From the NCBI GenBank assembly GCA_014804795.1, contig JAAUZC010000012.1:69076-133075 (forward strand): DNA of 64,000 bases, given 5' to 3'. Below the pieces are notes generated by a model. It searched no databases, was not told the DNA's origin, and was given only the letters and a program-made list of their open reading frames with translations. The stretch's first letter is position 1. The number at the start of each line of letters is the position of its first letter. A program made the translations under genes and the position numbers. The DNA comes from Lachnospiraceae bacterium. GTDB lineage: Bacteria; Bacillota; Clostridia; Lachnospirales; Lachnospiraceae. This document shows, piece after piece, positions 1-64,000 of the stretch.

Positions 1-1
1 G

Positions 2-790
2 CCGGAGAATAAGTTGGACGAGATTGCGATCACGCTGCCCCTAAATCAGTATGGCAGGTTAGAGGAGATCGTGGCTCTCTGCGAGAAGTCTGGTGTGCAC
101 ACAAAATTTATTCCGGATTATAACAGTATTATTCCGAGCAGGCCTTACACGGAAGATCTGATGGGGCTGCCGGTCATCAACATCAGAAATGTGCCGCTTA
201 CCAGAATGAGCAGCCGGGCATGTAAACGTACACTGGATATTATCGGTGCGGCGGCAGGGTTGATCATCAGTTCACCCATACTTCTTGTTATCGCGGTTTT
301 GGTAAGAGCGACCAGCAAGGGACCGGTCATTTTTGTGCAGGAGCGTATCGGCAGGCATAACAAACCGTTCCACATGTATAAATTCCGCTCGATGCGCCAA
401 CAGAGCGAACTGGATGAACAGGCGGACTGGACCGTGGAGAACGACCCCAGAGTGACGAAAGTCGGGAGATTTATCAGACGGACAAGTCTGGACGAACTGC
501 CCCAGCTTTTCAATATTCTGCGGGGGGATATGAGCCTTGTGGGACCGAGACCGGAGCAGACAAAATATGTAGAGGAATTTAAGGAAAAGATTCCAAGGTA
601 TATGATCAAACATCAGGTGCGTCCGGGGCTTACCGGCTGGGCGCAGGTGAACGGCTACCGGGGAGATACATCGATTGAAAAACGGATCGAGTACGATCTG
701 TATTACATTGAAAACTGGACCTTTGGCTTTGACATCAGGATATTGTTCCTGACGATATTCAAAGGTTTTGTAAATAAAAATGCTTATTGA
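2..790 (+). CDS. Undecaprenyl-phosphate sugar-1-phosphate transferase, 5'-truncated
   Basis: C-terminal part of a polyprenyl sugar-phosphate transferase (WcaJ/WbaP type), which starts an exopolysaccharide or wall-polymer repeat unit by moving a sugar-1-phosphate onto undecaprenyl phosphate at the membrane. The frame is open to the window edge, so the gene begins upstream; the TTG at 14 is only an internal codon. Visible are the end of a nucleotide-binding-like domain, a hydrophobic segment (LDIIGAAAGLIISSPILLVI) and the catalytic bacterial sugar transferase domain with VQERIGRHNKPFHMYKFRSM, RRTSLDELPQLFNIL, MSLVGPRPE and RPGLTGWAQVNGYRGDT. The stop touches the next gene's region, and an LCP ligase and a glycosyltransferase follow, which fits a polysaccharide operon. 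Sugar specificity cannot be read. Confidence 0.93.
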   Translation, partial: PENKLDEIAITLPLNQYGRLEEIVALCEKSGVHTKFIPDYNSIIPSRPYTEDLMGLPVINIRNVPLTRMSSRACKRTLDIIGAAAGLIISSPILLVIAVLVRATSKGPVIFVQERIGRHNKPFHMYKFRSMRQQSELDEQADWTVENDPRVTKVGRFIRRTSLDELPQLFNILRGDMSLVGPRPEQTKYVEEFKEKIPRYMIKHQVRPGLTGWAQVNGYRGDTSIEKRIEYDLYYIENWTFGFDIRILFLTIFKGFVNKNAY

Positions 791-822
791 GAAATACTGA
801 ATTGCGAAAGGATAAGAGAAAG

Positions 823-1986
823 ATGGCACCAAGATATCAGGATGAAGAAGATTGGGAATACGAAGAACCAAAAAAGAAGTCCTCTTCCAACAAAAAAAAG
901 AGTTCTTCCAAAGGGAAAAAGTCAGCAAAGGAAAAAGCGAAGAAAAAGAGAAAACGAATCCTGCTTTTCCTGGGCGAGGTTGTGTTGCTTGTCATTATGC
1001 TGCTTGTACTCTGGGGTGTGACGAGGACTGAAAAAGTCGGACATGTGGAGATTCCGGAGGAAGAGATCGTCATCAATGAAAGTGTCAGCGAAGAACAGTT
1101 TGAAATTATGAAAGGCTATCGGAACATTGCGCTGTTTGGCGTGGATTCCACTGTCGGAGCACTGACAAAGAACACAAGAAGCGACTCGATCATGATTGCC
1201 TCCATCAATCAGGATACAAAGGAGATCAAGCTGGTTTCGGTATACAGAGATACCTTTATGAACCTGGGAAATGATAAATATAATAAGTGTAATGCAGCCT
1301 ATGCAAACGGCGGTCCGAAACAGGCGATCAGCATGTTAAATGCGAATCTGGATCTGAATATCACGGAATTTGTCACGATAGGTTTCGCCGGGCTGATCGA
1401 TGTCATTGATGCTTTGGACGGCATCCCCATGGAGATCACAACAGCAGAGATCAGTCATTTGAACAACTATCAGTACTGTATTGCAGAGAACTTAAAGAGA
1501 CAGTATACGCCTGTGAGCAATGCCGGTATGCAGGTGCTCGACGGTATGCAGGCAACGGGATATTGCCGTATCCGTTATACGAAGGGCGATGACTTTAAGC
1601 GTGCAGAGCGTCAGAGAAATGTGCTGAAGGCGATCATGGATAAGGCGAGAGGCGCTTCCGTCACACAGCTTGTCGAGACCGCGAACAGTGTATTTGACGA
1701 AGTTTATACTTCTTTTGGCCTGACAGAGATCACGGAGCTTCTGGGAGAGGCGGCCAAGTATAAAGTCGTTGCGGATGACGGTTTCCCGCAGGCAGATAAA
1801 AGGTGGACCGGTAATATCGGTTCTCCGGGTGACTGTATCGTTCCCAATGATCTGGCGGAGAACGTGAGCTGGCTGCATGAGTTTTTATTTGATGAGAGCG
1901 GTTATGTACCGAGTAAGGAAGTGCAGACATACAGTGAGCATATTACAAGTGCGACAAGCCAATATAAACCGAAGGGTGTGGAATAA
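823..1986 (+). CDS. LCP (LytR-CpsA-Psr) family glycopolymer ligase
   Basis: Membrane-anchored LCP protein of 387 residues. The family attaches undecaprenyl-linked polysaccharides or teichoic acids to peptidoglycan. The first 50 residues are Lys/Ser-rich and cytoplasmic, followed by one membrane helix (ILLFLGEVVLLVIMLLVLWGV) and the extracellular LCP domain, with NIALFGVDS, TRSDSIMIASINQ, LVSVYRDTFM, NAAYANGGPKQAISMLN and RIRYTKGDDFKRAERQRNVL; the Arg and Asp residues of these motifs bind the lipid pyrophosphate in characterised members. The ATG at 823 is chosen because AAAGGAT lies about 9 bases upstream; the upstream in-frame TTG at 787 overlaps the previous stop and has no SD. It probably handles the polymer begun by the preceding transferase. 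Confidence 0.93.
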   Translation: MAPRYQDEEDWEYEEPKKKSSSNKKKSSSKGKKSAKEKAKKKRKRILLFLGEVVLLVIMLLVLWGVTRTEKVGHVEIPEEEIVINESVSEEQFEIMKGYRNIALFGVDSTVGALTKNTRSDSIMIASINQDTKEIKLVSVYRDTFMNLGNDKYNKCNAAYANGGPKQAISMLNANLDLNITEFVTIGFAGLIDVIDALDGIPMEITTAEISHLNNYQYCIAENLKRQYTPVSNAGMQVLDGMQATGYCRIRYTKGDDFKRAERQRNVLKAIMDKARGASVTQLVETANSVFDEVYTSFGLTEITELLGEAAKYKVVADDGFPQADKRWTGNIGSPGDCIVPNDLAENVSWLHEFLFDESGYVPSKEVQTYSEHITSATSQYKPKGVE

Positions 1987-2051
1987 ATATATTGTGAGAG
2001 AGCGTCATATCTTATGGCGCTTTTTTGCGTGTGTACGGGCAGGAGGTTTAC

Positions 2052-2987
2052 ATGCAGGGGATAGATGTTATTATTCCGGTTTATAAACCGGGGGCATCCT
2101 TTATAGAGTTGATTGAAAAGCTGGAACAGCAGAGCCTGTCGGTACATCGGATCTTGTTAGTCAATACAGAACAGAAGTACTGGGAGAAATTTGAGTCTGA
2201 CTATCCCGATCGCAGGCGGTATGAGAATATTGAAGTGTGGCATATTTCCAAAGAGGAGTTTGACCACGGGAAGACAAGGCGGGAAGCAGTGGAAAGGTCA
2301 GAGGCAGAGATTTTTGTGATGATGACAGATGATGCCATGCCGGCAGATGCGTTTTTGCTGGAACGTCTTGTGAAGCCGCTTTCGGAAGAGAATGTGGCGG
2401 TTTCCTATGCGAGGCAGCTTGCGCGGAAAGAAGCGGGATCTGCGGAACAGTTTACAAGAGAGTTTAATTACCCGGAAAAAAGCCGCATTAAGTCGGAGAA
2501 AGATATCGCGGAACTCGGCATTAAAACCTATTTCTGTTCCAATGTCTGTGCGGCCTACAGGCGGGATATTTATGAAGAACTGGGAGGTTTTGTGCCGCGG
2601 GCAATCTTTAATGAGGACATGATCTATGCGGCCGGCTGTATTAAGGCCGGTTACCGGATCGCATATACGGCGGATGCAAAAGTAGTGCACTCCCATCAGT
2701 ACACAAATAAAGAGCAGTTTCACAGAAATTTTGATCTGGGTGTGTCTCAGGCGGAGCATCCGGAAGTGTTTGAGAGTGTGCCGGCGGAATCGGAGGGCAT
2801 AAGGCTTGTGCTACGGACGGCCGCGTATTTAAGAAAAAAGGGCGAGAGCAGATTGATTTTGCCGATGTGTATTACGAGTATTTATAAATTCTTTGGGTAT
2901 AAATTAGGAAAAAATTATAAAAAGCTATCTTTCAGACGAATTATGAAATATACTATGAATAAGGCGTACTGGAATGGAAGCCGGTGA
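2052..2987 (+). CDS. Family 2 glycosyltransferase (rhamnosyltransferase-like)
   Basis: GT-A fold glycosyltransferase of 311 residues. The N-terminus has the nucleotide-sugar fold (VDVIIPVYKPG-like start, IDVIIPVYKPGASFIELIEK), and the DxD-like metal site is in FVMMTDDAMPADAFLLERLV. The acceptor half carries YFCSNVCAAYRRDIYEELGG and FNEDMIYAAGCIKAGYRIAY, the ED motif typical of family 2. No membrane helix is evident, so it is cytoplasmic or peripheral. The start at 2052 follows AGGAGG at 2041 with 5-base spacing, ahead of an in-frame upstream ATG without SD. Context suggests it adds a sugar to the polymer made by this locus; resemblance to rhamnosyltransferases is a family-level guess. Confidence 0.85.
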   Translation: MQGIDVIIPVYKPGASFIELIEKLEQQSLSVHRILLVNTEQKYWEKFESDYPDRRRYENIEVWHISKEEFDHGKTRREAVERSEAEIFVMMTDDAMPADAFLLERLVKPLSEENVAVSYARQLARKEAGSAEQFTREFNYPEKSRIKSEKDIAELGIKTYFCSNVCAAYRRDIYEELGGFVPRAIFNEDMIYAAGCIKAGYRIAYTADAKVVHSHQYTNKEQFHRNFDLGVSQAEHPEVFESVPAESEGIRLVLRTAAYLRKKGESRLILPMCITSIYKFFGYKLGKNYKKLSFRRIMKYTMNKAYWNGSR

Positions 2988-3019
2988 GGAACCGTGACTC
3001 ACTGTTTGCGGGGATAAAA

Positions 3020-4780
3020 ATGGCAGAGGAAATGGAAGAGGAAGAAATGAGCGGAAAAGAAGAAAAAAAACGGGAAAAAGAACGGATAGAGGAAAAGAGA
3101 GAGCAGGAAGCGAAACAGCATAACGAGGCGGCGGTGCCGGAGGAGAATGTGATACAGGGAATGCCCGCAGAACAGGTGCCGGGACAGTCGGGGATATACA
3201 ATCAGATGCCGGGGCAAATGCCCGGGGGGTCGGGGAGGCCTGATCAAATGGGGCAGATGTCGGGAGTGCCGAATCAAATGTGGCAGAGACCCGGGACACC
3301 GAATCAGATGCCGGGGCAGCAGCCGGGACCACAGGGCGGCTATGGCTACCAGAATCCTTATCGGAATAACTGGCAGAATCAGAATTATTACGGAAATGAT
3401 TATAACAGAAGAAATGCAAACGGCTACAATAATTATCCGAACCAGAACTATTATTATGGCTCTCAGAGAAATGCAGGCTCATCGTCCAATGGCACTGCGC
3501 CGGGCGGTTACAGTTATCCGGGAAGTATCGGGAGCGGTGGCAGCACAGAACCGAAAAAGTCAGGCGCTAAGAAAAAAGGGTTGATAGCGCTGTGCATTGT
3601 TCTGGTTATCGGGATTTTCGGGGGCAGCATTTATGGAATAAATTATGCACTGAACCGGTCAGCCGAGGCAAACGAAGCGGAGCAGACGGCAGCACAGCCT
3701 GCAAATCCTCAGATAGGTGAGGTGGATTTAGAAGAGGGCGGGAATTCCGCAGAAGAGAACGGGAAAAATCCGTTACAGGCGAATCTGACAGATGTGTCAG
3801 AATTAGTGGAGAGAATTATGCCCTCTGTGGTAAGTGTGAATGCTGTTTACAGTTACAACAGTTACTGGGGAAAGGAAAAATATGACGGAGGCGGTTCAGG
3901 CTTTATCATCGGAGAGAATGAAACAGAGCTTTTGATCGCCACAAATTCTCATGTAGTGTTTGACGCGGAAGACCTGGAGGTGACTTTCGTGGATGAGGAG
4001 ACTGTGGATGCCATGGTGAAAGGGTATGACAATGACCTTGATGTGGCGGTCATAGCTGTGCGGCTTACGGATATTTCCGGGGAGACAAAGAAAAATATTG
4101 CAGTGGCAAAGCTTGGTGATTCCACTGATCTGAAGGCGGGGCAGGCTGTAATATCTATCGGAAATGCCCTGCTGCTTGGACAATCTGTCACAACGGGCAT
4201 TATCAGCGCTGTGAATATGCCGATAGGCGGCGGATATGATGAGGCGGGAAACCAGTATGGCTCCGATGATCGTGTTATGATCCAGACGACTGCGTTTATG
4301 AATCCCGGTTGTTCCGGCGGCGTACTGATCAATGTTTCCGGCGAGGTCATAGGTATTAATACGATGACGATCAATTCCTATGATGTGGAAGGCATGTGTT
4401 ATGCAATTCCAATCAGCGATGCGATCCCGGTGCTTGATAAACTGAAAGCAAAACAGATCAGAGAGAGACTGCGAGAGGAGGACAGCGGTTATTTGGGTAT
4501 CAGCTGTACCAATGTGGAGGGAAAGCAGGCGGAGGATTACGATATACCGAAAGGCGTCTATGTCAAGGAAGTGTATGAAGACGGTCCTGCTGAAAAAGCG
4601 GGCTTGCAGAAAGGCGATGTGATAGTAGCGTTAAATGAGGAACAGGTAAAGACAATGGATGAACTGTCGGAAATGCTGCGCTATTATCCGGTGGATGAGA
4701 TCGTAGATCTTGAGGTTATGCGTTATGAAAGCGGAGAGTATGTTTCCCGGACTGTCAGCGTGAAGCTTGGGAGAAGATAA
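3020..4780 (+). CDS. htrA: HtrA/DegP-like membrane serine protease with PDZ domain
   Basis: Surface quality-control protease of 586 residues. Residues 1-190 are cytoplasmic and low-complexity: a charged start, then Met/Pro/Gly/Gln-rich repeats (GQMPG-like, NQM-PGQ) and a Asn/Tyr-rich stretch. One membrane helix follows (LIALCIVLVIGIFGGSIYGI), then a trypsin-like domain with His311 (TNSHVVF), Asp341 (NDLDVAVI) and Ser432 (NPGCSGGV), and a C-terminal PDZ domain (YLGISC, GPAEKAGLQKGDVIVALN). The active-site loop reads GCSGG where GNSGG is usual, but the serine is kept. The ATG at 3020 has GGGGAT before it; a GTG at 2984 overlaps the previous stop and is possible. It may be transcribed with the upstream polysaccharide genes. 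Confidence 0.93.
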   Translation: MAEEMEEEEMSGKEEKKREKERIEEKREQEAKQHNEAAVPEENVIQGMPAEQVPGQSGIYNQMPGQMPGGSGRPDQMGQMSGVPNQMWQRPGTPNQMPGQQPGPQGGYGYQNPYRNNWQNQNYYGNDYNRRNANGYNNYPNQNYYYGSQRNAGSSSNGTAPGGYSYPGSIGSGGSTEPKKSGAKKKGLIALCIVLVIGIFGGSIYGINYALNRSAEANEAEQTAAQPANPQIGEVDLEEGGNSAEENGKNPLQANLTDVSELVERIMPSVVSVNAVYSYNSYWGKEKYDGGGSGFIIGENETELLIATNSHVVFDAEDLEVTFVDEETVDAMVKGYDNDLDVAVIAVRLTDISGETKKNIAVAKLGDSTDLKAGQAVISIGNALLLGQSVTTGIISAVNMPIGGGYDEAGNQYGSDDRVMIQTTAFMNPGCSGGVLINVSGEVIGINTMTINSYDVEGMCYAIPISDAIPVLDKLKAKQIRERLREEDSGYLGISCTNVEGKQAEDYDIPKGVYVKEVYEDGPAEKAGLQKGDVIVALNEEQVKTMDELSEMLRYYPVDEIVDLEVMRYESGEYVSRTVSVKLGRR

Positions 4781-4793
4781 AACAGCATCAGTG

Positions 4794-4912
4794 AGCGCTA
4801 ATGCGGAACCGGAATCAGCAGAAGCGCGGACAGTGCACAAGACGATTTACAGACGAGAAACGGCTGGAAATCTGTCTTCCGCTATCGTGTACTGGTAGCG
4901 CTAATGCGGAAC
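4794..4912 (+). repeat. Direct repeat pair ahead of the clpX-like gene
   Basis: The 16-mer AGCGCTAATGCGGAAC occurs at 4794-4809 and again at 4897-4912, 103 bases apart, in the 149-base gap before the ClpX-like gene. The second copy ends a few bases before that gene's SD (AGGAGATAAC). The core contains the palindrome AGCGCT. It could be a duplicated leader or a protein-binding site; function unknown. Confidence 0.6.
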
Positions 4913-4929
4913 TAAAATAGGAGATAACA

Positions 4930-6504
4930 ATGTCAGAGTACAATAACAACAAAAACGGAACGGACGATGGACAAAACGGATATGAGGATGTGTGTTTTAT
5001 CTGCCACAGGCCGGAGAGCAAGGCGGGCAGAATGTTTAAGCTTCCCAACAATATATGTGTCTGTGATGACTGTATGCACAAGACAATGGATTCTATGAGC
5101 CAGCTCAATTTTCAGGGGATGATGCCGCCGTTTTATGATTATAGCGGCATGATGAACGAAACGTCCAAAGGGAATCCACCGGTGAAAGAGAATAAAGACG
5201 ATACATCCGAACCGGTTCTCGAGGTGAATGATACGTCTGATGAGCCGGCGAAAAAGGATCAGAATAAAGGAAAAAAGGCGGTAAATCAGGGATTTCCGAA
5301 TATCAGTTTTATCAATCTGGCAGATCTGCAGAATATGAGCGGCGTGCCTAACAGGCAGAAGATTAAAAAGAAAAAAGAGGGCGAACAGTCAAAGCCCATC
5401 ATCAATATTAAAGACATTCCGGCACCCCATAAGATCAAGGCACAGCTGGACGAGTATGTAGTAGGACAGGAACATGCGAAAAAGGTGATATCCGTAGCTG
5501 TCTATAACCACTATAAACGGGTGGCGACAGGTACGATGGACGATATCGAGATCGAGAAGTCCAATATGCTGATGATAGGACCTACGGGCTGCGGTAAGAC
5601 CTATCTGGTGAAGACGCTGGCAAGGCTTTTGGATGTGCCCCTTGCAATTGCGGATGCGACTTCCCTGACAGAAGCGGGCTATATAGGGGACGATATTGAG
5701 AGCGTTGTGACAAAGCTTTTAGCGGCGGCGGACAACGATGTTGAGAAAGCGGAAAGCGGTATTGTCTTTATCGATGAGATTGACAAGATCGCGAAGAAAA
5801 AGAATACAAATTCCAGAGATGTAAGCGGCGAATCGGTGCAGCAGGGACTCTTAAAGCTGTTAGAAGGTTCCGAGATAGAGGTGCCGGTAGGAGCAAACAG
5901 CAAAAATGCAATGGTGCCCCTGGCCACAGTCAACACAAAAAATATCCTGTTTATCTGCGGCGGCGCTTTTCCGGGGTTGGAAGAGATCATCAAGCAGCGT
6001 CTCAGCAAGCAGACCGGAATCGGTTATCAGGCGGAGCTGAAGGACAGGTTTGATAAAGATAAAAATATTCACAGCAGGGTAACTGTGGAGGATGTGCGGA
6101 AATACGGTATGATTCCCGAGTTTATCGGGAGACTGCCGATCCTGTTTACATTAGATGGACTGACAAAAGAATCTCTTGTAAAGATATTGAAGGAGCCGAA
6201 AAATGCCATTCTGAAACAGTACCAGAAACTGCTCGAATTGGACGAAGTAAAACTGGAGTTTGATGAAGGCTCTCTGGAGGCTATTGCGGAGAAAGCGCTG
6301 AAAAAGGAGACCGGCGCCAGGGCACTGCGGGCTTTGATCGAGGAATTTATGCTGGATATCATGTATGAAATTCCAAAAGATGACAATATCGGCAAGGTGA
6401 CGATCACAAGGGAATATATTGAGGGAACAGGCGGTCCTGTTATTGATATCAGAAGTAATTCGGTGCAGCGGATTGAAGAATTGAATGAAGTGAAAGTTGA
6501 ATGA
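4930..6504 (+). CDS. clpX: ClpX-like AAA+ unfoldase (long variant)
   Basis: AAA+ ATPase of the ClpX family, which unfolds proteins for the ClpP peptidase. It has 524 residues against about 420 in standard ClpX. An N-terminal zinc finger (CFICHR and CDDC, residues 18-45) is followed by an unusual acidic/lysine-rich linker to about residue 150. The AAA+ core has Walker A GPTGCGKT (217-224), pore loop GYIG, Walker B IVFIDEID (278-285), sensor/arginine finger region EFIGRLP and the C-terminal small domain ETGARALRALIEE. The tripeptide that docks into ClpP in classical ClpX (IGF) reads IGY here, and the RKH pore-entry motif is replaced by SKN. No clpP or tig neighbour is present, so a second, specialised ClpX is likely. 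SD AGGAG at 4918. Confidence 0.88.
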   Translation: MSEYNNNKNGTDDGQNGYEDVCFICHRPESKAGRMFKLPNNICVCDDCMHKTMDSMSQLNFQGMMPPFYDYSGMMNETSKGNPPVKENKDDTSEPVLEVNDTSDEPAKKDQNKGKKAVNQGFPNISFINLADLQNMSGVPNRQKIKKKKEGEQSKPIINIKDIPAPHKIKAQLDEYVVGQEHAKKVISVAVYNHYKRVATGTMDDIEIEKSNMLMIGPTGCGKTYLVKTLARLLDVPLAIADATSLTEAGYIGDDIESVVTKLLAAADNDVEKAESGIVFIDEIDKIAKKKNTNSRDVSGESVQQGLLKLLEGSEIEVPVGANSKNAMVPLATVNTKNILFICGGAFPGLEEIIKQRLSKQTGIGYQAELKDRFDKDKNIHSRVTVEDVRKYGMIPEFIGRLPILFTLDGLTKESLVKILKEPKNAILKQYQKLLELDEVKLEFDEGSLEAIAEKALKKETGARALRALIEEFMLDIMYEIPKDDNIGKVTITREYIEGTGGPVIDIRSNSVQRIEELNEVKVE

Positions 6505-6518
6505 GGATTTAATAAATG

Positions 6519-6552
6519 AGCAGCGGACTGTGTATGCAGTCTGCTTTCATTG
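6519..6552 (+). terminator. Probable rho-independent terminator after clpX-like gene
   Basis: AGCAGCGGACTG pairs with CAGTCTGCT across the loop TGTATG, with a small bulge, followed by a T-rich tail (TTCATTGTTTT). It lies 15 bases past the stop codon. Confidence 0.6.
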
Positions 6553-6716
6553 TTTTAGAGAGGAAATGCCTGAAATAGCAGAAAAAAACGGAAAATGCGC
6601 GTGTCAGGTGCGGAATTTCCAATTATATTTGGTAGCATGCAACAGCAAAATCAGATAGATTTGAGGTGTAAATAAATCCGCGGAATGAAAAGATATGATA
6701 TTAAAGGAGGCACCAG

Positions 6717-7685
6717 ATGATTTTAGCAGAAAAAATTATAGCATTACGGAAAAGAATGAATTGGTCGCAGGAAGAGCTGGCAGAGAAGTTAGGTATTTCC
6801 AGGCAGTCTGTTTCTAAATGGGAAGTCGGTGCAACGATTCCCGATCTGGATAAGATTTTGAAGATGAGTGAACTTTTTGGCGTCAGCACAGACTATCTTT
6901 TGAAGGATGAGATAGAAGAAACGGAACTTCAAGGCGGAAAAGATATCTCTGAAGAACAGGTAGTTACAGTGGAAGAAGCAAATGCTTATATGAATACAGC
7001 GAGCGAAGTCTGCGGTAAGATGGCAACGGCAGTATCCCTTTTTATATTAAGTCCGATCTGCCTGTTCCAGATGGGGGCAATGTATGAGAACAGCATTTTG
7101 GAGGACAGGATGGCGATCATTGGCCTGGTGGTTCTGCTTCTGATTGTAGCTGCAGGTGTGGCGATCTGTATTTATAACGGGATGAAGCTGGAGAAATTTA
7201 AGTATATGGAAGAGGAAGTATTTTCGCTGCAGTATGGCGTGGAAGGAATTGTCGAGAAAAGAAAGAGTGACTTTGAAAGCAAATTCCGTTTGGCTACCGT
7301 GATCGGCACGGTACTTTGCATTATCGGCGTCATTCCGTTACTGCTGACTGCTACATTTACCGAAAGTAATCTGGCACTGGTCAGCTGTGTCAGTATTCTG
7401 CTTATATTTGTGTCGGCGGCTGTTCATTTGTTTGTGAGAGTGGGGATTGTGAAGGGAAGCTATGATAAACTGCTGCAATGCGGGGAGTATACAATAGAAA
7501 ATAAGCTGGTGAGTAAGAAGACATCCTATTTTCCGGGGGCTTATTGGCTCATTGTGACGGCAATCTTTCTGGGATATAGTTTCTATACAGATAACTGGGG
7601 CAGAAGCTGGATCATATGGCCGGTGGCGGGCGTGCTGTTTGCGGCACTTTACGGGATACTCAGGGAAGTGGCGAAGAAGAGGTGA
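6717..7685 (+). CDS. XRE-family regulator with C-terminal membrane domain
   Basis: 322-residue protein with a Cro/CI-type helix-turn-helix at residues 1-62 (MNWSQEELAEKLGISRQSVS, KWEVGATIPDLDKILKMSEL, FGVSTDYLL) joined to a membrane domain with about six hydrophobic helices (roughly residues 105-320). Such one-component membrane-bound HTH proteins are common in Clostridia and are thought to sense envelope or membrane stress, but no ligand can be inferred here. SD AAAGGAGG is 6-7 bases ahead of the ATG. The gene stands alone, with its own upstream gap of about 200 bases in which no other gene was seen. Confidence 0.85.
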   Translation: MILAEKIIALRKRMNWSQEELAEKLGISRQSVSKWEVGATIPDLDKILKMSELFGVSTDYLLKDEIEETELQGGKDISEEQVVTVEEANAYMNTASEVCGKMATAVSLFILSPICLFQMGAMYENSILEDRMAIIGLVVLLLIVAAGVAICIYNGMKLEKFKYMEEEVFSLQYGVEGIVEKRKSDFESKFRLATVIGTVLCIIGVIPLLLTATFTESNLALVSCVSILLIFVSAAVHLFVRVGIVKGSYDKLLQCGEYTIENKLVSKKTSYFPGAYWLIVTAIFLGYSFYTDNWGRSWIIWPVAGVLFAALYGILREVAKKR

Positions 7686-7843
7686 AGGATTTCTGTTTGT
7701 GCCGCGCCGTGTGGCGGAATATACGCTAAAGGATTGTTTTTGGAATAAATTTTGCATATTTTCTTGTAAAAACTTCCAATTGGAGTATACTGAATATGAG
7801 TAGTTTATTCATAGAATATTTCAAAGGAGGGTATGGTAAAAAT

Positions 7844-8602
7844 ATGAAAATAGCAGGTTTATTAGAGGGAAAAACGGCAATCGTTACAGGCGGCACAAGA
7901 GGTATCGGTTATGAGATCGTGAAAAAGTTTGCGGAAGCAGGCGCAAAAGTGGCTTTGTTCGGGTCCAGACAGGAAACCGTTGACAAGGCACTTGGAAAGT
8001 TGAAAGAGGAGATGCCGGAGGCGGAAGTGATGGGACTTTGCCCGGCGCTTGACAAGTATGATGAGGTGGAGAAAGCGATCGGCACGGTAAAAGAAGCATT
8101 CGGCAGAATTGACATTCTTGCAAATAACGCAGGGATTTCTGCGAGGGAATCCATTTATGATTACAAACCGGAAGATTTTGAGAAGATCATGAAGCTCAAT
8201 GTCAATGCGGTGTTCTTCTGCACAAAGGCCGTAGCGCCGATCATGAAAGAGCAGGGCGGCGGTTCTGTGATCAATACCAGTTCCATGGTAAGTATCTATG
8301 GACAGCCCGCCGGATGCGGTTATCCCGCTTCCAAATTTGCGGTAAACGGTTTGACAAGATCACTGGCAAGGGAACTTGGAAAAGATAATATCCGTGTGAA
8401 TGCGGTTGCACCGGGTGTGACGAGAACAGATATGGTAGCGGCGCTTCCGGAGGAAATGGTAGCGAGAATTTCCGCAGGCATTCCCCTTGGCAGACCGGGA
8501 GAGCCGGAAGAAGTTGCCAATACAGTGCTGTTCCTTGCAAGCGATCTCGCAAGCTATGTGACAGGAGAGATTCTTTCTGTGGATGGAGCAACACAGGTGT
8601 AA
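7844..8602 (+). CDS. Short-chain dehydrogenase/reductase (SDR)
   Basis: Classical SDR of 252 residues, a cytoplasmic NAD(P)-dependent alcohol/ketone oxidoreductase. The cofactor motif TGGTRGIG is near residue 15, NNAG near 89, and the catalytic Ser147, Tyr160 and Lys164 (YPASK) are present; the C-terminus has LASDLASYVTGEILSVDGA. The residues after the second strand read LFGSRQ, lacking the acidic residue that favours NAD, so NADP(H) use is plausible. The overall pattern is close to 3-oxoacyl-ACP reductases and to the BaiA steroid dehydrogenases of gut clostridia, but no bai genes are nearby, so the substrate stays open. The ATG at 7844 is preferred as the natural N-terminus; AAAGGAGGG lies 13 bases upstream, slightly far. 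Confidence 0.88.
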   Translation: MKIAGLLEGKTAIVTGGTRGIGYEIVKKFAEAGAKVALFGSRQETVDKALGKLKEEMPEAEVMGLCPALDKYDEVEKAIGTVKEAFGRIDILANNAGISARESIYDYKPEDFEKIMKLNVNAVFFCTKAVAPIMKEQGGGSVINTSSMVSIYGQPAGCGYPASKFAVNGLTRSLARELGKDNIRVNAVAPGVTRTDMVAALPEEMVARISAGIPLGRPGEPEEVANTVLFLASDLASYVTGEILSVDGATQV

Positions 8603-8631
8603 TAAACTGTAAATAATTCAGAAAAGCACAG

Positions 8632-8673
8632 CCCTGCGACCGGTATATCCGGCCGCAGGGTTAAAATTTTTTA
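8632..8673 (+). terminator. Bidirectional terminator between convergent genes
   Basis: CCCTGCGACCGG pairs with CCGGCCGCAGGG (one mismatch) across the loop TATAT, flanked by an A/T tail (TTAAAATTTTTT) that also gives a short run on the minus strand. It serves the SDR gene and the convergent SGNH hydrolase gene. Confidence 0.8.
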
Positions 8674-10083
8674 ATGGATCATATGGCAAAGGTTTGACCC
8701 GATCAGAAAACGGCAGGCGTAATTAGGATGTATCCGATCTGCCAGATACTGGTTGTGATTTTCAGCCGTGATGCCAAGATCGTGATAGTTGTCCAGTACG
8801 TCAGTTTGAAGTTCCTGAGATAAAGAGAGGATGGCATTCGCATAGTCTTCCAGAACAGACCCGTCTGTACCATGCGGTTCAGTTCCATTTTCGAAGGCGG
8901 CGGAAAAGTTAGGGGTGCAGAGGATGATCTGGGCATCCGGGACATTTTCACGTATCAGGCTTACTGCTGTCCGCACGGCACCGCTGTAAGTTGCAATATC
9001 GTACGGATCTTCCGATGCGATGGGATATTCGGAAAAATAATCGTTCAAACCATAATTAATGACAAAGCATATCTGCTTATCTGATGAAGCAGATTTCAGA
9101 TAAGACGAGATTCCAATATACGGCTGCGAATCTTCCGGAAAGGCAGACGGATCTTTCCGGAAAAAGGCGTCTGTGATACCGGGCAGGGAAATCAGATTGT
9201 CCGGTGACTGGGAGGCTGTGCCTCCGCCGTAGCCGCAGTTATATATTTCTGCACCGGTGAGTGCGGCAACTACACCCGGAATGGATGTATTGTCAGTATA
9301 GTTGCCGATCACACTGTCGCCAAAGAAAACAATACAGCGATCTGACAGATCGGGATATGTCCGGGGAGCAGTCCGCAGAGTATCAGTCAGTGTTTCCAGT
9401 GTTTCCGCATAGGCAGCAGCATTTTCCGCTGTCACAAGAAAGCTATGCGCTATATCACTGTTGGTCATAAGTATAGTGGCGGTGTCTTCTGTAACAGACA
9501 TGTGATCCAGGTAATTTGCGGGATTGGCGATCAGCCATTCCTGGGTGCCGAAAAAATAGAAATTTGCTTCCGGAATGTCTGGCACAGCAGCCAGAAAATT
9601 TTGAAAAGAGGTCAATGTCTGCTCGTAATCTTTCTGTGAGAGGGATTGCCAGTAATCTGCGGAAGGATAGGAAAGTACAATCTCCCACGTAATTCCCGGA
9701 TAGGCAGCCAGAAGTTCTTCAAGTTTTATGGGATCCGTCAATTCAGGCCGTATCCCGAGATAAGCAGTGGTCACCAGATTGCCGGAATCGGCAATCTGCC
9801 GCATATAATCTGTCAGAGTGGACAGGGAAGGAATGCAGTAAGCAGCTTTGAAAAGAGTCATTGCCCTGAAATGCGAATAATCTTCTTCCTGATAAGTATC
9901 TATGGGATACATGGAGAGAAAGACCGTATCATATTGGGTCGAAGCAATCCGTTTGTAATCCTGGCGTTTCAGTTCGTTTGCCATATATATTTTAAGGATG
10001 ATGAACAGACAGATTAAGGCTGTGACTGTGAAGAAAACAAACAGCATAATTCGCTTTTTTCTTCTGTTTAATGAGTTCTTCAT
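8671..10083 (-). CDS. Membrane-anchored SGNH/GDSL-family hydrolase
   Basis: 470-residue protein with a basic N-terminus and one membrane helix (IMLFVFFTVTALICLFIILK), so the catalytic part is outside. The C-terminal half has the four SGNH blocks: FFGDSVIGNY (nucleophile Ser), a Gly in YNCGYGGGTAS, NYGLNDYF (Asn) and LADRIHPNYA (Asp and His). Members are extracellular esterases or acetylhydrolases acting on sugars, peptidoglycan or exopolysaccharide. The N-terminal 230 residues outside the hydrolase fold show no motif I recognise. The ATG at 10083 is preceded by AAAGGAT at good spacing. Monocistronic and convergent with the SDR gene. Confidence 0.8.
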   Translation of the reverse strand: MKNSLNRRKKRIMLFVFFTVTALICLFIILKIYMANELKRQDYKRIASTQYDTVFLSMYPIDTYQEEDYSHFRAMTLFKAAYCIPSLSTLTDYMRQIADSGNLVTTAYLGIRPELTDPIKLEELLAAYPGITWEIVLSYPSADYWQSLSQKDYEQTLTSFQNFLAAVPDIPEANFYFFGTQEWLIANPANYLDHMSVTEDTATILMTNSDIAHSFLVTAENAAAYAETLETLTDTLRTAPRTYPDLSDRCIVFFGDSVIGNYTDNTSIPGVVAALTGAEIYNCGYGGGTASQSPDNLISLPGITDAFFRKDPSAFPEDSQPYIGISSYLKSASSDKQICFVINYGLNDYFSEYPIASEDPYDIATYSGAVRTAVSLIRENVPDAQIILCTPNFSAAFENGTEPHGTDGSVLEDYANAILSLSQELQTDVLDNYHDLGITAENHNQYLADRIHPNYACRFLIGSNLCHMIH

Positions 10084-10181
10084 AAAGAATATCCTTTCAC
10101 GTTTTGATATATTAAATCCTATTTTAGCACATTTTTGTCAGAAGAAATACTATCTCAAAAAATAAAGTAAATAAAAAACTC

Positions 10182-10210
10182 TTGCATGAATCCCGGGATA
10201 GTGTTATTAT
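10182..10210 (+). promoter_or_regulatory. Sigma-A-type promoter of the surface-adhesin operon
   Basis: TTGCAT at 10182 and TATTAT at 10205 with exactly 17 bases between them. The 329-base gap 10084-10412 holds no gene; from this promoter it gives a leader of about 195 bases that is very AT-rich and contains one clear small hairpin, CGGCAT-GGTGT-ATGCCG, at 10229-10245. No known riboswitch consensus was recognised in it. Confidence 0.6.
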
Positions 10211-10412
10211 ACTAACTACCTGATAAATCGGCATGGTGTATGCCGCAAATCTTTTATTTAATTATTTAAAATCTTTATTATCTGTACTATCAATGTTATA
10301 TCTTTAAAAATTTCAGAAAAATCTTTTACGTTTCATTTTATCCGAGTGGAAAACTGCAGTTTTATAATGCGCACAAGGTCTTATTTGTGTGCCGAAAGAA
10401 AGGAGGATAAAA

Positions 10413-11531
10413 GTGAAAAAGAAATTTGCGAAAGGGAGGAAGGTGCCGGGTTTGATTGTGACATTTGTGTCACTTTTGGTTTTGCTGCAGAACACGCAGA
10501 ATGTATATGCGTCGGCGGAAAAAAAGGCAGAAGCAGCGGCGGCAGGTGAAGATGTACCGGAAGGTGTGGAAGCGGAAAACAGGCTGATGAAAGTGATTCC
10601 ATTGGATGCGGATACAGTTACGCAGATTCCAAAGTACATAGTGGAGGAGAATATTACTTATGTATTGGATGAATCTTCTGTTGTGGTGGAGGAAACCGAA
10701 AGCGGAACCTCAGAAGGGGCGAATGTAATTACCGTTTCCAGAAAAGTGGAAGATCTGCCGGACAACGATTTGGAGAGGATAAGAAAGACGGTGCAGCATG
10801 AAGGAATCACGTGTGAGCTTTTAAGCGTTATCTATGAAGTGGAGAAAGAGGATGAATACGGCATTCCGACAGGCTACAGTGCGGTTTGTGAGTATGGCGG
10901 ATTGAAAAAATACAGTACATCGTATCCGACAGCCTGGCAGATGACGGCCTGGTATGATATCTGCGAGACAACCGACGAAACGGTTATTGTGACCGGGCGC
11001 GAAGAATATGAGTATGTCCATGTACCGGCAAAAGCTGAAGCAGGAGAGGAACAGGGCAGAGTGGAAACGGAAATGACCGGGGAAGCAGGTATGCAGGAAA
11101 AAGAAGAGCCTTTTCCGGAACCAGAGGTTAAGAAAATCAGCATAAAACAGACACCCGGGGAAGAAGACAGGAAAAAAATTGCGGATATTCCGGTACCACT
11201 TGCGGCCGCAGCATCAGGAATAGGAGCAGCTTTGCCGTTTATTGTATGGTTCAGCATCGTAACAGTGCCGATTTTTACGTTGAAAAAAGAAGAAAGATAT
11301 CGTTATATCGGGCGTATAAGATTGAAAAAAGAAGAGGGGATGTATACGGCCTGCCTGACAAAGCGGCTGATTGCCAGAGCGGAAATTCCTGTTTTTATGA
11401 TAAAGCTGCCGGAGAAAATAAGGAAAAAGACAAAGGCCGGTATGCTTCAGATATGTTGTCCGGATGGAAAAAGAATTCTGTTGACAGCCGGAAAAGAAGT
11501 TCATTTTACAGTGGAGGGAGAAGAGCTATGA
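10413..11531 (+). CDS. Exported single-pass membrane protein of adhesin operon
   Basis: 372-residue protein not assigned to a family. The N-terminus is a signal peptide (VPGLIVTFVSLLVLLQN, cleavage near YASA), followed by an extracellular region of about 240 residues, acidic in its last part, then a membrane helix (AAASGIGAALPFIVWFSIVTV) and a basic, likely cytoplasmic tail of about 85 residues. The start is the GTG at 10413 with AAAGGAGG 6 bases ahead; an upstream in-frame GTG at 10389 has no SD. Its stop overlaps the ATG of the giant adhesin (ATGA), so the two are translationally coupled and probably work together, for example in adhesin assembly or display. That role is inference. Confidence 0.75.
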   Translation: MKKKFAKGRKVPGLIVTFVSLLVLLQNTQNVYASAEKKAEAAAAGEDVPEGVEAENRLMKVIPLDADTVTQIPKYIVEENITYVLDESSVVVEETESGTSEGANVITVSRKVEDLPDNDLERIRKTVQHEGITCELLSVIYEVEKEDEYGIPTGYSAVCEYGGLKKYSTSYPTAWQMTAWYDICETTDETVIVTGREEYEYVHVPAKAEAGEEQGRVETEMTGEAGMQEKEEPFPEPEVKKISIKQTPGEEDRKKIADIPVPLAAAASGIGAALPFIVWFSIVTVPIFTLKKEERYRYIGRIRLKKEEGMYTACLTKRLIARAEIPVFMIKLPEKIRKKTKAGMLQICCPDGKRILLTAGKEVHFTVEGEEL

Positions 11532-14500
11532 AAAAAGGATTGGGAAAGAGGATAGGATGCCTGTTATTGTGTGCAGCCTTGTTCTGGGGAAGCATTTCCA
11601 CAGATGCTTATGCAGTGACTGTATCGGGGAATGATCCGAAGAAAACAGAGAGTATGGAAGACGACACCATAAAGGCGGAAGATACAGAGGATGTGGCCGA
11701 AAATGGCCAAGCTGGCAGTCAGTATCACTTTATAGAAGAGGATTCGGACAGCGTGGCAAAATGGCTGGAGCTTTACTGCCCGAACGGGTTTGAAGAACTT
11801 TTGGCTTATGATGAAACCTGGTGGGATTCTCTGTATGACTATGAGCGGGAATATGCAGAATTCCTTGTGGGTCTTATTGTAGAGTTATCAGAGGATGTCT
11901 ACGACGGCCAGACGCTCCCGGAATGCATTCATATTTTGGAGAGCGGAACAGATGCTGATGCATTTTTTGCGGGGACCGTTTTTCAGGGAATGACATTGGC
12001 AGATTTGAAAGCACTTTATGATGCGGGCGGCGACCTGGAAGATCTGGCAGGGGAAACACCCGGACGAAAAAGCAGACAAATATCTTTCGCGGCTCAAAAT
12101 GAGGGAGGAACAGAAGGCGGAGAAGCAGAAGAAATAATAGAACAACTGATGGCAAAGGTCCGGGTAACGGCAACCGGCTATTCCGGGACAGGGCACGGGC
12201 GAATCTATAAAATTATGCTGGGCGATGTCCCCGCACTGTGTATCAGTTGTGGATTACATTGCCGTAATTCGTTTCTGTATCATGCAGACGAGGACACTTA
12301 CGAAGAAAAGGCGGGAGCATTGGGATATTTTGCGAAGAATGCAAATAATTCGGGAGCGGAATATGTGGCATGTCAGATTGCGGCATGGCTGTTTCTGGAG
12401 AATGAGAATCTCGATGAGGTGCAGGTAAAAAGCAGGACACAGGCCATGGTGAATATTTCTTCTAAAATATCTTTAAACAGGATGCAGGAATATGTCTGGA
12501 AGTTCTATTCAGGGGCAAAAAACAGCAGAGATTCTTACTATGAATATACATCGGATAATATAAATGCACAGCAGTTGATCACCGGTGAGAAAGCGAACGG
12601 AGAACTTTATACGACGGTGGTAAAACCGGTAGAACCTGTAGATCCGGATAATCCCCCGGAACCGGAAGAGCCGGAGATCGTAACGCTTTCGGAGTCTGTG
12701 GAGATAGCCTATTCGATTGTAATAGATAAAAGGGACTGGCAGACCGATGTCGGACTGGAAGGCTGTGAAGTAAAAATATTGGAAGACGGACAATATCTGG
12801 ATACAGTGACAACAGACAAAAACGGTCATGCCGAATATTCCGTGGAAAAGGCGGCTGAGTTTTCCGTCGACTATGACAACGTAACGGTGACGGAGGAAGA
12901 GGCATGGGAAATGTTGGAAGAACAGATTGCAGCTTTTGCAGCCACTCCTTATACCTACACTGTCAGCGAAGTGACGGCGCCGGCCGGATACGTGTGGGAG
13001 GCAAACGAAAAAAGTGAGACGATAACAGGAGAGGAGACAGCAGAATTTGAGCTGACAAATGAACGGACACTTGGCGCGGTGGAACTTATCAAGTATGATG
13101 TCGAAAGTGAATCGGAGAGAGCGCAGGGAGACGCTTTGCTGGATGGAGCAGTATACGGCATCTATGCCGCCGCGAATATTGAACATCAGGATGGCAAAAC
13201 CGGTCTTCTCTATAAAAAGGATGATCTGGTGCAGACAGCTGTCACCGGAAAAACACCAAAGACAGATGAGGACGGTTATATATTGAATACAGACGGCAGC
13301 AGGCATATCGCAGAACCGGAAGTGGAGATTGCGTATGCAGATACGCCGGGGAAAACACTGTTTGGAGATTTGGAGCTGGGAAGTTACTATGTAAAAGAAA
13401 TCACACCCCCGGATGGTTATATGTTTGACGAGTGTGTCTATCCGGTTACTTTTACTTATAAGGATCAGATGGTAAAGATTGAAAACAGAAAAGAGACAGC
13501 AGGAGGGGCGGACAATAAACTGACAGTGGATGATAACAGTACGTCAAATGCTATTTACTCAGGCGATTATGTGAATAAGCAGGGTTTTCAGTTCTTAAAG
13601 ACATCGGACAGCATCTGGCAGACGGAATTAAAGCCAATTGCAGGAGCAGGATTTTCGATTTATCTGATCAGTGATCTGAGCGGTGTGAAAAACGGACAGA
13701 TAGAGCCGATGGGCGAGAACTGGACAGAGGATGACATCATGACATTTTATGACTACGATTTTAAGGGGGAAAAGACAGCGACCGTCTATAAGCGTACCGG
13801 CTATGAGACATGGACAGCGGGGGATAAGCTGTGGCTGAAAGCAGGCACACAGCCGAATGAATACTATGTCAAGGAGATGTTTACAGATAAAGACGGGTAT
13901 GTGACGGCACCGGAACTGCCTTACGGGATGTATGTTGTAGTGGAGACGACAACACCGGAGAATTACACATGCGCAAAACCGTTTATTGTGCGCATCACAG
14001 ACGACGGAGGCGTATTGTATACAGACAGCCGGAAGAGCAGTATAGAAAAAACTTATACGAAGAAAGAGGGAATCCGATATGGTGACCGCGAAGCGACAAA
14101 GCAAAGGGAGGGAAGGATCCTGCAGGATAGGCGTATCATTAATAACACGATCACAAGGACGTTTCTGCGCATTTTGAAAGTAGATGAAGAATTTGTGGAT
14201 CTGTCTAAATCCTATATTACTCCGGAGGAATTTGTCAGGGGAACCGTGTTGAAAGAAAACACGGAATATCGCATAAAATGTACTACGCTGCCGGTGAGTA
14301 AAGACGGTTTGCGCGCTCTGAACTGGAAGTTTGATGAAAACGGATATTTAAGCTTTTATGATCAAAATACAAGAGAACTCTGCGGAACAGCTGATAACCC
14401 TTTTAAGACACAATTTCTGAAAAAGAATGGTATGATCCGGGACTGCTATATTATGCTGCCGCAGCAGATTCCGGTCGGAACTTATGAGCTGGAGGAAATA

Positions 14501-16870
14501 ACGGCGCCGGACGGCTATGTGGTAAACGGAAAGGAACAGTCTGTTTTGGACACCGGTAAAGGGGGAATAAACGGATATGAGATCATTGATAAACCGCATG
14601 CAAGTGTTGTCTTTACCATTAATAACGGATCTGTCTATCCTGACGGACAGATAGGACCCAATAAATATGCTCTGGCAGACGAGTACGGAAATATAACGGT
14701 GACTGTTTTGCAGAAGAATCAGGAACAGAAAGGAATTGTTGAGATCACAAAGCATGGAGAGCAGCTTTCCGGAGCCCACGAGGATTCCGCGACACTGCTT
14801 GAAAAACTGGAAAAGGAGTCGTCCCTGGAGATAACAGGAGTTTCGGAGAGCGCCCATAGAGACCTGGTATTTGAATATGAGGATGCACCGGCGGCGGGAG
14901 CAGTCTTTGAGATTGTTGCTGCGGAAGATATCTATACACAGGAAGTAGAAAGGCAGCTGCTTGATGCCTGTCAGATAAAGAAAGAGGATTACCTGATATA
15001 TAAAGAAGGGGATCTGGCGGCGACGATTACGACAGACAGAAACGGATGGGCATATGCGGCAGACCTGCATATTGGAAAATATAAGATCCGGGAAGTGACC
15101 GCGGGAGACGGGTTTGTTTTAAATACGCGGGAGACGGAATTCGAAATTACAGAGAAAGAGCAGACCGTGAGTTTTGATATTCATACAGTGGATTATAAAA
15201 ACGAACGTCAGAAACTGGAAATCATACTGGAAAAGCAGGATCAGGAGACCGGGATACCGCTTGCCGGGGCAGTGTACGGATTGTATGCAAAAGAAGATAT
15301 TATGATTAATATCGAAAAGGATGAAGATACAGGGAAATGGGCTGTAAAAGCCGTACCTGAAATGCTCTATCCGGCAGATACGCTGGTCGCGACCTGTATT
15401 ACGGACAAGGACGGGAAAGGCGTTTTTGATGAAGATCTGCCGTTGGGAGAATATTATGTGCGTGAATTACAGGCGCCGAAAGGTTATCTTACCGCGGTGG
15501 ATGAAGTCTATGTAGATGGAAGCTACAACAGTATAAACGGCGGTCAGGACGCGGAGAAACAGACGTATCATCTGACTTTGAAGGACATAAAAACACAGGC
15601 GGTCATCACAAAACAGGCGTTGGCAGACAGGAAAGAGGTGGCGGGGGCAACGTTGGAGGTCAGCGAGATTAAAACAGACAGAGAGGGTAATCTGAAGACG
15701 GATGCCGATGGAAAGTATATTGCGGAATCGGTTGATCGCTGGATATCCAAAGAGGGAGAACGCCACTGTTTTTACAGGGATACCTGGGGGAACCTGACGG
15801 AGATAGAGAACGAGAGTAAACTTCCGGACGGAAAAGAGCTGATTGTAAAAAACGGGCATCTGATCACCGGATTAGGGCTTGACAGAATCTACATCTTATC
15901 CGAGAAGATCGCACCGGAAGAGTATACTTGTGCAGAGGATATTCTGTTTAAACTTGTACAGGAAAAAACGGAAGACGGGCTGACGGGTACGGTCGGACTG
16001 TATGTTCTGGAAAACGGTGAGTGGCAGAGAGCGGAAGATGATATACTGGTGATGTATGATGATAAAGAAGCAGTGGTTATTGAAAAGACAACGATCAATG
16101 TGACACAGTGCGGAGATACTTATCAGTACAGGATAGACAGGTTAAAAAACGAGTCGGTGAAGAGCATGGATCAGTTTACGATGACCGATCATCTGCCGAC
16201 AGGTATCTATCTGACAGAACTCTGGACGGGAACCTACAATGAGAATCTGCTTTATGATGTAGAATATATGACAAATAAAAGTAATGGCTGGGTCTGCCTG
16301 GAAAGCGGCCTATCCACAGAGGAAAATCATCATTTTCAGATATCGGAGGCTCTGCAGACAGAGGAGGAGCATATAACAAAGTTCAGGTTATGTTTTGGCA
16401 CGGTTGGAGGCCTTTTTGAGAAGGTGGAATCCCCCACATATATGACATATGTGTCACAAAATGCGGAAGAAACTATTCTCAATGAGATAGAGCTGACCGC
16501 GGAATGTAACGGGAGAAAACTTCGGGATAAAGCAAAGACAAAAACGAAACTTTATCGGCGGGGAATTTCCGGTTATGGAGCAAAAGGCGGGGGAAAACCG
16601 CTGTATGAGATCGTGGGCAGCCGGGAAGAGGAAAGCAGAGAGGAAGAGTCGTTGATACGCCGCATAATAAAGAGCGCGGAAAAGCAGAAGACGAAGGAAC
16701 AACAGGGATTTGAAAGACTGGAAGATGAGGAGGTGCCGTTAGGACTGTATAAAGGACAGGGCGTGCAGACAGGAGATAACGCACCGGTACGCCTCTTTGT
16801 GCAGGCGGCGATCACAGCGCTTACCGGACTTGCCATACTATGGTTTTTGGGCAGAAAAAGGAAAGGATAA
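11528..16870 (+). CDS. Thioester-domain/CnaB (SpaA-type) surface adhesin
   Basis: Giant cell-wall adhesin, 1780 residues. A signal peptide (GCLLLCAALFWGSISTDAYA) leads to a probable thioester domain: Cys residues in PALCISCGLHC (about 235-245) and the Gln block CQIAAWLF (about 281-289), a TQxA-like motif; such domains form a Cys-Gln thioester that bonds covalently to host surfaces. Then come about seven CnaB/SpaA-type domains, each ending with an E-box: SEVTAPAGY (~478), KEITPPDGY (~623), VETTTPENY (~804), EEITAPDGY (~988), REVTAGDGF (~1187), RELQAPKGY (~1311), SEKIAPEEY (~1458); these usually carry Lys-Asn isopeptide bonds. The C-terminus has a degenerate sorting signal (VQTGDNAP), a hydrophobic helix and RKRKG. 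No sortase gene is in the window. The ATG at 11528 overlaps the previous stop and has GGAGGGAG ahead. Confidence 0.88.
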   Translation: MKKGLGKRIGCLLLCAALFWGSISTDAYAVTVSGNDPKKTESMEDDTIKAEDTEDVAENGQAGSQYHFIEEDSDSVAKWLELYCPNGFEELLAYDETWWDSLYDYEREYAEFLVGLIVELSEDVYDGQTLPECIHILESGTDADAFFAGTVFQGMTLADLKALYDAGGDLEDLAGETPGRKSRQISFAAQNEGGTEGGEAEEIIEQLMAKVRVTATGYSGTGHGRIYKIMLGDVPALCISCGLHCRNSFLYHADEDTYEEKAGALGYFAKNANNSGAEYVACQIAAWLFLENENLDEVQVKSRTQAMVNISSKISLNRMQEYVWKFYSGAKNSRDSYYEYTSDNINAQQLITGEKANGELYTTVVKPVEPVDPDNPPEPEEPEIVTLSESVEIAYSIVIDKRDWQTDVGLEGCEVKILEDGQYLDTVTTDKNGHAEYSVEKAAEFSVDYDNVTVTEEEAWEMLEEQIAAFAATPYTYTVSEVTAPAGYVWEANEKSETITGEETAEFELTNERTLGAVELIKYDVESESERAQGDALLDGAVYGIYAAANIEHQDGKTGLLYKKDDLVQTAVTGKTPKTDEDGYILNTDGSRHIAEPEVEIAYADTPGKTLFGDLELGSYYVKEITPPDGYMFDECVYPVTFTYKDQMVKIENRKETAGGADNKLTVDDNSTSNAIYSGDYVNKQGFQFLKTSDSIWQTELKPIAGAGFSIYLISDLSGVKNGQIEPMGENWTEDDIMTFYDYDFKGEKTATVYKRTGYETWTAGDKLWLKAGTQPNEYYVKEMFTDKDGYVTAPELPYGMYVVVETTTPENYTCAKPFIVRITDDGGVLYTDSRKSSIEKTYTKKEGIRYGDREATKQREGRILQDRRIINNTITRTFLRILKVDEEFVDLSKSYITPEEFVRGTVLKENTEYRIKCTTLPVSKDGLRALNWKFDENGYLSFYDQNTRELCGTADNPFKTQFLKKNGMIRDCYIMLPQQIPVGTYELEEITAPDGYVVNGKEQSVLDTGKGGINGYEIIDKPHASVVFTINNGSVYPDGQIGPNKYALADEYGNITVTVLQKNQEQKGIVEITKHGEQLSGAHEDSATLLEKLEKESSLEITGVSESAHRDLVFEYEDAPAAGAVFEIVAAEDIYTQEVERQLLDACQIKKEDYLIYKEGDLAATITTDRNGWAYAADLHIGKYKIREVTAGDGFVLNTRETEFEITEKEQTVSFDIHTVDYKNERQKLEIILEKQDQETGIPLAGAVYGLYAKEDIMINIEKDEDTGKWAVKAVPEMLYPADTLVATCITDKDGKGVFDEDLPLGEYYVRELQAPKGYLTAVDEVYVDGSYNSINGGQDAEKQTYHLTLKDIKTQAVITKQALADRKEVAGATLEVSEIKTDREGNLKTDADGKYIAESVDRWISKEGERHCFYRDTWGNLTEIENESKLPDGKELIVKNGHLITGLGLDRIYILSEKIAPEEYTCAEDILFKLVQEKTEDGLTGTVGLYVLENGEWQRAEDDILVMYDDKEAVVIEKTTINVTQCGDTYQYRIDRLKNESVKSMDQFTMTDHLPTGIYLTELWTGTYNENLLYDVEYMTNKSNGWVCLESGLSTEENHHFQISEALQTEEEHITKFRLCFGTVGGLFEKVESPTYMTYVSQNAEETILNEIELTAECNGRKLRDKAKTKTKLYRRGISGYGAKGGGKPLYEIVGSREEESREEESLIRRIIKSAEKQKTKEQQGFERLEDEEVPLGLYKGQGVQTGDNAPVRLFVQAAITALTGLAILWFLGRKRKG

Positions 16871-16941
16871 GAGGAGTATTTAAAAGAACAAAATAACATC
16901 AGAAGGCATAGGATAAAAAAAGTATGTTTTTGGAGGTTCTT

Positions 16942-18735
16942 ATGCCTTCTTGTGAAGAGAGAGTTTACAGTGATGATTATTTCAGTGCGCTGTTGGATTT
17001 TTGGCCGCTGGAGGAAGATATCGGCAATCTGACAGAGAGATTTTGCTATATGAAGATCAGTGATATTCTGGGAGCGCTAGTCATTGATAAAAGTCTGTTG
17101 ACACCGTTGTCGCTGACAGATTACACTTATCGCTTTTTGCCGAAACTCTACGCACCGATGCAGAGTGTCTCTTTTCCTCTTTTGAAATCCGGTATTCTCC
17201 AGGTACAGCAGCCGCCGCTCGGCCTGACGGGGCAGAATGTACTCATCGGCATAGCGGATTCCGGTATAGATTTTACGCTGCCGGCCTTTCGGAGAGAGGA
17301 TGGCAGCAGTCGTATTGTGGCGATCTGGGACCAGACGATACCCTATGAAAACAGTTTGGGTATGCAGGGAGAGGAGGGCAATGCAGAGCCAATAGGCAGA
17401 ATGAGGCGATGGAACGACGACAGTGTGAAAAGGCGGGGAACACTGGATGTTCCTTTCGGAACAGTTTATACGCAGGAGGATATCAATGAGGCGCTGAGAA
17501 GTGAGAATCCTTTTATGAAGGTGCCCTCCCGGGATGAGACAGGGCATGGAAGCGCTATGGCGGGAACGGCCGGCGGCAAAGTGGGAGATGAAATATACGG
17601 TGGGGCCATCAATGCCGAATATGTCATTGTAAAATGTAAACAGGCGAACAGGGATATTCGACAGTTTTATTATATTGCGGAAGGGGCGGAAGCCTACAAC
17701 GAAACGGATATTATGCTGGCTTACCGGTTTATTGACAGTTACTGTGAGATCTTTCGCAGACCTCTGGTATATTGCCTGGGAATGGGAAGCAGTATGGGAC
17801 CCCATGACGGTACTTCCCTGTTTTCCGAGTTTATAAACGGGATCGCGCTGCGGCGAAGCAGGGCAGTTATAGTCTGCGGAGGAAATGAAGGAAATCAGGC
17901 CGGACATTTTGCCGGGGAGGGTGACAGGGACGTGGAATTGCGGGTAGGCGAAGGGGTAGGCGGATTTACGCTGGAAATCTGGGGCAGCATACCGGAATTT
18001 TTTTCAGTTGTTCTGGTATCTCCGGGAGGAGAGAATACGACGGTTTTAAGCAGTCTTGTAAGCGGCAGCAGACGAATCGCGTTTCTCTTTGAGCAGACGG
18101 TAATCTATGCGGAGGCGGAACTGGCGGAGCAAAGCTCCGGCAGGACGCTTATGGTGCTGCGGTTTGAGAAGCCGACATCCGGTATCTGGCGTATCAAGAT
18201 GCGGAATGCAGGCACTTTTCATATGTGGCTGCCGGTCAAAAGTTTTCTCGGAGGAGAAGTTTTCTTTCTGCAGCCGGATCCGGATATCACATTGACAGAA
18301 CCGGCGTACGCGGCAGAAGTTATTACCGTTTCGACTTATGCGGATGCGACCGGAGCTTTCTGGGGAGAAAGCGGCAGAGGGTTTACGGTGGGCGGACAGA
18401 TTAAACCGGATTTTGCGGCTCCGGGGGTGGAAATACCCGTACCGGGAAGAGCGCCGCTTGCGCTTCCGGGACCGGGCGGTGCGGAGACAATGAACAGTTT
18501 GGGCAGTTTTACCGTAACCGGCAGCAGTATGGCGGCTGCGATCACCGCTGGTGCAGTGGCACAGTTTCTGGAATGGGCCATTGTCAGGGAGAACGACCTG
18601 TTTATCAAAGGGGTGGAGATTAAGAGTTACCTGCAGAGGGGTGCCTCCAAAGATGCCGGAACGGAGTATCCGGACAGACGATGGGGCATGGGAAAACTGA
18701 ATCTGCAGCAGTCGTTTGAGGCGTTGAGGGTGTAG
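16942..18735 (+). CDS. S8 subtilisin-like peptidase (clostridial Csp-like)
   Basis: 597-residue S8 serine peptidase with the full triad: Asp106 (ADSGID), His202 (ETGHGS) and Ser529 (GSSMAAA), plus the oxyanion Asn in CGGNEGNQAG. It has a large insert between His and Ser (about residues 330-460, a jelly-roll-like region) as in the Csp peptidases of clostridia. No signal peptide is visible, which is also common in this clade, so it is either cytoplasmic, spore-associated or exported otherwise. The start at 16942 is chosen because GGAGG lies 5 bases ahead; the ATG at 16924 has no SD. It follows the adhesin gene by 71 bases, and a role in processing surface protein or in spore biology is possible but unproven. 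Confidence 0.88.
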   Translation: MPSCEERVYSDDYFSALLDFWPLEEDIGNLTERFCYMKISDILGALVIDKSLLTPLSLTDYTYRFLPKLYAPMQSVSFPLLKSGILQVQQPPLGLTGQNVLIGIADSGIDFTLPAFRREDGSSRIVAIWDQTIPYENSLGMQGEEGNAEPIGRMRRWNDDSVKRRGTLDVPFGTVYTQEDINEALRSENPFMKVPSRDETGHGSAMAGTAGGKVGDEIYGGAINAEYVIVKCKQANRDIRQFYYIAEGAEAYNETDIMLAYRFIDSYCEIFRRPLVYCLGMGSSMGPHDGTSLFSEFINGIALRRSRAVIVCGGNEGNQAGHFAGEGDRDVELRVGEGVGGFTLEIWGSIPEFFSVVLVSPGGENTTVLSSLVSGSRRIAFLFEQTVIYAEAELAEQSSGRTLMVLRFEKPTSGIWRIKMRNAGTFHMWLPVKSFLGGEVFFLQPDPDITLTEPAYAAEVITVSTYADATGAFWGESGRGFTVGGQIKPDFAAPGVEIPVPGRAPLALPGPGGAETMNSLGSFTVTGSSMAAAITAGAVAQFLEWAIVRENDLFIKGVEIKSYLQRGASKDAGTEYPDRRWGMGKLNLQQSFEALRV

Positions 18736-18861
18736 AAAGAATATCTGGAAAAAACAAAAAAGATCGCACATGAAAAGCAATTTATGGTACAATAGTGATG
18801 GGCAAAAGATCGATCATATTTATATATCGGAAAATACAAATGCAGGAATCGGTGAGGGAAT

Positions 18862-19788
18862 ATGAAAATAAAATGTAGCTGGTGCGGCAGTTGGATTAAT
18901 GACTATGATGAGGTGTGTCCGAATTGCGGCGGGAAAAATGATAATTTTAAACGCGTGGGGACGGGTGTGCCCCAGACTATAGAAGAACTGAAAGCGTGGG
19001 CAGTGAAGCATAATGTGCCGCTCAGGCAGATGCAGACTTATATCGGTGAGAATTATACCGGCGCAAAGGCTTTTGGCATTTATAAGGATGAAATTACCGG
19101 CAACTATATTGTCTATAAGAATAAAGCGGATGGCACGCGTGCTGTCCGTTACGAAGGACCCGATGAAGCGTATGCTGTAAATGAGTTGTATCAGAAGATG
19201 AAAGAGAGGATGGCCGAACAGAAAAGGCATCAAAGTGCAGCCGGAAGAAACATCAACAGGTCAAACGGCCCGGTGTATCTGAACACGGGTAACCCGGTAG
19301 GCTACGAGAACAAACCTTACAGGCAAAAGCCGGAACGCAGTATCGGCAGTATTGTAAAGTACCTGATTTTTGGGTTTTTGGGAGTGCAGCTGCTGGCAGT
19401 ATTGCTGCCGATCATTATATTTTTGGTAATAAGGGTCGTTGACAAGAGTCCATACAGCGGATATTACAATTATAACGGCAGTATGTATTACTGGCAGGAT
19501 ACTACTGACGCATGGTACATATACAACTATGATGCTGACAGATGGGATATATGTTATGATGATCTGGAAAATCTTTATGATAATTATGATGATTATCACA
19601 TCCCGTCTTACTCCTATGATGATTATAATGTAACTGATTTTACGCAGTCCGGCTATTATGTGGAGCCGTCCCATAGTGATGACAGCGACTGGGATTCCGA
19701 TTATGATTACGACGATGATTGGGACAGCGATTGGGATTCCGATTATGATTGGGACAGCGGATGGGATGACTGGGATTCCGACTGGTAG
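18862..19788 (+). CDS. Zinc-ribbon membrane protein with Asp/Trp/Ser-rich tail
   Basis: 308-residue protein. The N-terminus is a zinc ribbon (CSWCGSW and CPNCGG, residues 5-22), followed by a soluble region, one membrane segment (YLIFGFLGVQLLAVLLPIII, about 170-190) and an extracytoplasmic tail extremely rich in Asp, Tyr and Trp that ends in near-tandem DWDSD units (residues 270-308). Architecture is of a membrane protein with cytosolic metal site and acidic outside tail that could bind cations; no enzymatic motif seen. SD GTGAGGGA precedes the ATG. A LspA-like gene follows 36 bases downstream, so the two may be co-transcribed. Function unknown. Confidence 0.75.
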   Translation: MKIKCSWCGSWINDYDEVCPNCGGKNDNFKRVGTGVPQTIEELKAWAVKHNVPLRQMQTYIGENYTGAKAFGIYKDEITGNYIVYKNKADGTRAVRYEGPDEAYAVNELYQKMKERMAEQKRHQSAAGRNINRSNGPVYLNTGNPVGYENKPYRQKPERSIGSIVKYLIFGFLGVQLLAVLLPIIIFLVIRVVDKSPYSGYYNYNGSMYYWQDTTDAWYIYNYDADRWDICYDDLENLYDNYDDYHIPSYSYDDYNVTDFTQSGYYVEPSHSDDSDWDSDYDYDDDWDSDWDSDYDWDSGWDDWDSDW

Positions 19789-19824
19789 AAAGCAAAGATA
19801 ACGGACCGCAGAGGATATAGGGAT

Positions 19825-20277
19825 ATGCAGTATATTATAACGTTACTTATTGTTTTTGCAGGAGAATTTTTCTGGAAAGACCATATAGAGAAAGAAGTTT
19901 CGGAAAACAGCAGTAAGAAAATCTGGCATGACAGAATTATCCTGACAAAATATCATAATTATGGTGCCGCACTGGGCACCGGCAAAAAAAGGCCGAAAAT
20001 AGTAAAATACATATCCGTGGTGATCACATTTGTGGCAGTGATATTCTTTATATGCAGTTTTGGACTGGCGGGAAAAGGGATGATGAAATCCGGATTCTCG
20101 CTTCTTCTCGGCGGTGCGTTTAGTAATACATACGACAGGCTGAAAAGAGGGTATGTAGTGGACTATTTTCGGCTGAATGTCCCTGTAAAAAGAATCAGAA
20201 ACATCATTTTTAATGTGTCGGATTTCTGCATTATTCTGGGAACATTATTAATCCTGTTAAGTGATGGGATGGAATAA
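19825..20277 (+). CDS. lspA: Lipoprotein signal peptidase II-like protein
   Basis: 150-residue aspartyl membrane peptidase related to LspA, which cleaves prolipoprotein signal peptides next to the lipid-modified Cys. Conserved blocks are visible: YHNYGAALG (NxGAAFG-type), LLLGGAFSNTYDRLKRGYVV with the first catalytic Asp, and NVSDFCIILG with the second. Four hydrophobic segments fit the family. The consensus is somewhat weaker than in housekeeping LspA (GGAFSN where GGAxGN is usual), so it may be an accessory paralogue. The window encodes several lipoprotein substrates. It overlaps nothing, and the converging carbamate kinase gene ends 17 bases away. Confidence 0.8.
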   Translation: MQYIITLLIVFAGEFFWKDHIEKEVSENSSKKIWHDRIILTKYHNYGAALGTGKKRPKIVKYISVVITFVAVIFFICSFGLAGKGMMKSGFSLLLGGAFSNTYDRLKRGYVVDYFRLNVPVKRIRNIIFNVSDFCIILGTLLILLSDGME

Positions 20278-20294
20278 AAGCAGTGTAAAAACCG

Positions 20295-21242
20295 TTAAGC
20301 TACGATCACTGTTCCCGCCTTACCTCGAATCGCATCTTTCACAAAATCCATGGAAGTAATAATAACTTTTCCATCGGGGTTAGAATCCAAATAGGAAATG
20401 GCTGCTTCAATTTTGGGAAGCATCGTAGTTTCCTCGAATTCACCATCTTTAATATAAGCCTTTGCCTGCTCCGTATTCATGGAAGGGAGCGGTGCCTGCT
20501 TATTGGTGTGGAAGCCTGTGTATACGGAAGATACGCCGGTCAAAATGAGCAGGATATCGGCTCGCAGTTCGGCGGCCAGTTTTCCGGCGATCGCATCTTT
20601 TTCAATGACCGCGGAAGCACCTTTTAAATTGTGGTTTTGCGGAATAACAGGAATACCGCCGCCGCCGCAGGCGATAACGACCTGATCAGCGTCCGCAAGT
20701 GTTCTGATGGTATCAATTTCCACAATATCAATAGGCTTCGGTGCAGCAACCACGCGCAGAAATCCTTTTCCCGGCTCCTCCGCCACATAATTCCCTTTTT
20801 TGATTTCTATATCTGCATCATCTCTGGACATATAACGTCCGATCTTTTTGGTGGGCGCATAGAAAGCCTCATCATAAGGATCTACCGTGACCTGTGTCAA
20901 AATTGTGCTCACAGGTTTGGAGATACCACGGCTTAGCAATTCCGAGCGGAGTGCGTTCTGGATATCATATCCCACATACCCCTGGCTCATGGCAGAGCAG
21001 ACACTCATGGGCGCCGGTGTATAATCAATATAGACACGGCGCAGTTCTGTCATCGCCTTATGGATCATGCTGACCTGGGGGCCGTTGCTGTGGGTGATCG
21101 TAAGCTGATAGTCGGCTTCCACCAGATCCGCCAACGCCTTTGCTGTTATTTTTACGGCGTCGAGCTGTTCCAGTGTGGTATGCCCAAGCGCCTTATGTCC
21201 GAGAGAGACAACAACTTTTTTCTTATTCATATCAGTAACCAT
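20295..21242 (-). CDS. arcC: Carbamate kinase family protein
   Basis: 315-residue amino-acid-kinase-fold enzyme. Carbamate kinases make ATP and carbamate from carbamoyl phosphate, closing fermentative pathways for arginine, agmatine, allantoin or oxamate. Seen are THSNGPQVSMIHKAM, APMSVCSAMSQGYVGYDIQN, QVTVDPYDEAFYAPTKKIG, VIACGGGGIPV and KGASAVIEKDAIAGKLAAEL. The first nucleotide/phosphate loop, usually GGNALG, reads GHKALG. A GHNALG-type clade exists in Firmicutes from memory, but the Lys is unusual. No transcarbamoylase or deiminase is adjacent; the divergent neighbour is an OFA-type MFS transporter. The start at 21242 is tentative, since a second Met four codons later is also possible. 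Confidence 0.88.
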   Translation of the reverse strand: MVTDMNKKKVVVSLGHKALGHTTLEQLDAVKITAKALADLVEADYQLTITHSNGPQVSMIHKAMTELRRVYIDYTPAPMSVCSAMSQGYVGYDIQNALRSELLSRGISKPVSTILTQVTVDPYDEAFYAPTKKIGRYMSRDDADIEIKKGNYVAEEPGKGFLRVVAAPKPIDIVEIDTIRTLADADQVVIACGGGGIPVIPQNHNLKGASAVIEKDAIAGKLAAELRADILLILTGVSSVYTGFHTNKQAPLPSMNTEQAKAYIKDGEFEETTMLPKIEAAISYLDSNPDGKVIITSMDFVKDAIRGKAGTVIVA

Positions 21243-21468
21243 GCCCTTTCCATAACCTGCAAGCTTCTATCGCATGTGAAAAATTTATTTTTCACACTTT
21301 GATAAGGCTAAGTATAGCAGAATAGAAAGAATTTGTATAGGCTGAACGTAACGATTTTCAATACTTCGCACCTTGAATTTTTCCGCAAATAGGAGTAGAA
21401 TAAGGTCGGATTAAATAATATTTGTATTTCAGTATACTTTTATAACAGGAGAAAGGACACTTTAAACA

Positions 21469-22770
21469 ATGAAAAAGAATCAAAACAAATGGATAAGCGC
21501 TGCGATTCCGGCTCTTTTGCTACATTGCAGCATCGGTACAGTTTACTGTTGGTCTATTTTCAGTCAGGAAATCGCGGATTACATAGGATTTTCGAAAGGA
21601 GCTACGGAATGGGCTTTCAGCTTTGCTATCTTCTTTCTGGGAATGTCGGCGGCATTTTTAGGAAATGTGGTGGAAAAGGATATTCATAAATCGTCCCTCA
21701 TCGCTTCCGTCTGCTTTGCGGCGGGCATGGCGGGCACAGGATTTTTTATCTGGTACGGCGGCAAACATCAGGGCAGCCTGCTTGTGCTCATCGGTATTTA
21801 TATCTGTTATGGTTTTATCATGGGTATCGGGCTTGGCACCGGATATTTATCTCCGGTAAAGACGCTGATGCTCTGGTTTGAGGACAGGAAAGGCCTTGCC
21901 ACCGGTCTTGCCGTTGCGGGATTCGGCGCGGCAAAAGCGATCGCAAGTCCGATCATGCAGGCGATGTTGGAAAATCTGGGCGAGGGCGGCATCTATAAGA
22001 TGTTTTTAATTCTGGCATGCGTTTATTTTGTGATGATGTTTGTAGGACATCTGTTGTTGAAGAAACCTGAGGGATGGCATGAGCCTCAGAAGAAAGAGAA
22101 AGGCCAGGGCATCCTTGATGTCATTAAGACAAGGCCCGTTGCCAACTATATCGGTATCTGGCTGATGTTTTATATCAATATCACCTGCGGTCTTGCGTTA
22201 ATCTCTCAGGAAAAGATGATCGTCAAATGTATCGGCCTTGCCGGTGTTGTCGGCATTATCTCCACAGTATCCGCTGTCTTTAACGCAGGCGGACGTCTGG
22301 GTTTCTCCGCATGGGCGGACACTATGAAAGACAGAAATACGATTTATAAGTTGATATTTATTCTTTCCATCATATTTACCGGGCTGGTGATGGTGACAGG
22401 CGGTATCAAAAACGGTCAGGGCAATACGCTGTTGGTGATTCTTGTGCTTGTGCTGATATTTTTTGTCAACGCAGGTTACGGCGGAGGATTTTCCAATGTG
22501 CCCACGCTTTTGTCCGACCATTACGGCATGGGCAGTATCAGTGCACTTCACGGTATCACCCTGTCTGCATGGGCATTCGCCGGGCTTACGGGCAATCAGG
22601 TGGCAAACCTGATCGTGAACAGCACGGGAGAATTTATGACGGATTCCCACGGCAACAGCATCAATCCTGTGGGATATCAGAACGTGCTCTACTTTACACT
22701 GATACTCTATATCATTGCGTTGCTGCTCAGCGTATTTCTTGTGCGGCCGATGGACAAAGATGCAAAATAG
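21469..22770 (+). CDS. OFA-type MFS transporter (oxalate/formate antiporter family)
   Basis: 433-residue, 12-helix major facilitator of the oxalate:formate antiporter family, a group that moves small carboxylates. Family signs are the first-helix pattern SIGTVYCWSIF, the block GTGYLSPVKTLMLWFEDRKG and the second-half motif GGRLGFSAWADTMKDRN. Whether it carries oxalate is doubtful, because many OFA members have other substrates. SD AGGAGAAAGG lies 11-13 bases before the ATG. It is transcribed away from the carbamate kinase gene; the shared 226-base gap probably holds both promoters, and the pair might handle a carbamoyl-yielding compound, though this is only suggested by position. Confidence 0.85.
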   Translation: MKKNQNKWISAAIPALLLHCSIGTVYCWSIFSQEIADYIGFSKGATEWAFSFAIFFLGMSAAFLGNVVEKDIHKSSLIASVCFAAGMAGTGFFIWYGGKHQGSLLVLIGIYICYGFIMGIGLGTGYLSPVKTLMLWFEDRKGLATGLAVAGFGAAKAIASPIMQAMLENLGEGGIYKMFLILACVYFVMMFVGHLLLKKPEGWHEPQKKEKGQGILDVIKTRPVANYIGIWLMFYINITCGLALISQEKMIVKCIGLAGVVGIISTVSAVFNAGGRLGFSAWADTMKDRNTIYKLIFILSIIFTGLVMVTGGIKNGQGNTLLVILVLVLIFFVNAGYGGGFSNVPTLLSDHYGMGSISALHGITLSAWAFAGLTGNQVANLIVNSTGEFMTDSHGNSINPVGYQNVLYFTLILYIIALLLSVFLVRPMDKDAK

Positions 22771-22827
22771 TATCCGGTAAATGTGGAGTTGCGAGGATTC
22801 CATAAAAAGAATCAGAGTGAGGGAAGA

Positions 22828-23847
22828 ATGTACGAAGAACCTATGATTTTAGTGAAAGATGTGAGCAAGAGATTTGAGACGGGGGATGCCGTAGTAAATG
22901 CGCTGGATCACGTCAATCTGGAAATCCATAAGGGTGAAATATACGGTGTCATCGGCATGAGCGGCGCGGGAAAAAGTACGCTGGTGAGATGCCTGAATTT
23001 TCTGGAGAGACCTACGACGGGAACGGTCTGCATCGAACAGCATGACCTGTCGGCGATGAGCGAGGAGGAACTGCGAAGGCTGCGGACAAAGATTGCCATG
23101 ATCTTTCAGCATTTCAATCTGCTGATGCAGCGGACCGTGTTGGATAATGTCTGCTTTCCGTTGGAAATCGTGGGGATGCCTAAAAAAAAGGCACGGGAAA
23201 AAGCGGCCGAACTATTGAAAATAGTAGAGCTGGAAGAGAAGGCGAAAGCCTATCCGTCCCAGCTCTCCGGCGGACAGAAGCAGCGCGTGGCAATCGCAAG
23301 GGCGCTCGCCATGGATCCGAAAATACTGCTCTGTGACGAGGCGACCAGTGCCCTTGATCCGACCACAACGAAGTCTATTTTAGCGCTGTTAAAAGATATC
23401 AACAGACAATTTGGCATTACGATAGTTATTATTACCCATGAGATGGCAGTAGTGCAGGAAATCTGTACGCATGTGGCGATCATCGACCAGGGAAACCTTG
23501 CGGAGACCGGAACGGTGGAAGAGGTATTTTCCCATCCCAGGACAAAGGCGGCCAAAAAGCTGATTTATCAAAACGGCGGCAAGGACTACAGCCTGATGCA
23601 CGGAAAAAAATGTATCCGTATTGTTTTTTCGGAAAATTCCTCCTTTGAGCCTGTGATCGGCAATATGATTTTGGAGTGTAAGGCGCCCGTCAATATTCTG
23701 TTGGCGGACACGAAAGATATCGGCGGAATTGCCCATGGACAGATGATATTGCAGCTGCCGGAAGATGAGATGATCGCAAACCGTATGATCGCCTATCTGC
23801 AGGAGAGGAAACTGGAAGTGGAGGTGTTGAAAGATTATGTTGGATAA
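22828..23847 (+). CDS. metN: Methionine-type ABC transporter ATP-binding protein
   Basis: 339-residue ATPase of the MetNI family, which imports methionine or related amino acids. Walker A is GMSGAGKST, the signature LSGGQKQR, Walker B ILLCDEATSALD, and the C-terminal 85 residues form the NIL regulatory domain (FSENSSFEPVIGNMI, QLPEDEMIANRMIAYLQERK), which binds substrate to inhibit transport. The ATG at 22828 is chosen as the usual N-terminus with GAGGGAAG just before; earlier in-frame codons lie in the tail of the gap. The gene overlaps metI by 11 bases. No metQ-type binding protein gene follows, so the binding lipoprotein is encoded elsewhere. No S-box was recognised upstream. Confidence 0.92.
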   Translation: MYEEPMILVKDVSKRFETGDAVVNALDHVNLEIHKGEIYGVIGMSGAGKSTLVRCLNFLERPTTGTVCIEQHDLSAMSEEELRRLRTKIAMIFQHFNLLMQRTVLDNVCFPLEIVGMPKKKAREKAAELLKIVELEEKAKAYPSQLSGGQKQRVAIARALAMDPKILLCDEATSALDPTTTKSILALLKDINRQFGITIVIITHEMAVVQEICTHVAIIDQGNLAETGTVEEVFSHPRTKAAKKLIYQNGGKDYSLMHGKKCIRIVFSENSSFEPVIGNMILECKAPVNILLADTKDIGGIAHGQMILQLPEDEMIANRMIAYLQERKLEVEVLKDYVG

Positions 23848-24499
23848 TCAGATGATTGCCATGCTGGCAAAAGAGACATGGATCACGATTTATATGACAC
23901 TTTCCTCAACGGCGTTAGCGTACCTGATCGGGCTGCCTATGGGTATCGCGCTTGTGCTGACGGCAAAGAGCGGCCTAAAGCCGAATGCAGTGGTATACAA
24001 AGTGCTTGATTTTATCGCAAATATTGTCAGAAGTATACCGTTTATTATTTTAGTAATTATGTTGATACCTTTAACGAGGTCGATCGTAGGAAAAAGTTAT
24101 GGCGCTACGGCGATGATCGTACCGCTTACGATTGCGGCGGCGCCTTTTATTGCAAGGCTTGTGGAGTCGTCACTGTTAGAGGTGGATAAGGGAGTGATCG
24201 AAGCTGCTCAGAGTATGGGGGCAGGCACCTGGCACATTATATGGAAAGTGCTTTTGGCAGAAGCGAGGGTATCACTCATTGTGAATGCAACGATTGCCCT
24301 TGCGACGATTCTCGGCTATTCGGCTATGTCCGGCGCGGTAGGCGGAGGCGGTCTCGGGGATGTTGCGATCCGTTATGGCTATCACAGATATCAGGTTGGC
24401 ATTATGATGGTCACGGTAGTACTTCTTGTCCTGTTAGTGCAGATCATGCAGTATATCGGGACAAGGATATCGAAAAAGATGGATAAGAGAAACCGATAA
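23837..24499 (+). CDS. metI: Methionine-type ABC transporter permease
   Basis: 220-residue permease with five to six membrane helices, partner of the MetN protein whose gene it overlaps by 11 bases. Motifs of the family are the N-terminal TWITIYMTLSSTALAYLIGL, RSIPFIILVIMLIPLTR, and the ATPase-coupling loop EAAQSMGAGTWHIIWKVLLAEA (shown in part). The C-terminus GGGLGDVAIRYGYHRY matches MetI. A strong terminator follows 13 bases after the stop, ending this two-gene transcript. Confidence 0.92.
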   Translation: MLDNQMIAMLAKETWITIYMTLSSTALAYLIGLPMGIALVLTAKSGLKPNAVVYKVLDFIANIVRSIPFIILVIMLIPLTRSIVGKSYGATAMIVPLTIAAAPFIARLVESSLLEVDKGVIEAAQSMGAGTWHIIWKVLLAEARVSLIVNATIALATILGYSAMSGAVGGGGLGDVAIRYGYHRYQVGIMMVTVVLLVLLVQIMQYIGTRISKKMDKRNR

Positions 24500-24511
24500 A
24501 GAAAAACAAAT

Positions 24512-24549
24512 AAAACGTCCCAGCTCATTCGCCGGGGCGTTTTATTTGT
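24512..24549 (+). terminator. Rho-independent terminator after metNI
   Basis: AAAACGTCCC (24512-24521) pairs along its whole length with GGGGCGTTTT (24534-24543), including one G-T pair, across a 12-base loop, followed by ATTTG. Confidence 0.85.
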
Positions 24550-24550
24550 G

Positions 24551-24621
24551 GCATAAGAACACTTGCGAAGCATGTGTTTGTTGCCTAGCATAAGAACGCT
24601 CGCAAGGCGTGCATTCGTTGC
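24551..24621 (+). repeat. Tandem 34-base hairpin repeat with compensatory changes
   Basis: Two copies, 24551-24584 and 24588-24621, share 26 of 34 bases and both begin GCATAAGAAC and end GTTGC. Each folds into a small hairpin (AACAC-T-TGC-GAA-GCA-T-GTGTT in copy 1). Two of the base pairs change on both sides between the copies (T-A to C-G and A-T to G-C), so the fold appears to be under selection. They sit just after the metNI terminator in a 359-base stretch (24500-24858) that has no other gene. Confidence 0.65.
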
Positions 24622-24858
24622 TTAAAATAAGGGGGAGATATGAAAAGTGTAATAGATACAGGACCATTCCGAAAAATTCTTATAAAAGAAAGTGGGGTAG
24701 TTCGGTAGGTTTGCGCCCTGCTCTATATTTATTATGATAAAGGGAAAATGTGTCAAAAGTGTGGCAAGAATCTAAAAGAAAATATTATTTTATTAAGAAA
24801 ATATAAAGGAAAACAAAAGAATTCGGGAAACATAAAAATTGTAAGGAGGAGAGACAGG

Positions 24859-25635
24859 ATGAAAAAATGGAGGATGATCGCTTGCGTTTTTTGCGCAGTG
24901 GGGCTGCTTACGGCGTGCGGCAGTTCTGAAGATAATATACAGTTGGTGGAACAGGAAGACATCGTGAAAGTATCCGAACCGGAAACGGAGGAGATAAAAG
25001 TGCCGGAGGAAGAGGAGCTGCCGCAGAAGGATGAGGAGGAAGCGGAAGGCGGAGAGGAAGTGATTTCCGAAAAAACCCCGGCTGTGGTGAATATTGAAAC
25101 TGTGGAGCAGGAGCATAAGGAAGGTGAACTCCTTCTTATGACTACTGTCTATGATAAGGTGAGTGTTGTAATTGAGGGAAATGAGGAGGCGGAAAATCTG
25201 ATTGCAGAATGGTTTACAAAGAATGAGGAGGCATTTCAGGAGAGCGCAGAGGAAACGCTTGAGTGGGAGAAAGAGAATCAGGATATGATAGAGAGTACGT
25301 CTTCCTATTATCAGTCCCACGGATTTGCAGTAACAAGAAACGACGGAAGGATATTATCGTTTTCGTCCAATACGGGCGGATATGAGGGCGGCGCTCACGG
25401 CTATTACATGGAATATGGTTTGAATTTTGATGTGGCGACAGGGCAGTTTTTGTCGATTGCGGATGTTGTGACAGATGAGGCGGCCTTTCAGGAAATCTGT
25501 GTGCAGGAGATGCTGAGGCAGTGTGACGGATTGAAAGCAGAAGGTATTCTTTTTGATGATCAAATAATTGTTCCGAGCCTGAAAGAAGTTTTAGAGGGGA
25601 AGATGTATTTCTTTCTTTTAAAGATGTTCTTATAA
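24859..25635 (+). CDS. Lipoprotein with DUF3298/RsiV-like domain, C-terminally truncated
   Basis: 258-residue lipoprotein: signal peptide ending in the lipobox LLTACG, an acidic spacer of about 65 residues, then the beginning of a PdaC/RsiV-like pair of domains (DUF4163/DUF3298), with GFAVTRNDGRILSFSSNTGG, YEGGAHGYYMEYGLNFDVAT and LSIADVVTD. Related proteins continue after LKEVLEGKW-type sequence with a strand rich in aromatic residues ending in FNPYE; here the reading frame instead ends GKMYFFLLKMFL. So about 50 residues are missing and the protein may not fold. ATG at 24859 with AGGAGGAGAG ahead. The break lies just before the cobalamin operon promoter. Confidence 0.75.
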   Translation: MKKWRMIACVFCAVGLLTACGSSEDNIQLVEQEDIVKVSEPETEEIKVPEEEELPQKDEEEAEGGEEVISEKTPAVVNIETVEQEHKEGELLLMTTVYDKVSVVIEGNEEAENLIAEWFTKNEEAFQESAEETLEWEKENQDMIESTSSYYQSHGFAVTRNDGRILSFSSNTGGYEGGAHGYYMEYGLNFDVATGQFLSIADVVTDEAAFQEICVQEMLRQCDGLKAEGILFDDQIIVPSLKEVLEGKMYFFLLKMFL

Positions 25636-25638
25636 TGA

Positions 25639-25666
25639 TTGACATTAAGAAGAAATATGTTATACT
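25639..25666 (+). promoter_or_regulatory. Sigma-A promoter of the cobalamin operon
   Basis: TTGACA (25639-25644) and TATACT (25661-25666) are separated by 16 bases. The start site would be near 25673, just before the riboswitch. The promoter begins 4 bases after the stop codon of the truncated DUF3298 gene. Confidence 0.85.
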
Positions 25667-25709
25667 TTGTACAATTGAATAAATAGCATACAGGTGTCAA
25701 AACAATGCA

Positions 25710-25905
25710 TAAAAATAAGCGTTGGTTTTGGTGAAAAGGGAAACAGGTGCAAATCCTGTACGAACTCGTCACCGTAATTAGGGAGCAAAAGCCAATATGT
25801 CACTGGGAACAAGGAAAGTCCTTTCTTGGGAAGGCGGCTGATGCGAAGGTTTACAAACCACGATCTATAAGCCGGGAGACCTGCCTGAATGCTGTACGGA
25901 AACAT
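25710..25905 (+). promoter_or_regulatory. Cobalamin (AdoCbl) riboswitch
   Basis: Class I-type cobalamin aptamer. The 5' part has GGTTTTGGTGAAAAGGGAAA followed by CAGGTGCAAATCCTG and CCGTAATTAGGGAG; the 3' part ends with the B12 box AAGCCGGGAGACCTGCCT at 25869-25886, the hallmark of the family. The aptamer senses cobalamin and here precedes a terminator (26008-26047), so the operon should be shut off by transcription termination when cobalamin is plentiful. Aptamer ends are approximate. Confidence 0.93.
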
Positions 25906-26007
25906 TTGTTTCGAACCACGAGTAACTGGTTGTACGTTTTGAACTTGCAGAAAGCATGATGGAATATTGTTTGCATCAGTGTGTTCAGCAGGCTTGTTTT
26001 GTGTATA

Positions 26008-26047
26008 AATCCTTTACCGTAGTTATGTTATGGTAGAGGATTTTTTT
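26008..26047 (+). terminator. Riboswitch-controlled terminator
   Basis: AATCCTTTACC (26008-26018) pairs with GGTAGAGGATT (26032-26042) with one G-T pair, followed by TTTTT. It lies 122 bases after the B12 box and about 190 before the first gene, the place of the expression platform. Confidence 0.8.
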
Positions 26048-26056
26048 ATGATGCCA

Positions 26057-26117
26057 GGGTCAAAAATCATAAACCACGTTGTGCTTGCACATAAGTGGTT
26101 TTATGACTTGATGACCC
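26057..26117 (+). repeat. Long imperfect hairpin in the cobalamin operon leader
   Basis: A 61-base inverted repeat: GGGTCA/TGACCC at the ends, then TCATAAACCAC pairing with GTGGTTTTATGA, then TTGTGC/GCACA around a two-base loop. There is no T-run after it, so it is not a standard terminator. It may be an intergenic repeat element or an mRNA stabiliser/processing site between the riboswitch and the first coding region. Confidence 0.6.
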
Positions 26118-26235
26118 GCCAGAATATTGGGCAGGACTGTGGGAGTGCGCAGCACGAAACAATCCGTAAGGCATCTTTTTTATACAATTAAAAACATTAT
26201 CCCTGTAAAACGGCAGGGAAGGAAGAGAGGAGAAA

Positions 26236-27501
26236 ATGAAAAAGAAAATAGTAGTTGCTTTATTAACAAGTGCCGTGATCTGTTCACTGGCATTGACAGG
26301 CTGCTCAAAGGAGGCACCGGCATCGGCAGAAAATACCATGCAGACAGAGGAGGAAAGTGTGGAATCGACAGGAGAAAATAACAGCTTGGATGAGACTGAT
26401 GAATCAGAAACAGAGAATGATGTGGTTTCCGATCAGGCAGCAGCGGATGAAGTTGCAGCATTGATCGATGCAATCTATGTGCAGGAGAGAACAGAAGATA
26501 CCGATGCACAGTGTGCGCAGGCAAAAGTGGCATGGGATGCGTTGACAGATGCCCAGAAAGAACTGGTAGAAGGTGAAGAAGCCGATTCTGATTATTTTGG
26601 CAGGGATACGGGTGACGCTTCCAAAGATGATCCGAGAAATCAGGATGATATCGGAGAAAATGAAATTTTGGTAGTCAGCTTCGGAACTTCCTTTAACAGC
26701 AGTCGTGTCGATGACATCAAAGGAATTGAAGATGCAATACAGGCGGCAAATCCTGACTGGTCTGTAAGAAGGGCTTTTACGGCACAGATCATTATTAACC
26801 ATGTACAGGCACGGGATGGAGAGTTTATTGACAATATGGATCAGGCGTTGGAACGTGCAGTAGCAAATGGAGTAAAGAATTTAGTAGTGCAGCCCACCCA
26901 TCTGATGCATGGAGCAGAGTATGATGAACTGATGGAAGCAGTCGAAGCATACAGAGATCAGTTTGAAACAGTAAAGGTTGCGGAGCCTCTTCTTGGCGAG
27001 GTCGGCAAAGATGCATCGGTTGTCAATGAGGATAAGGCGGCGGTTGCGGAAGCGCTTCTTATGGCTGCTGTGGCGGATGCAGGCTATGGGAGTCTGGCAG
27101 ACGCACAGGAAGACAGCACAGCCTTTGTGTTTCTGGGCCATGGAACTTACCATACGGCAAAGGTAAGCTACAGCCAGATGCAGACACAGATGACAGACAT
27201 CGGCTGTGTCAATGCATTTATCGGAACAGTAGAAGGAGATCCGGAGGAAACATCCTGTGAGGCGGTTCTGGATGCTGTAACACAGGCCGGTTATACAAAA
27301 GTAATTCTCCGCCCATTGATGGTTGTAGCAGGTGATCATGCCAATAATGATATGGCAGGAGAAGATGAGGATTCATGGCTCAGTATGTTCAATGCTTCCG
27401 GAAATTTTGAAAGTGTGGATGCACAGATTACAGGTCTTGGCTCTATTGAGGCCATTCAGAAACTTTATGTAGAGCATACAGCAGCAGTATTGGAAGATTA
27501 A
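26236..27501 (+). CDS. cbiK: Lipid-anchored CbiK-type cobaltochelatase
   Basis: 421-residue lipoprotein. The signal peptide ends in the lipobox LALTGC, then an acidic spacer and a helical segment follow to about residue 140; residues 143-420 are the CbiK fold (ILVVSFGTSFNSSR, VRRAFTAQIIINHVQ, VVQPTHLMHGAEY, FVFLGHGTYHTAK, LRPLMVVAGDHANNDM). CbiK inserts cobalt into sirohydrochlorin in the anaerobic B12 route; the conserved His residues in the HLMHG, GHGTYH and GDHANND blocks are the expected metal ligands. Being outside the membrane it cannot easily serve the cytosolic pathway; it may capture cobalt, haem or tetrapyrroles, as proposed for the periplasmic CbiK of Desulfovibrio. First gene after the riboswitch; SD GAGAGGAGAA. 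Confidence 0.85.
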   Translation: MKKKIVVALLTSAVICSLALTGCSKEAPASAENTMQTEEESVESTGENNSLDETDESETENDVVSDQAAADEVAALIDAIYVQERTEDTDAQCAQAKVAWDALTDAQKELVEGEEADSDYFGRDTGDASKDDPRNQDDIGENEILVVSFGTSFNSSRVDDIKGIEDAIQAANPDWSVRRAFTAQIIINHVQARDGEFIDNMDQALERAVANGVKNLVVQPTHLMHGAEYDELMEAVEAYRDQFETVKVAEPLLGEVGKDASVVNEDKAAVAEALLMAAVADAGYGSLADAQEDSTAFVFLGHGTYHTAKVSYSQMQTQMTDIGCVNAFIGTVEGDPEETSCEAVLDAVTQAGYTKVILRPLMVVAGDHANNDMAGEDEDSWLSMFNASGNFESVDAQITGLGSIEAIQKLYVEHTAAVLED

Positions 27502-27518
27502 CGGACGAGGTAAGATGA

Positions 27519-28460
27519 ATGAAGAAATATATAATAATTGTCATTGCTCTTCTCGGTGTCATGCTGTTTGGAGGTTGTGGAAATAACAATAATGCAAAGG
27601 AATCCGATTCTGCGGCAAATACTGCTGTAGAAGAAAGTACTGCGGAATCATCCGAAACTGTACAGGAAATATTACCAGAAGAGCTGACGAAAGATAGAAC
27701 TGAAAGTGATGAAACAGCTAAGCAGGATCAGGAAACAGTCACGCTGCCGGACGGGATTTATACGGCAGAGTTTACAACGGACAGCAGTATGTTTCGCGTA
27801 AATGAAACCTGTGAAGGCAGAGGGACGCTGACAGTAGAGAACGGGGAAATGACAATCCATATTACCCTCGGTTCAAAGAAGATTTTAAATCTTTACCCCG
27901 GACTGGCTGAAGATGCGGCGAAAGAAGGGGCTGAGCTGCTTTTACCGACAGAAGATACTGTAACGTACAGTGACGGTATGACAGAGGAAGTCTATGGTTT
28001 TGATGTGCCTGTTCCTGTGTTGGAAACAGAATTTGATCTGGCGCTGATCGGTACAAAGGGAAAGTGGTATGACCATAAGGTCAGTGTTTCTGATCCGGTT
28101 TTGCTCGAGGAAGATGCACAGACAAAAAACGCGGTTTCTTTGGAAGACGGTACATACAGCATGGAAATCACCTTTGAGGGAGGAAGCGGAAAGGCAAAAA
28201 TTATGTCTCCTGTATCTGTAACCGCGGCAGATGGAAAAGTGACAGCTACCGTACAGTGGAGCAGTCCTAATTATGATTATATGATAGTGGATGGAGAAAA
28301 ATATCTGCCGGTAAATACGGAAGGTGATTCTGTATTTGAGATTCCTGTTCTTATATTTGATGAACCGATGGATGTTATTGGTGATACTGTGGCGATGAGT
28401 AAACCTCATGAAGTGGAATATATACTTACATTTCATTCAGATACAGCGGTCAAAGAATGA
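27519..28460 (+). CDS. Two-domain surface lipoprotein of the B12 uptake cluster
   Basis: 313-residue lipoprotein (lipobox LFGGC) with an acidic spacer and two related beta-rich domains, about residues 75-195 and 207-310. Both open alike (LPDGIYTAEFTTDSS and LEDGTYSMEITFEGG) and both contain a charged strand followed by a hydrophobic one (VENGEMTIHITLGS; AADGKVTATVQWSS), indicating internal duplication. I do not recognise a named family, although similar modules occur in clostridial surface proteins near haem/iron or corrinoid transporters. It lies between the anchored chelatase and the binding protein, with about 17-base and 8-base gaps, so a part in extracellular capture of cobalt, corrinoid or tetrapyrrole is likely. 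Confidence 0.7.
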   Translation: MKKYIIIVIALLGVMLFGGCGNNNNAKESDSAANTAVEESTAESSETVQEILPEELTKDRTESDETAKQDQETVTLPDGIYTAEFTTDSSMFRVNETCEGRGTLTVENGEMTIHITLGSKKILNLYPGLAEDAAKEGAELLLPTEDTVTYSDGMTEEVYGFDVPVPVLETEFDLALIGTKGKWYDHKVSVSDPVLLEEDAQTKNAVSLEDGTYSMEITFEGGSGKAKIMSPVSVTAADGKVTATVQWSSPNYDYMIVDGEKYLPVNTEGDSVFEIPVLIFDEPMDVIGDTVAMSKPHEVEYILTFHSDTAVKE

Positions 28461-28468
28461 GGGATAAG

Positions 28469-29656
28469 ATGAAAGGAAGGAAAAAGGCGTTTATTTTGCT
28501 GTTGATAGGGCTGCTGTGGCTGCATGGCTGCGGCAGTCCTTCTCCCGACACTGAATCCATGACAGATACAAGCGCGGAAACAGAGTCAGAGCCGGAACTA
28601 TTAGATTCTGATACAGGAGAGGCACTGGTTTATGAGGGGAGCCCGGAACTGCAGTATGCGGAAAATTTTAAAATTGATCATTACGAGGGCGGCTATACTC
28701 TGTTGAAGATAATAAGGGATGGAACACAGTTTTTGATCGTACCGGAAAATGGAGAAGTGCCGCAAACTTTAGACAAAGAAATTGTGGTACTCAGGCGTCC
28801 AATCAAAGATATCTATCTGGTGGCATCTTCGGTAATGGATATTTTCAGCGAGCTGGATGGACTGGATTCCATTGCTTTTTCGGGACAAAAGGAGGACGGC
28901 TGGTATATTGCATCGGCCAGAGAGGAAATGCGTAAGGGCAATATCCTGTACGCAGGAAAATACAGTAAGCCGGATTATGAACTGCTTGTTTCAGAACACT
29001 GTGCGCTTGCCATAGAAAATATGATGATCTTGCACTCCCCTGAAGTAGTGGAAAATCTGGAGAATTTCGGAATTCCTGTTATGATAGACTATTCCAGCTA
29101 TGAGACGCATCCTCTTGGCAGGGTGGAGTGGGTGAAGTTTTATGGAGCGCTGCTTGGAAAGGAAGAGGAAGCAGAAAGAATATTTACAGAACAGGTAGCA
29201 ATCCTTGAGAGGGTAAGCGCGTCTGAAAGAACAGATAAAACAGTAGCATTCTTTTTTATTACTTCCAATGGTCTGGTGCAAGTGCGCCAGTCTGCCGATT
29301 ATGTTCCGAAGATGATAGAACTTGCAGGAGGTAGCTATGTTTTTCAAGATTTAGGCGATCCGGAAACAAAACGCTCTACCATGAATATGCAGGTAGAAGA
29401 ATTTTATGCCGGTGCAAAAGATGCGGATTTTTTGATTTATAACAGTTCCATTGACGGTGGTGTTTCCGATGTGGAGGAGCTTCTTGATAAATGCGGACCG
29501 CTTGCAGATTTTAAGGCTGTGAAAGAAGGAAATGTGTGGTGTACCACAAACGATATGTACCAACAGTCTCTTGCAATTGGATATTTTATAGAGGATATTC
29601 ATGCGATGATCCAGGGAGAAAATGAGGACATGCACTATCTTTATCATTTGGATTGA
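28469..29656 (+). CDS. ABC transporter substrate-binding lipoprotein, BtuF/FepB-like
   Basis: 395-residue lipoprotein: lipobox LLWLHGC, short acidic spacer, then a class III binding-protein fold of the siderophore/vitamin B12 type, with QTLDKEIVVLRRPIKDIYLV, SELDGLDSIAFSGQ, the hinge-preceding PDYELLVSEHCALAIENMM and the second lobe DKTVAFFFITSNGLVQVR. It should present a corrinoid (or a metal chelate) to the BtuCD-like transporter encoded next. Its place directly under a cobalamin riboswitch supports a corrinoid or cobalt ligand. The ATG at 28469 has GAGGG at proper distance; an ATG at 28457 overlaps the previous stop but lacks SD. Confidence 0.85.
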   Translation: MKGRKKAFILLLIGLLWLHGCGSPSPDTESMTDTSAETESEPELLDSDTGEALVYEGSPELQYAENFKIDHYEGGYTLLKIIRDGTQFLIVPENGEVPQTLDKEIVVLRRPIKDIYLVASSVMDIFSELDGLDSIAFSGQKEDGWYIASAREEMRKGNILYAGKYSKPDYELLVSEHCALAIENMMILHSPEVVENLENFGIPVMIDYSSYETHPLGRVEWVKFYGALLGKEEEAERIFTEQVAILERVSASERTDKTVAFFFITSNGLVQVRQSADYVPKMIELAGGSYVFQDLGDPETKRSTMNMQVEEFYAGAKDADFLIYNSSIDGGVSDVEELLDKCGPLADFKAVKEGNVWCTTNDMYQQSLAIGYFIEDIHAMIQGENEDMHYLYHLD

Positions 29657-29731
29657 AATACCCTATGGGTATCCTCTGTGTCTTAAAATGGACAATGATA
29701 TTGAACGGCTGACCGGAAAGGGTATGATTCT

Positions 29732-30751
29732 ATGAATCTGAACAGAAAAAATAGAAGCATTATCGCGTTCTTATTGCTTGGAGTTTGTGTTTTCCTTTTT
29801 TTCATACTGAATATCTGTATTGGAAGTGTCAGGATCGCATTACCGGATGTGGCAAGATCATTTAGCGGGCGGGAAAGTAGTGAAACGGCAGTAAGAATTC
29901 TGTGGGATATCAGGCTCCCTAGAGCGATTGCAGTATTAATTCTCGGCGGAGCGCTTTCACTGGCGGGATATCTTCTGCAGACATTTTTCAATAATCCGAT
30001 CGCTGGGCCGTTTGTTTTGGGAATTTCTTCCGGTGCTAAAATGGTGGTGGCACTTGTCATGGTTTTTCTCATGGGAAAGGGAATCAAAGTGATATCGGCG
30101 GCTATGATATTTGCCGCGTTTATTGGCGCCCTGCTGTCTATGGGCTTTGTACTTTTGATGTCTCGCAAAATCCATAATATGTCAATGCTGGTAGTCAGCG
30201 GCGTTATGATCGGTTACATCTGCTCGGCAGTTACGGAATTAGTAGTTACCTTTGCCAATGATGCGGATATTGTGAATCTCCATAACTGGTCAAGGGGAAG
30301 TTTTTCGGGAATGACATGGGAAAACGTAAAAGTTATGACAATAGTAGTTTTTGTAGTGTTTTTTGCGGTTTTTCTTATGTCAAAGCCGCTTAGCGCCTAT
30401 CAGCTGGGCGATGCCTATGCGCGGAATGTGGGGGTTGATCTGCAGCTTTTGCGTGTATGTATTGTGATGTTTTCCAGTATTTTATCAGCCTGTGTTGTAG
30501 CATTTGCGGGACCGATTTCTTTTGTTGGAATCGCAGTACCACATCTGGTTAAGAAATTATTGAATGAGGCAGAACCGATCCGGATGATACCGGCCTGCTT
30601 TGTCGGAGGAAGCGCTTTTTGTCTGTTTTGTGATCTGCTTGCGAAGACAATGCTTGCGCCGACAGAACTGAGTATCAGTACCGTGACAGCAATTTTTGGT
30701 GCGCCGGTGGTACTTTGGATCATAAAGCGAAAAGAAAATCTAAGACGATAA
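29732..30751 (+). CDS. btuC: FecCD/BtuC-family ABC transporter permease
   Basis: 339-residue permease with about ten membrane helices. Family marks are WDIRLPRAIAVLILGGALSL, AGYLLQTFFNNPIAGPFVLG, SSGAKMV, the LGDAYARNVGVDLQLLR segment that contacts the ATPase and FAGPISFVGIAVPHLVKKLL. Together with the flanking binding protein and ATPase it makes a BtuCDF-type importer. A small hairpin ATACCC-TAT-GGGTAT (29658-29672) lies in the 75-base gap before it, without a T-run. Substrate inferred from the riboswitch and the downstream biosynthetic genes. Confidence 0.9.
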   Translation: MNLNRKNRSIIAFLLLGVCVFLFFILNICIGSVRIALPDVARSFSGRESSETAVRILWDIRLPRAIAVLILGGALSLAGYLLQTFFNNPIAGPFVLGISSGAKMVVALVMVFLMGKGIKVISAAMIFAAFIGALLSMGFVLLMSRKIHNMSMLVVSGVMIGYICSAVTELVVTFANDADIVNLHNWSRGSFSGMTWENVKVMTIVVFVVFFAVFLMSKPLSAYQLGDAYARNVGVDLQLLRVCIVMFSSILSACVVAFAGPISFVGIAVPHLVKKLLNEAEPIRMIPACFVGGSAFCLFCDLLAKTMLAPTELSISTVTAIFGAPVVLWIIKRKENLRR

Positions 30752-30795
30752 AGGATGCCCCTAAAATTTTCTATGTTTCGTTTTAGGAGAAAAAC

Positions 30796-31584
30796 ATGAA
30801 AAACTATTATTTTTCCACAAAAAAGATGTGTGTGGGGTATGATAATAAACCACTAATAAAGGATATGGAAATTGTACTGCCGCGAGGGGAGGTCTTGTGC
30901 CTGATCGGTCCGAACGGGGCAGGGAAATCTACCGTTTTAAAAAGTATTGCGAGGCAGCTTGCGCTGCTTGGCGGAACGGTATATCTCGGAGAAGATGATC
31001 TGTCTGAAATGAAGGCAGATGAACTGGCAAAGAGAATGTCCGTAGTGTTCACGGAGAAGGTAAAGGCGGAACTGAAAAGCTGTAGGGATATGGTTGCGAC
31101 AGGACGTTATCCGTATACCGGATGGTTTGGCATATTATCGGAAGAAGATGAGCGGATCGTCAGTGAAGTGATGGAGCTTACCCATATAACAGATATCAGT
31201 GAAAAAGATTTTGACAGGATAAGCGACGGTCAGAAGCAGCGAGTGATGCTGACCAGGGCAATCTGTCAGGAGCCGGAAATCGTGATATTGGATGAACCGA
31301 CGTCTTATCTGGATATCAAATATAAGCTGGAATTTTTGTCATTATTACAGGAAATGAGGGAGAAAAGGGGATTGACGGTCATCATGTCCTTACACGAACT
31401 GGAACTGGCAAAGATTGTTTCCGATAAAATACTCTGTTTGAAGGGGGAGTATGTGGAACGATACGGGACACCGGAAGAGATTTTTGAATCAGATTTTATA
31501 GCGCGATTATTTGATCTAAATGAAAAAAACTTTGCCGGAAATAAAAAGCTCCTTGCGTATATGAAGCAGATTGGAACGTATTGA
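30796..31584 (+). CDS. btuD: BtuD/FepC-type ABC transporter ATPase
   Basis: 262-residue ATPase of the siderophore/B12 importer family: Walker [10 protein letters not shown]-loop region [10 protein letters not shown], signature ISDGQKQR (usual SGGQ is altered to SDGQ, common in this family), Walker [14 protein letters not shown] and the switch His in [18 protein letters not shown] sits 7 bases before the ATG. It completes the uptake part of the operon. Confidence 0.92.
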
Positions 31585-31634
31585 GAGGAAAAGATTGTGT
31601 ATGCACAAAGAGTTTCGTAGAAGTGAGGGCAATT

Positions 31635-33116
31635 ATGGCAAAGGTTATTATGATACAGGGAACCATGTCCGGCGTGGGTAAGAGTCTTTTGACAGCGGGA
31701 TTATGCAGGATTATGAAACGGGACGGATACAGGGTGGCTCCTTTTAAATCCCAGAATATGGCGCTCAATTCTTTTGTTACGAAGGAAGGGCTGGAAATGG
31801 GAAGGGCTCAGGTCATGCAGGCGGAAGCGGCGGGAATTGCCCCGCTTGTCTGTATGAATCCGATCTTATTAAAGCCGACAAATCATACCGGTTCACAGGT
31901 GATCGTAAACGGACAGGTGCTTGGGAATATGAGCGCGAGAGAATATTTCGCCTATAAACGCAATCTGATTCCGGATATTAAAAGAGCTTTCCAGAAATTG
32001 GAGGAAGTCGCGGATATCATTGTGATAGAAGGTGCGGGAAGTCCGGCGGAGATAAATTTACGTGAAAATGATATCGTCAATATGGGACTGGCAGAGATAG
32101 TGGATGCTCCGGTATTGCTGGCAGGTGATATTGACAGAGGCGGCGTATTCGCACAGCTTCTGGGGACGCTGATGCTGCTTACGGAAACGGAAAGGAAACG
32201 GGTAAAAGGACTGATCATTAATAAATTCAGAGGTGATTCGTCATTGCTTGATTCCGGTATTGAAATACTGGAAAAAAAGGGAGGTATTCCGGTAGCGGGT
32301 ATAGTACCTTATATGGATATACAATTGGAGGATGAGGACAGTCTGACAGAACGCTTTAATAAAAAAGAAAGGGGAAAGATAGATATAGCGGTTATCAGAT
32401 ATCCCAGAATTTCTAACTTTACGGATTTTAATGTGTTTGAACAGATACCGGAGGTGTCCGTGCGTTATGTTGCTTCGGCGGCAGAATTAGGGTATCCGGA
32501 TATGATCTTTTTGCCGGGTAGCAAGAATACAATGAGTGATCTTGACTGGATGCGCGAAAATGGGCTGGAGGCAGCAGTAAAGGAAATAGCGGAAATGATA
32601 CCGGTTTGCGGGATATGCGGCGGATATCAGATGATGGGAGAGCAGATATCCGATCCGGAAGGCATGGAAAACGGCGGGACTATGAAAGGAATGGGATTAT
32701 TGCCTGTAAAAACATGGCTGAAACATGAAAAAGTGCGGCGTCAGGTACATGGTACAGTGAATGAAATGGAGGGCTTTTTTTCCGTACTTTCCGGACTGGA
32801 GTTTGATGGATATGAGATACATATGGGGAATAGCGTAGATCAAACGCAGTCTTTCTTACCAGAAGCGGCGTTTGTGACCGGAAGAAATGAAAATGTATGT
32901 GGAACGTATATCCATGGAATATTTGACAGGGCCGCGGTTGCGACCGCGCTTGTGGCGGCATTGGCGGATAATAAGGGATTATCCGTGGAATCGGGGGCTT
33001 GCATTGATTATAAGGATTTCAAAGAGAAACAGTATGATACACTGGCAGATATTTTATCGGAGTATCTGAACATGGAGGAAATATATGGAATGCTCAGGGA
33101 GTCACATATTAGATAA
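31635..33116 (+). CDS. cobQ: Cobyric acid synthase
   Basis: 493-residue CobQ/CbiP, which amidates side chains b, d, e and g of adenosylcobyrinate a,c-diamide using glutamine and ATP. The synthetase domain starts with [20 protein letters not shown] and has [12 protein letters not shown] and [13 protein letters not shown]; the C-terminal class I glutamine amidotransferase domain has the nucleophile in [11 protein letters not shown] and the His in YIHGIFD. The ATG at 31635 is chosen for GAGGG 6 bases upstream; the open frame reaches to 31581 without a suitable start. The gene overlaps cobT by 32 bases, pointing to coupled translation. Confidence 0.95.
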
Positions 33117-34179
33117 CCGTACAGCGGAAACTTTGGATAAGCTGAAATTGGAAGAACCGGACTGTAAAATATATAAAAAAGTATTGGGAAATTGGGATTC
33201 CATAGCGAAGCCTCTTGACGGAATGGGAAGATTTGAGACGATTACTGCACAGATTGGCGCAATTTCAGGTACGGAAGAAATGGAACTTACAAAAAAGGCT
33301 GTCATTATTATGTGCGCGGATAATGGAATTGTGGAGGAAGGCGTTAGTCAGTCCGGTCAGGAAGTTACGGCAGCAGTAGCGGAGCAGATGGGAAAAGGCG
33401 CGTCATCTGTAGGGAAAATGGCGGAAGTGATCGGGGCAGATACGATTCCTGTAGATATCGGAATTAATCAAAAAGAGCAGATTGCGGGAGTGCTTAATAG
33501 AAAAATCCGTCGTGGAACCAGAAATTTCAGTAGGGAACCGGCTATGACGAGAGAAGAAGCTGTCAGGGCAATTTTTACCGGTATGGAAATTGTGGAAGAG
33601 TGCAAAAGGAAAGGATATCAAATTCTTGCAACCGGAGAAATGGGAATCGGAAATACCACAACGAGCAGTGCGGTTGCTATGGCGTTGCTCAGATGCGAAG
33701 TCGATGCAGTGACCGGAAGAGGTGCCGGGCTTTGCGATGAAAAATTAGAGCGTAAAAAGCAGATTATCACGGAGGCAGTCCAAAAGAATAAACTCTATGA
33801 AGCGGAACCGCTTACTGTGCTGGAAACAGTCGGGGGATTGGATATTGCCGGACTTGCGGGGGTATGCATTGGCGGGGGAGTGTTTCATATACCGGTAGTG
33901 CTTGACGGTGTGATCAGCATGACAGCGGCATTGCTTGCAGAAAGAATCGTACAGGGAACCGTACAGTATCTGATTCCATCACATAAAGGTAAAGAACCGG
34001 CAGTGGAAAAGATTATGAAGGAATTAAAGCTAGAGCCTGTGATAGACGGCCGGATGGCATTGGGCGAAGGGACAGGAGCCGTGATGATGCTGTCGCTATT
34101 AGAAATGGCAATGTGTGTTTATCGTAAGAGAACTCTGTTTTCGGATATTAAAGTGGAACAATATGAAAGGTATTCGTAA
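33085..34179 (+). CDS. cobT: Nicotinate-nucleotide:dimethylbenzimidazole phosphoribosyltransferase
   Basis: 364-residue CobT, which turns the lower-ligand base and nicotinate mononucleotide into alpha-ribazole phosphate for the nucleotide loop. Motifs: [61 protein letters not shown] and the catalytic Glu in [13 protein letters not shown]-type sequence ([12 protein letters not shown]). SD GGAGG is inside the end of cobQ. The operon contains no bza or bluB genes for making the base, so the lower ligand is salvaged or made elsewhere. Confidence 0.95.
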
Positions 34180-34181
34180 AT

Positions 34182-34778
34182 ATGATGGTTTTGGTTGTTG
34201 GAGGAAGCGGAAGCGGCAAATCTTCTTATGCAGAAGAGACAGCTGTTTCTCTTGCACAGGAAAGTGTGAAAGAAATTGTCATGAAAAAATATTATCTTGC
34301 AACGATGCAGGTTTTTGATGAGGAAGGGCGTAAGAGGGTTGACAGACACAGGAATCTAAGAAGAGGCAAGGAATTTGTCACGATTGAACAGCCGACAGGA
34401 ATTTCGGGAGCACTGAAAAAAATGGAAACGGGAGAGCGGACTGTTTTGTTGGAATGTATCTCTAACCTGACGGCAAATGAGATGTTTTCAGGAAAGAAAG
34501 CTAATACAAAAATGCAGGTTATGGAAGATATCATATGCGGTATAAAGCAGTTAAAAGAACAGACAACACATTTCATCGTGGTGAGCAACAATGTATTTGA
34601 AGACGGAATTACTTACGACGAAACAACAACGGAGTATATTCATGCAATGGGAATGATAAACCATAAACTTGCAGCATTGGCTGATTGGGTAGTGGAAGTG
34701 GTAGCAGGGATTCCGATTATTATAAAAAATCCGGCAAAGCGGGATTTTCCGCGCGCGAGCGGACTGAGAAAGCAGTAA
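34182..34778 (+). CDS. cobU: Adenosylcobinamide kinase/guanylyltransferase
   Basis: 198-residue CobU-type P-loop protein (VVGGSGSGKSSYAEE) that phosphorylates adenosylcobinamide and transfers GMP to it. The His that carries GMP is in DRHRNLRRGKEFVTIEQP; LLECISNLTANEMF and FIVVSNNVFEDGITYDETT correspond to the later family blocks, but the usual C-terminal EVGxGIVP...GRxxQ segment is diverged here (HAMGMINHKLAALADWVVEV). A second, short CobU-like gene downstream keeps that C-terminal segment intact, so the two may share the work. It starts two bases after cobT. Confidence 0.85.
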   Translation: MMVLVVGGSGSGKSSYAEETAVSLAQESVKEIVMKKYYLATMQVFDEEGRKRVDRHRNLRRGKEFVTIEQPTGISGALKKMETGERTVLLECISNLTANEMFSGKKANTKMQVMEDIICGIKQLKEQTTHFIVVSNNVFEDGITYDETTTEYIHAMGMINHKLAALADWVVEVVAGIPIIIKNPAKRDFPRASGLRKQ

Positions 34779-34831
34779 TTTCAACTCCGTGGGCTGCGCA
34801 TATAAAATAATAGCGGCGAAAGGAAACAGAT

Positions 34832-35605
34832 ATGCAAGTGATAAAATCTTTTTTTATAGCGGTATCCGTTTATTCTCGAATTCCGGTTCCAGGATTTGAG
34901 TGGAAAGAAGATGACATGAAATATGTCTTTTGCTTTTTCCCGTGGATTGGAGCACTGATTGGCGGTTGTATTTATTTTTGGAACTATTTATGCAGCATTT
35001 ATAAGATAGAGGTTTTGTGTAAAAGTGCGATAGGAATGGCTATTCCGGTTTTTATTACGGGGGGATTTCATATAGACGGTTTTATGGATACGATGGATGC
35101 GATACATTCTTATAGTCCAAAGGAGAGAAAATTGGAAATTCTAAAGGACTCCCATATTGGAGCCTTTGCAGTTATTATGCTTGCTGCCTATGGACTGGTC
35201 TTTTTGGGAGCATTTTCAGAGATAGAAAATGTGGCACTGTTGAAGATAGTATGCGGCGGTTTTTTCCTGTCGCGTTGTTTATGTGGGATTAGTGCCGTTT
35301 CCTTTCCGCCTGCAAAAAAGGATGGGATGCTTTATACTTTTGCGGACAGTTCCCATAAAAAGATCGTGAGAATCTCGTTATATATGCAAAGTGCGGCATG
35401 TATTGGTCTGATGTGTTTTTGGTCATTTCCCACAGGTCTGACCGTGGCAGTCTCGGCTGTATTAGCATTTATTTATTATTATTACAGGAGCAGGAAGGAA
35501 TTTGGAGGAATTACCGGCGATACAGCTGGATTTTTTGTACTTCTCTGTGAAGTATGTATTGTAGTAATTGCAGCATTTATTGATGTTTTTATGTGGAAAG
35601 CGTGA
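34832..35605 (+). CDS. cobS: Adenosylcobinamide-GDP ribazoletransferase (cobalamin synthase)
   Basis: 257-residue integral membrane enzyme that joins adenosylcobinamide-GDP with alpha-ribazole (phosphate), the last step of cobalamin assembly. Hallmarks are FFIAVSVYSRIPVPGFEW, the acidic GGFHIDGFMDTMDAIHSY (metal-binding Asp residues), KDSHIGAFAVIMLAAYGL and the C-terminal GGITGDTAGFFVLLCEV. Multiple hydrophobic helices agree. SD GAAAGGAAAC precedes the ATG. Confidence 0.93.
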   Translation: MQVIKSFFIAVSVYSRIPVPGFEWKEDDMKYVFCFFPWIGALIGGCIYFWNYLCSIYKIEVLCKSAIGMAIPVFITGGFHIDGFMDTMDAIHSYSPKERKLEILKDSHIGAFAVIMLAAYGLVFLGAFSEIENVALLKIVCGGFFLSRCLCGISAVSFPPAKKDGMLYTFADSSHKKIVRISLYMQSAACIGLMCFWSFPTGLTVAVSAVLAFIYYYYRSRKEFGGITGDTAGFFVLLCEVCIVVIAAFIDVFMWKA

Positions 35606-35610
35606 AGAAA

Positions 35611-35994
35611 ATGAAATTAGTAATAGGCGGAACAGCGCAGGGAAAATTGGAGTATGTACTTCTAAAGTATGATGTGCAAAAAAATATGGTGTGGAATGGC
35701 GTTTTGCCAAATGAAATGGAATTAAATGAAAACATCGTGATTATCAATCACTTTCATCAGTGGATTAAGAGCCGTATGATAAGTGGTGGATGTCCGGAAG
35801 ATGAAATTATGTCATTTTTGGATTGCCATGAGGACTGTATTATTATATGCGATGAGATTGGAAACGGGATTGTTCCGATAGATGCGTTTGAAAGAGAATA
35901 CAGGGAACGTGTGGGAAGGATTCTTGTGCAGCTTGCAAAGAGAGCAGAGGGAGTAGAGCGTATCATATGCGGAATCGGACAGAAAATCAAATAA
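35611..35994 (+). CDS. Short CobU-like protein with degenerate P-loop
   Basis: 127-residue relative of CobU/CobP. It keeps the start MKLVIGGTAQGKLEYV, whose P-loop lacks the final Ser/Thr (GKL where GKS/T is usual), skips the middle of CobU including the GMP-carrying His block, and keeps the end: ICDEIGNGIVPIDAFEREYR and ERVGRILVQLAKRAEGVERI, matching the EVGxGIVPxxxxxRxFRDxxG region. It may be a partner or regulator of the neighbouring CobU, or a minimal kinase. Short versions of this kind occur in clostridial cob operons. The ATG at 35611 gives the natural N-terminus; the in-frame ATG at 35593 lies inside cobS. Its stop shares a base with the next start (TAATG). Confidence 0.75.
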   Translation: MKLVIGGTAQGKLEYVLLKYDVQKNMVWNGVLPNEMELNENIVIINHFHQWIKSRMISGGCPEDEIMSFLDCHEDCIIICDEIGNGIVPIDAFEREYRERVGRILVQLAKRAEGVERIICGIGQKIK

Positions 35995-36611
35995 TGCTGG
36001 CATTTATCCGGCATGGTATAACGCAGGCAAATAAAGAGCGAAGATATCTGGGAAAAACCGACGAATCTCTTTCGGAAGAAGGAATAGCAATACTGGAATT
36101 TTATAAGATGCAGAAATTATATCCGGATGTGGAGTATTTGTTTACCAGTCCCATGAAAAGATGTACGGAGACCGCTGAAATTATTTATCCCGCGTTATGC
36201 CCAATTATTATTCCGGAATGGGAAGAGATCAATTTCGGACGGTTTGAATATGGAAATTATGAAGAATTGAAGAATGATGCACAATATCAGGAATGGATCA
36301 ACAGTGGAGGCACATTGGATTTCCCGGAAGGAGAGAGCAGGAATGATTTTACTCTACGATGTAAAAGAGGGTTTATAAGAATGTGTGATGAATTGAGCTT
36401 AGCTACAGAGCGAAATGCGAAGAAGTCCGCTTCTGCAGGAATGATCGTTCATGGCGGAATTATTATGTCATTGCTGAGTTTATATGATGGAAATGATTAT
36501 TTTGACTATCAGGTATCAAATGGCAGAGGCTATATATGCAGACTGACAGGTGTAAATGACAAGACAACACAGGAAGATAATATACGGATAAAGGTAGTGA
36601 CGAAAATATGA
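35994..36611 (+). CDS. cobC: Histidine phosphatase, probable alpha-ribazole phosphatase
   Basis: 205-residue member of the phosphoglycerate-mutase-like phosphatases: catalytic FIRHGIT at the start, YLGKTDESLSEEG, TSPMKRCTETAEII, EEINFGRFEYGNYEEL and the second His in IVHGGIIMSLLS. In B12 operons this family removes the phosphate of alpha-ribazole 5'-phosphate or of cobalamin phosphate. The position between cobS and cbiB supports that. ATG at 35994 is used (TAATG overlap); an upstream in-frame ATG at 35967 would add nine residues and has a more distant GAGGGAG. Confidence 0.88.
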   Translation: MLAFIRHGITQANKERRYLGKTDESLSEEGIAILEFYKMQKLYPDVEYLFTSPMKRCTETAEIIYPALCPIIIPEWEEINFGRFEYGNYEELKNDAQYQEWINSGGTLDFPEGESRNDFTLRCKRGFIRMCDELSLATERNAKKSASAGMIVHGGIIMSLLSLYDGNDYFDYQVSNGRGYICRLTGVNDKTTQEDNIRIKVVTKI

Positions 36612-37624
36612 AACACTATATGAACCATCATATGATTGCTTTTTTCGTGGGTTTTCTGCTGGATTTGATATTAGGTGATCCCTATTGTTTTCCTCACCCG
36701 GTGCGTTTGATCGGAAAGCTGATAACTGGAAGCGAAAAAATACTTCGTGGGATAGGGATAAGAGGAAAAGATAAAAAGGCAGATGATAACAGAAATGAGC
36801 TTTTGCAGGGAATAGGGCTGGTAATTATTGTGATTATCAGTGTGGTGGCAGTTTCATCATTACTGGTGTTTATGGCATATTGGCTGCATCCTGTCTTAGG
36901 AGTGGGGGTGGAGTGCGTTATGACTTATCAGATACTTGCAGTAAAATGTCTGAAAGTAGAGAGTATGAAAGTCTATAGGTGTCTGAAAAATGGTAATCCG
37001 GAGCAGGCAAGGAAAGCTGTTTCTATGATCGTGGGCAGGGATACGGAATGCCTGGATGAAGAAGGCGTCGCGAAAGCGGCGATAGAAACGGTGGCAGAGA
37101 ACACCTCTGACGGAGTGATTGCGCCGATGCTGTATCTGGCTATTGGAGGTCCGATAATCGGATTCTTATATAAAGCGATAAACACAATGGATTCCATGAT
37201 CGGATATAAAAATGACAAATACCTGTATTTTGGAAGGGCAGCGGCAAAACTGGACGATTTTGTGAATTTTCTTCCGGCAAGAATCAGTGCCGGGCTTATG
37301 ATTTCCGCATCTTTTTTTGCAGGCAGAAATTTTTCAGGAAAAGGCGCATGGGAAATCTATAAAAGAGACCGCAGAAAACATGCAAGTCCTAATTCCGGTC
37401 AGACTGAGGCGGTATGCGCAGGTGCGCTTTCCATAAAACTTGGCGGTGATGCCAGTTATTTTGGGAGGGCAGTAAAGAAACCGTATATTGGTGAGGCAGT
37501 GCGAAAAGTGGAGTATGAGGATATAAAACGGGTGAATCATTTGATGTACATTACTGCTTGGCTGTGTGAGGTGTTATGTCTGCTGGTGATGTACGCAATA
37601 GTAATGAGCAGTGCGCATCCGTAA
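36608..37624 (+). CDS. cbiB: Adenosylcobinamide-phosphate synthase
   Basis: 338-residue polytopic membrane protein CbiB, which couples cobyric acid to aminopropanol (phosphate). Typical motifs are LDLILGDPYCFPHPVRLIGK, ARKAVSMIVGRDTECLDEE, AIETVAENTSDGVIAPMLYL, AINTMDSMIGYKNDKYLYFG and SPNSGQTEAVCAGAL. It overlaps cobC by four bases (ATGA). A strong hairpin spans its stop codon. Confidence 0.95.
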   Translation: MKHYMNHHMIAFFVGFLLDLILGDPYCFPHPVRLIGKLITGSEKILRGIGIRGKDKKADDNRNELLQGIGLVIIVIISVVAVSSLLVFMAYWLHPVLGVGVECVMTYQILAVKCLKVESMKVYRCLKNGNPEQARKAVSMIVGRDTECLDEEGVAKAAIETVAENTSDGVIAPMLYLAIGGPIIGFLYKAINTMDSMIGYKNDKYLYFGRAAAKLDDFVNFLPARISAGLMISASFFAGRNFSGKGAWEIYKRDRRKHASPNSGQTEAVCAGALSIKLGGDASYFGRAVKKPYIGEAVRKVEYEDIKRVNHLMYITAWLCEVLCLLVMYAIVMSSAHP

Positions 37625-37711
37625 TTTGAAAAAATGGCAGCTTGCTGACAATTTTTTCAGAATGCGGATGCATAAGACGAATGCCTGCGAACGAGGGAAA
37701 CCGCAGGTTTT
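37615..37711 (+). promoter_or_regulatory. Two hairpins between cbiB and cobD
   Basis: First hairpin: GCATCCGTAATTTGAAAAAAT (37615-37635, listed here in two parts GCATCCG and the A-rich arm) pairs with ATTTTTTCAG...GCGGATGC (37651-37671) with an inner CAGC-TT-GCTG; it includes the cbiB stop. Second: CCTGCG (37684) with CGCAGG (37702) followed by TTTT. Together they could slow or partly end transcription inside the operon or set an mRNA processing point. No riboswitch motif was found in this gap. Confidence 0.5.
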
Positions 37712-37759
37712 CCGAGTGTGCACTGCGGAGCTGATAAAAGGACATACGGAGGAGCAAGG

Positions 37760-38782
37760 ATGAGCATTCATGGAGGCGATGTTTATCGAAATCATGTAGA
37801 TATTGATTTTTCAATTAATGTAAATCCGCTTGGCACACCGGAATGTGTAAAAGAGGCACTTCACAGAGCAGTTGAAATGTGTGGGAAATATCCTGATATA
37901 GAAGCGGAAAGACTAGGAGAGACAGTCAGTATGTTTCTTGGAGTATCAGGGGAATATTTGCTATTCGGCAATGGGGCATCAGAACTTTTTATGGCGATTG
38001 TTCATGCTATAAAACCAAAAAAAGTCGTGATACCGGTGCCTTCTTTTTATGGCTACGAATATGCAGCAAAATCAGTGGACAGTGAGATCATTTATTATGA
38101 GATGAATCAAAAGAATCACTTTTGTGTAAAAGAGGATATAAACTGCATGTTGACAAAAGATGTAGATCTTCTTTTTCTTGCCAATCCGGGTAATCCGATT
38201 GGAAACCTCATAGACAAAGAGATGATGAAAGAACTGCTCTTGCATTGCAGGGATAAAGGAATTTATGTAGTAGTGGATGAATGCTTTATTGATTTTTGTG
38301 GGAATCGGTTTTCATTACTTTCTGAGATTGAAAAATCGGAACATCTGATACTTGTGAGAGCGTTTACAAAAATTTTTTCGATTCCGGGAGTGCGCTTAGG
38401 GTATCTGGTGTGTAAAAGCAAGGCGGTTCGTACTCAAATAGTAGACCAACTCCCAGAATGGAATCTTTCCTGTTTTGCGCAGGAAGCGGGATGTATATGT
38501 GCTAAACAGGCAGAGTTTATTGCAGAAACAGTAAACTATATTGAAAAAGAACGACAGTTTATGGAGGAAGAACTCAGACGAAAAGGATTTCAGACATTTC
38601 CATCTGTGTCAAATTTTATCACATTTTACAGTGATATCCCTTTATATGAGAGACTACTGGAAAAAGGAATCCTGATCAGAGATTGCAGTAATTTCAGAGG
38701 ATTAGGAAAGGGATTTTACCGTATTGCGGTAAAGAGCAGGAAAGAAAATGAGATTTTATTCATGGCATTAGAATCCCTGTGA
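37760..38782 (+). CDS. cobD: Threonine-phosphate decarboxylase
   Basis: 340-residue PLP enzyme of the class I/II aminotransferase fold; CobD makes (R)-1-amino-2-propanol phosphate from threonine phosphate, the linker attached by CbiB. Seen are FSINVNPLGTP, LFGNGASELFMAI, PSFYGYEYAAKS, LANPGNPIGNLID, VVDECFIDFCG and the PLP Lys in VRAFTKIFSIPGVRLGYL. SD GGAGGAGCAAGG directly precedes the ATG at 37760; the frame extends upstream without SD. No threonine kinase (pduX-like) gene is in the window. Confidence 0.93.
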   Translation: MSIHGGDVYRNHVDIDFSINVNPLGTPECVKEALHRAVEMCGKYPDIEAERLGETVSMFLGVSGEYLLFGNGASELFMAIVHAIKPKKVVIPVPSFYGYEYAAKSVDSEIIYYEMNQKNHFCVKEDINCMLTKDVDLLFLANPGNPIGNLIDKEMMKELLLHCRDKGIYVVVDECFIDFCGNRFSLLSEIEKSEHLILVRAFTKIFSIPGVRLGYLVCKSKAVRTQIVDQLPEWNLSCFAQEAGCICAKQAEFIAETVNYIEKERQFMEEELRRKGFQTFPSVSNFITFYSDIPLYERLLEKGILIRDCSNFRGLGKGFYRIAVKSRKENEILFMALESL

Positions 38783-38838
38783 AGTATGGTGTTATTGCAG
38801 AAAAATTTGCAGATTGAGAAAGGTGCATGGTTATATAA

Positions 38839-39486
38839 ATGGAACATTCTAAAATAGAATATCTGCCGCCGGAGGAAATTGAAAAGCGGAGCTTTGAAAT
38901 CATTACAGAAGAACTCTTAAAAAGAAATATCATTCTTCCAAAAGCGGAAGAATTGATTACAAAACGGGTAATACATACCAGTGCAGACTTTGATTATGCC
39001 GAAACGCTTTGCTATTCCGAAGGAGCAGTGGAGATCTTGAAAAAATTGATAAAAAGCGGAGCTGACATAGTAACAGATACCAATATGGCATTGGCAGGAA
39101 TCAATAAAAAGGTGCTTGCAAAATTTGGTGGTAGGGCACATTGTTTTATGGCAGATGAAGAGATTGCGCTTTTGGCAAAGCAAAGAAATGTGACACGGGC
39201 GGCGGTCAGTATGGAAAGAGCGGCAGCGATTGAAAAACCGGTTGTTTTTGCAATTGGCAATGCACCGACTGCTCTGATAAAGCTGTATGAAATGATGGGA
39301 AAAACGGATTGGAAGCCAGCCTTTGTTATTGGCGTTCCGGTGGGATTTGTCAATGTGGAAGCTGCAAAGGAACTTATTATGAAAACAAATATTCCATACA
39401 TTATTAACAGAGGACGAAAAGGCGGAAGCAATATCGCTGCGGCGATTTGTAATGCCGTATTATACCAATGCGAAAGTGAGTTCTAA
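38839..39486 (+). CDS. cbiC: Cobalt-precorrin-8 methylmutase
   Basis: 215-residue CbiC, which shifts a methyl group from C11 to C12 to give cobyrinate. The catalytic His is in KRVIHTSADFDYAETL; other family blocks are GADIVTDTNMALAGINK, ERAAAIEKPVVFAIGNAPTA and VGVPVGFVNVEAAKE-like sequence (IGVPVGFVNVEAAKELI) with the closing RGRKGGSNIAAAICNAV. It starts 56 bases after cobD. Confidence 0.95.
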   Translation: MEHSKIEYLPPEEIEKRSFEIITEELLKRNIILPKAEELITKRVIHTSADFDYAETLCYSEGAVEILKKLIKSGADIVTDTNMALAGINKKVLAKFGGRAHCFMADEEIALLAKQRNVTRAAVSMERAAAIEKPVVFAIGNAPTALIKLYEMMGKTDWKPAFVIGVPVGFVNVEAAKELIMKTNIPYIINRGRKGGSNIAAAICNAVLYQCESEF

Positions 39487-39523
39487 AGGCATACGCTAAT
39501 GGATGTTCGTCAAGGACTTCTAA

Positions 39524-39543
39524 GTCTGCCATGCAGATTTTTT
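39524..39543 (+). terminator. Weak intra-operon terminator/attenuator between cbiC and cbiD
   Basis: TCTGC-CAT-GCAGA followed by TTTTTT. The stem is only five to seven pairs, so partial termination is likely, lowering the corrin-ring genes relative to the upstream ones. Confidence 0.5.
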
Positions 39544-39568
39544 CACATGATAAGAAGGGAAAATTAAA

Positions 39569-40714
39569 ATGCGATATGGTTTTACGACTGGGAGCTGTGC
39601 GGCTGCGGCCTCAAAAGCTGCAGCTTATATGTTGCTGACAGGATTAAAAAAGACAGAAATTACAATAGAAACGCCAAAAGGGATTCCGTATAAGGCAAGC
39701 ATTTTGGATATCATGTGCAGGGAAGATGAAGCGAGCTGCGCAGTAGAAAAAGATGGCGGGGATGATCCGGATATTACAGCAGGTACATGGATTTATGCAA
39801 AAGTTTCTTATGTAACAGAAAATATGCAAAAGGGGTGCTACGAGGGCAAAGAGCAGGAAATTATCATTGAAGGCGGAGTGGGTGTGGGGAGAGTGACAAA
39901 GCCGGGACTTGATCAGCCTGTCGGAAATGCAGCGATCAATCGTGTTCCGAGGGAAATGATAAAAAAAGAAGTATTAGAAGTTTGCAGACTGGTGGATTAT
40001 AAAGGTGGCTTGCGGATTGAGATTTCAGTGCCGGAAGGGGAAAAGCTGTGTGAACATACTTTTAATCCACGGCTTGGCATTGTTGGCGGTATTTCCATAT
40101 TGGGGACGAGCGGCATTGTGGAACCCATGAGCAGTCAAGCATTGATTGATACCATTCGGGTAGAATTGCGTCAAAGACGGGTTTTAGGATTTGATTATGT
40201 TGTCATTTCGCCGGGAAATTATGGTTTGGAGTTTATGAGGAAAACATATGGATATGATCTGGACAAAAGCGTGAAATGCAGTAATTTTATCGGAGCGACT
40301 ATTGATATGGCAGTAGAATTGGGTTTTCAGAAAATGCTCCTGACCGGTCATATAGGAAAGCTGATCAAGGTTGCCGGCGGGATCATGAATACGCATTCCA
40401 AAGAAGCAGATTGTAGGATGGAGCTTCTTGCAGCATTTTCAATAAAAGCGAAGATAGAACCTATACTGATTCGGAAAATACTGGACTGTGTGACTACGGA
40501 GGAAGCAATCTCTTTTTTAGAGAAAAGCGGGAAATTGCAGCAGATCATGGAAGAGATTGTAGAGCGTATCTGTTATTATATGGAAAACCGCGCCGGAGGA
40601 AAAATGAAAACAGATTGTATTCTGTTTTCCAATGAGTATGGGGAATTGGCTAAAAGCAAGGGGGCAGAGGAATGGTTTATTTTGTTGGGGCAGGAACGGG
40701 CGCAGTTGATTTGA
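39569..40714 (+). CDS. cbiD: Cobalt-precorrin-5B C1-methyltransferase
   Basis: 381-residue CbiD, which methylates C1 of the corrin ring with SAM. Signatures are the N-terminal RYGFTTGSCAAAASKAAA, KDGGDDPDITAGTWI, GGVGVGRVTKPGLDQPVGNA, AINRVPREMI, GTSGIVEPMSSQALIDTI and FQKMLLTGHIGKLIKVAGG. SD AGAAGGGAA ahead of the ATG. Its 3' end overlaps cbiF by 43 bases in another frame. Confidence 0.95.
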   Translation: MRYGFTTGSCAAAASKAAAYMLLTGLKKTEITIETPKGIPYKASILDIMCREDEASCAVEKDGGDDPDITAGTWIYAKVSYVTENMQKGCYEGKEQEIIIEGGVGVGRVTKPGLDQPVGNAAINRVPREMIKKEVLEVCRLVDYKGGLRIEISVPEGEKLCEHTFNPRLGIVGGISILGTSGIVEPMSSQALIDTIRVELRQRRVLGFDYVVISPGNYGLEFMRKTYGYDLDKSVKCSNFIGATIDMAVELGFQKMLLTGHIGKLIKVAGGIMNTHSKEADCRMELLAAFSIKAKIEPILIRKILDCVTTEEAISFLEKSGKLQQIMEEIVERICYYMENRAGGKMKTDCILFSNEYGELAKSKGAEEWFILLGQERAQLI

Positions 40715-41442
40715 TAACAGTAAGGGGAATGCGCCTGTTGGAACAGGCAGATGTGATCATTTATGCCGGTTCTTTGGTAAATCCGGAGTTACTTTCCTAT
40801 GCAAAAAAAGACTGCGAGATACATAACAGTGCGAAACTGACATTGGACGAAGTGATACAGCTTATCTCCGCTGCGGAAAGCAAAGGAAAAATAACTGTCC
40901 GTCTGCACACGGGAGATCCGAGTATCTATGGGACTGTCAGGGAACAGATGGATGAATTGGATGTGCTGGGCATTTCTTATGAGAGCTGTCCGGGGGTAAG
41001 CGCCTGTTTTGGCGCAGCGGCATCTCTGAATCTTGAGTATACATTGCCGGGGATTTCACAATCCCTGATTATCACAAGAATGGAAGGCAGAACAAAAGCA
41101 CCGGATAGAGAAAGGATTGAGGGTTTTGCAGCACATAGGGCATCTATGGCAATTTATTTAAGTGCCGGAATGATTCAGGAATTAAGCAGACGACTGATTG
41201 AGGGGGGATATGCGGGAAGCACACCGGCAGCACTTGTTTATAAAGCAACTTGGGCTGAGGAGGAGGCATATCTGTGTACGATTGAGACATTATATGATGT
41301 ATCTGTAGAGCATGGGATTACAAAAACGGCTTTGATATTAGTCGGAGATGCGATCGCTCATCAGCACTACAGTAAATCGAGGTTATATGCGCCGGATTTT
41401 TCGACGGAATATCGAAAACAAAAAGAATTTCCAGAGAGCTAA
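40672..41442 (+). CDS. cbiF: Cobalt-precorrin-4 C11-methyltransferase
   Basis: 256-residue SAM-dependent tetrapyrrole methylase acting at C11. Seen: VYFVGAGTGAVDLITVRGMR, VIIYAGSLVNPELLSY, VRLHTGDPSIYGTVREQM, ESCPGVSACFGAAASLN and the C-terminal TKTALILVGDAI. The start is embedded in cbiD with GGGGGCAGAGG as SD. Confidence 0.95.
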   Translation: MVYFVGAGTGAVDLITVRGMRLLEQADVIIYAGSLVNPELLSYAKKDCEIHNSAKLTLDEVIQLISAAESKGKITVRLHTGDPSIYGTVREQMDELDVLGISYESCPGVSACFGAAASLNLEYTLPGISQSLIITRMEGRTKAPDRERIEGFAAHRASMAIYLSAGMIQELSRRLIEGGYAGSTPAALVYKATWAEEEAYLCTIETLYDVSVEHGITKTALILVGDAIAHQHYSKSRLYAPDFSTEYRKQKEFPES

Positions 41443-41515
41443 AATACAGCCGCTGAGAAACTCTAAGTTTTGAATAGGAGAATGCAGAAACAGTGTTCTT
41501 CCAGGAGGGAAAAAC

Positions 41516-42562
41516 ATGAAACTGAGCATTATCAGTTTTACAGAAAATGGAAAACATTTTTCGGAACATATTGCGAAATTGTTGACGGGAGAACTGGAAA
41601 TCGGGTTATATACAAAATGTGAGGCAGGTATAAAGGACGATACTTTTTCAGATGTTTTATTTGTAAAAACATCTGTTGTAGACTGGGCAGGGGAAGAGAT
41701 GCGGGAGCAAGATGCGATGCTGTTTATCGGAGCGTGCGGAATCGCGGTCAGGGCGGTGGCTCCTTTTCTCACGGATAAGCTGCATGATGTACCGGTACTT
41801 GTAATGGATGAAAAAGGGAAATACGTCATTCCGATTTTATCGGGACATATGGGAGGCGCAAACAATCTTGCAAACCATATAGCAGAGAAAACAGGGGCAG
41901 AGCCAGTGATCACTACAGCAACGGACATCAATAGTAAATTTGCGGTGGATCTGTTTGCGAAAAGAAATAATCTTTCTATTGTAAATAAAGACGGGATTGT
42001 GAAAGTGTCCTCAAAGGTATTAGCAGGAAAAGAGATTACGATATCCATAGAGCCAGGGCATGAGATCACCTGCGAGGAGCTGGGTGTGCGGCTTATTCCC
42101 TATCCGCCTGCCGGACCTGTTGATGTTGTAATTACGTCTGAGGATGATGTATTTGATGCACTACTTTACCTGACGCCGAGGGAGTATGTCATAGGAATCG
42201 GCTGTAAAAGAGGAAAAAGTGTAAAGGAAATTGATGATTTTATCTCAAAAACAATAAAGGAAACAGGGATTTCTAGTAAACAGATTTTTGCGCTTTCCTC
42301 TATTTCGCAAAAGCGAGATGAACAGGGGATCGTTGAATGGTGCAGGAGAGAAGGGGTTCCGTTTTTTACATATACGGCAGAAGAATTGCGGGAGGTAAAC
42401 GGAAATTTTACGACGTCATCTTTTGTAAAGGATCAGGTTGGCGTTGATAATGTTTGTGAAAGGGCGGCAGTAAAAGTCTGTGGAGAAAACGGAAAACTGA
42501 TAGTTCCAAAGATTGCGGAAAACGGGATGACAATTGCAATTGCATTGTGCCAGAAAAAATAG
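41516..42562 (+). CDS. cbiG: Cobalt-precorrin-5A hydrolase
   Basis: 348-residue CbiG, which opens the delta-lactone of cobalt-precorrin-5A and releases acetaldehyde during ring contraction. N-terminal block FIGACGIAVRAVAPFLTDKL and HMGGANNLANHIAEKTGAEP, middle domain, and C-terminal domain VIGIGCKRGKSVKEIDDFI with EEGVPFFTYTAEEL-like sequence (REGVPFFTYTAEELREV) are all present. SD AGGAGGGAAA. The upstream gap of 73 bases holds nothing evident. Confidence 0.93.
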   Translation: MKLSIISFTENGKHFSEHIAKLLTGELEIGLYTKCEAGIKDDTFSDVLFVKTSVVDWAGEEMREQDAMLFIGACGIAVRAVAPFLTDKLHDVPVLVMDEKGKYVIPILSGHMGGANNLANHIAEKTGAEPVITTATDINSKFAVDLFAKRNNLSIVNKDGIVKVSSKVLAGKEITISIEPGHEITCEELGVRLIPYPPAGPVDVVITSEDDVFDALLYLTPREYVIGIGCKRGKSVKEIDDFISKTIKETGISSKQIFALSSISQKRDEQGIVEWCRREGVPFFTYTAEELREVNGNFTTSSFVKDQVGVDNVCERAAVKVCGENGKLIVPKIAENGMTIAIALCQKK

Positions 42563-42580
42563 AATGGAAGGTATGTTTGG

Positions 42581-43342
42581 ATGGTAAATAGAATTTATAT
42601 CGTGGGAATGGGGCCGGGCAGAGAGGAAATGATGACAGGGGAAGCCTTGAATGCGTTAGACCAGTCAGATGTGATTGTCGGTTACACATTATATTTGGAA
42701 TTGCTTGGCGGGCGGTTTCAGGGAAAAGAATTTTTATCCACGCCGATGCGTCAGGAGGAGGATCGGTGCAGGCTGTGTTTTGAGGAAGCTGAAAAAGGGA
42801 AAAAAGTAGCACTTGTATGCAGCGGTGATGCAGGAATTTACGGGATGGCATCTTTGATGTACGAGATAGGGAAGGCATATCCGGAAACAGAGCTACATGT
42901 TATTGCAGGGATTACGGCGGCAAGCAGTGGGGCAGCAGTTCTGGGAGCGCCTCTGAACCATGATTTCTGTGTCATAAGTCTGAGTGATCTGCTGACACCA
43001 TGGGATGCAATTGAAAAAAGACTAAATGCAGCCGCAAAAGGTGATTTTGTCATTGTTCTGTATAATCCCTCCAGTCATAAGAGAAAAGATCATCTGATGA
43101 GGGCATGTGATATTTTGCTATGCAGTATAGAAGGAGAACGAGTCTGCGGTTATGTTGAAAATATAGGAAGAGACGGAACAAAAGCGGAGACCTGTACCTT
43201 AAAGGAATTAAGGAACAGGGAGGTCAATATGTTTACCACAGTATTTATTGGGAGTTCGGGAACGGAAATCATAAACGGGAAATTGATCACGAAACGAGGA
43301 TATCAAATTGAAAGAAATACTGATATTTGCTGGGACAACTGA
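42581..43342 (+). CDS. cbiH: Cobalt-factor III/precorrin-3B C17-methyltransferase
   Basis: 253-residue tetrapyrrole methylase that adds the C17 methyl group and contracts the ring. Motifs: IYIVGMGPGREEMMTGEALN, VIVGYTLYLELL, VALVCSGDAGIYGMASLMYE, VIAGITAASSGAAVLGAPLN, HDFCVISLSDLLTPW and FVIVLYNPSSHKRKDHL. Its 3' end overlaps the start of the cbiJET fusion by 35 bases. Confidence 0.95.
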   Translation: MVNRIYIVGMGPGREEMMTGEALNALDQSDVIVGYTLYLELLGGRFQGKEFLSTPMRQEEDRCRLCFEEAEKGKKVALVCSGDAGIYGMASLMYEIGKAYPETELHVIAGITAASSGAAVLGAPLNHDFCVISLSDLLTPWDAIEKRLNAAAKGDFVIVLYNPSSHKRKDHLMRACDILLCSIEGERVCGYVENIGRDGTKAETCTLKELRNREVNMFTTVFIGSSGTEIINGKLITKRGYQIERNTDICWDN

Positions 43343-45362
43343 GGGAAGAAAATTATCGGAATATCTTGCTGAGAATGAAATGAGACATACGATCTGTGTG
43401 GCAACAGAGTATGGTGAAATTGTCTTAAAACAGCATCCTCTGGTAGAAGTACATCAGGAAAGAATGAATCAGGAACAGATAGAAAGTTTCCTGAGCAATG
43501 GAAGATTTGATGTTGTGGTAGACGCAACCCATCCTTTTGCAAAGGAAATCACCCGTAATATCCATGCGGCAATAAAAGAAATGGGGCAGGCGGGAATAAC
43601 TATTTCGTATTTGCGCCTAAAAAGAGATGGTATTGCAGAAAGGGAAAACGGCATTACCTATTTTGAAACAAACGAAGCTTGTGTGAATGCGTTGGAAGAT
43701 ACGGAAGGAAACATTCTCCTGACTACCGGCAGTAAGGAATTGCACAAGTATTGTGTCTCTGAGGGGATAAAGAATAGATTGTATGTAAGAGTGCTACCAA
43801 GTATGGAAAGTCTATCTCTTTGCATAGAACAGGGCATCCATGGGAAACAGGTTATTGCAATGCAGGGGCCGTTTACTACAGAGCTGAATGAAGCGATCAT
43901 CCGTCAATATGAAATAACTTGTTTGGTAACAAAAGAAAGTGGTCTCCTCGGTGGTTATCAGGAAAAAATAAATGCCGCAAAAAGTACAGGAGCGAAAGTA
44001 TTTGTTATAGGTTGTCCTGAAGAGGATGAAGGGTATTCCTTTTCTGAAATGTGTCAAAAACTCGAAGCTATGAGAGGGAAAAAATATTTTACAAGGAATC
44101 AGATAAAGAGAAATATGGAAATCACTCTGGCAGGCATTGGTATGGGACATGCAGGCTGCCTGACGAAAGATGTAGAGAGAGCAATCGGCGAAGCTGATAT
44201 TTTATTAGGGGCAGAGAGAATGTTGGAAACCGCCTGCTCAAAAGCGGAAAAACATCCTTTTTATCAGGCAGAACAGATCATTCCCTGCCTGCATGATATA
44301 CAGAGTGGAAATTTATTTAAGGATAATAAAAAAGTTGTAATTCTCTTTTCAGGGGATAGCGGATTTTATAGCGGATGTCAGTCTCTATATGCGGCGCTGA
44401 AAAAGGAAATCACTGAAGGAGACTTAAAGGCATCTTTGCGTATTCTTCCGGGTATTTCTTCGGTGGCTTATCTGGCCTCCTGCATTGGAGAAAGTTATCA
44501 TGATGCGACTGTCTACAGCATACATGGGAAAAAATTACGCAACCTTGCACGCCGGATTAAGGGCAGTTCCAAAACATTTCTGCTCACATCCGGTGTGAAA
44601 GATATAAACCAGTTGGGCGAATTGCTGACAGATGCGGGGATGACGGAATGTGAAATCATAACTGGGTATCAGTTGTCCTATAAGGAACAGAGGGTAGAGA
44701 GACATACGCCATTAGAATGTAAAGAATTGAAAGGGGAAGGTTTATATACCTGTTTTGTCAAAAATCCGTATGCTGTGCAGAGAAGATTGACACATGGTAT
44801 TGCGGATGAACAGTTTATCAGAGACAGCGTTCCTATGACAAAAGAAGAGATTCGAGAGGTTAGTATCTGTAAGCTGCGATTAAGAGAAAAGGCGGTAGTT
44901 TATGACATTGGCAGTGGCACCGGTTCTATCGCAATAGAAATAGCGGGCATTTCTGACGATATACAGGTGTATGCGGTGGAGCAGAATCATGAAGCAGTTT
45001 CATTAATTGAAAAGAATAAAAAGAAATTTGAACTGCAAAATGTAACTGTGATAGAGGCGAGAGCACCGGAGGGATTAGCCGGACTTCCAATGGCGACGCA
45101 CGCATTTATAGGGGGGAGCGGCGGAAAACTGAAAGAAATATTGGTGTCACTGAGGCAGATTAATCCGAAGATGAGAGTTGTTATCAATGCTGTCAGTATG
45201 GAGACAATCTGTGAAATGAGGGAAATTTTATCAATGAGTGATATGATAAAAGAGGAAGAAGTAGTAGAATTGCAGGTAAGCAGAGTAAAGAAAGCAGGAA
45301 GCTATCATTTGATGCAGTCTGAAAATCCGGTCTGGATCTGTGCGTTTGAGTTCTGTGAGTGA
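43308..45362 (+). CDS. Fused CbiJ-CbiE-CbiT (reductase plus C5/C15 methyltransferase-decarboxylase)
   Basis: 684-residue triple fusion. Residues 1-255 are CbiJ, the cobalt-precorrin-6A reductase (FAGTTEGRKLSEYL, DATHPFAKEITRNIH, VIAMQGPFTTELNEA, TKESGLLGGYQEK). Residues 270-490 are CbiE, the C5-methyltransferase (ITLAGIGMGHAGCLTKDVE, VILFSGDSGFYSG, ILPGISSVAYLAS). From about 505 to the end is CbiT, the C15-methyltransferase/decarboxylase with the SAM site VYDIGSGTGSIAIEIAG and FIGGSGGKLKEIL. An ATG at 44115 marks the CbiE start as it would be in a separate gene. The start is a TTG with GAGG about 10 bases ahead, inside cbiH; no earlier ATG fits. CbiE-CbiT fusions are common; addition of CbiJ at the front is less usual. 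Confidence 0.92.
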   Translation: MKEILIFAGTTEGRKLSEYLAENEMRHTICVATEYGEIVLKQHPLVEVHQERMNQEQIESFLSNGRFDVVVDATHPFAKEITRNIHAAIKEMGQAGITISYLRLKRDGIAERENGITYFETNEACVNALEDTEGNILLTTGSKELHKYCVSEGIKNRLYVRVLPSMESLSLCIEQGIHGKQVIAMQGPFTTELNEAIIRQYEITCLVTKESGLLGGYQEKINAAKSTGAKVFVIGCPEEDEGYSFSEMCQKLEAMRGKKYFTRNQIKRNMEITLAGIGMGHAGCLTKDVERAIGEADILLGAERMLETACSKAEKHPFYQAEQIIPCLHDIQSGNLFKDNKKVVILFSGDSGFYSGCQSLYAALKKEITEGDLKASLRILPGISSVAYLASCIGESYHDATVYSIHGKKLRNLARRIKGSSKTFLLTSGVKDINQLGELLTDAGMTECEIITGYQLSYKEQRVERHTPLECKELKGEGLYTCFVKNPYAVQRRLTHGIADEQFIRDSVPMTKEEIREVSICKLRLREKAVVYDIGSGTGSIAIEIAGISDDIQVYAVEQNHEAVSLIEKNKKKFELQNVTVIEARAPEGLAGLPMATHAFIGGSGGKLKEILVSLRQINPKMRVVINAVSMETICEMREILSMSDMIKEEEVVELQVSRVKKAGSYHLMQSENPVWICAFEFCE

Positions 45363-45391
45363 TGAACCTGAAAGAAAGGCATGCTATTTGG

Positions 45392-46828
45392 ATGAAAATA
45401 AAAAGAGTTATGATTGCCGCGCCGAAAAGCGGAAGCGGGAAAACAGTAGTCACCTGTGCCTTACTTCAGGTATTAAAGGCTTATGGCTGGAAAGTGGCTT
45501 CCTATAAATGCGGACCGGATTATATTGATCCGATGTTTCATGAAAAAATAATAGATGTTCCGGCGAAAAATCTGGATACTTTTTTTACAGATGAAGAAAA
45601 GACAAGAGAACTTTTTCAGAATAGTGCAAAAAAAATGGACTTCGCAGTTTTTGAGGGGGTTATGGGACTATATGACGGGTTAGGAGGTGTCAGGGAAGAA
45701 GGTTCTTCCTATCATCTTGCGGAGGTGACAAAAACACCGATTGTGCTGGTCGTTGATGCGAAGGGAATGGGAAGATCCATGATACCATTGATAGCAGGAT
45801 TTCTTAATTATGATAAGAAACATCTGATACAGGGTATCATATTGAACAGGATATCAAAAGGATACTATGAAACATTAAAACCATGGATAGAGGAAGAACT
45901 GAAAATTCAGGTAATCGGCTTTTTGCCGGAAGAGAAAGAGTTACATATTGAGAGCAGGCATCTGGGACTTTTCCTGCCGGATGAAGTGAATAGTATAAAA
46001 GAAAAACTACAGGCAGTTTCGGAATTATTTTCAAGAACCGTTTCCATAGAGTACATCAAAGAAATAGCGGAAAGCGCGGAAGAACTGGAACCGGATGAAA
46101 CGCTGATGGAAAAAATGTTAATTGACAAATACGGAACTTTAATCTACAAGAAAGCTGCTGGTGGTTTAACGAGAGAAGTTAATGTCTGGGATAGCCGTCC
46201 CACAATTGCAGTGGCAAAGGATGAAGCCTTTTGTTTTTATTACGCGGATAACATTCACTTGTTAAAGGAATATGGTGCAAAGATAACTTATTTTTCTCCG
46301 CTACATGACAAAAAATTGCCGGAAGGATGTCATGCCTTATTAATCGGCGGCGGGTATCCGGAACTGTATGCCAGGCAGCTTAGTGCAAACACGAAAATGC
46401 GTGAAGCAGTCAAAGATGCAGTAAAAAATGAAATGCCAATCGTGGCAGAGTGCGGCGGTTTTATGTATTTACATTCTTTCTTGAAAGATAAAGAAGGACT
46501 TTGTTATGATATGGCAGGAGTTATTTCCGCAACCTGCTTTTATACTGGAAAATTGGTTCGTTTCGGTTACATAGAACTTCGGGAAAAGCAAAAGCATTTT
46601 CTATTAAATGGTAAGGGTATAAAGGGGCATGAATTTCATTATTATGACAGTACCTGTAATGGAACGGATGTCATAGCAGTCAAGCCGGTGACAGGAAAAG
46701 AATATTCCTGTATCATAAAAAATAAAACGCAGTGGATGGGATTTCCGCATTTATATTATCCCTCAAATCCTGTGTTTGCAAGAGCATTTATTGAGAAAGC
46801 AAAGAAATATCAGAAGACAACGATATAG
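45392..46828 (+). CDS. cbiA: Cobyrinate a,c-diamide synthase
   Basis: 478-residue CbiA, which amidates the a and c side chains with glutamine and ATP. Synthetase domain: MIAAPKSGSGKTVVTCALL, YKCGPDYIDPMFH, FEGVMGLYDGLGG; amidotransferase domain: the nucleophile in VAECGGFMYLH, and HEFHYYDS plus FPHLYYPSNP near the end. The ATG at 45392 gives the usual N-terminus (MKIKRVMIAAP) with GAAAGG 13 bases ahead; an ATG at 45362 overlapping the previous stop would add ten residues and is an equal alternative. Confidence 0.93.
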   Translation: MKIKRVMIAAPKSGSGKTVVTCALLQVLKAYGWKVASYKCGPDYIDPMFHEKIIDVPAKNLDTFFTDEEKTRELFQNSAKKMDFAVFEGVMGLYDGLGGVREEGSSYHLAEVTKTPIVLVVDAKGMGRSMIPLIAGFLNYDKKHLIQGIILNRISKGYYETLKPWIEEELKIQVIGFLPEEKELHIESRHLGLFLPDEVNSIKEKLQAVSELFSRTVSIEYIKEIAESAEELEPDETLMEKMLIDKYGTLIYKKAAGGLTREVNVWDSRPTIAVAKDEAFCFYYADNIHLLKEYGAKITYFSPLHDKKLPEGCHALLIGGGYPELYARQLSANTKMREAVKDAVKNEMPIVAECGGFMYLHSFLKDKEGLCYDMAGVISATCFYTGKLVRFGYIELREKQKHFLLNGKGIKGHEFHYYDSTCNGTDVIAVKPVTGKEYSCIIKNKTQWMGFPHLYYPSNPVFARAFIEKAKKYQKTTI

Positions 46829-46846
46829 GAGAGGAAGTGTGCAAAA

Positions 46847-47089
46847 GTGAGCGTGGAAAATTCATATCGATTTTTTGAAAACAGAAGCTGCGAATATTTT
46901 CCCTGTCATAAAAAATTGGGAGACTTTAACTGTTTGTTTTGTTATTGTCCGTTGTATTTAAGGGAGAATTGTCCGGGGAATCCTACATATATAGAAAAGG
47001 AGGGGAGAAAGATAAAAGTTTGTACAAACTGTACCTTTCCCCATCAGCCTGAAAATTATGATGTGGTGATTCAGATGCTGCAAGAGTAA
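46847..47089 (+). CDS. Cysteine-rich small-domain protein of B12 operons
   Basis: 80-residue protein with about nine cysteines (ENRSCEYFPCHK, FNCLFCYCPLYL, NCPGNPTY, VCTNCTFPH), matching the cysteine-rich small domain found as single genes or fusions next to cobalamin genes. It probably binds a metal or iron-sulfur centre; the role is unknown. The start is GTG at 46847 with AGGAGAGGAAG ahead. It is the last gene of the B12 series. Confidence 0.82.
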   Translation: MSVENSYRFFENRSCEYFPCHKKLGDFNCLFCYCPLYLRENCPGNPTYIEKEGRKIKVCTNCTFPHQPENYDVVIQMLQE

Positions 47090-47205
47090 AGAAATGGTCT
47101 GCTCAAAAGGAGATTGCGCAACAGGTGTAAACTGTATATAATGGAATAAAAAATTTGAGACCTTTTTATACATAAGGTTCGAAATAAATACAGGCGAGAC
47201 AAAGT

Positions 47206-48327
47206 ATGAATTTAGCAGAAAATGATAGACAGAAAAAAGCGTTGATTGCGATGAGCGGCGGGGTGGACTCTTCGGTGGCGGCGGCATTGCTGAAAGAGCA
47301 GGGGTACGATTGTGTGGGCGCCATGATGAAACTGTACCAGAATGAGGATATTGTATCAGCGGATGACACGGCGGAAAAAGCAAATAAGACATGTTGCTCT
47401 GCAGATGATGCGGAAGATGCGGCGATGGTGGCAAGGAAGTTAAATATGCCCTTTTATGTGTTTCGTTTTACGGAAGAGTTTCGCTGTCAGGTGATGGACC
47501 GGTTTGTAAACAGCTATTTAAAAGGAGAGACGCCTAATCCCTGTATCGACTGTAATCGCTATATGAAGTTTGAAAAGCTGTATGAGCGGGCTGCTCTTTT
47601 AGGCTGTGATAAGATTGTGACTGGGCATTATGCCCGCATAAGCCGGGATGAGAAAAGCGGAAGATGGCAGATGAGAAAGGCTCTTGATCAGAAGAAAGAT
47701 CAGAGTTATGTGTTGTACAACCTGACGCAGGAGCAGTTGTCCCATGTCTGTTTTCCTCTTGGAGAGCTGACGAAAGAGGAAGTGCGGGGAATTGCACAGC
47801 GTTATGGTTTTTTTAATGCGAATAAGCAGGACAGTCAGGATATCTGTTTTGTACCGGACGGGCACTATGAAAAATTTATTGAAAAGTATACAGGCGCGGT
47901 TGTGCCGGAAGGCAATTTTGTGACGCAGGACGGGGAGATAGTGGGAAGGCATAAGGGCATTATTCATTATACGGTAGGACAGAGAAGAGGACTTGGTATT
48001 GCCGCAGCTTTCCCTTATTATGTGAAAGAGATCAGGCCGGAAAGCAATGAAGTGGTGCTGTGTTCCAATGAAGAACTGTTCAAACGGACACTTTATGCGG
48101 CTGATATTAACTGGGTATCGATCCGGGAGCCGGCAAAAGAGATCCGGGTGCAGGCGAAGATACGTTACCGACATACGCCTGGGATGGCAACGGTAAAGAT
48201 GACAGAAAACGGCCTGTTAAAAGTGATTTTTGATGAGCCGCAGCGGGCAATCACAAAGGGGCAGTCGGTGGTGCTCTATGATGGAGATATGGTGCTTGGC
48301 GGCGGAAAGATCTGTGCGGCAGAATAA
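47206..48327 (+). CDS. mnmA: tRNA 2-thiouridylase
   Basis: 373-residue MnmA, which thiolates U34 of tRNAs for Lys, Glu and Gln. The PP-loop motif AMSGGVDSSVAAALLKEQGY is at residues 14-33; the catalytic cysteines are in NPCIDCNRYMKF and DSQDICFVPDG; the C-terminal barrel starts after GRHKGIIHYTVGQRRGLGI. SD is weak (ACAGGCGAGA). The gene is separated from the B12 genes by 116 bases with no evident terminator. Confidence 0.96.
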   Translation: MNLAENDRQKKALIAMSGGVDSSVAAALLKEQGYDCVGAMMKLYQNEDIVSADDTAEKANKTCCSADDAEDAAMVARKLNMPFYVFRFTEEFRCQVMDRFVNSYLKGETPNPCIDCNRYMKFEKLYERAALLGCDKIVTGHYARISRDEKSGRWQMRKALDQKKDQSYVLYNLTQEQLSHVCFPLGELTKEEVRGIAQRYGFFNANKQDSQDICFVPDGHYEKFIEKYTGAVVPEGNFVTQDGEIVGRHKGIIHYTVGQRRGLGIAAAFPYYVKEIRPESNEVVLCSNEELFKRTLYAADINWVSIREPAKEIRVQAKIRYRHTPGMATVKMTENGLLKVIFDEPQRAITKGQSVVLYDGDMVLGGGKICAAE

Positions 48328-48344
48328 AAAGGAGACATATCATA

Positions 48345-48941
48345 ATGCAGTCCCATGAAGAAATCAGAAATAAATTAGCTGTATTCATAACTGAAAATTA
48401 TATTGACATAGTGCCAAAGAAACAGGGATTTCCGCAGTCCCTCATTCTGGAAGAAAGTGAAACATTTAGAAAGGTCAGGGCACTTTCGGATGAGGGAGAT
48501 GGGTCTTACAGTCAAAACATTGGCAGGGAAGAGCCGGAAAAACTTATGCTCCTGGCAGAACGTGCCGCCGGGATTGATGATTTTCTGCAGGAAAGTTTTG
48601 AGGAAGACGGAGTCGCAAAACGGTTAAATCTATACATGTATGAGAGAGATATTACGACTGCCATGATTTATAAAAGATGCTTTGTGGATCGAAGACTTAT
48701 CTCAAAAATTACAGGCGGAACAAATTATCATCCGTCGAAAAATACGATGCTTGCGTTGTGTATAGGATTACAATTAAACCTGCAGGAAGGGGAAGAATTC
48801 CTCCTTCTTGCAGGCTACAGTTTCAGCAGTTCGAGCAAATATGATCTGATCATAAAATTCCTGCTGCAAAATGAAATCTATGATCTTGATACGATAAATG
48901 AAATGCTTTATCAGTATGAACAGCCCTGCCTTGGTGCGTAG
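48345..48941 (+). CDS. Conserved protein with HTH-like C-terminal half
   Basis: 198-residue soluble protein of unknown role. The second half (residues 100-175) looks like a divergent helix-turn-helix or death-like helical domain (MYERDITTAMIYKRCFVDRR, LISKITGGTNYHPSKNTMLA, LCIGLQLNLQEGEEFLLLAG). Proteins of this make-up are frequent in Lachnospiraceae and often lie beside VWA-domain genes; here such a gene converges on it with a one-base gap. SD AAAGGAGAC. A regulator or adaptor role is a guess. Confidence 0.65.
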   Translation: MQSHEEIRNKLAVFITENYIDIVPKKQGFPQSLILEESETFRKVRALSDEGDGSYSQNIGREEPEKLMLLAERAAGIDDFLQESFEEDGVAKRLNLYMYERDITTAMIYKRCFVDRRLISKITGGTNYHPSKNTMLALCIGLQLNLQEGEEFLLLAGYSFSSSSKYDLIIKFLLQNEIYDLDTINEMLYQYEQPCLGA

Positions 48942-48942
48942 G

Positions 48943-49611
48943 CTATTCCACTTTTAAGAAAGCCAAAGCGCATTCTTTATCGAAATTATCATCAAATTCC
49001 GCGTCATTTAATGCGAGGCAGGGAGTTTCCCGCAGGAACTGTGTTATGTGTGATACCGCATGGAAGGAGGAGGAGATTCCCGAAGAAGTCGCGGCGGGCC
49101 GGCAGGCTCTGGATTCTCTGATTCCAATGGAATCGGCCTCTCCTACAGCATCAATGTCAGCGCCTAAGAATAAAAATTTCCAGCTGTAGGTGTCCTGCTG
49201 CAGATTGATCATTTCTTTTACTTTTTTCTTCGTATAATCCCTGCTGGCATTTTCATATCCGTCAGTTGTGATGACAAATAATATTTTACCGGGTCTGTCG
49301 GATTCGGGGGTCGCGGAAAGTCTTTTTCCAACCGTATCAATTGTCCTTCCCACGGCGTCAAGAAGGGCGGTGCAGCCTCTTGCGTAATATTCTTTTTCGG
49401 TAAGACGGGGAATATTGTGAATATTTATGTGATCATACAGTACTTCATATTTGTCATCAAAAAGTGCGGTTGTCACATATACCTCCCCGTTTGTATCATC
49501 TTTTTGTTTTTCTATCAGAGAATTAAAGCCGCCGATTGTTTCCTCCGTTAAGCGTTCCATGGATCCGCTGCGGTCCAGTACAAAAATAAGTTCGGTTAAA
49601 TTGTTGTTCAT
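48943..49611 (-). CDS. VWA-domain protein
   Basis: 222-residue single von Willebrand A domain with an intact MIDAS site: FVLDRSGSMERL (DxSxS), the Thr of CTALLDAVGRTI and the Asp of VITTDGYENAS. No signal peptide, so cytosolic. Such stand-alone VWA proteins act as metal-dependent binding partners, for example in chelatase-like or stress (Ter) systems, but no such partner is beside it. It converges on the HTH-like gene. Family resemblance is to clostridial VWA proteins of unknown function. Confidence 0.85.
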   Translation of the reverse strand: MNNNLTELIFVLDRSGSMERLTEETIGGFNSLIEKQKDDTNGEVYVTTALFDDKYEVLYDHINIHNIPRLTEKEYYARGCTALLDAVGRTIDTVGKRLSATPESDRPGKILFVITTDGYENASRDYTKKKVKEMINLQQDTYSWKFLFLGADIDAVGEADSIGIRESRACRPAATSSGISSSFHAVSHITQFLRETPCLALNDAEFDDNFDKECALAFLKVE

Positions 49612-49823
49612 GAATCTTTCCTCCGTGTTCTGTTTGATGAATTAAGAATAACAGAGATTCCGAAAAGATGTGTCGCTTTCAAAGGGACAATGCGCCCGGC
49701 TCTTTATAAAAGCACTTAAAAAATATGAAGTTGGGACTGTCAAAAACCGGGCTTAATGTGGTAAAATCAGAAAAGGGCAGGAAAATCTGCAATGCAGAGC
49801 AGAAAACAGGGAGGTTTCATAAT

Positions 49824-50264
49824 ATGGAATACAAGTTTTGGGGGCATGAGCAGACGGATGTTTTTGCAGTGACAGAAGAATATAAAGGCATACGTACGCC
49901 TGTTGATTTATACGATGCCCTCTCAGAAATCTGGTGTGCCGATACCTGTGCGCCAAGGATGAGGCAGAACTGGACGCCGGAGAATAAAACCCTTGGGCAG
50001 TGCTCGATCACGGCATTTCTGGCACAGGACATTTTTGGCGGAAAAGTATATGGCATACTGCGTCCGGGCGGAAATTATCATTGTTACAATGTAATCGGAG
50101 AGAGCAGATTTGATCTGACAAGTGAGCAGTTTGGCGAGGAAGTGCTGGTGTATGAAGGAAACCCGGAACAGTTCAGGGAAGTTCATTTTGCGAAAGAAGA
50201 GAAAAAACGGAGATATGAGTATCTGAAAAAAGCACTGAAAAAATCGTGCTTAATGCTTCGCTGA
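49824..50264 (+). CDS. YunG-like small protein
   Basis: 146-residue soluble protein. The segments WTPENKTLGQCSITAFLAQD, IFGGKVYGILRPGGNYHCYN and SRFDLTSEQFGEEV resemble the YunG-type family (a Cys, His and Asp arrangement that suggests a papain-like fold). Activity is not known. ATG at 49824 with GGGAGG 10 bases ahead; the frame extends upstream to 49725 without an SD. Single gene. Confidence 0.65.
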   Translation: MEYKFWGHEQTDVFAVTEEYKGIRTPVDLYDALSEIWCADTCAPRMRQNWTPENKTLGQCSITAFLAQDIFGGKVYGILRPGGNYHCYNVIGESRFDLTSEQFGEEVLVYEGNPEQFREVHFAKEEKKRRYEYLKKALKKSCLMLR

Positions 50265-50306
50265 CCTTATAATTCTTCTATGAGTTTATTCCTTTTTTAA
50301 CTTAAT

Positions 50307-51194
50307 CTATGCCAGGCATATTGTTCTTGCATATTTGTTTTCCGAATCTTCAACAATTTTGATTTTTCCGGTTTGAATAAAGTGATCTATCCTTTTTGCA
50401 TACCACCAGTCTCCTACTCCAAGCTGATGATTGCCAAGGATATCACCGATCAATCTTGCTTCTTTTATCGGCTCCCCGGTAATCCTTTTCCAAATCAAAA
50501 AATCATAAAAGTCTTCCGCCGCTCCAATCAGTTTCCCGTTGACGACTGCCCGTAAAGGGCTGTTATCTTTTTGCAAAATACTCCATAATATGGCATACTT
50601 TTGAATTTCTTCCCCGGATAATTTCTTTTCATAGCTTAAAAATCCGGCAAATTCTTCTGCTGCAACTTCCCCCCAATTGTTATAGGAAACGATAGAATTA
50701 TCAGAGCGGATTCTATATTCGGGCAATTTTACGACACTTATCTCATTCCGGTATTTTTGAAGGCATGCACACAAATGGTAAAATCCACACTTTGAATACG
50801 GTGCATCGCTGTACCATACCCTGATTGCTTCCCCATCTGCCAGATATGCCTTCAGACGTTCCATTTCAGTACAATAATGATCACATAACTGCATCAGCTC
50901 TGCGTCTATTTCCTCGTCTTTTCCCCATTGTTCCTGTGCATACATGGAATAGATCAGATGTTTGCGGTACTCACTGCTTATATCTTCCCGGATATCGCCA
51001 ATGTCCAATAAGAAACCGAGACAGATAACCTCCCTTGCCGTTCCCTCGATCCATCCGCAATTTTCCCTTTTTGGAGATTTCTTTTTTCCGGCTGTCCATA
51101 CAGCAGTGGGACCATCAACTTTAACCGTGATGACAGTATTTTTTGCAGCCTTCATTGCTCCTGCTTCACTTTCTCCAAATAATACCTCTACCAT
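50307..51194 (-). CDS. DUF1835-type protein
   Basis: 295-residue protein. The N-terminus MVEVLFGESEAGAMKAAK and the central IRVWYSDAPYSKCGFYHLCA with the C-terminal GNHQLGVGDWWYAKRIDHFI are those of the DUF1835 (with DUF3658) family, whose function is unknown. It has no signal peptide. The ATG at 51194 is chosen because AAGGAG lies 8 bases ahead; a longer frame to 51233 has none. Codon use is AT-richer than its neighbours. Confidence 0.7.
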   Translation of the reverse strand: MVEVLFGESEAGAMKAAKNTVITVKVDGPTAVWTAGKKKSPKRENCGWIEGTAREVICLGFLLDIGDIREDISSEYRKHLIYSMYAQEQWGKDEEIDAELMQLCDHYCTEMERLKAYLADGEAIRVWYSDAPYSKCGFYHLCACLQKYRNEISVVKLPEYRIRSDNSIVSYNNWGEVAAEEFAGFLSYEKKLSGEEIQKYAILWSILQKDNSPLRAVVNGKLIGAAEDFYDFLIWKRITGEPIKEARLIGDILGNHQLGVGDWWYAKRIDHFIQTGKIKIVEDSENKYARTICLA

Positions 51195-51321
51195 AACGCA
51201 GCTCCTTATCGTGTTACTTGTTAGAGATCCCACATAATTCTGCTAAAAAACGGCAGTTTCATTCTATAGGTTTAAAATTTTTGCTGTTACAATAATATCA
51301 TCATCAAAGGAGGAATACAAG

Positions 51322-52025
51322 ATGATGCATTTACTTTTGACAGTCATTTATCTATCATTTATCAGCTTAGGTCTGCCTGACTCTCTGCTCGGTTCCGCAT
51401 AGCCCTCTATGTACGGTGGGATTGGAGTTCCTGTTTCCTATGGCCTGGGGCAGGCAGCGTGGATGCGGCGCTGAACAACTATGTCGCCCTGCATTATGCC
51501 AGCCGCCACATGAGCTGGCTCCATTGTATGTGGGGATTGGGGGCCACGATCGGGCCATATGTTATGGGAACCGTACTTACCCGCGGTGCCGGCTGGAACA
51601 CAGGCTATCGGTACATTTCCTTGCTGCAGATCGGATTGACGGTCCTTCTGTTTGTAAGTCTCCCTCTCTGGCATACCAACAAAAAAACGGTTGCTGACAA
51701 TGACGGTGAAGAAACAAAACCCTTGACCTTGCGAAAGATTCTTGCCATACCGGGCGCAAAGGCAGGGATGGTGACCTTTTTCTGCTACTGTGCCATGGGG
51801 CAGACTACGATCTTATGGGTCAGCAGTTATCCGGCACTTCATAAGGGAGTTCCGGTAGACACAGCGGCAGCTTTTGCAAGTCTGTTCTGTATTGGGATTA
51901 CGGCAGGTTGGGCTTTGAGCGGCCTGATTGCGAATCATATCAGTGTTTCACTGCTTCCGATCTATTTGTCGGTAATACTGATCGTTATGGTTATCATGCA
52001 CGAAAAACTGCTGAAACAGGTATGA
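51322..52025 (+). pseudogene. MFS transporter remnant with internal deletions
   Basis: Decayed major facilitator gene. A good SD (AAAGGAGG) and start at 51322 give the N-terminus MMHLLLTVIYLSFISLGLPD, SLLGSA, then a TAG at 51400. The next bases still encode a helix-1/2 loop (PSMYGGIGVPVSY) and then jump, in another frame, to the region GSVDAALNNYVALHYASRHM, so about 90 codons are lost with a frameshift. The downstream frame continues to the middle of the protein and then jumps again from GITAGWALSG to LIANHISVSLLPIYLSVILI near the C-terminus. Two deletions plus a stop make it non-functional. Confidence 0.8.
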
Positions 52026-52126
52026 AAGGGGAATTTTCACTGTGAAAAGACAATAGATTTTCCCGTGGGGATATGATAGGATATTTGTTGGGAGCATACC
52101 GTTACGGGCGTGATAGAATCAGCAAT

Positions 52127-53173
52127 ATGAAAATAGATAGAACGAAAAAACAAATTTTATGGAGCGCATTGAGCGTAATAGTTTTGGGGCTGTTGGCTTT
52201 CGGCATCCGGCACTACAGCCAGAAAGACAGCGGGCTTTCCTGCACAAAGCAGCTTTTTGCAATGGATACCGTTATGAGTTTTACAGCTTACGGGAAAAAT
52301 TGTGAGGAGGCCGTGGATGCCGCAGTGAGAGAGGTAGAACGTCTGGATGAGCTGCTTTCCACGGGGAATATGTCCAGTGAGGTTTCCGGGCTGAATGAGA
52401 CAGGCGAAGGAACTATATCGGAAGATACGGTCAGGCTCTTTCAAAAGAGCCTTGATATTTATCAGGCAACAGATGGACTGTTTGATTTTACGGTTTATCC
52501 GCTAATGTGTCTGTGGGGCTTTCCGACGAAAGAATATCGTGTGCCGGAGGAGGAGGAACTGAAGGAGACATTGTCCCTGGTAGATGCATCAAAGATTACA
52601 ATGGAGAAAAATAAAATGCATCTCGGTGCAGGACAGCAGATCGACTTTGGGGGAATCGCAAAAGGATATGCGTCAGACAGAGTGATGGAGATATATAAGG
52701 AGTACGGAATTACCTCCGGTATGGTATCTCTGGGCGGAAATGTTCAGGTACTCGGGAAGAAACCTGACAATTCGGCATGGAGGATAGGGATTCGGGATCC
52801 GGAAGGAATGCCCGAAGAGATGGCGGCAGTATTGGAAGCAGAGAACTGTGCCGTAGTTACCTCCGGCGGTTATGAGCGGTATTTTGAAGAGGATGGAAAC
52901 ACTTATATCCATATTTTGGATCCCCGGACGGGTTATCCGGTTAGCGGAGAACTGGCTTCCGTCACAATTATTTCCGAGGACGGCGCGTTGGCGGATGCAT
53001 TGTCCACCGCGCTTTATATTATGGGGACAGAGGATGCCGCCTCCTATTGGAAAGCAGACGGAAGTAAGTTTGAGATGGTACTGATCACCAGAGATGGAGC
53101 GGTTTATGCCACAGAAGGGTTAAAGGGCAGAATTGAGACGGAAAGGGAAATTACGATCATCTCGAAGGAGTAG
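52127..53173 (+). CDS. apbE: FAD:protein FMN transferase, membrane-anchored
   Basis: 348-residue ApbE-type flavin transferase that attaches FMN to Thr/Ser of extracytoplasmic redox proteins. One N-terminal membrane helix (ILWSALSVIVLGLLAFGI) and no lipobox. Family motifs: MDTVMSFTAYG, FDFTVYPLMCLWGF, IDFGGIAKGYASDRVMEIY, MVSLGGNVQVLGKKP, HILDPRTGYPV and the metal-site GALADALSTALYIMG. The start at 52127 is tentative (no SD); an ATG at 52073 with GTGGGGAT would add 18 residues. A palindrome TTTTCAC-T-GTGAAAA (52034-52048) lies just upstream. No Rnf or flavoprotein substrate gene is adjacent. Confidence 0.9.
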   Translation: MKIDRTKKQILWSALSVIVLGLLAFGIRHYSQKDSGLSCTKQLFAMDTVMSFTAYGKNCEEAVDAAVREVERLDELLSTGNMSSEVSGLNETGEGTISEDTVRLFQKSLDIYQATDGLFDFTVYPLMCLWGFPTKEYRVPEEEELKETLSLVDASKITMEKNKMHLGAGQQIDFGGIAKGYASDRVMEIYKEYGITSGMVSLGGNVQVLGKKPDNSAWRIGIRDPEGMPEEMAAVLEAENCAVVTSGGYERYFEEDGNTYIHILDPRTGYPVSGELASVTIISEDGALADALSTALYIMGTEDAASYWKADGSKFEMVLITRDGAVYATEGLKGRIETEREITIISKE

Positions 53174-53480
53174 GGCGGATCATGGATAAAAAGGGACGTT
53201 GATGGCGTAGTAGTGTGTGGGCAGATTCATCTGAGGTGTTGTGCAAAGTTCAGATTCCTTATATCATTTTACGAGGATATGTTGGAGAACTTGAGATAAT
53301 GTGACAGATGGTTGACATAATACAAACAGGAAAACCCTTCAAAAGTAAATTTTTAACAAAAATGTAAAAAAGGGTTATGTTTTCAGAAAATCGTCCGATA
53401 TATGATGTGAGAGACTGCCATATCAGAGGATGGCATGAGTAAACGGATTTACAACAAAGAAGCTATGGAGGGCAAAAGAA
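53174..53480 (+). other. Gene-free stretch before the DUF6033-like gene
   Basis: 307 bases without a supported gene. It holds a hairpin TGCCAT/ATGGCA at 53416-53435, a TTGACA at about 53312 without a matching -10, and a CCGATA at 53395-53400. No clear promoter pair was found. Confidence 0.5.
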
Positions 53481-54161
53481 ATGAATAAAGTAGGAAGTTA
53501 TGATACTTATGTAAATAGTTATCGGAGTTATGATGTGGCTGCTCAGTCCGGTACACAGAAAGCGTCAGCAGGAAAAACAAACGAAACAACGACAAAGCCT
53601 GTGGAGTTGAGCCGGGAAGCAAAAAATCTGTTAAAAGAGCTGCAGCAGAAATACGGTAATATGGATTTTATTGTCGGCAATTACGAAACCGAGGAAGAGG
53701 CGCAGGCATATCTTGCACGCGGAACGAAAGAATACAGCGTACTCATCAGTGCAGAAGAATTGGAAAAGATGGCAAAAGATGACACTGCAAAAAATGATGC
53801 TGTAGATAAGATTGAAAGTTCCAGAAATCAGCTTGCTTATTTGCGGACACAGTTAGAGGAGTCCGGCGAAGATGTGAAAAAGCTTGGTGTTACATTTGAA
53901 AAAGATGGTACGACTACCTTGTTTGCTTCTCTGGAGAAACTGAATGAACAGCAGAAAGAGCGCCTGGAAGAAGCGAAGAAATCAGATAAAAATGCAAATA
54001 CTGTTAATAACACAAACTCCATATACAACAGGGCAAAGCAGACTACTGTAACAGCAAAGACAACAGAGGAACTGCTTGAAAAAATCCGAAATGTGGACTG
54101 GGACAGCGTTGAGGAAAAGAATGTGCCGACGACCGGCAGCAAGTTTGATTACTTCGGGTAA
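53481..54161 (+). CDS. DUF6033-like protein
   Basis: 226-residue soluble protein that resembles the DUF6033 group of Lachnospiraceae: VELSREAKNLLKELQQKYGN, MDFIVGNYETEEEAQAYLAR, GTKEYSVLISAEELEKMAKD, followed by a long helix (about 105-170) and a Thr/Asn-rich linker. Function unknown; the LSREAK segment resembles that in proteins secreted or regulated with flagella, but this is weak. SD GGAGGG is 8 bases before the ATG. Single gene ending in a strong terminator. Confidence 0.7.
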   Translation: MNKVGSYDTYVNSYRSYDVAAQSGTQKASAGKTNETTTKPVELSREAKNLLKELQQKYGNMDFIVGNYETEEEAQAYLARGTKEYSVLISAEELEKMAKDDTAKNDAVDKIESSRNQLAYLRTQLEESGEDVKKLGVTFEKDGTTTLFASLEKLNEQQKERLEEAKKSDKNANTVNNTNSIYNRAKQTTVTAKTTEELLEKIRNVDWDSVEEKNVPTTGSKFDYFG

Positions 54162-54217
54162 ACATACATATCGGAAAAATCATAGAAAAAGGATAGAATA
54201 TATTAATACAGCAAATG

Positions 54218-54273
54218 AGCCATATCAGAAAGCATATACGGAAAGTATTCCGGAATGTCTGGTATGGCTTTTT
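54218..54273 (+). terminator. Rho-independent terminator after DUF6033-like gene
   Basis: AGCCATATCAGA (54218-54229) pairs with TCTGGTATGGCT (54258-54269) along 12 bases with one G-T pair, followed by TTTTT. A small GGAA/TTCC stem lies in the loop. Confidence 0.8.
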
Positions 54274-54367
54274 CATATATTGTAAAAAGAAAATCGGCAT
54301 CAGAAAGAGTACTTTTATTGGAAAAGACATGGTTTGATGCTGCGGAAATACTGAAAGGAAAGCCCGA

Positions 54368-55093
54368 ATGGGAAAAAAGAGGAGGGAAAGGAAAGATTTA
54401 TACGGTCTGATGATGCGGGCGGGAGTGCTGTTAGAACTGGCGGCAATCGTCTGTGTGATCTGTATAGGGACTGTCACCGAAAATGAGAAAGAAGAAAAAG
54501 CAATGAGACAGGCAAATGCGGACGGTATCTGGGAGGTCCTGGAAAAACATCAACAGGGCGAAATAGTGGAAACGGCTTCCGGAGATTATATCAAATGGGT
54601 GGATTTCACAGTGCCGGAGGAGGCGATGAGCAAGGCGTATCAGTATGATGTTGACAGTTACGGTCAGGAAATCCATATAAACTGGATTGAATTGTTGGCT
54701 TATGCTGCGGCAAGGCAGGGCGGCGATTTTGGGAAGGCGGCACTGAAAAATATAGATGACTGTGCAGCTAAGCTGTTGGAAGGAGAGACCATAGAAAATC
54801 TGACAGAGAAGTTAAAATATTATCCCTATTATCTGGAGGCTTATACGGCGGTTTTGGGCGGCTTTGTAGGCGAATATGAGATGGAGGGAGAAAAACGCTA
54901 TGGGCTGAAAGCTTTTTCTCCGATTGCAGCAGGATTTTATTATACGGATTATGATGATTTCGGGGCATCCAGAAGTTATGGGTACGCGAGGCCTCACTTG
55001 GGTCATGACATGATGGGGCAGATTGGTACGACGATAGGAATAAAATATAGAACCTGCGCATCAAAAAATGATGTGCAGGTTTCCGTCCTTTAA
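54368..55093 (+). pseudogene. M23 peptidase gene cut by element insertion
   Basis: N-terminal 220 residues of a Lachnospiraceae-type M23 metallopeptidase (cell-wall endopeptidase): membrane helix (VLLELAAIVCVICIGTV), a helical domain (IKWVDFTVPEEAMSKAYQYD, INWIELLAYAAARQGGDFG) and the start of the peptidase domain (DYDDFGASRSYGYARPHLGH, DMMGQIGT) with its first zinc ligands in HLGHD. After GT the family sequence should continue PIxAVExGxVExxGWN, but instead reads TIGIKYRTCASKND and stops at 55093. The second zinc motif (HLH) and about 130 residues are therefore missing. The break is where the recombinase-bearing element begins. SD AAAGGAAAG precedes the ATG. Confidence 0.85.
55018..55040 (+). 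other. Left attachment junction (attL) of the integrated element
   Basis: Peptidase homology ends at the codons for GT (55025-55030); the next bases belong to the element. The crossover core of large serine recombinases is two bases, so it lies within about 55018-55040. The other end is outside the window. Confidence 0.6.
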
Positions 55094-56617
55094 GACACAT
55101 TTCTTGATAATCTTTCGGATCAATTCGTTTTTTGCAGTATACTCTATAGAATCAAAATTGTCTAGCAGATAACAGATATTCTGATAAATATAATGTTCAG
55201 TTTCCTCAAGGGTCCTGTTTGATGCTTCCTGGAGCGTAGCTTTGCGAAGATTCGTTTCCAGTGTTTTCTTTTGTTTATCAAGTTCCTCCATCTTGGATAT
55301 GATGTAAGGGGCAGCAGATGAGTCCGAGGCATTCATCAGGGCAGCAGTGAGGTTATCAATGGCGGCGCCCGTCTGTTTGAGTTCTTCCTTGATGGAAGAG
55401 ATATTCTGCAGAGAGCCATCGGGATCCTGACGCAGTTTGAAACCATCAGGATTAAAACGGATTTTGCGCAGCTCTTTTAAAAAGGCGTCCTCAACCTGAT
55501 CTGTCCGTATGTATCCGGTATTGCATTTGGACTTTCCCTGTCTGAACATGTCCACACAGTAATAATAGGAGAAAATGCGACCGCCCTTTGTGTAAGTCCT
55601 GACATCCACTCTGGCACCGCACTGACACCGGATCACGCCTTTCAGGATACCGCATTCATATTTGGCGGAGCGAACCATCTTATTGATGCCCAGACGGTTC
55701 TGAGCTGCAATCCAGTCGGATGCAGGCATCACAGGATCATGAATACCGATGGCTATTGCCCAGTCTGATTTTTCCTGTTTCTTTTGAGAGGTTTTACCGG
55801 TTTTGGTTTTACCGTATCCGATCAGGCCCTTCTTACTATCGAATAGGGCCGGATCCGGGAGAGAGCATCCCAGATCATGAAAATAGTAATAGGCTTCCAT
55901 GCTGTTCTGACAATATACCGGATTCGTGAGGATATTGTATATCTGTGATGTATTCAGATATTTGCCGGTCTGGCTCCTGATGCCGTGATCTCTGCAGTGG
56001 CGTTCTATTTTGGTGATAGAATATCCCTGTAAAATGAGATTGTAGAGCATCTTTACAAGGCGGATTTTATCGTTATCCACCATAAGGTAGGAATGCTCCT
56101 TGTCTCCGATCTGCCGGCGGACGGAAGTCATTCCGGATGGAAGCTTGCCGCCTGTCCATTTCCCGGCGCTGCCCAGGGCGCGCATGTTATCAGTGACACG
56201 CTCCGAAGTATTTTCCCGTTCAAGCTGAGCAAACGCAGCGAGGATATACATGACAGTCCGGCCCATCGGCGTGGTGGTATCAAAAGATTCTTTTACAGAG
56301 ACAAAAGAAACATTATGTTGTTCAAATATTTCATACATTGCAGAAAATTCCTGTACGTTACGGCTGATACGGTCCAGCTTATAGACCATGACCACATCCA
56401 GAACATCATTCCGGACATCGCTCATAAGCTCCTGGAAGCTGGGGCGGTTCATATTTTTGCCGGAGAAGCCCTCATCTTTGTCATAGATTTTGAAAGTGAT
56501 ATCTTTGTCCTTGAAAATAATGCCTGCATAGTCTTTGCAGAGCTGTACCTGGACACTGACAGAATCACTGTTATCGCGGTACACGGACTTTCTCGGATAG
56601 ATCCCTACAGTGAACAT
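55061..56617 (-). CDS. Large serine recombinase (integrase)
   Basis: 518-residue site-specific recombinase. Resolvase-type catalytic domain with the nucleophile Ser11 (YPRKSVYRDN), YDKDEGFSGKNMNRPSFQEL, VYKLDRISRN and FAQLERENTSERV; then the recombinase domain (GKLPSGMTSVRRQ, NTSQIYNILTNPVYC), a zinc ribbon (RCQCGARVDVR and CNTGYIRT) and a coiled coil (residues 410-480). It should integrate and excise the element through attP/attB. The ATG at 56617 follows AGGAGGATGAATCT; an ATG at 56641 lacks SD. Its 3' end overlaps the broken M23 frame by 33 bases, with a hairpin (CCTGC-CATC/GATG-GCAGG) around the stop. Confidence 0.93.
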   Translation of the reverse strand: MFTVGIYPRKSVYRDNSDSVSVQVQLCKDYAGIIFKDKDITFKIYDKDEGFSGKNMNRPSFQELMSDVRNDVLDVVMVYKLDRISRNVQEFSAMYEIFEQHNVSFVSVKESFDTTTPMGRTVMYILAAFAQLERENTSERVTDNMRALGSAGKWTGGKLPSGMTSVRRQIGDKEHSYLMVDNDKIRLVKMLYNLILQGYSITKIERHCRDHGIRSQTGKYLNTSQIYNILTNPVYCQNSMEAYYYFHDLGCSLPDPALFDSKKGLIGYGKTKTGKTSQKKQEKSDWAIAIGIHDPVMPASDWIAAQNRLGINKMVRSAKYECGILKGVIRCQCGARVDVRTYTKGGRIFSYYYCVDMFRQGKSKCNTGYIRTDQVEDAFLKELRKIRFNPDGFKLRQDPDGSLQNISSIKEELKQTGAAIDNLTAALMNASDSSAAPYIISKMEELDKQKKTLETNLRKATLQEASNRTLEETEHYIYQNICYLLDNFDSIEYTAKNELIRKIIKKCVLKDGNLHIIF

Positions 56618-56656
56618 AGATTCATCCTCCTGTATTATCATACTGGCAGCAGGGCA

Positions 56657-56691
56657 TAAAAATGCCCCAGAGGTGACGCTCCGGGGCTTTT
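56657..56691 (-). terminator. Terminator-like hairpin in the recombinase leader
   Basis: GCCCCAGAG (56664-56672) pairs with CTCCGGGGC (56679-56687), one mismatch. On the minus strand it is followed by ATTTTTAT and on the plus strand by TTTT, so it may work both ways. It lies between the promoter at 56738-56766 and the recombinase start. Confidence 0.75.
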
Positions 56692-56737
56692 CGTTTGTCG
56701 TCCTGCATGGACTATTCGTGTCTTTTTGCCTACAGGC

Positions 56738-56766
56738 ATTATAGCATACGCAGATTTTCTTTGCAA
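56738..56766 (-). promoter_or_regulatory. Promoter of the recombinase gene
   Basis: On the minus strand TTGCAA (56766-56761) and TATAAT (56743-56738) are 17 bases apart, with the extended -10 TGC before TATAAT. Start would be near 56731, giving a leader of about 110 bases that contains the terminator hairpin. Confidence 0.75.
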
Positions 56767-56821
56767 TATGCGCCCCGGAAATAATTTTTATGAATTTTTA
56801 AAGGTTCCTTATCAGCTCTAT

Positions 56822-56854
56822 AATTTCCCAACAACTCTACCCATACACAGAGAG
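56822..56854 (-). repeat. 33-base repeat, copy 1 (before recombinase)
   Basis: Matches 30 of 33 bases with 58666-58698; core ACAACTCTACCCATACACAG on the plus strand. It follows the end of the Bro-N-like gene region and precedes the recombinase promoter in minus-strand sense. Confidence 0.7.
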
Positions 56855-56925
56855 ATTATATCGGTACTCCCGGTATAGTTCCAATCCGCTCTGGTGCTGG
56901 TAACACTGGGGCGGACTTTTTATAT

Positions 56926-57831
56926 TTAGTTTTCATCAAGATATTTAGGTGTAGTTGCGTTTGTAGGAGAGATAACACTTCTTCCTAACTGCTTTTCAAG
57001 TTCTTTGCGGGCATTTCCAGCAATGTTGCCGCCGGCTTTAGCAATTTCTTTACTTTGAGAAAATCCGTTTGGGTTTGCGTTTCTGGAGAGCTCAGTAGTA
57101 GAAACCTCGGCCAGAAGATTAAGTGCAAGTTCCGTATTGGTCATATTGTCACGGAGATTTCCTTTATGTAAGTTTTTAAATTGCTTATATTGCTTTACAG
57201 TTTTTCCAGACCATGCATGAGTAAGGATATTGGTCAAAGCAGCAAATTCCTGATGGTTTTTGATTCCGGAACGCTGCCACTCATCCGTCATTTCCTTGCG
57301 AATTTCTATGCTTCTGAGACGCTGAGCTATCCATGCATCGGAATAGCCTTTTGCCTTGTAGTAGCTGACAGCACGATCCATAGCCTTTTCGGGATCTGCC
57401 ATCTCATCAAGGCGCTCTTTGCCCACCATGGCAAGCCACCGTTTAAAAGGTTCGGCTTTCTTGGATGGTATGGATTGAATGATCCTTAAAATCCCAGAAA
57501 TAGAAGCCATTTGTATTTTTCGCTTTTTTCCGTCTGCAGCAATCATTGGAAGTAGGGTACAAATTGTACCCCAGTTGCTATTAAGCTCCGGATCACGTGC
57601 TCTCATTTTTTTGATATACTGTTTGGGATCAGCACTATCGGTCAATACCTTACATGCATCAACAATGGAAAAATACCACTCTTCCTGTTGCCAATAGAAA
57701 AGCTTTTGTACTTTGTCATTAAAATAAAATTCTAAATCCTGTTCATCAAAATCTTCTACATTTTCAACCGGGACCTGAACAGTAGAATCGGTTTCCTCAT
57801 CGTAGAAATAAAAGAAAAAGAAGACAATCAC
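56926..57831 (-). CDS. Bro-N/antirepressor-like phage protein
   Basis: Up to 301 residues. Residues 35-130 look like a Bro-N (antirepressor N-terminal) domain: FYWQQEEWYFSIVDACKVLT, KQYIKKMRARDPELNSNWGT, and the rest (KPFKRWLAMVGKERLDEMAD-like, RSIEIRKEMTDEWQRSGIKN, EFAALTNILTHAWSGKTVKQ) matches the long C-terminal part seen in DinD-like and phage antirepressor proteins. Such proteins usually counter a repressor during induction. The beginning is uncertain: the frame opens with GTG at 57831 immediately next to GGAGG, and the first 12 residues (Phe/Tyr-rich) look unlike the family, so translation may start elsewhere. Confidence 0.75.
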   Translation of the reverse strand: MIVFFFFYFYDEETDSTVQVPVENVEDFDEQDLEFYFNDKVQKLFYWQQEEWYFSIVDACKVLTDSADPKQYIKKMRARDPELNSNWGTICTLLPMIAADGKKRKIQMASISGILRIIQSIPSKKAEPFKRWLAMVGKERLDEMADPEKAMDRAVSYYKAKGYSDAWIAQRLRSIEIRKEMTDEWQRSGIKNHQEFAALTNILTHAWSGKTVKQYKQFKNLHKGNLRDNMTNTELALNLLAEVSTTELSRNANPNGFSQSKEIAKAGGNIAGNARKELEKQLGRSVISPTNATTPKYLDEN

Positions 57832-57867
57832 CTCCAGTTTTTTATAATTCTGATATTATTTATAACC

Positions 57868-58446
57868 TTAGTCTTTGATAGAATCCTCTTTTTGCTTTAT
57901 TGTATCAAGTAACATAATTGCTTGCGCTATTTCATCATCGGTATATTTATTGTCATAAGAAATTGAAGTATCATTTGAGGATTTTTTACCAAACCGCTTT
58001 TTAATACCTTTCAATATAGGTTGAATGATCAAACCCAATACAAAGAAGAAAGCGCTGATAGAAATACTTTGAAAGAAACTTTTGCCGCTACTGGCATTTA
58101 ATTCCTGATTAATTTTTGCTTGCACAGCATTTACTTGCTCATCTGTCATACTAATTAGATTTTCTGCAATTTCAGCTTCTTTCTTAAGATTTTCGACATA
58201 TTTGATTCTGGCTTCAAGTTCTTTTTGTATATTTGACAGTTCAGAAGATGCTTCTGCTAAATTATTGGATATATTTTCAATTTTAATTGATATATCTGCA
58301 TTGTCTGTTTCAACAGTATCAGAAAACACTGACAACAAAAGAGAAAGAACGCTAATAAATGTACAAATTATCGCTAATATAAGTGATATTTTTTCATTTA
58401 CATCCATAATTGTAATTTTACGTTTGAATTTATGTGCTTTAGACAT
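57868..58446 (-). CDS. Two-helix membrane protein with coiled coil
   Basis: 192-residue protein of no recognised family: basic N-terminus, membrane helix (ISLILAIICTFISVLSLLLS), a coiled coil of about 75 residues (ISIKIENISNNLAEASSELS to EQVNAVQAKINQEL), a second membrane helix (SISISAFFFVLGLIIQPIL) and a basic-then-acidic cytoplasmic tail. Both ends should be cytoplasmic with the coiled coil outside. The ATG at 58446 is chosen for AAAGGA about 8 bases ahead; a longer frame to 58488 has no SD. In a mobile element this could be an exclusion or host-interaction factor; that is speculation. Confidence 0.65.
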   Translation of the reverse strand: MSKAHKFKRKITIMDVNEKISLILAIICTFISVLSLLLSVFSDTVETDNADISIKIENISNNLAEASSELSNIQKELEARIKYVENLKKEAEIAENLISMTDEQVNAVQAKINQELNASSGKSFFQSISISAFFFVLGLIIQPILKGIKKRFGKKSSNDTSISYDNKYTDDEIAQAIMLLDTIKQKEDSIKD

Positions 58447-58578
58447 AGCTATAATCCTTTGATTTTCTTCAGTATTTAGCCGAATCATCAGATTGACACA
58501 ATAGATAATCCGTCTGCCATTAATCTAAAAAGCAATTATTGAGTTTACAGTTTTATAGCTGGGTTAAGATGTTCCACA

Positions 58579-58665
58579 CTATATGTGTTGATAAGTTTGT
58601 TCAGTAATGCCAAATTTCTCAGCTAATTGCTTTTGGTTCCTGTTGCGATATCGCAACAGAATCAT
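58579..58665 (-). pseudogene. Truncated HTH (XRE-like) remnant
   Basis: A 28-codon frame with SD (AGGA, 6 bases ahead) reading RNQKQLAEKFGITEQTYQHI then TAG: the first half of a Cro-type helix-turn-helix, cut after the recognition helix. Codons 3-8 lie in a perfect 18-base palindrome TGTTGCGATATCGCAACA (58641-58658). Either a dead regulator or a fragment left by recombination. Confidence 0.45.
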
Positions 58666-58698
58666 AATTTTCCTACAACTCTACCCATACACAGAAAG
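58666..58698 (-). repeat. 33-base repeat, copy 2
   Basis: Second copy of the repeat at 56822-56854, with three differences. In minus-strand sense it forms the leader directly before the truncated HTH frame, including that frame's SD. Confidence 0.7.
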
Positions 58699-58717
58699 TC
58701 CTCTGTAATATCTGGTT

Positions 58718-59290
58718 TTATTGCTCTGCATTTTTTGAAGTAACAACAGCAGTACCAGATGCAAGGACACCAATCATGCTGCCATTTAAAGGGGCAAAGT
58801 TCATTGAAACACCTATAACAGCATTGCAAGATTGCAGATAAGCATCTCTTTTTAATTGATAAAGAGCAGCAGTTTTTGCAGCGGAAATTTTGGTTTCTGC
58901 TGAAAGAGAGGTTAAACCGAGTGAATCGGTGAGTTTGGCTTCAAATTCATGGAATATAGCAGTTCCAAAAACAGAAATGCCAGTAACAACATTTTTGTAT
59001 TCAATAATAGAATAGCCATCTAAAAAATCTGTTGTTGAAACAGGCAAGGAATCTATTTCCTTATTTATTTCGCCATTGGCATCCTGAATGATTTTTATAA
59101 GAGTATCTGTAGCAGGATGATTTTTAGTGGAATTAAGGATATCTGAAAAATATTTTCCATCTGATTTAGATGAAGCAATTTTAAGATATTCTTCACGGCA
59201 TGTATTGCATATTTTGCCCGGAATCCCATTCATTGTAAATCCACCCATAAATGGAATGTTATCTTTTTGACATAAGTAGCATTTTGCCAT
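58718..59290 (-). CDS. YbjQ-like protein with N-terminal zinc motif
   Basis: 190-residue protein. Residues 1-40 have a Cys4 site (CYLCQK and CNTCREEY). Residues 80-185 match the YbjQ (UPF0145) fold, a pentameric heavy-metal-binding-like domain: TTDFLDGYSIIEYKNVVTGI, AALYQLKRDAYLQSCNAVIG, VSMNFAPLNGSMIGVLASGT, AVVT. Function of the family is unknown; a zinc-ribbon plus YbjQ pairing also occurs in other clostridial and phage proteins. The ATG at 59290 is preceded by AGGGGGCTACT. Confidence 0.75.
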   Translation of the reverse strand: MAKCYLCQKDNIPFMGGFTMNGIPGKICNTCREEYLKIASSKSDGKYFSDILNSTKNHPATDTLIKIIQDANGEINKEIDSLPVSTTDFLDGYSIIEYKNVVTGISVFGTAIFHEFEAKLTDSLGLTSLSAETKISAAKTAALYQLKRDAYLQSCNAVIGVSMNFAPLNGSMIGVLASGTAVVTSKNAEQ

Positions 59291-59349
59291 AGTAGCCCCC
59301 TTAGATTTATTTATAGTATATTATTGTTTTGTATAGCAACAATAATATC

Positions 59350-59547
59350 ATGAAAATCTTATTAGATAAAGTCATGTATGAAAAAAATGTTTCAGTCCGT
59401 CAGTTGGAGATTATGTCTGGCGTGCCACGATCAACAATAAATGATATTATGTCTGGACGCACGTCGCCGCGGTTGAACACTCTGGAGAAACTGGCAAGAG
59501 CGCTGAATTGCCAGATTACAGATCTTTTTGAGTCAGATACAAAATAA
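59350..59547 (+). CDS. Small XRE-family DNA-binding protein
   Basis: 65-residue Cro/CI-type helix-turn-helix (YEKNVSVRQLEIMSGVPRST, INDIMSGRTSPRLNTLEKLA, RALNCQITDLFE), consisting of only the DNA-binding domain. Divergent from the YbjQ-like gene, so it may repress the shared 59-base region. No SD precedes the ATG at 59350; a -10-like TATAGTAT at 59313 suggests a short leader or an alternative TTG start at 59329. Confidence 0.8.
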   Translation: MKILLDKVMYEKNVSVRQLEIMSGVPRSTINDIMSGRTSPRLNTLEKLARALNCQITDLFESDTK

Positions 59548-59841
59548 GTGTCCGAGATATCGGACGATTACGAAATTTGCGTTACTAAATAAAGTCTCCC
59601 GAGAATAAATTAGTAAATTATACTAATAAAAGTTCCGAAAGCGTTTGCGAAGAAAGGAGGGCATGATCAAAACACGGAGCGTACATTTCAGGTAAAGGGA
59701 GACGGTACATATATCATTTTGCAGATTTATTCAATCACTTTTATTCTGGAATTCAGCAATTTTTTTGGCTTTTTCAATTTTGTAGTGGATGGCTACTTAA
59801 TCAGTTCTTTTTTACTACTTAAAAATTGGATATAAAAAGGG
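59548..59841. other. AT-rich gap within the element's control region
   Basis: 294 bases without a supported gene. Contains the hairpin GTCCGA-GATA-TCGGAC at 59550-59565 just after the small XRE gene, and a ten-codon frame with AAAGGAGGG at 59649 that I do not consider a gene. Confidence 0.5.
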
Positions 59842-60165
59842 TTATTCTCTCTTTTCTTTATTCATGCTATCCAAGGTATTTACAAAAGCCAATACCGCCC
59901 GGGCTTCACTATCGGACATCTTTTGAATTTTTTTGAGTATTTCAGATTTTTCGGCAGTTATTTCCTTATCTTCGGATGCCCAGTAGTCTAGAGAAGTTCC
60001 AAAAAACTCTGCCAATTTCCGCAAGGTAGTAAGTTTTAATCCCTCATAGCCCTTCTTATACCAACCATCAATGGTGGTATACGGAATATTACATGCTTTA
60101 GACAAAGTGCTTTTATTTAGATGGTTTTTCTCCATCAAATCATTTAGTTTCTCCAGAAAATCCAT
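59842..60165 (-). CDS. XRE-family repressor-like protein (second of tandem pair)
   Basis: 107 residues: helix-turn-helix at 1-65 (LMEKNHLNKSTLSKACNIPY, TTIDGWYKKGYEGLKLTTLR, KLAEFFGTSLDYWAS) and a short C-terminal helix (KKIQKMSDSEARAVLAFVNT, LDSMNKEKRE). The HTH pattern is that of phage repressors. ATG at 60165 with AAAGAGGTGAT ahead. It follows the other XRE gene by seven bases, so the two are co-transcribed and may form a heteromeric or two-tier switch. Confidence 0.82.
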   Translation of the reverse strand: MDFLEKLNDLMEKNHLNKSTLSKACNIPYTTIDGWYKKGYEGLKLTTLRKLAEFFGTSLDYWASEDKEITAEKSEILKKIQKMSDSEARAVLAFVNTLDSMNKEKRE

Positions 60166-60172
60166 TGTATTA

Positions 60173-60550
60173 TCACCTCTTTTCAGAGTTATTTGGGGTA
60201 GGCTGAAGCGATTTTTCCAACTCATCCAAAGAGTTGATGAAAGCTAAAACAGCTTTTACTTGTTCATCATTCATTTTTTCCAGTTGAGCAAGTGCCTTCT
60301 GGTGAATTTCAGATAATGATTTATCTTTGCTAATTTGTTTTAACTTAGGTTCAATTCCGTTAAGTACCCACTCGGCATTGTACCCATATTTTTCTTCAAT
60401 CAAAACTGCGAGCGATTGAGATAACCGAATATCTGGATCTTTAAGGAGTTTGGATATATAGCTCTCGGTTACACCAATTACGGAAGCAAACTGTTTTTGC
60501 TTTAAATTATTTTCTTTCAGTATTTGTCTTATTCTATCACATTGGCTCAT
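60173..60550 (-). CDS. XRE-family repressor-like protein (first of tandem pair)
   Basis: 125 residues: helix-turn-helix (ENNLKQKQFASVIGVTESYI, SKLLKDPDIRLSQSLAVLIE, EKYGYNAEWVLNGIEP) plus a C-terminal helix (LAQLEKMNDEQVKAVLAFIN, SLDELEKS) clearly similar to the one in the following XRE gene. SD AGGAGG is 7 bases before the ATG. Divergent from the rightward small-gene transcript, whose promoter and operator-like repeats lie in the 125-base gap; the usual CI/Cro-style layout. Confidence 0.85.
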   Translation of the reverse strand: MSQCDRIRQILKENNLKQKQFASVIGVTESYISKLLKDPDIRLSQSLAVLIEEKYGYNAEWVLNGIEPKLKQISKDKSLSEIHQKALAQLEKMNDEQVKAVLAFINSLDELEKSLQPTPNNSEKR

Positions 60551-60586
60551 AGTGTACCTCCTATGAACTAAACAATAGCAAAAAAA

Positions 60587-60652
60587 CTTGAATAAGTCAA
60601 GAAAAAGATATTGACAGCATGAATAAGTTGATTTATACTTGAACCATTCAAT
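60587..60652 (+). promoter_or_regulatory. Rightward early promoter with repressor-type operators
   Basis: TTGACA (60611-60616) and TATACT (60634-60639) are 17 bases apart, a near-consensus promoter for the rightward genes. A perfect inverted repeat CTTGA-ATAAG-TCAAG lies at 60587-60601; a related half-site GAATAAGT lies in the spacer (60621-60628) and another TTGAA..TTCAA at 60639-60651. The three likely bind one or both of the divergent XRE proteins. Confidence 0.7.
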
Positions 60653-60675
60653 ATATGAAAGGAGGAATTAGAATT

Positions 60676-60837
60676 ATGACTCTTGACAAAAAAGCGGCAA
60701 TCCAAAAGATTACAGAAATGCCGACAGAGAGAGTATCAAAGGTGTTAATTTTCATGGCAGGCATGGAAGCAGAACACATTATTGTTGAAAAGAGTGAAGA
60801 AGAAAAACAGCGTAACCCAACAAAACAACTCGCGTAA
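60676..60837 (+). CDS. Small protein sharing the XRE pair's C-terminal helix
   Basis: 53 residues without a DNA-binding domain. The segment IQKITEMPTERVSKVLIFMA, GME resembles the C-terminal helix of the two divergent XRE proteins (KMNDEQVKAVLAFINSLDE; KMSDSEARAVLAFVNTLDS). It could bind to and modulate those repressors as a small antirepressor; inference only. ATG at 60676; the AAAGGAGG ahead of it overlaps an earlier in-frame ATG (60655). First gene of the rightward transcript. Confidence 0.65.
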   Translation: MTLDKKAAIQKITEMPTERVSKVLIFMAGMEAEHIIVEKSEEEKQRNPTKQLA

Positions 60838-60868
60838 ATATACAGAAGGAAGGGAAAGGGGTGAGGAG

Positions 60869-61156
60869 ATGGGAAAGAATAAAAAGACTGCTTCACATAA
60901 GAAACAGCATTTAATAGTAAAAATTCAGCCTGGAATGTTAATTGTCCTGAATGGTAATTTGCGAAAGAAAGTGAGAAAAGAGATAGATGAAGTTATAAAA
61001 GTTACCTGTAAAAAGATAAAAGATGGAAATGGAATGACTGAGCAGCAAAAGGAAACAATAAAGGCTCTTGCTAGTCTTGTGTCAGCAAGGGCGCTTTTGA
61101 ATTATGAGTTTGAATCTTCTGAAGAAATTTTATTCTGGAGTTTTGCTAATTTTTAA
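60869..61156 (+). CDS. Hypothetical small protein
   Basis: 95 residues, very basic at the start (MGKNKKTASHKKQHLIVKIQ) with a helical C-terminal half (MTEQQKETIKALASLVSARA). No family recognised. The ATG at 60869 follows GAAAGGGGTGAGGAG. The first 30 bases and the leader resemble those of the gene at 61803 (both read GGAAAGGGGTGAGG..ATGGGAAAGAA), which suggests duplication of a start region. Confidence 0.6.
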   Translation: MGKNKKTASHKKQHLIVKIQPGMLIVLNGNLRKKVRKEIDEVIKVTCKKIKDGNGMTEQQKETIKALASLVSARALLNYEFESSEEILFWSFANF

Positions 61157-61217
61157 GTCCCTTTTCAGAAGTGTGTACCCAGTGAATAAAAGCCTATAAA
61201 TGAGCAGAAGAAGGGAA

Positions 61218-61406
61218 CTACTCCCCTTCTTCCTGTTTCCTTTTTAAGGCTTCCTCTTGCTCTCTTAATACTTGCAGTCCTAATCTAATTAACTCCAAGG
61301 TCGCTTGTGAACGGCTATTATAGCGGTTGCCGAAACGGAAATCATCAATTTCTTTAAGCATTTCATCATCAACAGTTATGCAGTATCGTGGTTTTTCTGT
61401 TGGCAT
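61218..61406 (-). CDS. Ribbon-helix-helix (CopG/Arc-like) regulator
   Basis: 62 residues: beta strand KPRYCITVDDEMLKEIDDFR followed by two helices (SRSQATLELIRLGLQVLREQ), the ribbon-helix-helix DNA-binding fold, and a charged tail. ATG at 61406 has GAGGTGAT 8 bases ahead; a GTG/ATG pair upstream is less well spaced. Divergent from another ribbon-helix-helix gene; a perfect palindromic operator lies 25 bases before its start. Confidence 0.8.
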   Translation of the reverse strand: MPTEKPRYCITVDDEMLKEIDDFRFGNRYNSRSQATLELIRLGLQVLREQEEALKRKQEEGE

Positions 61407-61430
61407 GTTCATCACCTCGGTGTTTATTAT

Positions 61431-61451
61431 ACATCAGTGTATCACTGATGT
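61431..61451. promoter_or_regulatory. Operator 1 (palindrome) before the leftward RHH gene
   Basis: Arms ACATCAGTG and CACTGATGT are perfect 9-base inverted repeats around TAT. It shares AGTGTATCACTGAT with operator 2. Confidence 0.75.
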
Positions 61452-61477
61452 AAAGAAGAACTTTATAAAATTTATTA

Positions 61478-61507
61478 TTGACAAGTGTATCACTGATACA
61501 CTATAAT
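61478..61507 (+). promoter_or_regulatory. Consensus promoter with operator 2 in its spacer
   Basis: TTGACA (61478-61483) and TATAAT (61502-61507), both perfect consensus, 18 bases apart. The palindrome AGTGTATCACTGATACACT (61484-61502; 9-base arms around C) fills the spacer exactly, so binding would block polymerase. Drives the rightward RHH gene at 61557. Confidence 0.85.
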
Positions 61508-61520
61508 ACAGAAAAAGCTA

Positions 61521-61537
61521 GTGCATCGGTGATACAC
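61521..61537. promoter_or_regulatory. Operator 3 (imperfect) in the RHH leader
   Basis: GTGCATCG-G-TGATACAC: one half equals that of operator 2, the other differs by two bases. It lies between the promoter and the SD of the 61557 gene. Confidence 0.65.
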
Positions 61538-61556
61538 CAAAAAAGGAGGTGAAAAT

Positions 61557-61745
61557 ATGGCTAACACAATGGAGCGTCTTATGGTATCGATTCCCGCAGA
61601 GGTGAAAAACGAAATTGATGCTGTAAAGCAGAGAGAGTTCTACGATAAGCCCTATGCGGAATTGTATAGGCAGATTATTCGTTTGGGACTCGACAAAATG
61701 AGGGAAGTAGAGACAAAAGGAAATCAGTGCGAAATGGCGTCCTAA
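61557..61745 (+). CDS. Ribbon-helix-helix regulator, probably autorepressed
   Basis: 62 residues: strand ERLMVSIPAEVKNEIDAVKQ, then YAELYRQIIRLGLDKMREVE, an Arc/CopG-type fold. SD AAAGGAGGTGA is a full match to the 16S tail. The promoter and two or three palindromic operators directly ahead suggest that this or the divergent RHH protein represses both genes. Such divergent pairs often govern copy number, transfer or lysogeny in mobile elements. Confidence 0.82.
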   Translation: MANTMERLMVSIPAEVKNEIDAVKQREFYDKPYAELYRQIIRLGLDKMREVETKGNQCEMAS

Positions 61746-61802
61746 AACGCCCTATCCACCACGAAGTTGGAATACCCACTAAAAGAGGAAAGGGGTGAGG
61801 GA

Positions 61803-61970
61803 ATGGGAAAGAAAAAACATAAATGGACGGTAGAAGAAGAATTGCTCCACAAACAGTTACAGTTACTTGCGGAGCAATCTAAATCTAAAATTTGTTCGCC
61901 ACATGAACTTGCAGAGCTTTCAGAACAGATGGTCACTATTTATTTCGTTCTGAATATTCAATGTTTTTGA
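61803..61970 (+). CDS. Hypothetical small protein
   Basis: 55 residues, basic start (MGKKKHKWTVEEELLHKQLQ) then an amphipathic helix (LLAEQSKSKICSPHELAELS). Unknown family. ATG at 61803 after GGAAAGGGGTGAGGGA. Its 3' end overlaps the convergent gene at 61936-62094. Confidence 0.55.
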   Translation: MGKKKHKWTVEEELLHKQLQLLAEQSKSKICSPHELAELSEQMVTIYFVLNIQCF

Positions 61971-62094
61971 GAACGTAGTTGTATAAATCAGTGACTATTT
62001 GCTCGACATCATATTTTCCTTCATTACCAGCTTTATGAAGTGCATCTTTATATGATAATTTAACAAGTTCTAGAGCGATTTCGTCTTTTGACAT
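61936..62094 (-). CDS. Hypothetical small protein
   Basis: 52 residues, acidic and helical (MSKDEIALELVKLSYKDALH, YDVEQIVTDLYNYVLKNIEY). Unknown family. The ATG at 62094 has AAAGGAG 11 bases ahead. Its promoter-leader (62095-62175) is repeated almost exactly in front of the gene at 62363-62587. Confidence 0.65.
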   Translation of the reverse strand: MSKDEIALELVKLSYKDALHKAGNEGKYDVEQIVTDLYNYVLKNIEYSERNK

Positions 62095-62103
62095 TAAGGT
62101 ATG

Positions 62104-62140
62104 CTCCTTTCTTTTGTACTCGGCTCTGGCAGGAGCCTGT
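62104..62140 (-). repeat. Duplicated leader with hairpin, copy 1
   Basis: On the plus strand CTCCTTTCTTTTGTACTCGG and CTCTGGCAGGAGCCTGTA; the same sequence with two changes recurs at about 62596-62632. On the minus strand it holds the hairpin GGCTC-CTGCCA-GAGCC followed by the SD AAAGGAG. Confidence 0.75.
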
Positions 62141-62146
62141 AAGGAA

Positions 62147-62175
62147 AGTATAGGGGAAAAAGGCATAAATGGCAA
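62147..62175 (-). promoter_or_regulatory. Leftward promoter of the 61936-62094 gene
   Basis: Minus strand TTGCCA (62175-62170), 17 bases, TATACT (62152-62147). The start would be close to the hairpin leader. Confidence 0.65.
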
Positions 62176-62222
62176 GGAAGTTGCTGAATGAAAAATAGAA
62201 TGGAAGGGGGTGAGGGAGAGCC

Positions 62223-62366
62223 ATGTTGTCTATGCCAATAGAGGTAGTTGTAAAAATAAAATCTTTTGGAGACATAGAAGAGGTGTTAAACAAATTTGAA
62301 GAAATCAAAAAGGCCAATCCCAAGAAAGTAATTAAGATGACCATAGAGATTGACCTTATTGATTAG
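62223..62366 (+). CDS. Tiny protein (47 residues)
   Basis: 47 residues, MLSMPIEVVVKIKSFGDIEE then VLNKFEEIKKANPKKVIKMT, IEIDLID: beta-helix-beta pattern with strong hydrophobic alternation, so probably folded. SD GGGGGTGAGGGAG is 6-8 bases ahead. Its stop overlaps the convergent gene at 62363 by four bases. Unknown family. Confidence 0.6.
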   Translation: MLSMPIEVVVKIKSFGDIEEVLNKFEEIKKANPKKVIKMTIEIDLID

Positions 62367-62587
62367 TTCTCCTGCTTCAAGACATCAATTACCATCAGGT
62401 TAGTACCTGAAACGGTAAAGCATCCATTGGCAGTATACAAGTACGTTGTCTTTAAAGGGAGCTGAGTTGTGAGGATGGAATCGCCAGATACTTCCTTTAG
62501 ATTGCTTGGGGTTTGAATCATAATTTTGTTGACGCCCTTGATATCATAAGTATTGCCGTCTGAATAAACAAAATGAAAATCAAACAT
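62363..62587 (-). CDS. Hypothetical small beta-rich protein
   Basis: 74 residues, mainly beta (MFDFHFVYSDGNTYDIKGVN, KIMIQTPSNLKEVSGDSILT, CFTVSGTNLMVIDVLKQEN). Unknown family. The ATG at 62587 is best spaced from AAAGGAG; an ATG two codons upstream is too close. Shares promoter and leader with the 61936-62094 gene. Confidence 0.65.
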   Translation of the reverse strand: MFDFHFVYSDGNTYDIKGVNKIMIQTPSNLKEVSGDSILTTQLPLKTTYLYTANGCFTVSGTNLMVIDVLKQEN

Positions 62588-62595
62588 TGTCATTC

Positions 62596-62632
62596 TCCTT
62601 TCTTCCGTACTCGGCTCTGGCAGGAGCCTGTA
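62596..62632 (-). repeat. Duplicated leader with hairpin, copy 2
   Basis: Second copy of the leader at 62104-62140, including GGCTC/GAGCC hairpin and AAAGGAG, ahead of the gene at 62363-62587. Confidence 0.75.
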
Positions 62633-62637
62633 CCAAT

Positions 62638-62666
62638 AGTATAGGAGAAAAAGAAAATTAGGACAA
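62638..62666 (-). promoter_or_regulatory. Leftward promoter of the 62363-62587 gene
   Basis: Minus strand TTGTCC (62666-62661), 17 bases, TATACT (62643-62638), at the same distance from the duplicated leader as the promoter at 62147-62175. Confidence 0.6.
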
Positions 62667-62695
62667 TATGGAATTTGCAGAACAGGGAGAAAGGG

Positions 62696-62761
62696 GTGAA
62701 AATAATAGGGATCATTATAGTTCTCTTATTATTTTGGATATATATTTTGGCAAAGCACTAA
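62696..62761 (+). CDS. Tiny membrane peptide (21 residues)
   Basis: GTG start with GGGAGAAAGGG directly before it; product VKIIGIIIVLLLFWIYILAK plus His, a single hydrophobic helix. It resembles the many one-helix peptides of phages and plasmids (toxin- or holin-like in size), but sequence this short cannot prove translation. The reading frame ends inside a hairpin (62751-62768). Confidence 0.35.
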   Translation: MKIIGIIIVLLLFWIYILAKH

Positions 62762-62794
62762 TGCTTTGAAATATATGAGAAAAGATATATCCAA
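62734..62794. repeat. Nested inverted repeats (possible origin-type structure)
   Basis: Outer arms TTGGATATAT (62734-62743) and ATATATCCAA (62785-62794) are perfect 10-base complements; an inner perfect stem CAAAGCA-CTAA-TGCTTTG sits at 62751-62768. No T-run follows. Such nested hairpins can be single- or double-strand origins of rolling-circle replicons; unproven here. Confidence 0.5.
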
Positions 62795-62858
62795 AAACTA
62801 ATAAAAGAATTTGGTAGTAAATTGAGTATCTTGTTTGGAGGAGGGGGTGAAAAAGGAC

Positions 62859-63023
62859 ATGAAAGAACCAAACAGCAAATCAAAGCAGTGCGTAGATTTG
62901 ACAGATGGCAAAGGAAACGTTATGGAATCTGCCGGAAGCAAGGAAGACCGGGGGAAAGGATTTATCCGGATCATGGGAGCATATTGCGGGAAACTTAAAA
63001 CTGCGATAACAGAAAACAGATAA
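62859..63023 (+). CDS. Hypothetical small protein
   Basis: 54 residues (MKEPNSKSKQCVDLTDGKGN, VMESAGSKEDRGKGFIRIMG, AYCGKLKTAITENR), hydrophilic, no family. The ATG at 62859 lies 8 bases after GGAGGAGGGGGTGA; a GTG at 62847 is inside that SD. A GC-rich hairpin CCCGG-CGGT..ACC-CCGGG follows at 63032-63058. Confidence 0.55.
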   Translation: MKEPNSKSKQCVDLTDGKGNVMESAGSKEDRGKGFIRIMGAYCGKLKTAITENR

Positions 63024-63175
63024 TCAAAAGTCCCGGCGGTACGGGCATACCAACCGGGGCAAAACAAAATTCTTAACAAATTCAATATAGCATTTCTTAT
63101 ACAGAAAAGCAAATGAATTTTGGAAAGATGTACATGCAGTAGTACATAGGATTTACAAAAAGGAAAGGTGCAGGC

Positions 63176-63331
63176 ATGAAAAAACAAAATACAATTGAGT
63201 GCACCGTTGAGTTTACAGAGGGTGCGACAGAGAGAATCACAGATGCCTTTGTAGATCTATATTATCAGATAGAGCGTGGGATTTATAAGGGACCGTTGCT
63301 CCCTAAAGAGACAACAGATGAAACCGCATAA
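63176..63331 (+). CDS. Tiny protein (51 residues)
   Basis: 51 residues, MKKQNTIECTVEFTEGATER then ITDAFVDLYYQIERGIYKGP, LLPKETTDETA: strand-helix pattern of a small folded protein. SD AAGGAAAGGTG is 6 bases ahead. Unknown family; small proteins of this look are common ahead of replication genes of integrative elements. Confidence 0.65.
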   Translation: MKKQNTIECTVEFTEGATERITDAFVDLYYQIERGIYKGPLLPKETTDETA

Positions 63332-63341
63332 GCGGTTAAGA

Positions 63342-63373
63342 GTGGACAAGCCTTAAGGAGCTGTGGACAAGCC
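63342..63373 (+). repeat. Two direct repeats spaced 21 bases
   Basis: GTGGACAAGCC at 63342-63352 and 63363-63373; start-to-start distance 21 bases, two helical turns, so one protein could bind both on the same face. They lie in the short gap before the 63397 gene. Confidence 0.6.
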
Positions 63374-63396
63374 ATCTTTAAGAAAGGAGCGGAGAG

Positions 63397-63600
63397 ATGA
63401 AGCTAAAAGAAGTAAGCCAGCTGGTGGTAGGAGAGGTGTCATTATATGAAGAGGCGGAAAAGGGATCTGAATGCAATTTTCGCGACATTTTTGCAGGGGA
63501 TTGCGGTGACATTCCAGAAGAGATGCTGGAAAGGGAAATCGTCATAATGAGCGCATCCACAAATGGCAGAATGTTGGATATTAAACTGAAAAAACAATAA
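63397..63600 (+). CDS. Small element protein upstream of replication gene
   Basis: 67 residues: KEVSQLVVGEVSLYEEAEKG, NFRDIFAGDCGDIPEEMLER, EIVIMSASTNGRMLDIKLKK. The pattern (short beta sheet ending in IVIMSA...LDIKLK) is one I associate with small proteins beside Rep genes in firmicute elements, but I cannot name the family. SD AAAGGAGCGGAG is just ahead of the ATG. Confidence 0.7.
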   Translation: MKLKEVSQLVVGEVSLYEEAEKGSECNFRDIFAGDCGDIPEEMLEREIVIMSASTNGRMLDIKLKKQ

Positions 63601-63603
63601 AAC

Positions 63604-63716
63604 AGCCGGCGTTCCCGCGCCGGCCATGGACCAAAGTCCGTATCAAAAACCCTATTAAAAGTATACGGCAAAAGGTCCGGAATGTCAAGGAAAAAGCGGG
63701 TTTTCAGCCCGCTTTT
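63604..63716 (+). terminator. Hairpin and terminator before the Rep-like gene
   Basis: Hairpin GCCGGCG-TTCCCG-CGCCGGC at 63604-63623, directly after the 63397 gene, and a second AAAAGCGGG/CCCGCTTTT at 63692-63716 with T-run, a good intrinsic terminator. The Rep-like gene would then need its own promoter or antitermination. Confidence 0.7.
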
Positions 63717-63759
63717 GTAGCTCTATTAGAATATTAAACTTAGGACAGGAGGGACTGGA

Positions 63760-64000
63760 TTGTTTGCAATAGACAGCTATTATCTCATCAATCATATAGA
63801 ACATGAGTATAAGTATCCGGGAAGGTATGGAGCGAGAGGTGAGAAGCGGAAGAAAAAGAAGAAAGCCACACCGGAGCAGGTGGCAAAGCAGAATCAGTAT
63901 AACCGGGAAGTAAGGATCAGGCGTCTGCTTCGGAATAATTTCTATCCGGGTGATTACTGGGTGACGTTGAAATATAAGAGCGGTGCGAGGAAGTGTATGG
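63760..64000 (+). CDS. Rolling-circle replication initiator-like protein, 3'-truncated by window
   Basis: Starts with TTG (63760) after AGGAGG at proper spacing; 80 codons are visible and the frame is open at the window edge. After a tyrosine-rich start (FAIDSYYLINHIEHEYKYPG) and a very basic stretch (GEKRKKKKKATPEQVAKQN) comes RRLLRNNFYPGDYWVTLKYK, SGARKCM. The pattern N-F-x-PGDxxVTLxY is that of the first conserved block of HUH-type Rep proteins found in firmicute phages, plasmids and integrated elements. The metal-binding HUH block and catalytic Tyr would be beyond the window. Confidence 0.65.
   Translation, partial: MFAIDSYYLINHIEHEYKYPGRYGARGEKRKKKKKATPEQVAKQNQYNREVRIRRLLRNNFYPGDYWVTLKYKSGARKCM

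Follow-up and report, generated by a model that had tools for sequence, protein, structure and literature searches.

A hairpin leader before unrelated small genes at the control end of a tailed Lachnospiraceae prophage with an HUH Rep

Short conserved elements placed before gene starts are known from the Cluster K mycobacteriophages as start-associated (SAS) and extended start-associated (ESAS) sequences, the SAS being reported as a 13-bp start-site sequence, GGGATAGGAGCCC, found with 17-bp repeats and accepted with two mismatches (PMC3203893, PMC12699233). Here, we describe an element that resembles SAS/ESAS in being short, conserved, partly an inverted repeat and repeated just upstream of start codons within one phage group; like them, it stands before genes of several families in the same phage. 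Unlike the SAS, it contains a hairpin of about 24-26 nt joined at a constant distance to a promoter of its own, and it is carried by phages of many host genera. By exact matching, the SAS consensus had no copy in 204 loci.

The same leader is present in three isolated phages, phiRg519T2, phiRgPS_6 and phiRgIBDN1, described as Ruminococcus gnavus siphophages (PMC10072058). There it precedes one gene lying opposite to the surrounding genes, and in the two records showing an integrase, the integrase is on the leader's strand. The phiRg519T2 stretch differs in its NinG/NinB and Rad52-type genes.

The window analysed here, a 64,000-nt stretch of one contig, ends in what is, by gene content, the left end, carrying the integrase and control region, of a tailed prophage of siphovirus type that spans 39.5 kb in the chromosome of a gut bacterium (Table 1). 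We read this end, with a probability of roughly 0.6, as combining an HUH Rep with a modular promoter and 5′-end RNA hairpin that serves swappable accessory genes. The sequences themselves show the layout of the prophage, its attachment site, the motifs of the Rep, the conservation and covariation of the leader, and the different cargo behind like leaders.

Table 1. Features of the control end of the prophage (window coordinates)
Feature	Position	Strand	Evidence
Left part of interrupted M23-peptidase gene	54368..55030	+	ends in attachment core GGTACG (55025-55030)
Large serine integrase	55061..56641	-	Pfam Resolvase/Recombinase/Zn_ribbon_recom; phrog_95 integrase 4e-105
Bro-N/antirepressor-like protein	56926..57831	-	PF02498 4e-9; phrog_15286 (unknown function) 6e-114
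HTH repressor-like protein (RstR-type)	59842..60225	-	NCBIfam NF041951 3.7e-9, 36.8 bits, below the curated cut-off of 80
Second HTH repressor-like protein	60173..60550	-	weak matches to HTH families, none reaching its curated cut-off
Small ribbon-helix-helix-like repressor	61218..61415	-	phrog_4738 transcriptional repressor 4e-15; NikR-type matches below cut-off
Divergent control site between two ribbon-helix-helix-like genes	61423..61540	.	promoter TTGACA-18-TATAAT; three GTGTATCA-type palindromes
Second small ribbon-helix-helix-like gene (tentative)	61557..61745	+	phrog_38821 (unknown function) 7e-5; weak NikR match 0.002
Cassette 2 cargo, 52 aa	61936..62094	-	ORF with Shine-Dalgarno site, 47 nt after hairpin start
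Cassette 2 hairpin TACAGGCTCCTGCCAGAGCCGAGTA	62117..62141	-	covariance model R1, 67.8 bits; copy among those building the model
Cassette 2 promoter TTGCCA-17-TATACT	62147..62175	-	
Cassette 1 cargo, 74 aa (76 aa from upstream ATG)	62363..62587	-	in five-member cargo family
Cassette 1 hairpin TACAGGCTCCTGCCAGAGCCGAGTA	62608..62632	-	model R1, 61.8 bits; copy among those building the model
Cassette 1 promoter TTGTCC-17-TATACT	62638..62666	-	
HUH Rep start	63760..64000	+	full gene to 64581 (window numbering) on contig; PF23343, phrog_3584

The leader and its distribution

Two small minus-strand genes share a leader consisting of a promoter, 5 nt, a ~25-nt hairpin with the consensus TACA-GGCTC-CYGCCA-GAGCC-GAGTA, a ribosome site and a start codon ~45 nt on. 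The preliminary description of this DNA, made from the sequence alone, had named an unusual control region without describing it, and this proved to be the most interesting part of the stretch. The region is real and beyond chance: a 62-bp repeat (62101-62162 and 62592-62653) holds the leader, which a covariance model finds in 31 of 299 same-family genomes, its own genome counted. The run of tiny ORFs seen at the outset is also there, alternating in strand at about 59.3-63.7 kb.

With up to three mismatches, the hairpin pattern had 7 sites in 61 genomes (2 from this prophage), and the reversed pattern had 0. A hairpin-only pattern gave 28 sites in 26 viral contigs, or 26 distinct sites after two exact duplicates were dropped (L075 repeats L061); a -10 box stands at one fixed offset in 22 of the 26, whereas each of the other offsets between -30 and +9 has one in no more than a single site. 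Among 94 leader matches, 86 precede an ORF that has a ribosome site, and 85 of these ORFs start 40-49 nt from the hairpin start. Together with 72 further matches (166 in total), and after removal of duplicates and of matches near locus ends, the collection comprises 158 distinct copies; two near-identical loci, L063 and L082, were excluded from the leader alignment, having neither promoter nor ORF. Covariation supports the stem: both sides have changed in 35 cells, compared with 4.8 when shuffled and at most 3 when slid. Stem pairs were counted in 149 of the 158 copies, the other 9 being of other length.

Rfam 15 had no match at E<=1 over the hairpins in window positions 55030-64000 or in five multi-copy loci, and one 91-bp leader had no match in plasmids. 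Searches by motif letters and leader terms returned no published account of the hairpin; supplements, such as that of PMC8040213, which predicts thousands of microbiome RNAs, and subscription journals lay outside their reach.

The hairpin tends to co-occur with the Rep described below, which is encoded by 16 of the 31 hairpin genomes and 45 of the 268 others (Fisher p 3.9e-5, a comparison confounded by prophage load). The leader is antisense in all nine loci where it lies within 3.2 kb of the Rep (eight genomes and MT835488; for G000, the distance is that of the farther of its two leaders), as well as in the three R. gnavus phages. We rejected antisense placement as a universal rule, since, among the 68 leaders flanked by 2.5 kb on either side, only 28 lie opposite to most neighbouring coding when ORFs are counted crudely. 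That the hairpin is the replication origin of the Rep was likewise rejected, because it is present in the R. gnavus phages, which are not among the eight records matched by this Rep, and because it carries a promoter, a ribosome site and an ORF.

Cargo and proposed function of the leader

An ORF follows 149 of the 158 distinct copies, and these ORFs fall into 90 cargo families; leaders up to 100% identical precede unrelated cargo. Many gut phages appear to place a short hairpin gene-start module, little changed, before dozens of unrelated small genes. Of 86 leader ORFs, 81 were listed once short, incomplete, duplicate or too distant ones had been dropped, and 79 were scanned, L076:2456-2617 and L141:9616-9939 being omitted. 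PADLOC gave two family matches in these 79 proteins, and Pfam matched cargo proteins to 12 families, most of them represented by one or two members. A context scan was restricted, at each locus, to the three largest ORFs between 170 and 520 aa (113 ORFs from 39 of 40 loci). We infer that the cargo may act in lysogeny or counter-defence.

In each of the two copies of what we take to be a widespread phage expression module, a sigma-70-type promoter is placed where it would start transcription at the foot of the stem-loop; a ribosome site and then one small accessory gene follow, the module staying nearly constant while cargo genes are exchanged. The leader most likely works as RNA, a 5′-end hairpin with the conserved basal motif ACAG..CGAGUA that would protect the message or bind a host-encoded factor, and so provide steady accessory-gene expression. 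More tentatively, gut Lachnospiraceae phages may possess an unreported cassette system, in which a mobile promoter and a structured 5′ RNA leader read by a host-encoded factor precede any small accessory gene, immunity or counter-defence cargo is swapped, and arrays reach up to seven copies.

The hairpin might instead be a DNA operator, comparable to dispersed phage repressor sites, at which a repressor, bound to the inverted repeat that directly follows the promoter, would switch the accessory genes together. The inverted repeat itself and its fixed place by the -10 box would suit such a site, as would the single set of outer arms in 11 of 34 multi-copy loci and stem deviations in which C-A is nearly as common as G-U. 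Yet the outer arms differ within 23 of the 34 loci and the total hairpin length in 13, so that a single sequence-reading repressor is hard to reconcile with them; the occurrence of the inner part in two principal lengths, 16 and 14 nt, usually with a 6-nt loop, and the unequal spacing of the outer motifs (A versus GA) also speak against an operator, which we consider unlikely.

Less likely still is that the leader persists chiefly because it serves recombination, with homologous recombination swapping cargo as in integrons and expression being incidental. Between phiRg519T2 and phiRgPS_6, the leader is a 101-bp island, 99% identical, with unalignable flanks and different cargo, and the largest array holds seven near-identical leaders, both of which would suit such a site as well as the modular reading; but the conserved positions are the -10 box, the hairpin, the ribosome site and the start spacing, which fits expression.

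Most of the small accessory genes in gut phages are unknown and difficult to detect, and a leader that marks them offers a search handle; a single model of 43 positions, with a few short patterns, sufficed for the collection above. Should the leader, read as an expression module, prove to switch on accessory genes in general, it would mark candidate genes for superinfection exclusion or counter-defence, and Lachnospiraceae could gain from it a ready-made part for expression.

The tailed prophage and its Rep

As read from the sequence, a serine integrase inserted the prophage into an M23-peptidase gene, which agrees with the serine recombinase noticed at first reading and now recognised by Pfam and PHROGs. 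The right part of the peptidase gene begins at C12:163641, outside the window, and the joined flanks give a single 367-aa frame; the uninterrupted site is intact in a same-genus genome (G184), and the genomes G300, G302 and G305 carry an integrase 80-81% identical over 507 aligned aa at the same site. The left edge first proposed for the element, 55030, is the end of the attachment core.

Between the two attachment cores, PHROGs matches identify small and large terminase subunits, portal, head protease, scaffold, major capsid, major tail, tape measure, Dit and endolysin genes, arranged in one integrated block as in a Caudoviricetes prophage; an inovirus would have filamentous morphogenesis and coat genes instead of these head, packaging and tail genes. 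The preliminary description reported no tailed-phage genes, and indeed no structural gene of this kind is seen within 55030-64000, but terminase, portal, capsid and tail genes follow beyond the window end on the same contig. Its integrated rolling-circle element accordingly survives as an integrated element in whose scanned genes an HUH Rep was the sole replication initiator to be recognised, and not as anything filamentous-phage-like or plasmid-like, since reading onward brought up the terminase, portal and capsid genes that contradict this. Family scans covered part of the prophage ORFs, and among those scanned we found no relaxase or type IV secretion genes, and only a PcfJ-domain protein (Pfam). 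That the whole element is an inovirus, rolling-circle plasmid or ICE, as the HUH Rep, serine integrase and PcfJ-domain protein (of a family named after a conjugative plasmid) might suggest, was rejected as having next to no probability, given head, packaging, tail and lysis genes within the same 39.5 kb.

The initiators of rolling-circle replication gpA of phage P2 and gpII of filamentous phages are of the HUH type, and P2 illustrates that a tailed phage can use one; we liken the present Rep to them by type only, its assignment coming from PF23343 (REP_ORF2-G2P; 4e-13, 49.9 bits against a cut-off of 27.8) and phrog_3584 (1e-43). The Rep start suspected at the window edge is confirmed: the full protein has 273 aa, with the PGDxxVTLxY strand followed by H120-A-H122 and Y168, so that HUH motif and catalytic tyrosine are both present. 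Our Rep alignment comprises 23 of 30 Rep loci and the window's own Rep, the other seven loci having been read for motifs; H120, H122 and Y168 are invariant in its 24 rows, which were pre-picked by the HxH motif, and K171 is conserved besides. When three phage records are added, H120 is at least 90% conserved and no longer invariant. Without pre-selection, HxH occurs in 30 of 30 phrog_3584 loci and is followed by YxxK in 29, and locus L037 has both on the correct strand. A structure model (pLDDT 86.9) scored best against solved chains of viral and Helitron Rep nucleases, while the Rep profile, run against PDB sequences, had no match better than E>=0.036, and a related-locus search found no Rep relatives in viral contigs. 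The Rep most likely nicks phage DNA, which would lead to rolling-circle replication for packaging.

HUH Reps of this family are already known in isolated tailed phages. Butyrivibrio phages Arawn and Idris, Dulem virus 34 and Latilactobacillus phage TMW 1.1381 P1 encode members 25-34% identical to the present one. Records of Arawn, Dulem virus 34 and TMW 1.1381 P1 place them in Caudoviricetes; their annotated Rep neighbours differ from those in this prophage, and the hairpin was not detected in the stretches of them examined.

Elsewhere in the control end, an Rfam sok match at 62988-63127 scored 26.5 bits against a gathering threshold of 59 and was taken as chance. At the divergent control site, GTGTATCA-type palindromes with up to three mismatches account for five strand matches in three places, against 0.15 expected for a pattern derived from this same site.

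Identity and insertion site of the element

The element is a tailed prophage inside a bacterial gene, as indicated by its phage structural genes, paired GGTACG cores, a rejoined M23-peptidase frame and an empty site in a relative. We read on beyond the right end of the window (G000:C12:69076-133075) along its 247.8-kb contig, C12, of the source genome, G000. Here, the 273-aa Rep, a replication protein of the HUH (rolling-circle) type, is followed by genes for RNase H, a PcfJ-domain protein and a DNA methyltransferase, and then by packaging and head genes (small and large terminase subunits, portal, head protease, scaffold, major capsid and neck) and tail and lysis genes (major tail, tape measure, Dit, tail protein and endolysin). 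In view of these terminase, portal, capsid and tail genes, the inovirus- or plasmid-like rolling-circle element proposed in the preliminary description has to be abandoned. The serine integrase gene sits 30 bp inward of the first core, the second core is 39,541 bp away, and their outer flanks, when joined, form a single 367-aa M23-peptidase frame. This site is uninterrupted in a genome of the same genus (G184), and three further genomes (G300, G302 and G305) carry an integrase there with 80-81% identity across 507 aa.

Another Rep of the same family, phrog_3584, is encoded elsewhere in the source genome (G000:C10:169834-170649, locus L013), and because it matches the family profile better than the Rep of the window, a second HUH-Rep element is likely present. 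At locus L004 (13554-16727), the Rep gene is immediately followed by those for RNase H, a 175-aa protein with no match and a PcfJ-domain protein, possibly a replication cassette.

Features of the window and its contig
Feature	Position	Strand	Remarks
GGTACG core, first	55025-55030		
GGTACG core, second	C12:163641		
YbjQ-domain protein	58718-59290	-	Cys-rich N-terminus; prophage gene on integrase strand
Promoter TTGACA-18-TATAAT (perfect), three overlapping GTGTATCA-type palindromes	61423-61540		between two divergent ribbon-helix-helix-like genes; from its sequence, candidate compact two-repressor switch
Small gene (cassette cargo)	61936-62094	-	flanked by plus-strand ORFs
Small gene (cassette cargo)	62363-62587	-	flanked by plus-strand ORFs
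Rfam sok match	62988-63127	+	sub-threshold (26.5 bits, gathering 59); probably chance
Rep	63760 (start)	+	

Occurrence of the leader

The starts of the two minus-strand small genes share a 62-bp repeat (87% identity) composed, in order, of a promoter (TTGNNN-17-TATACT), 5 nt, TACAGGCTCCTGCCAGAGCCGAGTA, GAAAGGAG and the start codon, which lies 45-47 nt from the hairpin start. When IMG/VR was scanned with the hairpin pattern alone, promoter not included, 28 sites in 26 contigs were recovered, 26 of them distinct. A -10 box (five or more of its six positions) occupies exactly -11 to -6 in 22 of these 26, and any other offset between -30 and +9 in at most one site each; TTG at 17-nt spacing accompanies 19, a Shine-Dalgarno-like site 22, and in 23 an ORF of 35 aa or more begins 38-51 nt further on. 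The near-identical sites at loci L063 and L082, devoid of all four features, look like chance matches.

In the source genome and its relatives, allowing up to three mismatches, the pattern gave seven sites in 5 of 61 genomes, two of them within the window, and a reversed control pattern had no match in the same 61. A covariance model built from 31 copies returned 57 matches in 31 of 299 same-family genomes, G000 counted (E<=0.01), and four among 391 genomes sampled across the class (E<=0.001): G000, one same-family genome and two weak ones outside the family. The exact pattern including the -10 box was found in 39 stretches from named genomes, 17 of them titled Lachnospiraceae; six more (Acetatifactor, Blautia parvula, Clostridium clostridioforme, Enterocloster bolteae and Hungatella) we take by name to be members of this family, and the remainder bear the names Clostridiaceae, Oscillospiraceae, Ruminococcus or less exact ones. 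The phage record MT835488 (human feces) combines a Rep of the window's family with a leader 2.3 kb upstream on the opposite strand.

Hairpin conservation and mode of action

The reading that best fits the sequence data is that the leader serves as an expression module for accessory genes that can be exchanged; it probably works as RNA, located at the 5′ end of the transcript. In 90 distinct copies, whose alignment had been fitted to the covariance model, 97.9% of pair cells hold standard pairs, and both sides have changed in 35 cells, compared with 4.8 in shuffles (35 was reached by none of 500) and at most three with partners slid. Parsing 158 distinct copies without the model alignment gave an inner hairpin of 16 nt in 115, 14 nt in 34 and other lengths in nine; Watson-Crick pairs fill 972 of 1009 pair cells in the 149 copies of the first two classes. 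Against an RNA role, single copies do not fold in any unusual way, wobble counts are uninformative, and in the predicted fold the outermost of the transcribed pairs is mostly open. A DNA operator is a possible alternative, but it must account for unlike arms and lengths within a single locus: among 34 loci with at least two copies, 23 have differing outer arms and 13 have hairpins of differing length. The nearest published kind that we found, in the parts of the sources consulted, is the start-associated and extended start-associated sequences of Cluster K mycobacteriophages, from which the leader differs in sequence, size and promoter linkage (PMC3203893, PMC12699233).

Cargo genes, neighbourhoods and cultured phages

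An ORF with a ribosome site follows 86 of 94 leader matches; in 85 of those 86 its start codon is 40-49 nt from where the hairpin begins, and ORFs of at least 35 aa stand behind 149 of the 158 distinct copies. These 149 fall into 90 families (BLASTP, E<=1e-3), 58 of them single-member; the 148 complete ORFs have a median of 72 aa. Few of 79 scanned cargo proteins contain known domains (DUF2513, zinc ribbons, KTSC, YozE), and one has a TIR-type PADLOC match. On one contig, leaders of unrelated cargo are up to 100% identical. The 113 larger ORFs compared from the vicinity of 39 leader loci include integrases (phrog_1, 12; phrog_95, 8) and two antirepressor families with five matches each, perhaps the same proteins in both, which is consistent with prophage immunity regions.

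Three isolated Ruminococcus gnavus phages, phiRg519T2, phiRgPS_6 and phiRgIBDN1, carry the leader before a gene annotated 'hypothetical protein', on the strand opposite to the genes on either side. Within the stretches shown, the leader's strand also encodes an integrase in phiRg519T2 and phiRgPS_6, and an HTH regulator and a superinfection-exclusion protein in phiRgIBDN1. The paper on these phages (PMC10072058) uses none of the terms promoter, hairpin or inverted repeat. Between phiRg519T2 and phiRgPS_6, the leader forms a 101-bp block of 99% identity (identical run, 96 nt) with no BLASTN alignment directly adjoining it to the left or right, and the two phages have different cargo there (74 and 118 aa). 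The cargo of phiRgIBDN1 is the same as that of phiRg519T2, with which it shares 96% identity across the leader region.

Seven hairpin-led cassettes form an array at the comparison locus L166 (JAIEEY010000221.1). Between these cassettes, some ORFs on the opposite strand have the common start MEEINIP..., so repeated modules may be in use on both strands.
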